This document shows, piece by piece, positions 1 through 36,135 of a DNA stretch of 36,135 bases; position 1 is the stretch's first letter, and each line of letters opens with the position of its first letter. Source of the DNA: Emcibacteraceae bacterium (lineage in GTDB: Bacteria > Pseudomonadota > Alphaproteobacteria > Sphingomonadales > Emcibacteraceae); assembly GCA_905612225.1 (NCBI GenBank), contig CAJQRG010000063.1, positions 1 to 36,135 on the forward strand, given 5' to 3'. The position numbers and the translations under genes were made by a program. The notes under the pieces are model-generated. The model saw nothing but the letters and a program-made list of their open reading frames with translations. It did not search any database and had not been told where the DNA came from.

Positions 1-7
1 GTTGGAC

Positions 8-1207
8 ATGAAAATTATGAGTAATAAAAGTTGGAATAACATCTCACCAGCTACTAAGGCTGTATGGGCAGGTGAGGAGGGAACTTTTGTTGAAGGGGCC
101 GCGCAAGTCCCTATAGTCAATAGTGTTTCATATAGTTATGACGATCTTGATGAATGGTTTGATGTAGCAACTGGAAAACGAAAAGGGCATATTTATAGTA
201 GAAATACTAATCCGACAGTAACCGTTTTTGAAGAAAAAATGCGCATCCTCGAAGGTGCTGAAGCGGCGACTAGTTTTGCTACAGGAATGGCTGCTATTAG
301 CAATATTTTATTCAGTCTCCTCTCCCCAGGTCAACACGTTGTTTCCGTTAAAGACACATACGGAGGAACCAGCGTAGTTTTTCTGGATCATTTACCGCGC
401 TTTAACATTAATGTCACTATGTGTGAAACCCATGACCAAGATGCTATAGAGGCTGAAATCTTTAGAGAATGTGACCTTCTTTATCTAGAAACTCCGACAA
501 ACCCGACTATGAAAATTCTTGACCTAAAACGTCTTATAGCAGCAGGAAAGAAAGTGGGAGCAATTATCGTCGTCGATAACACATTTGCTACTCCAATTAA
601 TCAAAATCCATTAGCCTTGGGTGCTGATCTTGTTGTTCACAGCGCAACAAAATTTATTGGTGGACATTCAGATGCGCTTGGCGGCATTGTTTGTGGTAGC
701 GCAGATTTGATCAAAAAAATATATGAATTTCGGGAAATTAATGGTGCTACACTAGATGCCAACTCTGCTTATTTACTTCTTCGAGGTCTTAAAACGTTAG
801 ATATCCGCATACAAAAGCAAAATAAAAATGCTATGTCGTTAGCAAAATTTTTATTAAATCACGATAAAGTTGACCAAGTATTTTATCCTGGACTTGAAAG
901 TGATATTGGTCATGAAATTGCTAAAGGACAGATGAAAGGTTTCAGTGGTATGGTGAGCTTTTCTCTTAAGGGTGGTTTTGATGCGGTTCGCAACTTTTTA
1001 CCACAAATTCGCTTTGCTCACCGTGCTGCACATCTTGGTGGAGTTGAAACTATTGTAGGGCCTCCACGAACCACCAGTCATGTGGAGCTAAGTGAGAAGC
1101 AACGGCAGGACCTTGGTATACCCGAATCGTTAATCCGTTGTTCTGTTGGCATTGAAGCCATAGAAGATATTATTGCTGATTTTGATCAAGCCTTAAATAG
1201 CATATAA
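8..1207 (+). CDS. Cys/Met-metabolism PLP-dependent enzyme (cystathionine gamma-synthase/lyase family)
   Basis: The protein is a fold-type I PLP enzyme of the trans-sulfuration family, about 395-400 aa, the usual full length. Visible family marks are IYSRNTNPT (active-site Tyr and PLP-phosphate-binding Arg of the partner subunit), the glycine-containing SFATGMAAIS loop, YLETPTNPT, VVDNTFATP and the Schiff-base lysine in HSATKFIGGHSD (about residue 217 counted from base 2). Substrate cannot be read from sequence: cystathionine gamma-synthase, gamma-lyase, O-acylhomoserine sulfhydrylase and methionine gamma-lyase share these motifs. The start is uncertain because the window begins here; in-frame TTG at 2 and ATG at 8 and 17 are all possible. 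It lies 10 bases before an ABC transporter operon on the same strand and is probably co-transcribed, an unusual partner for a glycerol-type transporter. Confidence 0.85.
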   Translation: MKIMSNKSWNNISPATKAVWAGEEGTFVEGAAQVPIVNSVSYSYDDLDEWFDVATGKRKGHIYSRNTNPTVTVFEEKMRILEGAEAATSFATGMAAISNILFSLLSPGQHVVSVKDTYGGTSVVFLDHLPRFNINVTMCETHDQDAIEAEIFRECDLLYLETPTNPTMKILDLKRLIAAGKKVGAIIVVDNTFATPINQNPLALGADLVVHSATKFIGGHSDALGGIVCGSADLIKKIYEFREINGATLDANSAYLLLRGLKTLDIRIQKQNKNAMSLAKFLLNHDKVDQVFYPGLESDIGHEIAKGQMKGFSGMVSFSLKGGFDAVRNFLPQIRFAHRAAHLGGVETIVGPPRTTSHVELSEKQRQDLGIPESLIRCSVGIEAIEDIIADFDQALNSI

Positions 1208-1217
1208 GGTAGTAAGT

Positions 1218-2309
1218 ATGTCATTAGAGCTTAAAAATATATCTCTTGCGGTTGAAGGTCACCCGCATATTTACCAAACCAACTTGAAACTTGAAAAAGC
1301 AACAATGAATGTATTGCTTGGGCCAACACTCTCCGGCAAAACAACTTTGATGCGCATAATGGCTGGTCTTGAAAAACCAAGTAGTGGACAAATTATTTGG
1401 AATGGCGAAGATATAACAAACCGCCGTCTACAAGATCGTGATGTCGCAATGGTTTATCAGCAATTTATAAATTACCCAACTTTGAGTGTTTATGAAAATA
1501 TAGCCTCTCCCCTTCGGGTAATGAATAAAAATAAACACGAAATTGAAATTTCAGTAAAAAATGCGGCAGAACTTTTAAAAATAGGCTCATACCTTGACAG
1601 AAAACCAACGGAACTTTCAGGTGGGCAACAGCAAAGGTGTGCACTAGCCCGCGCTCTTGTCAAAGGGGCCGGACTTGTACTCCTTGATGAACCCCTTGCC
1701 AACCTTGACTATAAACTTCGTGAAGAACTTCGTGAAGAAATTCCTAAAATTTTTGAACGTTCAGGAGCTATATTTGTTTATGCTACCACCGAACCAGAAG
1801 AGGCCCTCCTGCTTGGTGGCAATACAGCGGCTTTATTTGAAGGACGGATTAGACAATTTGGTAAAACTAGCCAAGCTTATCGCAACCCAAAAGATATTAT
1901 AACGGCAGATGTATTTTCAAACCCTCCAATGAATTTTTTAAAATTTAGTAAAATATATGAAAATATTACTTTTGAAGGTGGTGTTTCACTCACGAAAATA
2001 GATCATTTATCAAATCTGCCTGATGGTGATTACGTAGCTGGATTTAGACCAAACCATCTCGATCTTACTAGAAAAAGAGCTGATCAAATAAAATTTTCAG
2101 TTAGAATAAATGTTACGGAAATTACAGGTTCTGAAACATTTATACATATAGACTATACCGGAAAAAAGTGGATTGGTTTGGTTCAAGGAGTTCATAACCT
2201 AGAGCCTGCTGCCGAAATTTCTGTTTATCTTGATCCTGCGCATATCTATATATTTTTAGAAGACGGAAATTTAGAAATTTCTGCTTCTTATGCTACGAAA
2301 GTGAAATAA
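1218..2309 (+). CDS. glpS: Glycerol-type ABC transporter ATP-binding protein GlpS-like
   Basis: A 363-aa ABC ATPase of the sugar/glycerol importer class, with an N-terminal nucleotide-binding domain and a C-terminal TOBE-like regulatory region. It has Walker A GPTLSGKTT, Q-loop MVYQQF, a perfect signature LSGGQQQR and Walker B LVLLDEP. The H-loop reads VYATTEPEEA, so the usual switch His is absent. It should pair with the next gene product, which has the reverse pattern (degenerate signature, His present). It is the first ATPase of a six-gene transporter operon and its stop overlaps the next start (TAATG). The assignment to GlpS rests on gene order (two ATPases, two permeases, DUF2160, binding protein), as in the Rhizobium leguminosarum glpSTPQUV system; substrate specificity is inferred. 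Confidence 0.85.
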   Translation: MSLELKNISLAVEGHPHIYQTNLKLEKATMNVLLGPTLSGKTTLMRIMAGLEKPSSGQIIWNGEDITNRRLQDRDVAMVYQQFINYPTLSVYENIASPLRVMNKNKHEIEISVKNAAELLKIGSYLDRKPTELSGGQQQRCALARALVKGAGLVLLDEPLANLDYKLREELREEIPKIFERSGAIFVYATTEPEEALLLGGNTAALFEGRIRQFGKTSQAYRNPKDIITADVFSNPPMNFLKFSKIYENITFEGGVSLTKIDHLSNLPDGDYVAGFRPNHLDLTRKRADQIKFSVRINVTEITGSETFIHIDYTGKKWIGLVQGVHNLEPAAEISVYLDPAHIYIFLEDGNLEISASYATKVK

Positions 2310-3379
2310 TGGCAAAAATAACTCTTTCAAATCTGGCTCATAGTTATCTTAACAATCCAAATCATGATGATGATTATGCATTAAAAACATTAAATCACGA
2401 ATGGACGGATGGGACTGCTTATGCACTACTTGGTCCCTCCGGATGCGGAAAAACAACCCTCTTAAATCTGATCTCGGGTCTACTTACCCCGAGCAAGGGA
2501 AAAATATTATTTGATGGAAATGACGTAACAGAATTAAAAACAGCGGCGAGAAATATTGCTCAAGTTTTCCAATTTCCAGTTATATATGACACAATGACAG
2601 TTCGAGAAAACCTTTCTTTTCCCCTCAAAAATAGAGGAATGAAAAAAGATTATATTGAAAAAAGAGTAATCGAGGTTGCAGATGCAATTTCACTAAGTAA
2701 TATTCTTGATAAGAAAGCAAACGGCCTAACTGCAGATATTAAACAAAAAATAAGCCTTGGCCGCGGTTTAGTTCGTGAAGATGTAAGTGCTATTTTATTT
2801 GATGAACCACTTACAGTGATTGATCCTCACATGAAATGGCAATTACGGACCCAAATAAAGGAAATTCATAAAAATCTTGGTCATACGATGATTTATGTGA
2901 CCCACGACCAAACAGAAGCACTTACATTCGCTGATAAAGTAATTGTTATGTTTGAAGGTGAGGTATTACAAATTGCTTCAGCAGCTGAATTATTTGAACG
3001 TCCCGAACATACATTTGTAGGATATTTTATAGGTTCGCCAGGAATGAATATTCTACCTGTAACCATTGAAGAAGGTAATGCAGTTCTTGGAGGTCATAAC
3101 ATAATGCTCAATGCAAAATATAAAAAGTTAAACGGTAAAATTGAGCTTGGTATCCGTCCTGAGTTTGTAACCTTAACAAATGATCCTTTTGCACTGCCTG
3201 TTACAATCGATAGAGTTGAAGATGTAGGTCATTACAAAATAGCACGTGCTCGCTTTCAAAATCATCAAATAAATATTATTTTAAACGAGTGCGATGAGAT
3301 TAAATCAGCTACAACCCATGTAATATTTGATAAGAAAAAAATAAATATTTATCAAGATGATTGGAGAGTTAAACCATGA
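2309..3379 (+). CDS. glpT: Glycerol-type ABC transporter ATP-binding protein GlpT-like
   Basis: The second ABC ATPase of the transporter, 356 aa. It has Walker A GPSGCGKTT, Q-loop VFQFP, Walker B AILFDEP and a normal H-loop YVTHDQTEA, but the signature motif is replaced by ADIKQKISLGR, so LSGGQ is missing. A C-terminal TOBE-like region follows. It overlaps the preceding gene by one base and the following permease gene by four (ATGA), indicating translational coupling and stoichiometric synthesis. Paired with the GlpS-like subunit it would form a heterodimer with one canonical ATP site (this Walker A/B and His plus the partner LSGGQ) and one degenerate site. The family call is firm; that the cargo is glycerol is inferred from the operon architecture. 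Confidence 0.85.
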   Translation: MAKITLSNLAHSYLNNPNHDDDYALKTLNHEWTDGTAYALLGPSGCGKTTLLNLISGLLTPSKGKILFDGNDVTELKTAARNIAQVFQFPVIYDTMTVRENLSFPLKNRGMKKDYIEKRVIEVADAISLSNILDKKANGLTADIKQKISLGRGLVREDVSAILFDEPLTVIDPHMKWQLRTQIKEIHKNLGHTMIYVTHDQTEALTFADKVIVMFEGEVLQIASAAELFERPEHTFVGYFIGSPGMNILPVTIEEGNAVLGGHNIMLNAKYKKLNGKIELGIRPEFVTLTNDPFALPVTIDRVEDVGHYKIARARFQNHQINIILNECDEIKSATTHVIFDKKKINIYQDDWRVKP

Positions 3380-4251
3380 AAAAAACCCGAAATCAAAAGG
3401 CTTGGTTCATGGTTTTGCCAGTTCTTATTTTGGTTGCATTCTCGGCGATAATTCCGTTAATGACAGTTGTTAATTACTCTGTACAAGACACATTCGGTAA
3501 TAATAATTTTTTCTGGGTTGGGTTAGAATGGTTTGAAGAAATTCTCGCGTCTGAACGTGTGCATGATGCGCTTGGCCGTCAGGTCACTTTTACAGCTATA
3601 ATTTTGGCCATTGAAGTACCCTTAGGAATTTTTATTGCTCTACATATGCCTAAGAAAAGTGGCTTTTGGTCCTCCCTTTGTTTAGTACTACTTGCACTGC
3701 CACTACTTATCCCATGGAATGTTGTAGGTACCATATGGCAAATATTTGGCCGAATTGATATTGGACTTCTTGGATATACATTAGATAAAATAGGAATAAA
3801 TTATAATTATACCCAAAACGCACTTGATGCATGGATTACAATTATAATAATGGATGTGTGGCATTGGACATCGCTAGTAGTTCTTTTAAGTTATGCAGGG
3901 CTACGCTCCATACCAGATTCATACTATCAGGCTGCGAAAATTGATCAAGCCAGCGGCTGGGCCGTCTTTCGGCACATAGAACTTCCAAAAATGAAGGGTG
4001 TGCTTTTAATAGCTATTCTACTAAGGTTTATGGATAGTTTTATGATTTATACTGAACCTTTTGTAGTCACTGGCGGTGGTCCTGGTAATGCTACTACTTT
4101 TCTTTCCATAGATCTCGTTAAAATGGCCATCGGTCAATTTGACCTTGGTCCAGCAGCTGCGTTCTCTCTTATTTATTTCCTTGTTATTTTATTAGTGTCC
4201 TGGGCATTTTATACAGTAATGATGAGTATGGATAAGGAAAATGACATATGA
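3376..4251 (+). CDS. glpP: ABC transporter permease GlpP-like
   Basis: A 291-aa inner-membrane permease of the MalF/UgpA type. About six hydrophobic segments can be followed, the first at residues 10-32. The cytoplasmic EAA-loop region is seen as YQAAKIDQASGWAVFRHIELP, the coupling helix that docks on the ATPase. It overlaps the upstream ATPase gene and the downstream permease gene by four bases each, inside a continuous operon. It should pair with the next gene product to form the membrane channel. Nothing is truncated. The binding-protein-dependent permease call is safe; the GlpP label follows from gene order and from the DUF2160 gene two positions downstream. Confidence 0.85.
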   Translation: MKKTRNQKAWFMVLPVLILVAFSAIIPLMTVVNYSVQDTFGNNNFFWVGLEWFEEILASERVHDALGRQVTFTAIILAIEVPLGIFIALHMPKKSGFWSSLCLVLLALPLLIPWNVVGTIWQIFGRIDIGLLGYTLDKIGINYNYTQNALDAWITIIIMDVWHWTSLVVLLSYAGLRSIPDSYYQAAKIDQASGWAVFRHIELPKMKGVLLIAILLRFMDSFMIYTEPFVVTGGGPGNATTFLSIDLVKMAIGQFDLGPAAAFSLIYFLVILLVSWAFYTVMMSMDKENDI

Positions 4252-5051
4252 AAATTAATAATTCAGCTATCATTATAGTCCTTTATATTCTCTTTTTGAT
4301 GTTGCCAATATATTGGCTTTTAATAATGAGCCTTAAGACTAATCAGGAAATACTTTCTACTTTTAATTTATGGCCAGAAAACTTAACATTTAATAATTAT
4401 AAAGTGATATTTACAGATCCTAGTTGGTATGGAGGCTACATAAATTCTATTATTTATGTGGTTATGAATACTATTATATCACTTAGTGTGGCCATCCCAG
4501 CCGCCTATGCCTTTAGCCGTTATACTTTCCTTGGCGACAAACATCTTTTTTTCTGGCTTCTAACCAACCGTATGGCACCACCTGCAGTATTTGCACTACC
4601 ATTTTTTCAGCTTTACTCGAGTGTTGGCTTATTTGATACTCACATTGCAGTTGCCCTTGCACATACTTTATTTAATGTACCGCTTGCAGTTTGGATTTTA
4701 GAGGGCTTCATGCGAGGGGTACCAAGAGAAATTGACGAAACCGCCTACCTTGATGGTTATAGCTTCTTTGCATTTTTTAGAAAAATATTTCTACCGCTGA
4801 TTGCACCAGGTATCGGTGTAGCAGCCTTTTTCTGCTTTATGTTTTCTTGGGTCGAGCTCCTTCTTAGCCGGACCCTAACATCGGTAGATGCCAAGTCAAT
4901 AGCGGCTACAATGACCAGGACTGCTTCTGCATCAGGTCTTGATTGGGGTGTACTTGCCGCTGCAGGCATGCTGACTATCATTCCAGGAGCCTTAGTTATA
5001 TATTTCGTTAGAAACTATATTGCCAAGGGTTTTGCAATGGGGAGAGTATAA
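4248..5051 (+). CDS. glpQ: ABC transporter permease GlpQ-like
   Basis: A 267-aa inner-membrane permease of the MalG/UgpE type with about six transmembrane segments, starting near residue 7. The EAA-loop signature is visible as DETAYLDGYSFFAFFRKIFLP, typical of the second permease of carbohydrate importers. It overlaps the upstream permease start by four bases, and its stop overlaps the start of the DUF2160 gene (TAATG). It forms a heterodimer with the preceding permease and couples to the two ATPases at the cytoplasmic face. The name should not be confused with the periplasmic glycerophosphodiester phosphodiesterase GlpQ of enterobacteria; here it means the glycerol ABC permease. Confidence 0.85.
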   Translation: MKINNSAIIIVLYILFLMLPIYWLLIMSLKTNQEILSTFNLWPENLTFNNYKVIFTDPSWYGGYINSIIYVVMNTIISLSVAIPAAYAFSRYTFLGDKHLFFWLLTNRMAPPAVFALPFFQLYSSVGLFDTHIAVALAHTLFNVPLAVWILEGFMRGVPREIDETAYLDGYSFFAFFRKIFLPLIAPGIGVAAFFCFMFSWVELLLSRTLTSVDAKSIAATMTRTASASGLDWGVLAAAGMLTIIPGALVIYFVRNYIAKGFAMGRV

Positions 5052-5329
5052 TGGACCTATCTTGGATGGGCTGGACTATGCCGACAGCAATATTTTTTAT
5101 TTCAATTGCATGTGCTCTTATTATTATGTTTATTTGGAGTATAAAAGCCCCACAAGAGCCGCGTCTTGGAATTTTAAGGATTGAGACAACACCGGGAGAC
5201 CGCTTATTTATAAGTCTATTGGGTTCGGCGTTTATTTGTTTATTTTCGCTTGCGATGTTCGGCTCACCCCTATGGTGGGAACTTGGTGTCTGTTTTACAT
5301 ATGGTGCCGCAGTATTTAAATGGGTTTAA
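5051..5329 (+). CDS. glpU: DUF2160 small membrane protein of glycerol ABC transporter
   Basis: A 92-aa protein with two hydrophobic segments (about residues 10-30 and 55-85) joined by a short polar stretch containing GDRLF. Size, two-helix layout and location between the second permease and the binding protein match the DUF2160 proteins found in glycerol ABC operons (glpU in Rhizobium). Its molecular role is unknown to me; an accessory membrane subunit is the likely idea. It starts inside the stop codon of the preceding permease gene, so it is translationally coupled. This small gene is the most specific marker that the operon is of the glycerol type rather than a generic sugar importer. Confidence 0.8.
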   Translation: MDLSWMGWTMPTAIFFISIACALIIMFIWSIKAPQEPRLGILRIETTPGDRLFISLLGSAFICLFSLAMFGSPLWWELGVCFTYGAAVFKWV

Positions 5330-5339
5330 GGATTTAATA

Positions 5340-7031
5340 ATGAAGAATAGTTTTAAAGTAGCAATAATAACACTTGCGATGACAACGAATTCAATTGCAG
5401 ATGATACCACGACAGATAAATGGATTAAAGAATTTCAGCCCTCCTCACTATCCAAAGTAGAACAAAAAGCAGAAATTAACTGGTTTATAGAGGCATCAAA
5501 GCCTTATAAAGGCATGGAAATAAATGTAGTTTCAGAAACTATCGCTACTCATGAATATGAAGCAAAAACTCTCGCTGCTGCATTCACAGAATTAACAGGT
5601 ATAAAAATCACTCATGATTTGATTGGCGAAGGGGATGTTATAGAAAAACTGCAGACCCAGATGCAATCCGGTGAAAATATTTATGATGCTTACATCAATG
5701 ATAGTGATTTAATAGGCACCCACTGGCGATATAAACAAGCAAGAAACTTGACGGACTTTATGGCTGGAATAGGAAAAGATGTAACCAATCCGGGATTAGA
5801 CCTTGATGACTTTATTGGCATATCTTTTACCACGGGACCGGATGGTAAACTTTACCAGCTTCCTGATCAGCAATTTGCCAACCTTTATTGGTTTCGTCAT
5901 GATTGGTTTACCGATCCAAAAAATATGGCAGATTTTAAAATTAGATATGGTTATAGCCTTGGTGTTCCCGTTAACTGGTCTGCCTATGAGGATATTGCAG
6001 AGTTTTTTACTGGGCGTATAATAGATGGTAAAAAAGTCTTTGGCCACATGGATTATGGGAAAAAAGACCCATCCCTTGGTTGGCGCTTTACAGACGCATG
6101 GATGTCAATGGCCGGTATGGGCGATAAAGGTGAACCAAATGGCCTTCCAGTCGATGAGTGGGGTATTCGTGTAAATGATAACTCCCAACCTGTAGGTTCC
6201 TGTATGGCCCGTGGCGGAGCAACCAATAGTCCCGCCGCCGTTTATGCGCTAGAAAAATATGTTGAATGGCTTAAAAAGTATGCTCCACCCGCCGCAGCTG
6301 GAATGGTTTTTTCAGAAGCCGGACCAGTCCCAGCACAGGGAAATATCGCACAGCAAATGTTTTGGTATACAACTTTTACACCAGATATGGTGAAAGAAAA
6401 CACCCCAGTCGTTAACAACGATGGTACACCTAAGTGGCGTATGGCTCCATCTCCACACGGTGCATACTGGTCAGAAGGTACTAAAATTGGTTATCAAGAT
6501 GCTGGTTCATGGACACTAATGAAATCAACGCCAGATAGGCGTGCTAAAGCAGCATGGCTGTATGCTCAGTTTGTTACCTCAAAAACTGTTGATGTAAAAA
6601 AATCACATCTCGGACTTACCTTTATTCGCGAAAGTACAATAAATCACTCGTCATTTACGGACCGAGCACCAAATCTAGGTGGCCTGGTTGAGTTTTATCG
6701 CTCCCCTGACCGCATACGCTGGTCACCGACAGGAACAAATATCCCTGATTATCCAAAATTAGCTCAACTTTGGTGGCAAAATATCGGTGACGCATCATCT
6801 GGTGAAAAAACAGCACAAGAAGCGCTCAACGCACTTTGTTTTGCCCAAGAAAAACTTTTAAGAAGATTAGAGCGTTCGGGTGCTCAGGGTAACCTTGGTC
6901 CTAAAATGAATGACGAAAAAGGTGCGGATTACTGGCTCGACCAACCTGGCGCGCCAAAAGAAAAGATCTTAAACGAAAAACCATCCCCTATTACAATTGG
7001 GTATGACGAGCTCATCAAGTCTTGGCAATGA
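5340..7031 (+). CDS. glpV: Periplasmic solute-binding protein, GlpV-like
   Basis: A 563-aa secreted binding protein, larger than ordinary sugar-binding proteins (about 400-450 aa) but normal for GlpV. I chose ATG at 5340 over upstream in-frame starts because it is preceded by an AAGGA ribosome-binding site and opens a clear signal peptide (basic MKNSFK, hydrophobic VAIITLAM, cleavage near NSIA-DD). The mature protein has the extracellular solute-binding family 1 pattern, for example the segment around LTGIKITHDLIGEGDVIEKLQ and the Trp-rich C-terminal half. It captures the substrate in the periplasm for the GlpP/Q/S/T complex. It is the last gene of the operon and ends only 10 bases from the end of a convergent gene, with no obvious terminator hairpin between them. 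Confidence 0.85.
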   Translation: MKNSFKVAIITLAMTTNSIADDTTTDKWIKEFQPSSLSKVEQKAEINWFIEASKPYKGMEINVVSETIATHEYEAKTLAAAFTELTGIKITHDLIGEGDVIEKLQTQMQSGENIYDAYINDSDLIGTHWRYKQARNLTDFMAGIGKDVTNPGLDLDDFIGISFTTGPDGKLYQLPDQQFANLYWFRHDWFTDPKNMADFKIRYGYSLGVPVNWSAYEDIAEFFTGRIIDGKKVFGHMDYGKKDPSLGWRFTDAWMSMAGMGDKGEPNGLPVDEWGIRVNDNSQPVGSCMARGGATNSPAAVYALEKYVEWLKKYAPPAAAGMVFSEAGPVPAQGNIAQQMFWYTTFTPDMVKENTPVVNNDGTPKWRMAPSPHGAYWSEGTKIGYQDAGSWTLMKSTPDRRAKAAWLYAQFVTSKTVDVKKSHLGLTFIRESTINHSSFTDRAPNLGGLVEFYRSPDRIRWSPTGTNIPDYPKLAQLWWQNIGDASSGEKTAQEALNALCFAQEKLLRRLERSGAQGNLGPKMNDEKGADYWLDQPGAPKEKILNEKPSPITIGYDELIKSWQ

Positions 7032-7041
7032 TTAAAGGAGA

Positions 7042-8241
7042 CTAAACTCGTTCGATAACCATGGCAATACCCTGACCAACCCCCACACACATCGTACAGA
7101 GGGCTCGCTTTCCTCCTGTCCTCTCTAGTTGATTGACTGCTGTTATTATAAGGCGAACTCCACTCATACCGAGAGGGTGACCGAAGGCAATAGCGCCCCC
7201 CTGAGGGTTAATGCGTGGGTCATCATCAGATATGCCAAGAGTTCGAGTACATGCAAGGACCTGTGCTGCAAAGGCCTCATTAAGTTCAAGTATATCCATA
7301 TCATTCAAGCTTAAACCAAGTCTGGTAAGCAACTTTTGACTGGCAGGAACTGGGCCAATGCCCATAGTCCGCGGTGGTACACCAGAAACGGCCATACCTA
7401 TGATCCGAGCACGCGGGGTAAGCCCATGTTTATGGGCTGCATTTTCCGAAGCAATAAGGGTCGCAGCAGCACCATCATTTATACCAGACGCATTTCCGGC
7501 AGTAACTGTTCCGCCTGCAAAAATAGGGCGGAGTTTAGCTATTTTTTCCATAGATGATACACGTGGATGCTCATCTTGATCTACAATGATGGGATTATTT
7601 CTTTTTTGTGGAACAGTAACAGCTATTATTTCCTTAGCTATGTAACCTTCTGCGATAGCAGCTGCAGCTTTTTTTTGACTCCAAAACGCGAACTTATCCT
7701 GATCTTCCCGACTTATTCCTAACTCATTTACAAGATTTTCAGCAGTTTTTGGCATTACGTCAGTGCCAAAGGCATTATCAAATTTTGTATTGATAAACCG
7801 CCATCCCATTGTTGTATCTTCCAGTTTTTGGATGCGTCCAAAAGGAGTTTCTGATTTTCCCATAACAAAAGGAGCACGGGACATACTTTCAACGCCACCA
7901 GCAATCATTAATTCACCCTCAGAGGCCACTATTGCATTGGCGGCAATGCCGATCGCATTAAGACCAGAACCACACAATCTATTCACGGTAGTTGCGGCAA
8001 CTTCCTGAGGAAGACCAGATAGTAATGCTGCCATTCTACCGACATTACGGTTATCTTCACCAGCCTGATTGGCACAGCCATAAACAACATCATCAACAGC
8101 TTCCCAATCAACATTTTTATTTCTTTCCATTAACGCCGAAATAGGAACTGCTGCAAGATCATCAGCGCGAACAGCAGCAAGACCTCCACCATAGCGGCCA
8201 ACCGGTGTGCGAATTGCATCACAAATAAAAGCGTCTTTCAT
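7042..8241 (-). CDS. pcaF: 3-oxoadipyl-CoA thiolase-like acyltransferase (PcaF type)
   Basis: A 399-aa thiolase of normal length. The nucleophilic Cys is in NRLCGSGLNAI (about residue 90), and the C-terminal half carries NEAFAAQ, GGAIAFGHPLGMSG (catalytic His) and CMCVGVGQG (second Cys). The N-terminal run YGCANQAGEDNRNVGRMA is typical of PcaF/PaaJ beta-ketoadipyl-CoA thiolases rather than of acetoacetyl-CoA thiolases. The expected reaction is thiolysis of 3-oxoadipyl-CoA, or a related 3-oxoacyl-CoA, to acetyl-CoA and succinyl-CoA. It is the last gene of a five-gene minus-strand operon and starts 11 bases after the aminotransferase gene. No protocatechuate- or catechol-branch genes accompany it, so its 3-oxoacid probably comes from the aminotransferase upstream. 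Confidence 0.85.
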   Translation of the reverse strand: MKDAFICDAIRTPVGRYGGGLAAVRADDLAAVPISALMERNKNVDWEAVDDVVYGCANQAGEDNRNVGRMAALLSGLPQEVAATTVNRLCGSGLNAIGIAANAIVASEGELMIAGGVESMSRAPFVMGKSETPFGRIQKLEDTTMGWRFINTKFDNAFGTDVMPKTAENLVNELGISREDQDKFAFWSQKKAAAAIAEGYIAKEIIAVTVPQKRNNPIIVDQDEHPRVSSMEKIAKLRPIFAGGTVTAGNASGINDGAAATLIASENAAHKHGLTPRARIIGMAVSGVPPRTMGIGPVPASQKLLTRLGLSLNDMDILELNEAFAAQVLACTRTLGISDDDPRINPQGGAIAFGHPLGMSGVRLIITAVNQLERTGGKRALCTMCVGVGQGIAMVIERV

Positions 8242-8252
8242 AAATCCGTCCT

Positions 8253-9560
8253 TTAAAATTGGTTTTTCATTTTATTCAATCCACCAAGCACTGCCTCGGC
8301 AAGTCTATCAATTTCTTTTTCAGCCATCACGGTAGAAAGCACACCAGAGCATGTATTTATCATCATAATACCATCATCAAACAAATGATTAAGTAGTGTT
8401 TTAGTTAGTATTTTTTCACGTTGATTAACATAACCATCACGGTAACTTGATGGTTCCTCTGATTTCATATGAACACGGAACATTGAACCAGCACCTGTAA
8501 CACAAGCAGGCACATCAGCAATATTTATTGCCTCACGAATTGATTTTCTTGCATAATCAGCAAGTAAATTAATTTTGACCAGCGCCTCCTTATCAAATAA
8601 ATCCATTGCCACCCGGCCTGCGGTCATTGTGATCGGATTAGCAGAGAATGTACCAGAATGAGGAAATAACACTTTTTCAGTCAAGGGGTTCATTACATCC
8701 ATTACATCAGCTCGGCCAGCAAGGGCACCCACAGGAAAGCCGCCACCAATCATTTTACCCATGGCAGTAAGATCCGGGTTTATGCCCTCAAACCATTCTT
8801 GAGCTCCGCCATAATTCATGCGGTAGGTAATGACTTCATCAAATACCAGCAAGCTATCATTTTTACGTGTCCAATTATAAACAGCACGAACAAAATCTTC
8901 TTTTGCAGGAATAAGACCAATGCGGTGAGGAAGAAGATCTAGTACTACACACGCAAGATTATCGGCATTTTCATCAAGAATTTTTATGGCCCGTTCCGTA
9001 TCATTAAAAGGGATTATTACCACATCATCAAGTGCAGACTGAGGTGTACCATGGGCAACTGGAACGCTACTTGGGCTATCAGCATCGCCCCAATTGTCTG
9101 GTTTTGATGTTTGACTTACCTCAGCGTAATCATAAAGGCCATGATAAGCACCTTCAGCTTTGGCAATTTTTGACCGTCCAGTAAATGCACGCGCTGCTTT
9201 AAGACAACTCATCACCGCCTCAGTACCAGAATTCACAAAACGCATTTTTTCAAAGCTGTCACTTCTGTTAACTATATGTTCAGCGTAAAGCACTTCCGCT
9301 TCAGTACCAATTGTGAAGGCGGTGCCTTTAGCTAACTGAGCTGCAACAGCTTCAGTAATAGCCGGGTGTGCGTGTCCGTGAATAAGTGAACACATATTAT
9401 TAGCAAAATCGACGCGCTCAACCCCTTCAATATCCGTTACATAACAGCCCTCACCTTTCTCAACGTAAAGGGGGTGTGGTTTTTTAAGGATCGTATTACG
9501 ACTGCAGCCACCAGGCATTACTTTAAGACCACGATCATATAAATCTGAACTTTTTGACAT
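8253..9560 (-). CDS. Class-III PLP aminotransferase, GSA-aminomutase/beta-amino-acid aminotransferase-like
   Basis: A 435-aa fold-type I class-III aminotransferase. Visible motifs are FVNSGTEAVMSC (PLP phosphate), LVFDEVITYR (Asp to PLP N1) and the Schiff-base lysine in AMGKMIGGGFPVGA. Overall it resembles glutamate-1-semialdehyde aminomutase and the beta-phenylalanine aminotransferases of Variovorax and Mesorhizobium, including the N-terminal MPGGCSR region, where the latter place a substrate-binding Arg. The second substrate Arg of those enzymes (near the C-terminus) is not obvious here; the aligned segment reads INTCSGVLST. In this operon it lies between an aminomutase that makes beta-amino acids and enzymes that activate and cleave 3-oxoacids. 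I infer that it deaminates a beta-amino acid to a 3-oxoacid. A heme-biosynthetic role is unlikely in this context. Confidence 0.8.
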   Translation of the reverse strand: MSKSSDLYDRGLKVMPGGCSRNTILKKPHPLYVEKGEGCYVTDIEGVERVDFANNMCSLIHGHAHPAITEAVAAQLAKGTAFTIGTEAEVLYAEHIVNRSDSFEKMRFVNSGTEAVMSCLKAARAFTGRSKIAKAEGAYHGLYDYAEVSQTSKPDNWGDADSPSSVPVAHGTPQSALDDVVIIPFNDTERAIKILDENADNLACVVLDLLPHRIGLIPAKEDFVRAVYNWTRKNDSLLVFDEVITYRMNYGGAQEWFEGINPDLTAMGKMIGGGFPVGALAGRADVMDVMNPLTEKVLFPHSGTFSANPITMTAGRVAMDLFDKEALVKINLLADYARKSIREAINIADVPACVTGAGSMFRVHMKSEEPSSYRDGYVNQREKILTKTLLNHLFDDGIMMINTCSGVLSTVMAEKEIDRLAEAVLGGLNKMKNQF

Positions 9561-9572
9561 TTTTATTCTCCT

Positions 9573-10223
9573 TTAAACTGCAATAAGCCTGCAGCCTGTT
9601 CTTTCTTGAACATATTCAAAACTAACGCCAGGGGCGAGCTCGATAATCTTAAACCCAAGTGGCGTTACATCAATAACAGCGAGGTCAGTGTATATTCGCT
9701 TCACCACACCAACACCAGTAAGCGGAAATGTACATTTACCTACTAGCTTAGGGTAACCTTTATTAGTAACATGCTGCGATATAACATTAATGATTTTAAC
9801 GCCAGCTACTAAGTCCATAGCGCCTCCAACCGCAGGAATAGAGTCAGGATTACCAGTGGACCAATTAGCAAGGTCACCATTTTCAGCAACCTGCATTGCA
9901 CCAAGAACACAAATATCAATATGATTACCACGGATCATCGAAAAACTATCTGCATGATGAAAATACGAGGCGCCTGGAACTGCAGTAACTAATTTTTTTC
10001 CGGCATTAATTAACTCAGGATCCTCTTGACCTTCTTTGGGAGCGTCTCCCATGCCAAGTAAACCGTTTTCTGTATGGTAGATCACTTCGCGGCCTTCAGG
10101 TACATAACGAACAACTTTTTCTGGAATTCCAATACCCAGGTTCACATATGCACCATTAGGAATGTCCTGTGCTGCTCGTTCCGCCATTTGATCTCGGCTC
10201 CAGCCAATATTTTGCTCACTCAT
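9573..10223 (-). CDS. pcaJ: 3-oxoacid CoA-transferase subunit B (PcaJ-like)
   Basis: A 216-aa beta subunit of a family I CoA-transferase. The catalytic glutamate is in HTENGLLGMG (about residue 52), and GLGIPEKV-type and AVGGAMDLVAG motifs are present (here YVNLGIGIPEKV). Family I enzymes pass CoA from succinyl-CoA to a 3-oxoacid through a glutamyl-CoA thioester. It starts inside the end of the alpha-subunit gene (ATGA overlap, four bases) and ends 12 bases before the aminotransferase start. Length and the partner sequence favour 3-oxoadipate CoA-transferase (PcaIJ) over AtoDA or SCOT, but substrate choice among 3-oxoacids cannot be fixed from sequence alone. Confidence 0.85.
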   Translation of the reverse strand: MSEQNIGWSRDQMAERAAQDIPNGAYVNLGIGIPEKVVRYVPEGREVIYHTENGLLGMGDAPKEGQEDPELINAGKKLVTAVPGASYFHHADSFSMIRGNHIDICVLGAMQVAENGDLANWSTGNPDSIPAVGGAMDLVAGVKIINVISQHVTNKGYPKLVGKCTFPLTGVGVVKRIYTDLAVIDVTPLGFKIIELAPGVSFEYVQERTGCRLIAV

Positions 10224-10930
10224 GGATAAACCTCCCCAGCTGAAACAAGCACAGATTCGAGCAGTGGATTAGATATTATTACTACCTGATCAACAAAAAC
10301 ACCGGGAGTGACCACCACCTCAGGATCAATATCACCAATCGAAACAAACTCTTTTGTTTGAACGATCGTGTTCTCTGCAGCCATGGCCATAATTGGAGCA
10401 AAATTCCGTGCTGTTTTATTGTAAATAAGATTACCGTAACGATCCGCCTTAAGACATTTAATCAACGCAAAGTCTGCAGTAAGGCCGTATTCAAGAACGT
10501 AGTCACGTCCGTTAATATTACGAACCTCTTTGCCGTCAGCAAGAGGGGTACCAACAGACGTTGCAGTGTAAAATGCGGGGACACCAGCTCCGCCAGCACG
10601 TATGCGCTCGGCGAGCGTTCCTTGCGGAACTAATTCAAGTTCAATTTCATTTTTTCTGTAAAGATTAGGAAAGACGAGTGAATTTGCTGATTTTGGAAAT
10701 GAACAAATCATTTTAGCAACACGCTTATTTTCTATTAGTGCAGCTAGCCCCACATGGCCTGAACCCGTGTTATTATTAATAACAGTCAGGTTTTTAGCAC
10801 CTTGATCAATCAACCCATGAATTAGTTCGATGGGACTTCCCGCCTCACCGAAACCTCCTATCATAACAGTTGCGCCATCATAAATTTTTGACACAGCAGC
10901 TTCGACCGAGCTTACTTGTTTATTAATCAT
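10220..10930 (-). CDS. pcaI: 3-oxoacid CoA-transferase subunit A (PcaI-like)
   Basis: A 236-aa alpha subunit of a family I CoA-transferase. It has the CoA-binding glycine-rich stretch GATVMIGGFGEAGSPIELI, then LTVINNNTGSG, ICSFPKSANS, VPQGTLAERIRAGGAG, and NKTARNFAPIMAMAA near the C-terminus. This closely follows PcaI of the beta-ketoadipate pathway as I recall it. It is the second gene of the operon, 20 bases after the KamA-family gene, and is translationally coupled to the beta subunit. Together they should form a cytoplasmic heterotetramer activating a 3-oxoacid with CoA from succinyl-CoA. Confidence 0.85.
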   Translation of the reverse strand: MINKQVSSVEAAVSKIYDGATVMIGGFGEAGSPIELIHGLIDQGAKNLTVINNNTGSGHVGLAALIENKRVAKMICSFPKSANSLVFPNLYRKNEIELELVPQGTLAERIRAGGAGVPAFYTATSVGTPLADGKEVRNINGRDYVLEYGLTADFALIKCLKADRYGNLIYNKTARNFAPIMAMAAENTIVQTKEFVSIGDIDPEVVVTPGVFVDQVVIISNPLLESVLVSAGEVYP

Positions 10931-10950
10931 AAACTTAAATTCCCTGAGCC

Positions 10951-12363
10951 CTAGGCTTTAATATCAAAGAGACCTGCTTCATCATAAATGACGCGATCTT
11001 TATATCCATCAAACCAAATAGCATCAGGGTTGCGACCAACAATGGCAACCTGACCTTTTTTGGGCGCATCCTTTGATGAACGCAACACTTTAAAAATTAC
11101 TACACCATTCTCACCACCGGGGACGCCCTCCATTGGCTCATTTGTCACGGCAGCAACTTCTGTTTTTCCGTAATAATGGGTAATAGAAAGACGAGCGTGT
11201 GCTTCAACGCCAGATAGACCGCGCTGCGATGTATTAAGAAGGTTCCATGCCTCTTCAATGGGTACATTAAATGCTTTATGCCCAACAATATCACGGCCAC
11301 AGAAAAAATAATGGTTTTCAACTTTATTGCGGCGTAGCTCTCGCTGCATAATGCGAAGTGCGTCAGCATCATTATTTATATTTTTAATAATAGGCGATTG
11401 ATTATCAACAGTTATAAAACCGCGTTTGCCAAACTCATTAATCGCGCGTTTCGTAGCATCAACCCACTTAAGTCCACCGCCAGGAAGATCTATAAAATTA
11501 CCATCTTTGTCTTTTTCTAGAAACTCGTCAGGATGATTAAAGTGGATCATGAAACGAAGTTTTGTTTCTGGATATGATTCATGAAAACTATCAACCATTT
11601 TAAAGAAGCTATCATCAAATCTTTGGGGGAAGAAAGCTAGTTCTTTGGTGCCCAAACGAATACTTTCTATACCCGCTTCTGCAAGAGCACCCCACCATGA
11701 GGCAATCCCTTTATTAGCAAGAACCATCGGATCACCGCCAGACATAAGAATTTCGCGGAGTTTTTCACGGCCAGTTTCTGGGTGAATTCCCCCAGCCTCT
11801 TCAACCAATCTATTGTGTTCTAAAATATACTCAACAAGATCAGGAATTTGAGCGAGGCCTTTAGCTTGGATTGAACCGTCTTCACGGACGATCTCTTTCT
11901 TGGCTATAAGTTCTTCACGGTAGCAAAAACGGCAATGAGCAGAGCATGTGCCAGCCACATAGATTAGACCAAGTTCGTACTTATGAATAAGGCCTTCAAT
12001 AGGACTATAACTCATTTGTTTACCTGGGTCTTCCGAACCATCAAGGTCAAAGGTTTCTTTGGGGCTAGCTTTAATAAGTGTACGAATAGAGTTACTTACA
12101 CGGGCACGCTCAAAATAATGTCGGGTCATTTTTACTGGCATACGAGCTTCGAGGTCACGATTTGTGCCTTTTAAATTAGCAATAGCATCGATCTCCTCTT
12201 GGCTGTAAAAATCTTTCATATCATCATCAACTTTTCCATCAACAAATTTTTTAAGGCCAGAAACAATACCTCTGTCATATTTAGCATTTTCTATCTTTGC
12301 AAGGAATTCTGCTTCCCGGTCGGATGGAATATGTTTTTTTCTAATTGGCTTTTGTACATTCAT
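10951..12363 (-). CDS. KamA-family radical-SAM 2,3-aminomutase, substrate probably acidic
   Basis: A 470-aa radical-SAM, PLP-dependent aminomutase of the lysine 2,3-aminomutase family (classical enzymes about 416 aa). The Fe-S/SAM motif is C140SAHC144RFC147. Other family blocks are LMSGGDPMVL, LGTKELAFFPQR, MIHFNHPDE and DNQSPIIKNIN; the PLP lysine is K400 in YYGKTEV. R149, two residues after the last Cys, matches the substrate-carboxylate Arg of lysine aminomutase. By eye, Asp293 of the clostridial enzyme, which binds the lysine side-chain amine, is R357 here (CGRDIVGHKAF), and Asp330 is not Asp. Glutamate 2,3-aminomutase likewise has a basic residue at the first position. The call is 2,3-aminomutase of an acidic amino acid (glutamate or 2-aminoadipate). 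It heads the operon with CoA-transferase, aminotransferase and thiolase. It is too long, and in the wrong context, for the EF-P enzyme EpmB. Confidence 0.8.
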   Translation of the reverse strand: MNVQKPIRKKHIPSDREAEFLAKIENAKYDRGIVSGLKKFVDGKVDDDMKDFYSQEEIDAIANLKGTNRDLEARMPVKMTRHYFERARVSNSIRTLIKASPKETFDLDGSEDPGKQMSYSPIEGLIHKYELGLIYVAGTCSAHCRFCYREELIAKKEIVREDGSIQAKGLAQIPDLVEYILEHNRLVEEAGGIHPETGREKLREILMSGGDPMVLANKGIASWWGALAEAGIESIRLGTKELAFFPQRFDDSFFKMVDSFHESYPETKLRFMIHFNHPDEFLEKDKDGNFIDLPGGGLKWVDATKRAINEFGKRGFITVDNQSPIIKNINNDADALRIMQRELRRNKVENHYFFCGRDIVGHKAFNVPIEEAWNLLNTSQRGLSGVEAHARLSITHYYGKTEVAAVTNEPMEGVPGGENGVVIFKVLRSSKDAPKKGQVAIVGRNPDAIWFDGYKDRVIYDEAGLFDIKA

Positions 12364-12497
12364 AATAGATGTTCCCTATTTACGTTGTTTTTACTTTATA
12401 AAGACTTTAGTGTATATTACCAAAACTCACGTTTTTAAATTACTAAGAATAAATAATTAATCTAAATTACATAACTACATTCAATTTAACAACTAAT

Positions 12498-12511
12498 ACT
12501 TATGCATAAGT
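12498..12511. promoter_or_regulatory. 14-bp perfect palindrome in the LysR/kamA-like divergent promoter
   Basis: The sequence ACTTATGCATAAGT is its own reverse complement. It lies in the 163-base intergenic region between the divergent aminomutase operon and the LysR gene, four bases before the GAGGT ribosome-binding site of the LysR gene. Symmetrical sites of this kind in divergent LysR promoters are typical activator/autoregulation sites. Its closeness to the LysR start suggests autorepression as well. No convincing -35/-10 pair could be fixed for either direction. Confidence 0.5.
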
Positions 12512-12526
12512 TGATGAGGTTTAGTA

Positions 12527-13432
12527 ATGGAAATGATAAAAATGTTACGTCAACGAAGACTTATACCTAGCACTAGCATGTTAATGGCATTTAATGCATC
12601 TGCTCGAAACAATAGTTTTACGGAAGCGGCTAAAGATCTCAACCTGACCCAAGGCGCTATAAGTCGACAGGTAAATGCACTTGAGCTGCAACTTGGTGTT
12701 AAATTATTTTACAGAATAAAAAAATCAATAAAACTTACGGAAGTTGGTAAAATATATGCTAAAGAAATTAATAACGCACTTAAAAGTATCCGTAACGCGT
12801 CTCTAAGCGCAGTAAGTGACGTTCATGGGCAAATACTTAACCTTGCTATTTTACCAACGTTTGCAACACGATGGCTGATGCCTAAATTTCCAAAATTTCT
12901 TGAAAAAAATCCACAAATTACGATTAATTTTACTAGTAAGCTATCACCTTTTGATTTTTCTGAGGAAAGTCTCCATTCAGCTATTCACTTTGGTCACCCA
13001 GACTGGCCCGGAACAGTGGGTACTTTTTTAATGAATGAAGAAGCGGTTCCAGTTGCTGCACCATCATTTATGGGAAACCACACCGTTCGTAATATAGATG
13101 AAATTCAGAGTATGCCCCTCCTACATCTTGAAACCAGACCCAATGCTTGGCCAGGCTGGTTTGAACAAAACGGTCTAACTTCGCCTACCGACAGGGGGAT
13201 GATCCTCGAGCAGTTTTCTATGGTAACTCAGGCTGCCATCGCTGGAATGGGAGTTGCTATGCTTCCCCACTTTCTTATTAAAACCGAACTGGAACGTGGA
13301 GAACTTGAAATTTTAATGGATATACCACTTCAAAATAGCGCTGGATATCACCTTATTACTCCAAAAAACTATAATAATTATGCGCCTGTTGTAGCGCTTC
13401 GCAACTGGCTACTTGAACAAGTTATAGTTTAA
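12527..13432 (+). CDS. LysR-family transcriptional regulator (GcvA-like)
   Basis: A 301-aa LysR-type regulator. The N-terminal winged helix-turn-helix is at about residues 20-80 (NNSFTEAAKDLNLTQGAISRQ as recognition region, then LEQLG-type LELQLGVKLFYR), followed by a periplasmic-binding-protein-like effector domain. The ATG has GAGGT six bases upstream. It is transcribed divergently from the aminomutase/CoA-transferase/thiolase operon, so it is most probably that operon's regulator; its effector may be the amino acid degraded or a pathway intermediate. Its stop codon overlaps the stop of the convergent GST-like gene by two to four bases, so there is no room for a terminator. Confidence 0.9.
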   Translation: MEMIKMLRQRRLIPSTSMLMAFNASARNNSFTEAAKDLNLTQGAISRQVNALELQLGVKLFYRIKKSIKLTEVGKIYAKEINNALKSIRNASLSAVSDVHGQILNLAILPTFATRWLMPKFPKFLEKNPQITINFTSKLSPFDFSEESLHSAIHFGHPDWPGTVGTFLMNEEAVPVAAPSFMGNHTVRNIDEIQSMPLLHLETRPNAWPGWFEQNGLTSPTDRGMILEQFSMVTQAAIAGMGVAMLPHFLIKTELERGELEILMDIPLQNSAGYHLITPKNYNNYAPVVALRNWLLEQVIV

Positions 13433-14070
13433 ATGGCGTCCGGTTGGTTTTCTGGCACAGCCTCTTCAAAGGCTCGAATTCTCAAACATTCCTCGTTAAT
13501 TCTTAAAATTGTTGGATAGTCAGAAAGATTACATTTAAATCTATTAGCGTTATAGACTTGGGGGACTAAAAGGCAGTCTGCTAAACTAGGTTTGTCACCG
13601 TGGCAGAATAACCCTGTTTCTTGCTCAGTCGATAATTTCTTTTCAAGCGCGGTAAAATCCTGTTTTACCCAATGGTGATACCATAGGGTTACACCATCTT
13701 GATCAAAACCATTTTTTAAATACTTAAGAATTCTTAAATTCAAAAGTGGATGTATCTCACAGGCAATAGCATATGAAATAGATTGAATTCGAGCCCGTTC
13801 ATCAGGATCCTTAGGAAGTAATCTGTAATTAGGGGATATATAATCAAGGTATTCCAAAATCGACATAGACTGAGAAATTACCTTACCATTTACTTCCAAC
13901 GTAGGAACAAGGCCCTGCGGGTTCTTACAAATAAATTCTTCAGTTTTATGTTCATCCTTGGACAGTGCATAATTTTTTTGTTTATAACTCAGCCCTTTTA
14001 AATTCAAGCCAATTCTCACCCTATAAGAAGCTGAACTCCGCCACATACCATGTAAAATAATGTCAGACAA
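13429..14070 (-). CDS. Zeta-class GST: maleylpyruvate/maleylacetoacetate isomerase
   Basis: A 213-aa glutathione S-transferase of the zeta class. The catalytic N-terminal motif WRSSASYRVRIGLNLKG is diagnostic, followed by NPQGLVPTLEVNG and QSMSILEYLD (GSH gamma-glutamyl site). These enzymes isomerise maleylacetoacetate or maleylpyruvate to the fumaryl form using glutathione. The start is probably TTG at 14070: it has GGAGA six bases upstream and gives the usual N-terminus before WRSSASYR, whereas the next ATG (14046) begins right at that motif. It overlaps the upstream hydrolase gene by eight bases. The coupled partner is a short FAH protein of fumarylpyruvate-hydrolase type, so maleylpyruvate (gentisate pathway, NagL-like) is the preferred substrate. 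Confidence 0.85.
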   Translation of the reverse strand: MSDIILHGMWRSSASYRVRIGLNLKGLSYKQKNYALSKDEHKTEEFICKNPQGLVPTLEVNGKVISQSMSILEYLDYISPNYRLLPKDPDERARIQSISYAIACEIHPLLNLRILKYLKNGFDQDGVTLWYHHWVKQDFTALEKKLSTEQETGLFCHGDKPSLADCLLVPQVYNANRFKCNLSDYPTILRINEECLRIRAFEEAVPENQPDAI

Positions 14071-14749
14071 TTTTTGTCTCCAATTCAGTTAGGCCCTCAA
14101 TACCAACTCGAATTACATCACCTTTCATAATAGGACCCACACCTTCAGGTGTTCCAGTATAAATGAGATCGCCAGGCATTAACGTAAATAATGTAGACAA
14201 GTTTGCAATAACTTCTGGTACCGACCAAATTAATTTATTTATATTACTATCCTGCTTGATATCTCCATTCACAGTGAGCCAAATACGAGAATTTTCGATG
14301 TCAGAAATCTGATTTATTGGGTGGATTTCAGCACAAGGTGCCGAATGATCAAAGGCTTTGCTTGCGTCCCAAGGCCGACCTTTTAATTTTGCTGCTGATT
14401 GAAGGTCCCGACGCGTCAAGTCATTGCCAACTGCATATCCATATACATGTTGAAGAGCATCCTCTCTTTTTACATCTTCACATTCTTTTCCAATTGCAAC
14501 AACAAGCTCGGCTTCAAAATGAAAGTTATTTGTTTTGGGTGGGTAAGGTATAGAAACCCTACTATCAACCACAGCATCATTTGGTTTTGTAAAGTAAAAT
14601 GGCAATTCGCAATCAGGATTATGACCCATTTCACGGGCGTGTGCAGCATAATTTCTGCCAACGCAGAAAATCCGCCGGACTGCAAAGCGGTCGTCACTTC
14701 CGTGGATGGCAACACTTGCAGGAGTGGGAGTATCAAAAATATAATTCAT
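14063..14749 (-). CDS. Fumarylacetoacetate-hydrolase family protein, fumarylpyruvate hydrolase-like
   Basis: A 228-aa FAH-superfamily hydrolase. Its short length and features fit NagK-type fumarylpyruvate hydrolases rather than the roughly 420-aa fumarylacetoacetases. Visible are CVGRNYAAHAREMG, PFYFTKP, the metal-ligand stretch FHFEAELVVAIG, YAVGNDLTRRDLQ, KAFDHSAP and TGTPEGVGP. The metal-dependent C-C cleavage would give fumarate plus pyruvate. The gene lies between the flavin-reductase/MarR fusion gene (104-base gap) and the coupled isomerase gene, all on the minus strand. No gentisate 1,2-dioxygenase is in the window. Confidence 0.8.
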   Translation of the reverse strand: MNYIFDTPTPASVAIHGSDDRFAVRRIFCVGRNYAAHAREMGHNPDCELPFYFTKPNDAVVDSRVSIPYPPKTNNFHFEAELVVAIGKECEDVKREDALQHVYGYAVGNDLTRRDLQSAAKLKGRPWDASKAFDHSAPCAEIHPINQISDIENSRIWLTVNGDIKQDSNINKLIWSVPEVIANLSTLFTLMPGDLIYTGTPEGVGPIMKGDVIRVGIEGLTELETKIV

Positions 14750-14853
14750 AAACTAAAAATCCTAATTTTACTTTTATTTATTTTGCGATCATCACCCATA
14801 ACCGTAGAGCTTTTTGCAACGGACGATCTAAATAACTAAATAAGACAAAGTGA

Positions 14854-15780
14854 TCATACATCTTGACGATCTATGATTTTTTTCAACATAGATTTAAGCA
14901 TATCAACGTCCTCATTACTGTAACCGTCAAGTACTTCTTTTTCTAGTCTCTGGGCCCGGCGTTGAACATCTTTTAAGTGTTCATTACCTGCTTGTGAAAG
15001 AGCAAGTTGATCATTGTTGAGTTTGTTTAAATAGCCATTATTACATAACCAAGCTACTGATTTAGTTACAGCTGCAATATCAATGCGAATTGCCTTACTT
15101 AAATCAGCCTTAGTTAGATTAGGAGAATGACTAAGGTGCACAATGATACGTGCATGAGCAATGGGCATTCCCTCATCTTGAAGTTCCCGATAAAATGGAT
15201 CTGAAATTTCCCAGTAGCTACGTAATAAAAGTGGCACAATGAAATCATCTTTTGAGGAGACATCTTTACCTTCTGGTACTGACATTTTTACTGCTGGGTG
15301 ACGAGCTGCTACTGTGTATTGACCATTCGTATATAGAAGTGGCTTTTTGTTGCTAGTCTTGAAGTGCTCAACTTCACCAATAAAAATAAGATGATCCCCG
15401 CCTTCATAAGTACTAATATTTTTACATTCAAGATGGGCAACGGTGCCAGAGAGTAAAGGAAGATTACATTTACTCTCTAAAAGTTCAATATTATTGAATT
15501 TATTTTCACTAGTCCTAGCAAAATTATTTGAGATATCCATCTGATCAGATGCCAGAACATTAACAGCAAAATGCGGGGCGGCTATAAAGGCACCAATACT
15601 TTTAGATTTTTTATCGAGGCTCCAAAGCACCATAGGTGGCTCAAGGCTCAGACTGCTGAATGAGTTCACCGTCAGACCAATTTTAGTGCCATCAGGTGCA
15701 AGCGCAGTGATAACCGTAATTCCTGTTGCAAATTTTCCAAAACAATTTCTTAGTACTTTTATATCAATATTTTTTATCAT
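14854..15780 (-). CDS. Flavin reductase fused to a MarR-like domain (HPAH C1-type reductase)
   Basis: A 308-aa two-domain protein. Residues 1 to about 165 form a flavin-reductase domain of the HpaC type (FATGITVITA, GLTVNSFSSLSLEPP, VNVLASDQ, HLIFIGEVE). Residues about 185 to 305 resemble a MarR winged helix (LTKADLSKAIRIDIAAVTKSVAWLC and an adjacent wing-like segment). This architecture and length match the reductase component C1 of Acinetobacter baumannii 4-hydroxyphenylacetate 3-hydroxylase, where the MarR-like part binds the aromatic substrate and controls flavin reduction. It probably supplies reduced FMN or FAD to a two-component aromatic hydroxylase. No oxygenase gene is nearby; downstream are ring-fission-product isomerase and hydrolase genes. 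The substrate is unknown. Confidence 0.8.
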   Translation of the reverse strand: MIKNIDIKVLRNCFGKFATGITVITALAPDGTKIGLTVNSFSSLSLEPPMVLWSLDKKSKSIGAFIAAPHFAVNVLASDQMDISNNFARTSENKFNNIELLESKCNLPLLSGTVAHLECKNISTYEGGDHLIFIGEVEHFKTSNKKPLLYTNGQYTVAARHPAVKMSVPEGKDVSSKDDFIVPLLLRSYWEISDPFYRELQDEGMPIAHARIIVHLSHSPNLTKADLSKAIRIDIAAVTKSVAWLCNNGYLNKLNNDQLALSQAGNEHLKDVQRRAQRLEKEVLDGYSNEDVDMLKSMLKKIIDRQDV

Positions 15781-15814
15781 TATTTAACCTAAATTTATGG
15801 TAATTTATAAATTT

Positions 15815-16024
15815 TTAAGCTACTTTTACCATTTTTAAGGCGTCTAAAAGCATCTTTTTTTCTTCGTGGGCCACTGAACCATCAACAATTTTCTCTGCTG
15901 GAATAACTATGAGACTGTTAGGGTCCCGAATAATTACGTTTCCCAAATTCACTTTGTGAAGTTTAACCTTTTTTACGAAGTGAAGTAATTGCAAAACTTT
16001 GCATCGGATTAAGACCAGTATCAA
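15815..16024 (-). other. Short unidentified reading frame in a 464-base gene-poor gap, possibly a gene remnant
   Basis: The gap 15781-16244 holds no gene I can recognise. This 69-codon frame starts with a rare codon, has no convincing ribosome-binding site, and its product matches no family I know. In the overlapping frame just upstream a second open stretch (reading IIDTGLNPMQSFAITSLRKK) runs up to the A-rich run near 15970 and then stops. The two could be halves of one frameshifted gene, but that is speculation. Further along, 16157-16168 is a perfect 12-bp palindrome (CTATTATAATAG) containing a TATAAT hexamer, possibly part of the promoter of the following gene. Confidence 0.15.
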
Positions 16025-16244
16025 TAATTTTTTTGCATAGTGTTACGCTCGTTATAAATGACCCACCTAAGCAGATAGTCTAGATGATTTTCCAAACTAG
16101 TTCTTATATTTCATGGTTTTGAAACAATAAATACCTCTCTTTAATAAATTAACCTGCTATTATAATAGGTATTGTTGCAAAAATGGTCTTTATGATCAAG
16201 CCCAATAAAGAAACTTATAGTAAAACAGAGTTAAAAATATAATT

Positions 16245-16712
16245 ATGAAGGAAATACTCGAAACTTCAATCTTTATTGATGGTGATGCTTGTCCGGTTAA
16301 GGATGAAATCCTTAAAGTTGCTTACAGGCATAAAGTTCCTGTATTTATGGTTAGCAATCAATGGATGCGCATTGAGGTCGGACCACTAGTTAAGAAAGTT
16401 GTCGTATCCGCTGGGCCAGATGAAGCCGACGACTGGATTGCTGACCGTGTTGGACAAAATGATATCGCAATAACGGCAGATATTCCATTGGCAAAACGAT
16501 GCCTAGAGGCTGGAGCAACTGTTCTAGGAATGACGGGACGGTTATTTTCAAGTGACAACATAGGTATGGCGCTTGCGATGAGGGAGCTAAAAGCGCATCT
16601 CAGGGAAACTGGAGAAAGTAAAGGTCATAATGCGGCCTTCACCAAAGCCGATAGATCAAAATTTTTACAAGAGCTTGACCGGCAAGTCGTATTACTTTCT
16701 GAGAACAAATAA
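16245..16712 (+). CDS. YaiI/YqxD family protein (DUF188)
   Basis: A 155-aa protein of the DUF188 (YaiI/YqxD) family. The diagnostic N-terminus is FIDGDACPVKDEILKVA, followed by VSAGPDEADDWIADRV, ITADIPLAKRCLEAGATVLG and FTKADRSKFLQELDR. The conserved acidic residues (DGDACP, DEADDW, TADIPLA) suggest a PIN-like metal-binding fold. I know of no established biochemical function. The length is normal for the family. It stands alone, 182 bases before the antiporter gene on the same strand, with a weak ribosome-binding site. Confidence 0.9.
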   Translation: MKEILETSIFIDGDACPVKDEILKVAYRHKVPVFMVSNQWMRIEVGPLVKKVVVSAGPDEADDWIADRVGQNDIAITADIPLAKRCLEAGATVLGMTGRLFSSDNIGMALAMRELKAHLRETGESKGHNAAFTKADRSKFLQELDRQVVLLSENK

Positions 16713-16894
16713 TTCTTTACTTTAAAAATTTTTATTAAACTAAAGTTTTATCTTTTAATTAGTAGCATTGTTACAAGTACTAAAAAGCTCAATAGCTAAA
16801 GTAGGGAAAGGAAAGATTAGCTTTCTTTAGTCCTTGACCTTATTTCCTTAGTTGTTAGGGTTTAATAAAATAAAGAATAATTTGAGGGAATTTT

Positions 16895-18406
16895 ATGGAA
16901 AATTACGGGTTCCTATCCATTCTGCCGCCAACTCTAAGTATTATATTGGCAGTTTATACGCGAAATATAGTTTTTTCATTAGCATCCGGCGCATTTAGTG
17001 GGGCATTGATTATTACTAATTTCAACCCTTTTATGGCTTTTGCTGTAATTTTGGAAGATCATGTATTTGTTCAGTTAGCCATTCCATCTAACAATCAAGT
17101 TATGATCGTTATGTTTACGATTGGTGGTTTCATCCATATGCTTGATAAATCTGGTGGCTCAAGAGCATTCGCAGGAGTAATGGTAAAATTCATTGGAAGT
17201 CCAGTAAAGGCACAAATTGCAGCTTGGGTAACCGGCTTAAGTGTATTTTTTACTGACAGCGGTAATGCATTAATTGTCGGGCCATTGTTTAAACCTGTAT
17301 TTGCTGAACTAAAGATTTGCCGTGAAAAGCTAGCATATATTATCGATACTACAGCAGCACCATTATGCATCCTTATTCCATTTGTCGGGTGGGGTGTTTA
17401 TATAATGTCACTTATTGAAAACTCCTATGCTGCGGTTGGCATAGATGGCGATCCTATTAGAGTATTACTATCAGTTTGGCCCTATCAGTTTTATGCATTC
17501 CTTGCACTCATATCTATTCCCATGATCCTTTCAACTGGTCGTGATTTTGGCCCTATGGTCAACGCTCAAAGAGATTATAATAGGGCAGTAGATACTGGAA
17601 AATTAATAGATGTTCCAGAAAAAAAACAAACGGAAACACCCAGAATAAGTACAGTTATTTTGCCTCTTTCCATCATGTTGGCAACCATGATAATTTACAT
17701 GGGATATTTTGCGTATATGGAAGGTATTAAGAGCGTCCACGTGCGTGCAGGGATTTGTCTATCATACCTGTTTTCCTCGATTGCTTGTGGCTATTTAATG
17801 AAGAAACATCAAAATAAACCATATGATAAAAGTCTTGGATTATTTTTTGAGGGGATGCAAAAACTAGTCTTTATGTGTGTCATTTTGGTGCTCGCATGGA
17901 CACTAAGTTCACTTTGTGGAGAACTCCAAACTGGCGCATACCTTGCCACCCTAATCGGTGATAAAATTGAACCCAGCTTTTTCCCGCTAATAGTATTCTT
18001 ACTTGGAGCAATAATGTCATTTGCTACTGGATCATCATATGGCACCTTTGCTATTCTCATGATTATTGTTGTTCCTATTGCTCATGCTCTAAATGCGCCG
18101 ATGATATTAACAATTGCTGCAGTGTTAAGTGGTGGTTTATTTGGTGATCATACGTCCCCGATATCCGACACTACTGTTCTGGCCAGTATGGCTGCCGGTT
18201 GCGCCCATATTGATCATGTTTCAACCCAATTTTCTTATGCGTTGCTTAACGGTGTCATGACGGTATTAGCTTTTGTTGCTGTCGGTTTTTACCAATCACC
18301 TTACATCATTTTCCTAATCATCATTATCCAATATTTAAGTATTCGTTTAATTATGAAGTTTTATGGCCGTAACGCTTTCGAGGAGAAACAGCCCTCTATT
18401 AACTAA
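16895..18406 (+). CDS. NhaC-family Na+/H+ antiporter-type membrane transporter
   Basis: A 503-aa polytopic membrane protein with around eleven hydrophobic segments. Family signs are SGALIITNF in the N-terminal part, FTDSGNALIVGPLFKPV, TGSSYGTFAILMIIVVP and GGLFGDHTSPISDTTVLASMAAG, all characteristic of the NhaC superfamily. Such proteins exchange Na+ for H+ or for organic solutes. GAGGG stands about nine bases before the ATG. It is followed on the same strand by an M20 amidohydrolase gene (80-base gap containing a hairpin) and a MarR regulator. The context suggests it may carry an amino-acid derivative used by that hydrolase, but the substrate cannot be read from sequence. Confidence 0.85.
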   Translation: MENYGFLSILPPTLSIILAVYTRNIVFSLASGAFSGALIITNFNPFMAFAVILEDHVFVQLAIPSNNQVMIVMFTIGGFIHMLDKSGGSRAFAGVMVKFIGSPVKAQIAAWVTGLSVFFTDSGNALIVGPLFKPVFAELKICREKLAYIIDTTAAPLCILIPFVGWGVYIMSLIENSYAAVGIDGDPIRVLLSVWPYQFYAFLALISIPMILSTGRDFGPMVNAQRDYNRAVDTGKLIDVPEKKQTETPRISTVILPLSIMLATMIIYMGYFAYMEGIKSVHVRAGICLSYLFSSIACGYLMKKHQNKPYDKSLGLFFEGMQKLVFMCVILVLAWTLSSLCGELQTGAYLATLIGDKIEPSFFPLIVFLLGAIMSFATGSSYGTFAILMIIVVPIAHALNAPMILTIAAVLSGGLFGDHTSPISDTTVLASMAAGCAHIDHVSTQFSYALLNGVMTVLAFVAVGFYQSPYIIFLIIIIQYLSIRLIMKFYGRNAFEEKQPSIN

Positions 18407-18431
18407 AGTTCATGAACAATAGTTAGAATGA

Positions 18432-18465
18432 AAAATTCAATAACTTGCTTCAGTCATTGAATTTT
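18432..18465 (+). terminator. Intercistronic hairpin between antiporter and M20 hydrolase genes
   Basis: AAAATTCAAT (18432-18441) pairs perfectly with ATTGAATTTT (18456-18465) across a 14-base loop, ending in a short T run. The stem is AT-rich and the T run is only four bases, so it could be a weak or partial terminator or an mRNA-processing/stability element. It lies in the 80-base gap between two same-strand genes. Confidence 0.35.
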
Positions 18466-18486
18466 CTTAGAATAAAGGTAAATTAA

Positions 18487-19716
18487 TTGAAATTAAATAC
18501 ATCAAGAATGCATGAACGAATTGCATCACTATCTCATATTGGAAAAACTCCGGACGGAGGATCTCGAAGAATTGCACTTACTGATGATGATATTGCGGGA
18601 AGAAATCTTGTTATATCTTGGATGAAAGATACCGGCCTTGACGTTCAAGTCGATCAAATAGGTAATGTTTTTGCAACTCTTAAGGGTGCGGTTGAAGGCA
18701 ACCCAATTATGATGGGCTCTCATATTGATACGGTTGGAAATGGTGGCCATCTCGACGGTTCATACGGCGTCATAGGCGGACTAGAGGTTTTAGCAGCATA
18801 CAAAGAAAGCGGTAAAATAAATAGGCACGATCTTTGCGTAGGTATTTTTACTAATGAGGAAGGCGTTCGTTTTCAACCAGACATGCTTGGCTCACTTGTA
18901 TATGCAGGCGGGATGAACCTAAGCGATGCTCATAATATTATTTCCACTGATGGCAAAACAGTTTTTGATGAATTAAATAGAACTGGAACCTTAGGGTCCA
19001 TGACCTGTGGTTCAATAGTACCGTACGCGTTTATTGAACTTCATATTGAGCAAGGTCCAGTGCTCGAAAGTAAAAATAGTCAAATAGGCGCTGTTGAAGG
19101 TGTACAAGGAATTTCGTGGACCGGGGTAACGTTTAAAGGTCAGTCCAACCACGCTGGAACAACACCAATGAACCTGAGGAAGGATGCCGCATATGCAGCA
19201 TCACGACTATCTGTAGCCGTTCGTGAAATCACAGAAAGGATTGGTAGTGGCCAGGTTGGGACCGTCGGAGTTATTTCCCCAAAACCTAATCTCATAAATG
19301 TTGTCCCTGGGGAAGTATACATGACAATCGATCTTAGGAATATTGACGAAACAAAGCTTAAAAAAGCAGAATATCTTCTGAAACAAAAAATTAAACATAT
19401 TTGTCTTGAAGAAAAAGTTAATGTTAAAACTGTAAGGCTCGTTAGATTTAAACCTGTAAATTTTGATAAAAGAATATCAAATATTATTGTCAACATTGCG
19501 GATGAAAATGGCCTGCAGTGCACACGTCTAAACTCAGGGGCAGGACATGATGCACAGATGATGGCACGCATATGTCCAACATCGATGATCTTCGTTCCTT
19601 CTAAAGATGGCATAAGCCACAACCCTAGAGAATATACATCAAAGAAACATTTAAACTACGGATTACAAATACTTTATGAGACTATAAATAGGATTGATTT
19701 AAACTTATTGAACTAA
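18487..19716 (+). CDS. M20 family Zn-dependent amidohydrolase (N-carbamoyl-L-amino-acid hydrolase/allantoate amidohydrolase-like)
   Basis: A 409-aa enzyme of the hydantoinase/carbamoylase branch of M20, at normal length. Binuclear metal-site motifs are MGSHIDTVGNGGHLDGSYG (His and bridging Asp), FTNEEGVRF (Glu pair) and ELHIEQGPVLE (His). The dimerisation/substrate region has QSNHAGTTPM, and the C-terminus has SGAGHDAQ and PSKDGISHNPREY. It hydrolyses N-carbamoyl amino acids, allantoate or related ureido acids. The start is TTG at 18487, preceded by AAAGGT at a good distance; the first ATG, seven codons later, is poorly spaced. It may act together with the upstream antiporter, and lies just before a MarR regulator. 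The exact substrate is undecided; close relatives include beta-ureidopropionase-type enzymes. Confidence 0.85.
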   Translation: MKLNTSRMHERIASLSHIGKTPDGGSRRIALTDDDIAGRNLVISWMKDTGLDVQVDQIGNVFATLKGAVEGNPIMMGSHIDTVGNGGHLDGSYGVIGGLEVLAAYKESGKINRHDLCVGIFTNEEGVRFQPDMLGSLVYAGGMNLSDAHNIISTDGKTVFDELNRTGTLGSMTCGSIVPYAFIELHIEQGPVLESKNSQIGAVEGVQGISWTGVTFKGQSNHAGTTPMNLRKDAAYAASRLSVAVREITERIGSGQVGTVGVISPKPNLINVVPGEVYMTIDLRNIDETKLKKAEYLLKQKIKHICLEEKVNVKTVRLVRFKPVNFDKRISNIIVNIADENGLQCTRLNSGAGHDAQMMARICPTSMIFVPSKDGISHNPREYTSKKHLNYGLQILYETINRIDLNLLN

Positions 19717-19742
19717 TTTTCATAAAAGTCGTGACAAAGTAA

Positions 19743-19775
19743 ATAGATTATGACAATATTATTGTCATAATCTAT
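19743..19775. promoter_or_regulatory. Perfect 15+15 bp inverted repeat, probable MarR operator with promoter
   Basis: ATAGATTATGACAAT (19743-19757) and its exact reverse complement (19761-19775) flank a 3-base centre. A TATAAT box (19773-19778) with ATGACA 17 bases upstream (19750-19755) is embedded in it. The repeat lies immediately upstream of the MarR gene. Length and symmetry fit a MarR dimer operator used for autorepression. One oddity is that this -10 box would place the transcript start at about the ribosome-binding site, so the true promoter may be elsewhere. Confidence 0.7.
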
Positions 19776-19790
19776 AATATGGAGGTTTTT

Positions 19791-20234
19791 TTGAAAACAG
19801 AAGCAAAACGACTTAATGCCGTCATCAGAGATATTCATCAATGTTCTAATCATTTGCGTATGCGTACTAATGAAATTCATCAAAATCTTAATGGAATTAA
19901 CGCCTCTATGCGAAGTGTCATGGAAATACTTTCTTACGCTGGATCAATTACAGTGCCAGAGATTGGGCGAGTAAAAAGTGTTTCACGCCAACATATTCAA
20001 TTAGTAGTCAATACCCTATTAGAGATGAATTTAATTAAGCGACAAAATAATCCTAATGATAAAAGAACATATTTAGTTTCGCTTACTTCCTTAGGCAGAG
20101 ATACTTACGATGCTATTCAAATTAGGGAGATGACCGAACTACAAACTCTTTGCGATGAATTTGATAGTGAAGAGTTAAGAGTAGCAACTAAAATGATGCA
20201 AAAATTAAACAAGCTATTGAAAAATATAAATTAA
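19791..20234 (+). CDS. MarR-family transcriptional regulator
   Basis: A 147-aa winged-helix regulator. The DNA-binding part is SITVPEIGRVKSVSRQHIQLVVNTLLEMNLIKRQ, followed by the wing NPNDKRTYLVSLTSLGR, both typical of MarR. N- and C-terminal helices would make the dimer interface. I place the start at TTG 19791 because GGAGG at 19781-19785 is correctly spaced for it; the upstream in-frame ATG (19779) overlaps that ribosome-binding site. The perfect inverted repeat just upstream is the likely autoregulatory operator. A similar half-site occurs in the lrp/ocd intergenic region, so it may also control the citrulline/ornithine genes. Confidence 0.85.
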   Translation: MKTEAKRLNAVIRDIHQCSNHLRMRTNEIHQNLNGINASMRSVMEILSYAGSITVPEIGRVKSVSRQHIQLVVNTLLEMNLIKRQNNPNDKRTYLVSLTSLGRDTYDAIQIREMTELQTLCDEFDSEELRVATKMMQKLNKLLKNIN

Positions 20235-20246
20235 AAATTTATTTTA

Positions 20247-20684
20247 TTAAACTGAACTAAGAAGAATGCTTGTTTCACTATTTAACACACCATCAATCAT
20301 ACGAACTTCCCGTAATACTCTATCAAAATCATTAAGGCTTAAAGTTTGAATTTCGGCAACAAGGTCCCAAGCACCATTGGTTGTGTGAAGGGTTTGTAAT
20401 TCTGGAATACCTCGAAGCTTCATTATTACTTGTGAAGTCGATTTTCCCACTACTTCTATCATCATCAAAGATCTGATTGCATCATGTTCATAATCATCCC
20501 TAACACGAACAGTAAAACCGTGTAGGGTGCCCGAACTCAATAAGCGATCAAGTCTATTTTGAACGGTACCCCGCGATACTTTTAAAATTTCAGCAAGCTT
20601 TGATAGTGGGGCTCGACCATCTGTTCGCAATAACCCTATCAATTCTCGATCAAGGTGATCATAAATGTATTTTGCATTTGAAAT
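20247..20684 (-). CDS. Lrp/AsnC-family transcriptional regulator, possible ATT start
   Basis: A regulator with an N-terminal helix-turn-helix (LIGLLRTDGRAPLSKLAEILKVS, then RGTVQNRLDRLLSSG) and a C-terminal RAM ligand-binding domain (about residues 70-145). The only usual in-frame start is TTG at 20642, but that would remove the first conserved helix: the frame stays open upstream and encodes KYIYDHLDRE directly before it, as expected for Lrp. No ATG, GTG or TTG lies in that extension. An ATT codon at 20684-20682 sits eight bases after GAGG and would give 145 aa, close to the family norm. It is divergent from ocd and ctlX and convergent with the MarR gene (12-base gap). It probably controls ornithine/citrulline catabolism. 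Confidence 0.8.
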   Translation of the reverse strand: MSNAKYIYDHLDRELIGLLRTDGRAPLSKLAEILKVSRGTVQNRLDRLLSSGTLHGFTVRVRDDYEHDAIRSLMMIEVVGKSTSQVIMKLRGIPELQTLHTTNGAWDLVAEIQTLSLNDFDRVLREVRMIDGVLNSETSILLSSV

Positions 20685-20718
20685 ATTATTATCCTCACCC
20701 TAAAAGGTTATAATGAAT

Positions 20719-20729
20719 TGACAATATTA
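20719..20729. promoter_or_regulatory. TGACAATATTA half-site shared with the MarR operator
   Basis: The 11-base sequence TGACAATATTA also occurs in the MarR inverted repeat (19751-19761). Here it is part of an imperfect palindrome at 20718-20735 (ATTG...CAAT) upstream of the Lrp-family gene. It could be a second binding site of the MarR protein or an Lrp site. Confidence 0.4.
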
Positions 20730-20760
20730 ACAATTTATACTGTAAATATTATATAAATGC

Positions 20761-20782
20761 CACAATATTTTATAAAATTGTG
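20761..20782. promoter_or_regulatory. CACAAT-N10-ATTGTG palindrome upstream of ornithine cyclodeaminase
   Basis: CACAAT (20761-20766) and ATTGTG (20777-20782) are reverse complements separated by an AT-rich 10-base centre. The second arm overlaps a possible -35 box TTGTGA (20778-20783) that is 18 bases from TATAGT (20802-20807), reading toward ocd. A site overlapping the -35 would suit a repressor or an Lrp-type regulator. It sits in the divergent lrp/ocd promoter region. Confidence 0.45.
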
Positions 20783-20859
20783 ACATTGTTTATAATTATT
20801 CTATAGTTTACCTTATCATTTAATGAAAATAATTTGTTGTTTAAGAAGTGGAAATTGTT

Positions 20860-21918
20860 ATGACTAAAAAAGTAGCAAACGACCTTAATCTTGTGCCATT
20901 CGTCAGTGTAGACAATATGATGAAAATTGTTCTGGAAATTGGTATTGAAGAAGTTCTAATCGGAATAGCAAACTACCTAGAAGTTGACTTCAAACGATGG
21001 GAACTTTTTGATAAGACACCACGTGTAGCTTCACATTCTAATGAGGGCGTCATTGAATTGATGCCTACCAGCGACGGTCAAGTTTACGGATTTAAATATG
21101 TAAATGACCATCCTAAAAACACAAAAGATGGCCTTCAAACCGTGACTGCTTTTGGTGTACTTTCGGATGTTGAAACGGGTTATCCCGTTATGCTCTCTGA
21201 AATGACGATCTTAACAGCCCTCAGGACAGCGGCAACTTCAGCTATGGCTGCAAAATACTTGATGCCAAAAAAATCCAAGATGATGGCGATGATTGGAAAT
21301 GGAGCTCAATCAGAGTTTCAAGCACTTGCGTTTAAGGCTATTTGTGGAATTGATGAGCTTAGACTTTACGATATTGATGGCGAGGCCACTGACCGCTGTA
21401 TGAAAAACTTAACTGGATTTGGCATAAATATGGTCAAATGTTCCAGCGAACAAATAGCTGTTGAAGGAGCAGACATAATTACTACTGTAACAGCCGACAA
21501 ACAATGCGCCACAATCCTTACTGATAATATGGTTGGTTCAGGAGTACATATTAATGCCATCGGCGGTGACTGCCCAGGCAAAACCGAATTACACAGAGAT
21601 ATTCTTCTTCGCTCAGAGATATTTGTCGAATACCCACCGCAGACACGTATTGAAGGAGAAATTCAGCAGCTTGACGACGACTACCCAGTAACTGAATTAT
21701 GGCAGGTAATGACTGGGAAAGCAGAAGGCCGCACAAAGGAAAAACAAATTACTCTATTTGATAGCGTTGGTTTTGCAATCGAAGATTTTTCAGCCCTGCG
21801 TTATATTCGCGATCAATTGGAAAAAACAAAACAGTTCCAAAATCTGGATATGGTTGCTGACCCTGATGAGCCACGTGATTTATTTGGTATGGTTTTACGC
21901 GCTAAGGAAGCCAAATAA
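20860..21918 (+). CDS. ocd: Ornithine cyclodeaminase
   Basis: A 352-aa member of the ornithine cyclodeaminase/mu-crystallin family, normal length. It shows FVSVDNMMKIVLEIG at the N-terminus, the substrate stretch YGFKYVNDHPKN, the conserved LSEMTILTALRTAATSAMAAKYL, and the Rossmann nucleotide-binding MAMIGNGAQSEFQALAFKAI followed by LYDID. It converts L-ornithine to L-proline plus ammonia with bound NAD. I prefer ATG 20860 to the GTG four codons earlier. The next gene, 15 bases downstream, encodes a CtlX-type citrulline hydrolase, so the two make a citrulline to ornithine to proline route. A divergent Lrp-family gene is the probable local regulator. Confidence 0.9.
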   Translation: MTKKVANDLNLVPFVSVDNMMKIVLEIGIEEVLIGIANYLEVDFKRWELFDKTPRVASHSNEGVIELMPTSDGQVYGFKYVNDHPKNTKDGLQTVTAFGVLSDVETGYPVMLSEMTILTALRTAATSAMAAKYLMPKKSKMMAMIGNGAQSEFQALAFKAICGIDELRLYDIDGEATDRCMKNLTGFGINMVKCSSEQIAVEGADIITTVTADKQCATILTDNMVGSGVHINAIGGDCPGKTELHRDILLRSEIFVEYPPQTRIEGEIQQLDDDYPVTELWQVMTGKAEGRTKEKQITLFDSVGFAIEDFSALRYIRDQLEKTKQFQNLDMVADPDEPRDLFGMVLRAKEAK

Positions 21919-21933
21919 TCGAGGATCTTTAAA

Positions 21934-22860
21934 ATGAACAAAAGAAGCGCCCAAGCACCCGCAGCAGTAATTATGATCCGTCCTCATCATTTCTTACCAA
22001 ACCAAGAAACAGCTAAAGACAACGCTTTTCAAAAAAATGGTAGCGGCTTAAATTCATCTGAAATGGCAAAATCTGCTTATACAGAAACAACAAATGTTGC
22101 TAACAAACTCACCTCTTTTGGAATCAAAACTCATATATTTGAGGATGAGAGCAGGAAAAGTCCCGATTCAGTTTTTCCAAATAATTGGTTTTCCACTCAC
22201 CCAGGTGGTCATATTGCTATATATCCAATGTACCCAGAAAATCGTCGTCTTGAACGCCGGCATGATGTCATTGAGATGCTTAAAAGAAATTATCGTGTCC
22301 AAGATGTTATCGATTATTCAGGGCTCGAGCCTGATGGTCTATTCCTAGAGGGCACTGGCGCAATGGTTCTTGATCATATAGACCGTGTCGCTTATGCAGT
22401 TCGATCAAACCGAACTAATCCAGTGGCCCTTGAACGCTTCTGCACTCATTTTAATTATGAGCCGATGGTTTTTGATGCTGTTGATGATAATAGAAATCCA
22501 GTTTACCACACCAACGTGCTTATGTGCATAGCTACAGATTTCGTCATGATATGTCTCGATATGATTACTGACAGTGCTCGCCGTTTAGAAATAGAAGAAC
22601 GTTTTACGCGCTCAGGACGTCAAATAATAGCACTCTCTATAAAACAAATTAAAAACTTTGCTGGAAATGCACTTGAATTACAGGGCAATAAAGGTCGTAT
22701 ATTAGCCCTTTCTAGCGTTGCCTTAAAAGCGCTAAGTCCGAAGCAGAAAGCAATGATTGAACAAAGCACAACAATACTGCCTCTTGATATCCCTACTATA
22801 GAACTGGCTGGTGGTTCGGTGCGCTGTATGCTAGCCGGAGTTCATTTGTCACCCCGGTAG
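21934..22860 (+). CDS. ctlX: Citrulline utilization hydrolase CtlX-type (amidinotransferase superfamily)
   Basis: A 308-aa guanidino/ureido-modifying enzyme of the pentein fold. Core residues are visible: FPNNWFSTHPGG (81-92), LEGTGAMVLD (138-147), the catalytic His in YHTNVLM (H192) and the catalytic Cys near the C-terminus in GGSVRCMLAG (C298). This pattern marks the arginine-deiminase-related CtlX family, which hydrolyses citrulline to ornithine. The neighbour ornithine cyclodeaminase would then yield proline. GAGGATC lies just ahead of the ATG, and the genes are 15 bases apart. Arginine deiminase or dimethylargininase activity cannot be excluded from sequence, but the ocd pairing supports citrulline. 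Confidence 0.85.
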   Translation: MNKRSAQAPAAVIMIRPHHFLPNQETAKDNAFQKNGSGLNSSEMAKSAYTETTNVANKLTSFGIKTHIFEDESRKSPDSVFPNNWFSTHPGGHIAIYPMYPENRRLERRHDVIEMLKRNYRVQDVIDYSGLEPDGLFLEGTGAMVLDHIDRVAYAVRSNRTNPVALERFCTHFNYEPMVFDAVDDNRNPVYHTNVLMCIATDFVMICLDMITDSARRLEIEERFTRSGRQIIALSIKQIKNFAGNALELQGNKGRILALSSVALKALSPKQKAMIEQSTTILPLDIPTIELAGGSVRCMLAGVHLSPR

Positions 22861-22897
22861 AGTGATAGTTTCTTAGCTATCGCCTAATATAACTTAC

Positions 22898-23773
22898 TTA
22901 ATGATGATTAGGCTCAGGTAAAACTTCGTCGCTGCTTATGGCAAGTCTAACACTTTTCTCATGAAAAGTAATTTTTTCTTGCTTAAAAAGTTTTCCAAGT
23001 GACTTTTTGAAATTTGATTTGCTGACATGAAACACTTCGTAAATTTCCGCAGGCGAACTTTTATCTGTTAGGTGTGTTTTTCCGCCATGCTCTGAAAGAT
23101 GCTTTAGTATTTTTTCTGCTAATTCATCCCTCACTTCATAAGACATTTTTTGCAAAGTGATGTTAATGCGTTTATCCTCACGTGGCTCACCTATATAACC
23201 TTTAAATGTATCTCCCACCTTTATAGGCCTGACAATTTCATTGCTATGGATGAGACCAAGGTGAGTACCATTAATAACTGCCTTAAAACCAAGGTCGCTG
23301 CGGCTACAAATTAGCAAATCGACTTCCTGTCTGATCTCGAAAGCAACATCATTCTCTTCATTTAAAAATCTACTGAGACGCGATGTTGCAGCGATACGCT
23401 CGGTTTTATCAATAAAAATATAGACTACATAACTACGCCCTAATTCCATCGGTACTCTTTGTTCCTTAAAAGGAACTAGTAAATCCTTAGTTAATCCCCA
23501 GTCTACAAAGCTTCCAAATTGGCTCTGCCCCACAACGGATAAGAACACAGAATCACCAACCTTTGCAAAAGGTATTTCAGTTGTAGCAATAGGCCTATCT
23601 TCAGAATCAAGGTAGATAAAAACGTCAATAAATTTTCCTACTTCCCAAAGTGTTTCATCTTTAGGTAAATATTTTCCAGGCAATAATATCTCTTCATCAC
23701 CACTCAAAAGGTAAACACCGAAATCAACATGTTTTGCAATTTCAAGCGTATGGTTTTTGCCAACTTCTATCAT
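22898..23773 (-). CDS. cvfB: CvfB-like S1-domain RNA-binding protein
   Basis: A 291-aa protein with three S1-like OB domains (about residues 1-65, 65-135 and 145-210) and a C-terminal winged-helix-like region (about 220-285). The N-terminus IEVGKNHTLEIAKHVDFGVYL, then VGDSVFLSVVGQSQFGSFVDWGL and IHSNEIVRPIKVGDTFKGYI, match the CvfB/YitL family. The winged-helix part shows KSNFKKSLGKLFKQEKI. Such proteins bind RNA; the cellular role in proteobacteria is poorly defined. The start codon overlaps the stop of the reductive-dehalogenase-like gene (TAATG), so the two are translationally coupled, an unexpected partnership. Confidence 0.85.
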   Translation of the reverse strand: MIEVGKNHTLEIAKHVDFGVYLLSGDEEILLPGKYLPKDETLWEVGKFIDVFIYLDSEDRPIATTEIPFAKVGDSVFLSVVGQSQFGSFVDWGLTKDLLVPFKEQRVPMELGRSYVVYIFIDKTERIAATSRLSRFLNEENDVAFEIRQEVDLLICSRSDLGFKAVINGTHLGLIHSNEIVRPIKVGDTFKGYIGEPREDKRINITLQKMSYEVRDELAEKILKHLSEHGGKTHLTDKSSPAEIYEVFHVSKSNFKKSLGKLFKQEKITFHEKSVRLAISSDEVLPEPNHH

Positions 23774-25023
23774 TATTTTCTTTTCTGAGTCTGATTGGGG
23801 TTGATTTCTGCTTTCGCATTCTTAGGCTCTGGCCTCCACCAATCACTGGTTTTTAATCTTCCGCGATCCATAAACCAATCATCAAGCTTGAGAGCGATTT
23901 TTTTAAACGGTCCCTTGGCAAGTTGCAACCACAATCTGTGAATGAGTTTTGAAAAATCTCGATTATAAGGACAGGTGCGTATACAAATGCTGCAGTCAGT
24001 ATTTTGATTACACCAAAACTTAAAGCATTTTTCTGCTGAAGGTGTCCATTTAACAACACCCTTTATATTACTCTCACTATGAGTTTGATCTGTTGGGGCA
24101 CCAAATGGAATTGCCTTGGGCGGGCAAGCCTTAGCACAACGATCACAGGTATTACAAAACTCCTCAACCCCAAATTTCTTTGGACTATTAATTTCAAGAG
24201 GCATATCTGTAAAAATTTTACCAATTCTAAACCTAGGTCCATATTTTTCATTAATTAGCATCCCGTGACGTCCAACCTCGCCAAGTCCAGCTTGCAAAGC
24301 CAGTGGAATACAAAGGGCACTATCATTAAGTGTTGCATATGCCCGATAGCCCATATTTCGTATATATTGCGCCAGCGTAATAATTGCTACCCCATCAAAG
24401 GTATACCCAAGTCCAGTAGCAGCGCCTGATAGTGCCGAGGGTACCGTTTTTATAAGCCCATGATCCATAGGCTCAAGTGTCACTATGACATTGGGAATAT
24501 CATCGGGAATTTCCTGAGGTTTTTGTCCATCCCCCTGAGCCGTAAAAATAGATTTATACATCCACCGTTCATCATATTCACACACACCAAGGTCGCCGAC
24601 ACCACAAAATCCAGCAACCTTACGCAGATCTCGCGTTGCTTCGGCCAAGCTTTCATAAGGATATGGTTCGGGCCAGCCCTCATCATGAGATGTATAATAA
24701 TCCCAAAAGCCTTCTTTGCGAATCTCATTTGGTTTTTCGTTTCTAAATTCGCCAGCTTTTTCAATATCACGAACAACATTATTTACATGCCAGGCTGCAT
24801 TGCGAAAGGCATAATCTTTCTGACTAAATCCGTCTGTTTTGCGTGCTTTTGCATAAGGCATATAGTAGCCCTCAAAAAATTTATCTGCCTTCTCAGACTT
24901 TATCTTTGGATCCCACATAGCTCTACAGTAAATATCAAATTTTTGTTCAAACCTTTCAAAGTTTTCATTTACAACTATTCCTGTCTCATCATCAATGGGA
25001 CGAGAATTTTTAGATTTTACCAT
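23773..25023 (-). CDS. Reductive dehalogenase-like corrinoid/Fe-S protein (cytoplasmic RdhA homolog)
   Basis: A 416-aa protein with the RdhA core: a nitroreductase-like corrinoid-binding middle (GLGYTFDGVAIITLAQYIRN, then GYRAYATLNDSALCIPLALQAGLGEVGR and EKYGPRFRIGKIFTDMP) and a C-terminal bacterial-ferredoxin segment with two 4Fe-4S motifs: C290, C293, C296, C300-P, and C333/C338 with C344, C347, C351-P. There is no twin-arginine signal and no adjacent rdhB anchor gene, so it should be cytoplasmic, like the aerobic catabolic enzymes NpRdhA and BhbA, but without their fused reductase domains. It is not QueG, which is shorter and has a different C-terminus. AAGGTG precedes the ATG. The partner reductase is not in the window. 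The substrate is unknown; halogenated phenols or another reductive reaction are possible. Confidence 0.8.
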   Translation of the reverse strand: MVKSKNSRPIDDETGIVVNENFERFEQKFDIYCRAMWDPKIKSEKADKFFEGYYMPYAKARKTDGFSQKDYAFRNAAWHVNNVVRDIEKAGEFRNEKPNEIRKEGFWDYYTSHDEGWPEPYPYESLAEATRDLRKVAGFCGVGDLGVCEYDERWMYKSIFTAQGDGQKPQEIPDDIPNVIVTLEPMDHGLIKTVPSALSGAATGLGYTFDGVAIITLAQYIRNMGYRAYATLNDSALCIPLALQAGLGEVGRHGMLINEKYGPRFRIGKIFTDMPLEINSPKKFGVEEFCNTCDRCAKACPPKAIPFGAPTDQTHSESNIKGVVKWTPSAEKCFKFWCNQNTDCSICIRTCPYNRDFSKLIHRLWLQLAKGPFKKIALKLDDWFMDRGRLKTSDWWRPEPKNAKAEINPNQTQKRK

Positions 25024-25131
25024 CAGACACCTTATCTTAATTAGTATGCATCAGAAGATAACCAAATTTTGCTTTTGCATCAATCAAATATAAATGTATT
25101 GTTTCTCACAAAATTAATAAGGAAAATTTTG

Positions 25132-26214
25132 ATGACAAGTTTTTTTCAACGATATTTATTACCTGGGCTTATCTTCCAGTCGGTTACGATAGCTGGAGGA
25201 TATGCTACCGGCCGTGAAATTGTTGAATTCTTTTTTAAAGCTGGTCCAACAGGTGGATTAATTGGTATTCTTTTTGCTATGGTAATCTGGAGCATTACTC
25301 TCGCCGCCTGCTTTGAGCTCGCACGCATTACAAAAAGCTACGATTATCATAGTTATTTTAGTCAGACCCTCGGCCGCGGCAGTATCTTGTTTGAAATTAC
25401 TTATATGCTACAAATTATATTAGTTATCTCTATTATTGGCGCAGCCGCTGGCGAACTACTTTCAGAAAATTATGGTATTGAGGCCATCTGGGGCACAGTA
25501 ATCATGATGATATCTGTGGCTATACTGGTATTTTTTGGCTCTGGTTTAATCGAAAAATTTCTAAGCCTATGGTCTATAATGCTTTATTTAGCATATGCTG
25601 CATTCGTCATCCTCTGCATCAATGTTTTTGGAGATAAAATAGTAACCAATTTTAGTACTTATCCAATTGGTGACGGCTGGTTTACTAGTGGATTAACTTA
25701 TTCTGGCTATAATCTCACTAGTCTTGCTGCTGTTCTCTTTTGCATACGCCACATCAAAACTCGTAAAGAGGCTATCTCAGCTGGGCTCCTTGCCGGGCCG
25801 ATTGCCATGATACCGGCTATCTTCTTCTTTGTTGCTATGATTGGATATTATCCAGAAATAATGGAGCAGTCATTGCCTGTAAATTACTTACTTAATATCC
25901 TTGAAGTACCAGTTTTTAAAATTCTATTTGAAATTATTCTCTTTGGTACTTTCATTGAGACCAGCGCGGCATTAATCCATTCCGTTAATGAAAGAATTGC
26001 AGTAGCATACGATGATAAAAAACGTCATATGCCTCGCTATATGCGCCCAGTAATTGCACTGGCAATCCTCTTTACCGCCATAGTAATGGCAACTAAATTT
26101 GGTGTCGTTAATTTAATATCTGCAGGGTATGGCACAATAACGTGGATATTTATTATATTGATTATTGTTCCACTTTTTACTGTTGGTATATGGAAAATAA
26201 TAAAGCAAAAATAG
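25132..26214 (+). CDS. YkvI-family membrane protein (LeuT-fold transporter)
   Basis: A 360-aa protein with about ten hydrophobic segments, beginning FFQRYLLPGLIFQSVTIAGGYATGREIVEFFF, the characteristic broken first helix of YkvI-family proteins related to the APC/LeuT fold. Later segments include GTFIETSAALIHSVNERI. The start at ATG 25132 is chosen over an in-frame start 21 codons upstream because AAGGA lies eight bases before it. The gene diverges from the RdhA-like gene and is convergent with the NSS transporter gene. Substrate is unknown; amino acids or small organic cations would be in keeping with relatives. Confidence 0.8.
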   Translation: MTSFFQRYLLPGLIFQSVTIAGGYATGREIVEFFFKAGPTGGLIGILFAMVIWSITLAACFELARITKSYDYHSYFSQTLGRGSILFEITYMLQIILVISIIGAAAGELLSENYGIEAIWGTVIMMISVAILVFFGSGLIEKFLSLWSIMLYLAYAAFVILCINVFGDKIVTNFSTYPIGDGWFTSGLTYSGYNLTSLAAVLFCIRHIKTRKEAISAGLLAGPIAMIPAIFFFVAMIGYYPEIMEQSLPVNYLLNILEVPVFKILFEIILFGTFIETSAALIHSVNERIAVAYDDKKRHMPRYMRPVIALAILFTAIVMATKFGVVNLISAGYGTITWIFIILIIVPLFTVGIWKIIKQK

Positions 26215-26244
26215 TTACGAAAACAGCTATAGCTTAAATCGCCA

Positions 26245-27627
26245 TTAGAACGGGTTGCCGAATATCATCATGTAAACAACAAGTGTTATAGCAAAGGTAG
26301 CAATGTACTTCGTACTAATTCGCCATAAGATAAATTCTTTACTTCCAATTGCAAAACCTAATTGCTTTTCTGCCATTTCATTTGTCATCGCCCAACCAGA
26401 AAAAAGCCCTATCATAAGCGCATTGATAGGTATGAGCAAATTAGCAACAGTATAGTCCATGATGCCAAAAAGGTTCTTACCTTCAAAGAGGGGTATAAAA
26501 TCAAGCGGTTTAAATTCTAATAATACATTAAAGGATAACACCATAAATATACCAATAGTCCAAGCAACCATGCCTGACGTCCAAGCCATTTTGGCCCGTG
26601 ACTTACCTTTATCAACAAACCAAGCAACGATAGGTTCAAGCATACCTATCGTTGACGATAAAGCAGCAAAAGAAAGTAATATGAAGAAGAGGCCGCCGAT
26701 TATTATTCCTCCTGGCATTTGACCAAATGCTATAGGTAGCGTGACAAATATAAGTCCGGGACCCTCACTCGGCTCAAGACCATAAGCAAAAACTATTGGA
26801 AAGATAGCAAAGCCAGCAAGGAGTGCAACCAACGTATCCGCCATGGCAATCATCCCAGCAGACTTGGGAAGTGATACATCATCTGGCAGATAAGCACCGT
26901 AAGTAATAAGTGCGCCAACCCCAATAGCGAGTGAAAATAATGCCTGCCCCAATGCCTCAAGTATCGCCCGTGGTGTAAGTTTTGAAAAATCAGGGTTTAG
27001 TAAAAATTCAATAGTAGCAGCGGCATCCCCAGTTATCATAGCATAAATAGCAAGAAAAAATAGAATGACAAACAATGCAGGTAATATAATTCTCACAGCC
27101 TTTTCAAGACCGTTTTTTACACCCCTCGAAATGATAGAAACTGTCGTAAATAGGAAAATACTAAACCACAATATAGATGAAAACACATTATCCTGTGATG
27201 CTTGAAAAATAGCGCCAGAGCCTGCACCGTCAACATCTTTAAATTTTCCCATTATAGCTTTAAAAATATATTCCACTGACCAACCAGCTATTACAGCATA
27301 GTAAGAAAGACCAAGTATAGGAATTAATATACTAACCCAACCAATAATTTTCCATATGGGGTGGTATCCTTTTTTTACAAAGCGGTTCATCGTCTCTACT
27401 GCGCTTAACTTCCCCTCACGGCCCATAGCAAGCTCAGACATTATAAGCGGCACACCTAAGATAAGAACAAAGCCTATATAAACCATAATAAAGGCACTGC
27501 CTCCATTTTGTCCTGCTATATAAGGAAACCTCCATAAGTTTCCAAGGCCAACTGAGCAACCAATAGCTGCCATTAAAAATGTTGACCTGGATGACCATAT
27601 TTCTTTTGGCTCCACTACATCGTTCAT
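26245..27627 (-). CDS. Sodium:neurotransmitter symporter (NSS) family transporter
   Basis: A 460-aa Na+-coupled amino-acid-type symporter with about eleven or twelve transmembrane helices. The TM1 signature is clear: FLMAAIGCSVGLGNLWRFP, then GQNGGSAFIMVYI. TM3 has LSYYAVIAGWSVEYI, TM6 SLAIGVGALITYGAYL. Bacterial members such as LeuT, MhsT and TnaT move amino acids with Na+, which fits a marine organism. It reads divergently from the sulfatase gene across a 188-base intergenic region. Substrate is not deducible from sequence. Confidence 0.9.
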   Translation of the reverse strand: MNDVVEPKEIWSSRSTFLMAAIGCSVGLGNLWRFPYIAGQNGGSAFIMVYIGFVLILGVPLIMSELAMGREGKLSAVETMNRFVKKGYHPIWKIIGWVSILIPILGLSYYAVIAGWSVEYIFKAIMGKFKDVDGAGSGAIFQASQDNVFSSILWFSIFLFTTVSIISRGVKNGLEKAVRIILPALFVILFFLAIYAMITGDAAATIEFLLNPDFSKLTPRAILEALGQALFSLAIGVGALITYGAYLPDDVSLPKSAGMIAMADTLVALLAGFAIFPIVFAYGLEPSEGPGLIFVTLPIAFGQMPGGIIIGGLFFILLSFAALSSTIGMLEPIVAWFVDKGKSRAKMAWTSGMVAWTIGIFMVLSFNVLLEFKPLDFIPLFEGKNLFGIMDYTVANLLIPINALMIGLFSGWAMTNEMAEKQLGFAIGSKEFILWRISTKYIATFAITLVVYMMIFGNPF

Positions 27628-27753
27628 AAATAAAAAATCCTAATATTTTAGTTTTTAATTATAATTTGATAAACCCTAACGAGAATATTATTACTTTTCA
27701 ATGCCTCTTTAATACTTTGTGAGAGTAACAAACAAAAATAAACTTCAAATTGA

Positions 27754-27783
27754 TTGACTTATTGTTAATACTTCTCCGATAAT
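27754..27783 (+). promoter_or_regulatory. Likely sigma-70 promoter of the sulfatase gene
   Basis: TTGACT (27754-27759) and GATAAT (27778-27783) are 18 bases apart. They would start a transcript about 25 bases before the sulfatase ATG, which also has AGGAT upstream. The pair is close to consensus but was judged by eye only. Confidence 0.5.
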
Positions 27784-27815
27784 CACCTCAATAAACTAAA
27801 CCTTAGGATTTTGAT

Positions 27816-29483
27816 ATGAAAAAAATATTAGTACTTATTATCTTTTCTTTTGCTCTTTACTCGTGCGATGCACCAAAAGTTTTGGACCCCGTAGGGCAAT
27901 TAAAAGTTGATGATAGACCTAATATTCTTTTAATAATGGCAGATGATTTAGGCTATTCTGATATTGCGCCTTTTGGTGGTGAGATCTCAACCCCCAATCT
28001 TGATGCCCTTGCAGCAGGTGGTATCAAAATGAGCAATCTTTATGCTGCTTCGGCATGCTCCCCAACACGTACAATGCTTCTTGGTGGTGCAGATAGTCAC
28101 CGCGGGGGAATGGGCACTATGTATAATGATCAAGCCCCAAACCAGGTTGGGCAGCCAGGGTATGAAGGTTATATGAACCATGATGTTGTCTCTGTAGCTA
28201 CACTGCTACAAGATACCGGTTATAATACATATATGACAGGTAAGTGGCACTTAGGCTACGAAGATGACCAATCCCCTAAAGCCAGAGGGTTTGAACGTTC
28301 TTTTGGCCTGCTCCAAGGCGGCAGTAGTCACTTTGATGATCAACCAATGACTGTTCAACATGATAAATCATGGTTTCGTGAAAACGGTAAGATGGTTGGT
28401 CTTCCCGAAGATTTTTTCTCAACTCAATTTTATACTGATAAGATGATCAACTATATGGAACTAGATGAAGAAGATGGAAAACCATTTTTTGCTTATCTTG
28501 CCTATACTGCGCCACACTGGCCTCTGCAGGCACCGACCGAATATCTGAATAAATACAAGGGCAGATATGATGCTGGTTATGAAAATCTCACTAAAGAACG
28601 ACATAAATCTCTGCAAGACCTAGGTCTTATAAAAGAGGATATACAAATGCCCGCACCAGCATATCCGCAGACTGAAAGCTGGGAAAATATAAGTGAACAG
28701 CAAAAAAAAATAGACGCCCGGGAAATGGAGATTTATGCAGCTATGGTTGACAATATGGACTTTCATATTGGTCGTGTTCTTGATTACCTCGAAGCGTCAG
28801 GTCAGCGCGAAAATACTATTATTATATTTATGTCTGATAATGGTGCGGCCGGCTTCGGACCAGGGATGGCCAAAGCTTTTCCTCAAGATTGGATAGACAG
28901 TAATTTTGATAATAGCTTTGAGAACATGGGTAAAAAAGGCTCATATATTTATTATGGCCCCCACTGGGCACGTGCCGGAACAGCCCCTTCAAGAATGTTT
29001 AAAGGATTCTCGTCTGAAGGAGGACTTAAGGTACCAGGGATCATAAACTGGGGTGATAATTTAGCCATTAAAACTGGAGGTTTTAATGATCAATTCGTGA
29101 CTATTCATGATCTTCCTGTAACTTTTCTTGAAATTGCAGAAACGCAGCATCCTGGTACATCTTATAAAGGAAGGGACGTATATCCCTATGTTGGAACTTC
29201 GATTCTTCCCTACTTAAGTGGAAAAAAAGAAAGTATTCATGGCCCCACAGACGTTGTTGCCTGGGAGCTTCATGACCGCATGGCAGTTCGTAAAGGTGAC
29301 TGGAAAATTATTAAAATTCCTGGCACATACGGCACTGGGGACTGGGAACTTTTTAATATCAAGAATGACCCAGGTGAGCGTAATGACTTAAGCACACAAA
29401 ACCTTACAAAACTCTCTGAACTAATTGCTGATTGGGAAACTTATGCGTTAGAAAATGGAGTTATCACACCCGAGTGGAAATAA
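27816..29483 (+). CDS. Lipoprotein sulfatase (arylsulfatase family)
   Basis: A 555-aa type I sulfatase. The N-terminus is a lipoprotein signal with lipobox LYSC (Cys17), so it is membrane-anchored outside the cytoplasm. Catalytic elements are NILLIMADDLGYSD (metal Asp43/44), C81SPTR (Cys to be converted to formylglycine), TGKWHLGY, APHWPLQAP and IFMSDNGAAG (metal Asp/Asn). It resembles AtsA-type arylsulfatases. The maturation enzyme is not in the window. It would release sulfate from an organic sulfate ester. An NSS transporter is divergent and a ThrE-type exporter convergent; no polysaccharide lyase or glycosidase is near, so a small sulfate ester is more likely than a glycan, though this is inference. 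Confidence 0.9.
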   Translation: MKKILVLIIFSFALYSCDAPKVLDPVGQLKVDDRPNILLIMADDLGYSDIAPFGGEISTPNLDALAAGGIKMSNLYAASACSPTRTMLLGGADSHRGGMGTMYNDQAPNQVGQPGYEGYMNHDVVSVATLLQDTGYNTYMTGKWHLGYEDDQSPKARGFERSFGLLQGGSSHFDDQPMTVQHDKSWFRENGKMVGLPEDFFSTQFYTDKMINYMELDEEDGKPFFAYLAYTAPHWPLQAPTEYLNKYKGRYDAGYENLTKERHKSLQDLGLIKEDIQMPAPAYPQTESWENISEQQKKIDAREMEIYAAMVDNMDFHIGRVLDYLEASGQRENTIIIFMSDNGAAGFGPGMAKAFPQDWIDSNFDNSFENMGKKGSYIYYGPHWARAGTAPSRMFKGFSSEGGLKVPGIINWGDNLAIKTGGFNDQFVTIHDLPVTFLEIAETQHPGTSYKGRDVYPYVGTSILPYLSGKKESIHGPTDVVAWELHDRMAVRKGDWKIIKIPGTYGTGDWELFNIKNDPGERNDLSTQNLTKLSELIADWETYALENGVITPEWK

Positions 29484-29551
29484 TAAATTTTGGGTCACGA
29501 TCGACGTTCAATATTCAACTAGAATTGATACCGTAAGGGTCAATAAAAAAT

Positions 29552-30796
29552 CTACAATGTTACCTTAGGTCTCACAATTGTATTTGCAATAAGGAGCCCT
29601 GCTGCAATCACAAGCGCAACGATAAACATTTGTAGAAATTGATTGAGGCCCTTGCTAGTTTCTTCTGTAGCAGCAATAAAAAGCCCCTGAAAACCGACAG
29701 ACCCACTAACCATAACGGTGATTGCTGGTACCAATACAATTGAGGTAGGTCGATTGAACTTTCGAGCCCAAAGGTTACCAAAAATATTAGCAACAATAGC
29801 TCCCATTAAAGTACCAAGATATTCAATTTCAAAGGAGTTACCAAAAATCACCCCAAAATAAGAGACGAGACAGCATAAAATTACCCAAGGAAAGTCACGC
29901 ATAAGCGACTGGTAAGCAACACCAAGACCAATGAAAAGAAGTGGTAAAAAGATCCACGGGTTCCATGGATTAAGACTTGTATACATCACAGTATTTACTT
30001 GAATTGATGGTAAAAAAATACTGACCGTCGCAAGGCCAAACCAAGCACCAAAAAACTGTTTAAGTAAATAAGTAATACCAGCAATAAGGTTAGCACTCCC
30101 CGAAACTACATGATCACTAACAATTTCAACAATTCCAGCGCTAACTGTGAAGCCTGGAATTAACACGATAATGGAAGATAGCACAACAACTTGAATATTT
30201 ATTTCTGGAAGAAAAATTTGTAAAAAAGTTGCAAGCACTCCAACAATATAAGCACTTGAAAAGGGAAGAAGTTCAATTAACCGACCATGAAACTGATGAG
30301 CAATATATACGTTTATGTAAACAACAAGTGCTAATCCACCTGCCAGCAATATATCCCATATATTTCCAGTCAATAAGCCAGCGAAACCAACTCCAATAAG
30401 AAGAAAACTAATCGCTTTGGCAAATGGTCCCCAAGGGTCTGGAAGTTTATCTATTTTATCAAGAAGTGTGTAGGCATCTTCAAGAGAAATTTCGCCTGCA
30501 ACTACCAACTCCACAAGCTCTCCAACACGAGCAAGTTTGGCCATATTAAAGGCACCCTTTTCAACTTTTTCAACATGCTGGATTTGGACCATAGGATCAT
30601 CTTTCCAAAACACATACATAATCTCTGATCTAGTTGAATGAAAAATCCCTTGATAACCTAATGTTTCGGTCACTTGGGTTAAATAACTCTCAAGCCGCGC
30701 AGCCGATGGGCCATAGCTATGCGCCATTATACCAAGCTTTATGATAAATCGCCTAGCAACACTATATTTTACAAGTTTTTCATTATATTCTGTCAT
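29552..30796 (-). CDS. ThrE-family threonine/serine exporter-like membrane protein
   Basis: A 414-aa protein with the two-part ThrE layout: an N-terminal soluble DUF1212-type region (LGIMAHSYGPSAARLESYL, then VAGEISLEDAYTLLDKID) followed by about ten transmembrane helices, including a segment with VVLSSIIVLIPGFTVSAGI and a C-terminal membrane block of DUF3815 type. The family exports threonine and serine in Corynebacterium; here the substrate is unproven. The start is uncertain: ATG at 30796 or GTG at 30814, the latter having AAGG almost touching it. It converges on the sulfatase gene across 68 bases with no clear terminator. Confidence 0.8.
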   Translation of the reverse strand: MTEYNEKLVKYSVARRFIIKLGIMAHSYGPSAARLESYLTQVTETLGYQGIFHSTRSEIMYVFWKDDPMVQIQHVEKVEKGAFNMAKLARVGELVELVVAGEISLEDAYTLLDKIDKLPDPWGPFAKAISFLLIGVGFAGLLTGNIWDILLAGGLALVVYINVYIAHQFHGRLIELLPFSSAYIVGVLATFLQIFLPEINIQVVVLSSIIVLIPGFTVSAGIVEIVSDHVVSGSANLIAGITYLLKQFFGAWFGLATVSIFLPSIQVNTVMYTSLNPWNPWIFLPLLFIGLGVAYQSLMRDFPWVILCCLVSYFGVIFGNSFEIEYLGTLMGAIVANIFGNLWARKFNRPTSIVLVPAITVMVSGSVGFQGLFIAATEETSKGLNQFLQMFIVALVIAAGLLIANTIVRPKVTL

Positions 30797-30932
30797 AGGG
30801 GTCGACTCAATCACCTTATATTATTAGCAACGTTAGGTCATTTTCATTAAAATGCAAAACAATTATAACCCATAGGAAAAATAAAGATTTTATAGACGAT
30901 ACTTGATCATATAAGTTCGAATTTACGTTATT

Positions 30933-30946
30933 GTTCTTGAAAGAAC
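30933..30946. promoter_or_regulatory. Inverted repeat upstream of nadA
   Basis: GTTCTT and AAGAAC are perfect reverse complements separated by GA, located about 53 bases before the nadA ATG. Position and symmetry suit a repressor operator for NAD biosynthesis, but I cannot match it to a known regulator motif. Confidence 0.35.
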
Positions 30947-30999
30947 TACCCTAAACCCTTACATAGGAATTGAGAACTTGTGACTATAGAGTTAAAAAT

Positions 31000-32004
31000 A
31001 TGTCTATTCCACTAATGCCAAACGAAAGTTTACCTAAAGTAGAACTTATAAGTGAGATTAAACGCCTGCGAAAAGAAAAAAACGCGGTCATCCTTGCTCA
31101 TTACTACCAAGACCCTGAAATTCAGGATATTGCAGACTTTGTTGGTGATAGTCTTGACCTTTCACGAAAAGCGGCGGCAACAAATGCTGATGTGATAGTC
31201 TTCTGCGGTGTAAGGTTTATGGCGGAAGTAGCCAAAATACTAAGCCCTAAAAAGACAGTAATACTTCCTGATATGGAAGCAGGTTGTTCACTTGAAGACA
31301 GTTGCCCACCAGATGAATTTATTAAATTTCGTGAAAAATATCCAGAGCACCTTTGCCTTACTTATATTAATTGTTCTGCCGATATTAAAGCGATGTCAGA
31401 TATAATAGTCACATCATCAAACGCTGAGCATATTCTCAATCAACTTCCCAAAGATCAAAAAATAATGATGGCTCCAGACCGCCACCTCGGGGCGTACCTA
31501 TCTAAGAAAACAGGCCGAGAAATGATATTTTGGCCTGGAAGTTGCATTGTACATGAACAGTTTTCGGAAAAAGAACTTATTAAATTAAAGGCTAGTCACC
31601 CGGATGCACCAGTTACGGCTCATCCAGAATGCCCTGAAACTATTTTACGTCATGCTGACCATGTGGGCTCCACATCATCAATTCTTAAATTCGTACTTGA
31701 AAATCCCGCGAATAAATTTCTAGTTGCAACCGAGCCAGGTATAATTCACCAAATGCAAAAAAGTGCTCCCAATAAGGAATTTATTGGTGCGCCTGGTGCG
31801 GACGGAAATTGTAATTGTAATCAATGTCCATTCATGGCCTTGAATACACTTGAAAAGCTTTATAAATGTCTAAATATCCTCGAGCCTGAAATTCAGGTGG
31901 ATGAAATTACTCGTATAAAAGCACTTGCGCCACTTAATAAAATGCTTGAAATGTCGCCATCGGTTTCATCAAACAAAACTCCAAATTCTGGGCGGGCATT
32001 TTAA
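31000..32004 (+). CDS. nadA: Quinolinate synthase A
   Basis: A 334-aa quinolinate synthase, condensing iminoaspartate and dihydroxyacetone phosphate to quinolinate in NAD biosynthesis. The 4Fe-4S enzyme's hallmark segments are ILAHYYQDPEIQDIADFVGDS, VFCGVRFMAEVAKIL, a central FWPGSCIVHEQF and the C-terminal GNCNCNQCPFM. I choose ATG 31000 over the TTG at 30970, whose extra ten residues look unlike the family and which has poor ribosome-binding spacing. nadC follows one base later; nadB is absent here. Confidence 0.95.
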   Translation: MSIPLMPNESLPKVELISEIKRLRKEKNAVILAHYYQDPEIQDIADFVGDSLDLSRKAAATNADVIVFCGVRFMAEVAKILSPKKTVILPDMEAGCSLEDSCPPDEFIKFREKYPEHLCLTYINCSADIKAMSDIIVTSSNAEHILNQLPKDQKIMMAPDRHLGAYLSKKTGREMIFWPGSCIVHEQFSEKELIKLKASHPDAPVTAHPECPETILRHADHVGSTSSILKFVLENPANKFLVATEPGIIHQMQKSAPNKEFIGAPGADGNCNCNQCPFMALNTLEKLYKCLNILEPEIQVDEITRIKALAPLNKMLEMSPSVSSNKTPNSGRAF

Positions 32005-32005
32005 A

Positions 32006-32851
32006 ATGCCACTTTTTAAAGAAGAGCTCAGACATTTTATAAGTTGCGTACTTGAAGAGGATATTGGGTCCGGCGACATCACCACAATTGCTACTATTCC
32101 TAGCACTGCAAACCTAAGGGCCGAAATGAGTGCTCGTGAGACGATAGTTATAGCAGGAATTAATATTGCCGAACGGATTATTCATACGGTTGATAGTGCT
32201 ATAAGTATTGAAATACTTGTTCAGGACGGCATTCAAGTTACCGGGGGAAATACGCTTATGCGTCTTGAGGGAAATGCAAGAAAAATTCTTACCGCCGAGA
32301 GGTCAGCTCTAAATATTTTGCAACATTTATCCGGCATTGCTACTCTCACACGCCAATATGTTAAAGAAATTGAACACACAAACTGCCGCCTCCTTGATAC
32401 TAGGAAAACTATTCCTATGATGCGAAAACTAGCTAAGTACGCTACACGCATGGGAGGGGCAATGAACCATCGCATGTGCCTTGACGACGGAATCCTAATT
32501 AAAGACAATCATATCGCTAGTGTTGGGTCAGTAAAAAATGCTATTGAAGCCGCTAAAAATTATGGTGCTACAGCTAGTGCTATTGGTATTACCGTTGAAT
32601 GTGACACCCTCGAACAAGCTGCCGAAGCCGCTACAGCAGGTGCTGACAGGCTCCTTCTTGATAATATGTCCCTTGATATGCTACGTATTGCTGTTGCGGA
32701 TTTTGGGGATAAAGTAATCCTAGAAGCCTCCGGAGGGGTAACTTTTGATACCATTAAAGAAATTGCTGAAACTGGCGTAAACTTTATATCCGTCGGCCGC
32801 ATTACACAGTCTGCACCAGCAATCGATATTGGACTTGATTATTTAAAATAA
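32006..32851 (+). CDS. nadC: Nicotinate-nucleotide pyrophosphorylase (carboxylating)
   Basis: A 281-aa quinolinate phosphoribosyltransferase making nicotinate mononucleotide from quinolinate and PRPP. Visible are LEEDIGSGDITT, ERSALNILQHLSGIATLT, CRLLDTRKTIPMMRKLAKYA (quinolinate-binding Arg/Lys), the HRMCLDDGILIKDNH block and EASGGVTFDTI. ATG 32006 immediately follows the nadA stop; an in-frame start further upstream lies within nadA and is not needed. It works directly after NadA in de novo NAD synthesis. Confidence 0.95.
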   Translation: MPLFKEELRHFISCVLEEDIGSGDITTIATIPSTANLRAEMSARETIVIAGINIAERIIHTVDSAISIEILVQDGIQVTGGNTLMRLEGNARKILTAERSALNILQHLSGIATLTRQYVKEIEHTNCRLLDTRKTIPMMRKLAKYATRMGGAMNHRMCLDDGILIKDNHIASVGSVKNAIEAAKNYGATASAIGITVECDTLEQAAEAATAGADRLLLDNMSLDMLRIAVADFGDKVILEASGGVTFDTIKEIAETGVNFISVGRITQSAPAIDIGLDYLK

Positions 32852-32863
32852 ATTAAAAATTTT

Positions 32864-33220
32864 TTATTTTAGTAATTTTTCACCAAGTTCTTCTTGATCT
32901 TGACGAGAAAACCCAGAAGAGAAGTATCCGTCTAGTTTAAAAATAGGCCTTTTAAGCATCGCTTCATTTTTGCTCAGCAATTCAATTGTACCTTCCTCAT
33001 CAAGCTTGGCTTTAATTTCTTCAGGAACTTTTCGCCAAGTGGTGCCTCGCTTGTTGAGCACCAAATCTATGCCGAGTTGATCAATAAATTGTTGAACCAT
33101 TTTCTCATTAATACCGTCTTTGCGATAATCATGAAATTTATAAGTGATTCCGTTTTCATCCAACCATTTGAATGCCCTTTTCATGGTATCGCAATTTTTA
33201 ATACCAAATATTGTATTCAT
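32864..33220 (-). CDS. ArsC/Spx-family protein (YffB-like)
   Basis: A 118-aa thioredoxin-fold protein of the ArsC/Spx superfamily. The motif IFGIKNCDTMKRAFKWLDE carries the single Cys at the active site, with FHDYRKDGI following and LLSKNEAMLKRPIFKLDG near the C-terminus. It looks like YffB, which lacks the full arsenate-reductase set, so true arsenate reduction is unproven. The ATG overlaps the stop of the cation-diffusion-facilitator gene (TGATG), giving translational coupling in a pdxH-CDF-YffB operon. Confidence 0.85.
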   Translation of the reverse strand: MNTIFGIKNCDTMKRAFKWLDENGITYKFHDYRKDGINEKMVQQFIDQLGIDLVLNKRGTTWRKVPEEIKAKLDEEGTIELLSKNEAMLKRPIFKLDGYFSSGFSRQDQEELGEKLLK

Positions 33221-34125
33221 CAAATCGCGCCGAACTTGCTATCATCGAATGGATCTGCATGAATGAAAACTTCTGAATTGGGATAAAACTCCATGATTTT
33301 TACTTCAACCTGATCAGATATATCATGTGCTTCTTCAAGGCTGATGCCCTGTTCAAGTTCCATATGGAACTGAATGAAAATATTGAGACCAGAACGGCGA
33401 GTGCGAAGCTCATGAATGCCTATAACTTCATCATGAATACGAATAATTTCTTTTATTTTATGCCTTTCTTCGTCACTCATTTCCTTGTCCATAAGCACAT
33501 CCGTACTGGTGATAAAAACCTGGTAGGCACTATGAAGTAGATAAAGGCAGGCAATAGCTCCAAAAATAGGATCAGCATAAATGACATCAAAGTAACCGCT
33601 TAATATAAGGGAGAAAGCAACACCAAAATTTAGAAGAATATCCCCTGAATAATGCATTTCATCAGCTTCAATAGCAACCGAACCTGTACGTTTAGTTACA
33701 TACTTCTGGTAAAGCACCAGTAGGACGGTAAGAACTATTGAAGCAATAACTATACCGATACCTAATTCAGTTTTGCGGATAGTTTGAGGGTTAATAATTT
33801 TATCCACTACCTCATACATGAGAAATATAGATGTAACCGTAATGACAAAAGCCTGCAAAAGACCCGCGATTGCTTCAGCTTTACCGTGGCCAAAGCGATG
33901 GTCTTCATCGGCAGGAACCAATGAAAAGCGAACAGCCACAAAAATTATAATTGATGATAAACTGTCCATTACACTATCTAAGAGTGTCCCAAATATCGCT
34001 ACAGATCCACTTTCTATGTAGCCCCAAGTTTTAAGACCAATAAGTGCAAACGCTAGACTAACGGATGCCGTTGTCGCACGTCTCAAGAGTTTTTCTGCCT
34101 CTATTTTATCAACATAATTTTTCAT
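33220..34125 (-). CDS. Cation diffusion facilitator family metal transporter (FieF-like)
   Basis: A 301-aa cation diffusion facilitator. About six transmembrane helices lie in residues 20-200, with metal-site residues FGTLLDSVMDSL (TM2), the HRFGHGKAEAIAGL loop and DEMHYSGDILLN (TM5), then a cytoplasmic regulatory domain (about 210-295) ending HADPFDD. It exports divalent metal (zinc or iron) in exchange for protons. The ATG at 34125 overlaps the pdxH stop (TAATG); the longer frame upstream would start inside pdxH. Its stop overlaps the next gene's start. Confidence 0.9.
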   Translation of the reverse strand: MKNYVDKIEAEKLLRRATTASVSLAFALIGLKTWGYIESGSVAIFGTLLDSVMDSLSSIIIFVAVRFSLVPADEDHRFGHGKAEAIAGLLQAFVITVTSIFLMYEVVDKIINPQTIRKTELGIGIVIASIVLTVLLVLYQKYVTKRTGSVAIEADEMHYSGDILLNFGVAFSLILSGYFDVIYADPIFGAIACLYLLHSAYQVFITSTDVLMDKEMSDEERHKIKEIIRIHDEVIGIHELRTRRSGLNIFIQFHMELEQGISLEEAHDISDQVEVKIMEFYPNSEVFIHADPFDDSKFGAI

Positions 34126-34700
34126 TACGGGTATAGGGTTTCTGTATCCCACTCTCCACTATCATTGAGCATATAAACATTTCGATCATGAAGCCTAAAC
34201 CTGCGGTCTTGCCAAAACTCTATTCGTCTAGGGCTTAAACGAAACCCTGACCAAAAATCAGGCCGCGGTACTGTTCCAAGCCCAAATTTTGTAGTATATT
34301 TTAAAATTTGCGCTTCAAACTCAAACCGACCCTCCATAGGCTGGCTTTGTTTTGATGCCCACGTCCCAATTTGACTATCTTTAGGACGAGAAGAAAAGTA
34401 AGCGTCCGCCTCCTCATTACTAACGGGACTTACCTGTCCCTCAATGCGGACTTGACGTGCGAGACTTTTCCAATGAAAACAAAAGGCCATATTAGAATTA
34501 TTAATAATTTCCCCACCCTTTCGGCTCAAAAGATTAGTGTAAAATGTAAAACCATCAGGTCCGTGATCCTTGAGGAGCACCATACGAACAGAAGGCCTTC
34601 CATGAGCGTCGACAGTCGCAACCGACATGGCTTCAGCCATATCTTCATTTTTATGAGCTTCTTCAAACCACTCAGTAAATTTTTCAAAGGGATCCTGCAT
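34125..34700 (-). CDS. pdxH: Pyridoxamine 5'-phosphate oxidase
   Basis: A 191-aa PNPOx, an FMN-dependent oxidase of pyridoxine/pyridoxamine phosphate to PLP. Motifs are DPFEKFTEWFEEA, SVATVDAHGRPSVRMVLLK, GFTFYTNLLSRKGGE, CFHWKSLARQVRIEG, SRPKDSQIGTWASKQS and the C-terminal FRLSPRRIEFWQ...RLHDR. It is the first gene of the minus-strand trio with the CDF and YffB-like genes and is divergent from the lipoprotein gene. PLP is the cofactor of several enzymes in this window. Confidence 0.95.
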   Translation of the reverse strand: MQDPFEKFTEWFEEAHKNEDMAEAMSVATVDAHGRPSVRMVLLKDHGPDGFTFYTNLLSRKGGEIINNSNMAFCFHWKSLARQVRIEGQVSPVSNEEADAYFSSRPKDSQIGTWASKQSQPMEGRFEFEAQILKYTTKFGLGTVPRPDFWSGFRLSPRRIEFWQDRRFRLHDRNVYMLNDSGEWDTETLYP

Positions 34701-34790
34701 ATTTACTCCAACCTTGTAATATTATATTTTGATATTAAATGTGTGTTATATAACAAATAATAACTATAGTCCAAGATGGAGGATAAAATA

Positions 34791-35258
34791 ATGTTAAAAT
34801 CAAAAACTATCTTAAACACTTTAATTATTTCTACTTTGTTTCTAACAACCACATCTTGTACAAAAGAAACTACAGGTGGTTTTTTTGGTGCAATTGGCGG
34901 TGCATTGATTGGAAGTGAAATCACTGGTGGAAGTGATTTAGGTATTATTTTAGGCTCAGTTTATGGCAGTATTCTTGGCGGTGAAATTGGCAGGCAACTT
35001 GACGAAGCTGATCAATTAAAAATGTATCAAACAACTCAGAATGCACTTGAAAAGGGTGTTTCAGGCAATACATCAACGTGGTATAATCCTGATAGCGGTC
35101 ACCGTGGAACAGTGACACCACAACCCAGGCTTCCTAACAGTGGCGGACAAGTTTGTCGTGAATATCATCAAACAGTTACCATAGCAAATGAGCAAAAAAC
35201 AGCATATGGTACTGCATGTCGCCAATCTGATGGTTCATGGAAAATAATAAATAGTTAA
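34791..35258 (+). CDS. 17-kDa surface antigen-like glycine-zipper lipoprotein
   Basis: A 155-aa outer-envelope lipoprotein. The signal ends at a lipobox (TTTSC), after which comes a glycine-zipper region of alternating small residues (GGFFGAIGGALIGSEITGG, then GSVYGSILGGEIGRQLDE), as in rickettsial RT0821-like 17-kDa antigens. The C-terminal domain has two Cys (VCREYHQTV and GTACRQSDGSW) typical of this family. ATG 34791 follows TGGAGG; upstream in-frame starts are rejected. The function is probably envelope structure; it is next to pdxH and a DnaJ-like gene, an arrangement seen in other alphaproteobacteria. Confidence 0.85.
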   Translation: MLKSKTILNTLIISTLFLTTTSCTKETTGGFFGAIGGALIGSEITGGSDLGIILGSVYGSILGGEIGRQLDEADQLKMYQTTQNALEKGVSGNTSTWYNPDSGHRGTVTPQPRLPNSGGQVCREYHQTVTIANEQKTAYGTACRQSDGSWKIINS

Positions 35259-35299
35259 TAATATTTAATATATAGTTTTCAATAAAGTAAGAATAAAAT

Positions 35300-36135
35300 A
35301 TGCAAGACCCCTACACAATCCTTGGCGTAAAAAAAACTACGAGTCAGGTTGATTTAAAAAAGACATACCGAAAATTAGCAATGAAACTCCATCCAGATCA
35401 AAATCCGGGTGATGACAAGATAGCGGAAAAATTTAAAGAAGTATCTGCCGCATACGCGTTACTCAGTGATGAAAAAATGAAAGTACGATATGATCAGGGT
35501 GAGATAAATCCTGACGGTTCCGAAAAAGGATTCTCTGGTTACCAACATAATTCCGGAAGAGGAGCCAACCCATTTGGAAATATGGGCGGCAATAGAGGAC
35601 ACAGTAGTTTTGGAGCTGGTTTTGACGCCGAAGATTTATTTTCAAACTTATTTGGTGGGGCCCGAACCCAAAGACCCAAACCAATAAAAAGAGGTGAAAA
35701 TAAAGTTTATAAAATAAGAATTAATTTTTTGGATGCTATCCATGGCAGTAAAGAACAAATTAAACTTGAAAGTGGTAAAACACTATCTATTAATACACCA
35801 ATTAATGTTAAAGAGGGCCAACAAATAAGGTTAAAAGGTCAAGGTCGTCCTAGTATGAGTGGTGGTCCTAACGGGGATGCATTGATAGAAATAAGTATAA
35901 AAAAACATCCCTACTTTACTATGAAGGACTGCAACATTCACATGGATCTTCCCATCACACTTGAAGAAGCCGTTCTTGGCGGAAAAATTACCGTGCCTAC
36001 AATTTCTGGAAAAATTGCGCTCGCCATTCCAAAAAACTCCAACTCCGGAAAACAGATGCGCATCAAGAATAAAGGAGTAAGCGATACAAAAAGTAAAAAA
36101 ACTGGAGATCAAGTGGTCAGACTGATGATTATGAT
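35300..36135 (+). CDS. DnaJ-like (CbpA-type) co-chaperone, cut by the window end
   Basis: The open frame runs to the last base, giving 278 codons so far without a stop. The N-terminal J domain (residues 1-65) begins DPYTILGVKK and has the HPD tripeptide in MKLHPDQNP. A Gly/Phe-rich linker (about 75-120) follows, then the C-terminal substrate-binding domains (about 130-270) with GDALIEISIKKHPYF, LEEAVLGGKITVPT and SGKQMRIKNKG. No CxxCxGxG zinc-finger repeats occur, so it is of the CbpA/DnaJ type II class rather than true DnaJ. It stimulates the DnaK ATPase. It lies 41 bases after the lipoprotein gene, probably in one transcript. Confidence 0.9.
   Translation, partial: MQDPYTILGVKKTTSQVDLKKTYRKLAMKLHPDQNPGDDKIAEKFKEVSAAYALLSDEKMKVRYDQGEINPDGSEKGFSGYQHNSGRGANPFGNMGGNRGHSSFGAGFDAEDLFSNLFGGARTQRPKPIKRGENKVYKIRINFLDAIHGSKEQIKLESGKTLSINTPINVKEGQQIRLKGQGRPSMSGGPNGDALIEISIKKHPYFTMKDCNIHMDLPITLEEAVLGGKITVPTISGKIALAIPKNSNSGKQMRIKNKGVSDTKSKKTGDQVVRLMIM

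Follow-up and report, generated by a model that had tools for sequence, protein, structure and literature searches.

Which amino acid is rearranged by an enzyme that carries the catalytic machinery of lysine 2,3-aminomutase and lacks the residues by which lysine would be recognized? This question is raised by a gene on contig CAJQRG010000063.1 of an Emcibacteraceae bacterium, the entire 36,135 nucleotides of which constitute the window analysed here. The gene occupies positions 10951..12363, as an earlier note drawn from the sequence had placed it, and is read from the minus strand, where it forms an open frame of 470 aa; translation of the plus strand over the same interval meets 12 stops. 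On the evidence of its open reading frame, profile searches, and alignments, the product is a PLP-dependent radical SAM 2,3-aminomutase that probably acts on 2-aminoadipate, and we designate it a predicted 2-aminoadipate 2,3-aminomutase.

Catalytic residues and the side-chain pocket

The catalytic set of the mutase is intact, with every residue at the position read from the translation in the earlier note. In a MAFFT alignment, the CxxxCxxC radical SAM cluster motif (C140, C144, and C147; 11923..11946, minus strand, as for all codons given here) pairs with C125, C129, and C132 of clostridial lysine 2,3-aminomutase (KAM), while R149 (11917..11919) pairs with Arg134, the residue for the substrate alpha-carboxylate, and K400 (11164..11166) with the PLP lysine, Lys337. 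The presence of the cysteine motif, the carboxylate arginine, and the PLP lysine in KamA order places the protein in the KamA-type radical SAM aminomutase superfamily in the broad sense.

The side-chain pocket departs from that of the lysine enzyme, in which Asp293 and Asp330 hold the side-chain amine of the substrate. Opposite Asp293 stands R357 (11293..11295), a pairing returned by MAFFT and independently by phmmer and hhalign with no gap nearby, and opposite Asp330 stands S393 (11185..11187), which is the non-acidic residue expected there within the stretch LSITHYYGK. The region of K400 was left unaligned by hhalign, and the pairing of S393 with Asp330 draws on MAFFT and the GK(T) motif, S393 lying seven residues ahead of the PLP lysine with the same spacing as in KAM. 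The KAM sequence supplied to MAFFT and hhalign agrees with the PDB-chain stretches in the phmmer output. Both R357 and S393 are invariant across 17 mutase homologs from Alphaproteobacteria, Chloroflexota, and Planctomycetota, and the replacement of the aspartates is therefore not a matter of chance.

A direct comparison with KamA/AblA of Clostridium subterminale (2A5H) summarizes these relations. The two proteins share radical SAM and PLP chemistry, the cysteine motif, the PLP lysine, the alpha-carboxylate arginine, and the order of motifs, whereas the mutase has Arg357/Ser393 in place of Asp293/Asp330 and is only ~21% identical in the hhalign alignment. It is also 54 residues longer (470 aa against 416), in keeping with the earlier estimate of about 50, and its only cysteines are at 140, 144, 147, and 355, so that the zinc-type C-terminal cysteine cluster is missing, as had been claimed. 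An AlphaFold2 model, for which the alignment was the 17-member mutase family, reached a mean pLDDT of 63, with the active-site half below 50, and a search of viral contigs for more diverse homologs of the mutase found none.

Placement among aminomutase families

Every curated model of the known families was missed by a wide distance: AblA (TIGR03820) gave 67.7 bits against a cut-off of 525.4, glutamate 2,3-aminomutase (TIGR04368) 81.7 against 650, arginine 2,3-aminomutase (TIGR04468) 81.2 against 600, EpmB (TIGR03821) 79.1 against 369.3, and the KamA subfamily (TIGR00238) 86.3 against 199.2. At the two side-chain amine positions, R357 and S393 stand where lysine 2,3-aminomutase has Asp at both and EpmB has acidic residues at both (D/E in Escherichia coli EpmB itself). 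Asp/Asp or Asp/Glu was found in six lysine-type proteins, namely KAM, Fusobacterium KamA, three AblA-like proteins, and E. coli EpmB; every other KamA-like relative that was examined has Arg at the first position and Ser, Ala, Val, or Ile at the second. A maximum-likelihood tree of KamA-like, AblA-like, and EpmB proteins, in which some long branches were flagged, splits the lysine-type and Arg-type sets with full support and places the mutase outside the lysine-type group; its family forms one group (100/99) on the Arg side. The suspicion that a generic "lysine 2,3-aminomutase" label is wrong is thus upheld by the loss of both aspartates and by the model scores.

The same comparison tempers what can be read from the arginine. 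From a basic residue at this position, the earlier note had deduced a substrate with a terminal carboxylate. The type of substrate is supported, the operon described below pointing on separate grounds to a dicarboxylic beta-keto acid of six carbons, but the arginine is not particular to the mutase. Among the aligned proteins, Arg at the Asp293 column is the mark of a broad clade. Its presence speaks against lysine but does not single out any substrate, and because that clade is found in other gene contexts, the residue is weak evidence of the exact substrate.

R357 alone cannot tell glutamate from 2-aminoadipate, and an enzyme converting glutamate to 3-aminoglutarate (beta-glutamate), a product that would then be broken down through 3-oxoglutarate or retained as an osmolyte, has to be weighed. 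Glutamate 2,3-aminomutase carries Lys and Asn at the two side-chain positions; the mutase resembles it in having a basic residue opposite Asp293 and, presumably, an acidic substrate, and Arg could hold the 5-carboxylate of glutamate. It differs in having Arg for Lys and Ser for Asn and in its gene context, which would be expected to be another. We consider this reading unlikely, given that the TIGR04368 model is so widely missed, that an osmolyte role would leave the downstream transaminase, CoA-transferase, and PcaF unexplained, and that PcaF and the pca-type CoA-transferases indicate 3-oxoadipate and not 3-oxoglutarate. The operon favours 2-aminoadipate.

The operon and its predicted pathway

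Four further genes follow the mutase on the minus strand. Subunit A of a 3-oxoacid CoA-transferase of the PcaI/ScoA family (10220..10930; TIGR02429, 347 bits, cut-off 128.5) overlaps by 4 bases with subunit B of the PcaJ/ScoB family (9573..10223; TIGR02428, 293.6 bits, cut-off 243.55), and these are followed by a class III aminotransferase (8253..9560), assigned by profile and by matches to the sequences of solved structures, and by a 3-oxoadipyl-CoA thiolase, PcaF (7042..8241; TIGR02430, 665.8 bits, cut-off 597), whose nearest solved structure, 6PCA, is a beta-ketoadipyl-CoA thiolase. With all five genes on one strand and gaps of 20, -4, 12, and 11 bases from the mutase to the thiolase, a single transcript is likely. 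A divergent LysR-type regulator (GcvA-like by profile; 12527..13432, plus strand), conserved ahead of the mutase gene in most of the alphaproteobacterial loci, borders an intergenic region (12364..12526) that from its position is a likely promoter and operator. In each of the ten genomes of the genus in which a close PcaF was found, the window's own genome included, the operon copy was the sole one.

The aminotransferase falls below the cut-off of the GSA aminomutase model (324 bits against 527.3) and has as its closest solved relative 6K8H (375 bits), the transaminase StoTA of Sphaerobacter thermophilus, which acts on beta-amino acids and was tested on beta-homoalanine, beta-leucine, and beta-phenylalanine-type substrates (PMC10589169). 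As its nearest characterized relative acts on beta-amino acids, the fourth gene is a putative beta-amino acid transaminase.

Taken together, a mutase, a beta-transaminase, a CoA-transferase, and a thiolase would convert an alpha-amino acid to a beta-amino acid, then to a beta-keto acid, and finally to two acyl-CoAs. PcaF fixes the beta-keto acid as 3-oxoadipate, from which we infer that the amino acids are 3- and 2-aminoadipate. In the mechanism that we propose, Arg357 and Arg149 would pair with the 6-carboxylate and the 1-carboxylate of 2-aminoadipate, respectively; the 5'-deoxyadenosyl radical would abstract the hydrogen at C3, and the PLP-bound amino group would move from C2 to C3, yielding 3-aminoadipate. 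The transaminase would convert 3-aminoadipate to 3-oxoadipate, the CoA-transferase would activate this to 3-oxoadipyl-CoA, and PcaF would cleave it to succinyl-CoA and acetyl-CoA. It appears fairly likely that this constitutes a previously undescribed route of lysine/2-aminoadipate degradation, in which a radical SAM mutase makes 3-aminoadipate, joins the beta-ketoadipate pathway, and bypasses 2-oxoadipate, and that the mutase belongs to a large clade of Arg-type KamA-like proteins, some of them labelled lysine 2,3-aminomutase, that act on substrates other than lysine.

A set of mutase, transaminase, CoA-transferase, and thiolase also fits the logic of the beta-lysine pathway, to which the yod operon of Bacillus subtilis belongs, with kamA beside transaminase and CoA-transferase genes. 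That the window holds a true lysine 2,3-aminomutase feeding such a pathway is nevertheless very improbable: both lysine-binding aspartates are missing, the tree sets the mutase apart from the lysine-type group, the cluster has no gene for a beta-lysine acetyltransferase or deacetylase, and PcaF is not the thiolase to be expected.

Two other gene groups of the window may be recorded here. Adjoining the operon at 13429-15780 is an aromatic degradation group of maleylacetoacetate isomerase, fumarylacetoacetate hydrolase family, and p-hydroxyphenylacetate hydroxylase reductase-like genes, and at 20848-22860 two genes, one of the ornithine cyclodeaminase family and after it one of the dimethylarginine dimethylaminohydrolase family, make up a small pair for amino acid degradation.

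The cluster in other lineages

All five genes are kept in most loci of sufficient length from Kordiimonadaceae and Emcibacter; in some, the transaminase and CoA-transferase genes are convergent beside the mutase, and a few consist of the mutase and regulator alone. In Chloroflexota, the mutase and transaminase occur together, and neither a CoA-transferase nor a thiolase adjoins the mutase in these loci. In Pirellulaceae, too, the mutase and transaminase are found together, and a few genes upstream of them lie a CoA-transferase and a thiolase of generic type, the latter scoring 245 bits against the PcaF model (cut-off 597). The mutase is rare, being present in one of 400 Chloroflexota genomes surveyed, and no close homolog outside its own genome was found in 398 evenly drawn Pseudomonadota genomes.

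An independent lineage is represented by a conjugative plasmid of a cultured isolate, Mesorhizobium sp. 113-3-3, on which the mutase is followed by fdxA, the transaminase, and a CoA-transferase. Its mutase (WP_199202193.1), annotated "hypothetical protein," is 69% identical to that of the window and its transaminase 63% identical, and the fdxA product is a plausible electron donor for the radical SAM enzyme. The CoA-transferase is of a different subfamily from the window's, but complete pca operons of Chelatococcus and Methylocella contain, with pcaGH on one side and pcaF on the other, a pair to which its subunits are 76-83% identical. The family to which the window's CoA-transferase belongs is found in other bacteria within a cat operon and adjoining pcaF. 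Thus, two different 3-oxoadipate-type CoA-transferases stand beside the same mutase and transaminase, which provides the strongest argument for the predicted substrate. In the sequence record, the Mesorhizobium CoA-transferase alpha gene (L171:18208-19052) is spread over three reading frames and is absent from the gene table, and it is either disrupted or carrying sequence errors.

These arrangements also bear on whether the mutase might have another substrate, such as an aromatic amino acid or leucine (which would become beta-leucine), with the pca-type genes as passengers of an aromatic degradation locus. StoTA, the relative of the transaminase, takes beta-leucine and beta-phenylalanine, and the genes at 13429-15780 would supply such a locus. 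We regard this as quite improbable, because the invariant pocket arginine suits a hydrophobic side chain poorly, because both of the CoA-transferase subfamilies that accompany the mutase in different lineages are linked to 3-oxoadipate, and because the g3 relatives carry the mutase without any intradiol dioxygenase. The predicted operon shares with the lower beta-ketoadipate pathway (PcaIJ and PcaF) its 3-oxoadipate CoA-transferase type enzymes and 3-oxoadipyl-CoA thiolase; in contrast to that pathway, it would be fed by an aminomutase and a beta-transaminase and not by ring-cleavage genes.

Among the side observations, the neighbourhood of the Tistrella CoA-transferase contains no mutase. In relatives (L076:2448-5911 and L093:11166-14614), a group of 3-hydroxyanthranilate-type degradation genes, called by eye as decarboxylase, dioxygenase, deaminase-like, and aldehyde dehydrogenase, is located near the operon.

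Possible supply of 2-aminoadipate and competing routes

The predicted substrate would derive mainly from lysine, first by way of saccharopine or through an enzyme like lysine 6-dehydrogenase, and then by the action of 2-aminoadipate semialdehyde dehydrogenase. Consistent with a degradative role, two adjacent saccharopine dehydrogenase genes, whose products resemble LYS1 (253 bits to 2Q99) and LYS9 (150 bits to 1E5L) of yeast, are present in 13 of 17 related mutase-bearing genomes, the adjacency having been read directly in three genomes and from match positions in most others; in one relative (G019), the pair lies ~10 kb from the mutase. In the remaining four genomes, the Sacchrp_dh_C protein belongs to a different class, is closest to 3ABI, and may be a lysine 6-dehydrogenase-like enzyme. 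An ALDH7-type dehydrogenase motif was found in 16 of the 17 mutase-bearing genomes against three of six family members that lack the mutase (Fisher p = 0.04, uncorrected for the relatedness of the genomes), and one such protein (in G012) is nearest to 6DBB and the semialdehyde dehydrogenase Pcd and matches alpha-aminoadipic semialdehyde dehydrogenase (4X0T) with 515 bits. The saccharopine route, comprising LYS1-like, LYS9-like, and ALDH7-type genes, is thus a feature of the mutase-bearing relatives; neither the pair nor ALDH7 was found in the window's own genome, which is 54% complete. Lysine 6-aminotransferase was above the cut-off in 0 genomes, and in other phyla the mutase was not seen clustered directly with genes for lysine breakdown. 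A further saccharopine-dehydrogenase-family protein, again nearest to 3ABI, lies inside a histidine-utilization cluster beside an SNF-type transporter at L095:8843-9916, L096:8879-10009, and L097:8409-9530.

With respect to competing routes, a protein search found glutaryl-CoA dehydrogenase orthologs in most mutase-bearing alphaproteobacteria, which may therefore possess a second 2-aminoadipate route, the mutase route being an addition there. The idea that the mutase fills a glutaryl-CoA dehydrogenase gap in alphaproteobacteria was rejected on this account, a motif scan having undercounted the gene; the Pirellulaceae genomes yielded no ortholog, and there the mutase may fill such a gap.

Intradiol dioxygenase-like genes occur throughout the genus, and PcaF and the CoA-transferase may therefore serve aromatic degradation as well; in the g3 relatives with the mutase, no such dioxygenase gene was found. 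The dioxygenase-like genes of the genus could also supply 3-oxoadipate to a route running in reverse, in which it would be aminated and isomerized to 2-aminoadipate, both the aminomutase and transaminase reactions being reversible. Such a direction is so improbable as to be nearly negligible, considering that the CoA-transferase and thiolase of the same operon would drain 3-oxoadipate and that the lysine genes in relatives are consistent with degradation. Paired intradiol dioxygenase-like genes, with scores under the protocatechuate dioxygenase cut-off, are found near a class III aminotransferase gene at G000:C6:39283-40549 and at equivalent places in nearly every genome of the genus.

Relation to known lysine catabolism

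The published lysine routes consulted pass through 2-oxoadipate (PMC7286885), from which carbon proceeds to 2-hydroxyglutarate by HglS or to glutaryl-CoA. The proposed degradation of 2-aminoadipate is like these in breaking lysine down to the six-carbon dicarboxylic level and unlike them in first shifting the amino group to C3. The combination of aminomutase, aminoadipate, and 3-oxoadipate was not found in the open-access literature searched, a body of text to which subscription journals are mostly external, and neither was 3-aminoadipate by that name; under other names, it occurs there in two papers, a meteorite study and, as a single mention, a review of lysine-derived precursors. The chemistry of the mutase is accordingly familiar, and what would be new, judging from sequence and gene context, is the predicted substrate and the predicted pathway. 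If the prediction is true, radical SAM aminomutases would gain a new substrate and 2-aminoadipate a further route of disposal, running through 3-aminoadipate, a compound without an enzyme in the open-access literature searched. The mutase could also provide beta-amino dicarboxylic acids, and the Mesorhizobium isolate, with the genes on a conjugative plasmid, renders the pathway idea testable.

Arg-type aminomutases elsewhere

The contrast of Asp/Asp or Asp/Glu with Arg at the Asp293 column provides a simple rule by which likely wrong "lysine 2,3-aminomutase" labels may be flagged, for example on rhizobial plasmids. A protein so annotated on a Rhizobium etli plasmid (L172:3887-5029) has Arg/Ile and no lysine-binding aspartates, which makes the label doubtful; similar annotations are found on other rhizobial plasmids, the R. 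etli protein being the one that was checked. KamA-like proteins of 360-526 aa from Pseudomonadota (L070:7928-9508, L071, L072, L073, L074, L075, and L077) have Arg at the Asp293 column and Ser, Ala, or Val at the Asp330 column, and the gene of the first adjoins a class I-like aminotransferase gene, called by eye. On a plasmid of Streptomyces sp. NBC_01431 (L174:3620-4924), the gene of an Arg/Val aminomutase stands immediately after that of a non-ribosomal peptide synthetase, which suggests that the aminomutase makes a beta-amino acid for incorporation into a natural product.
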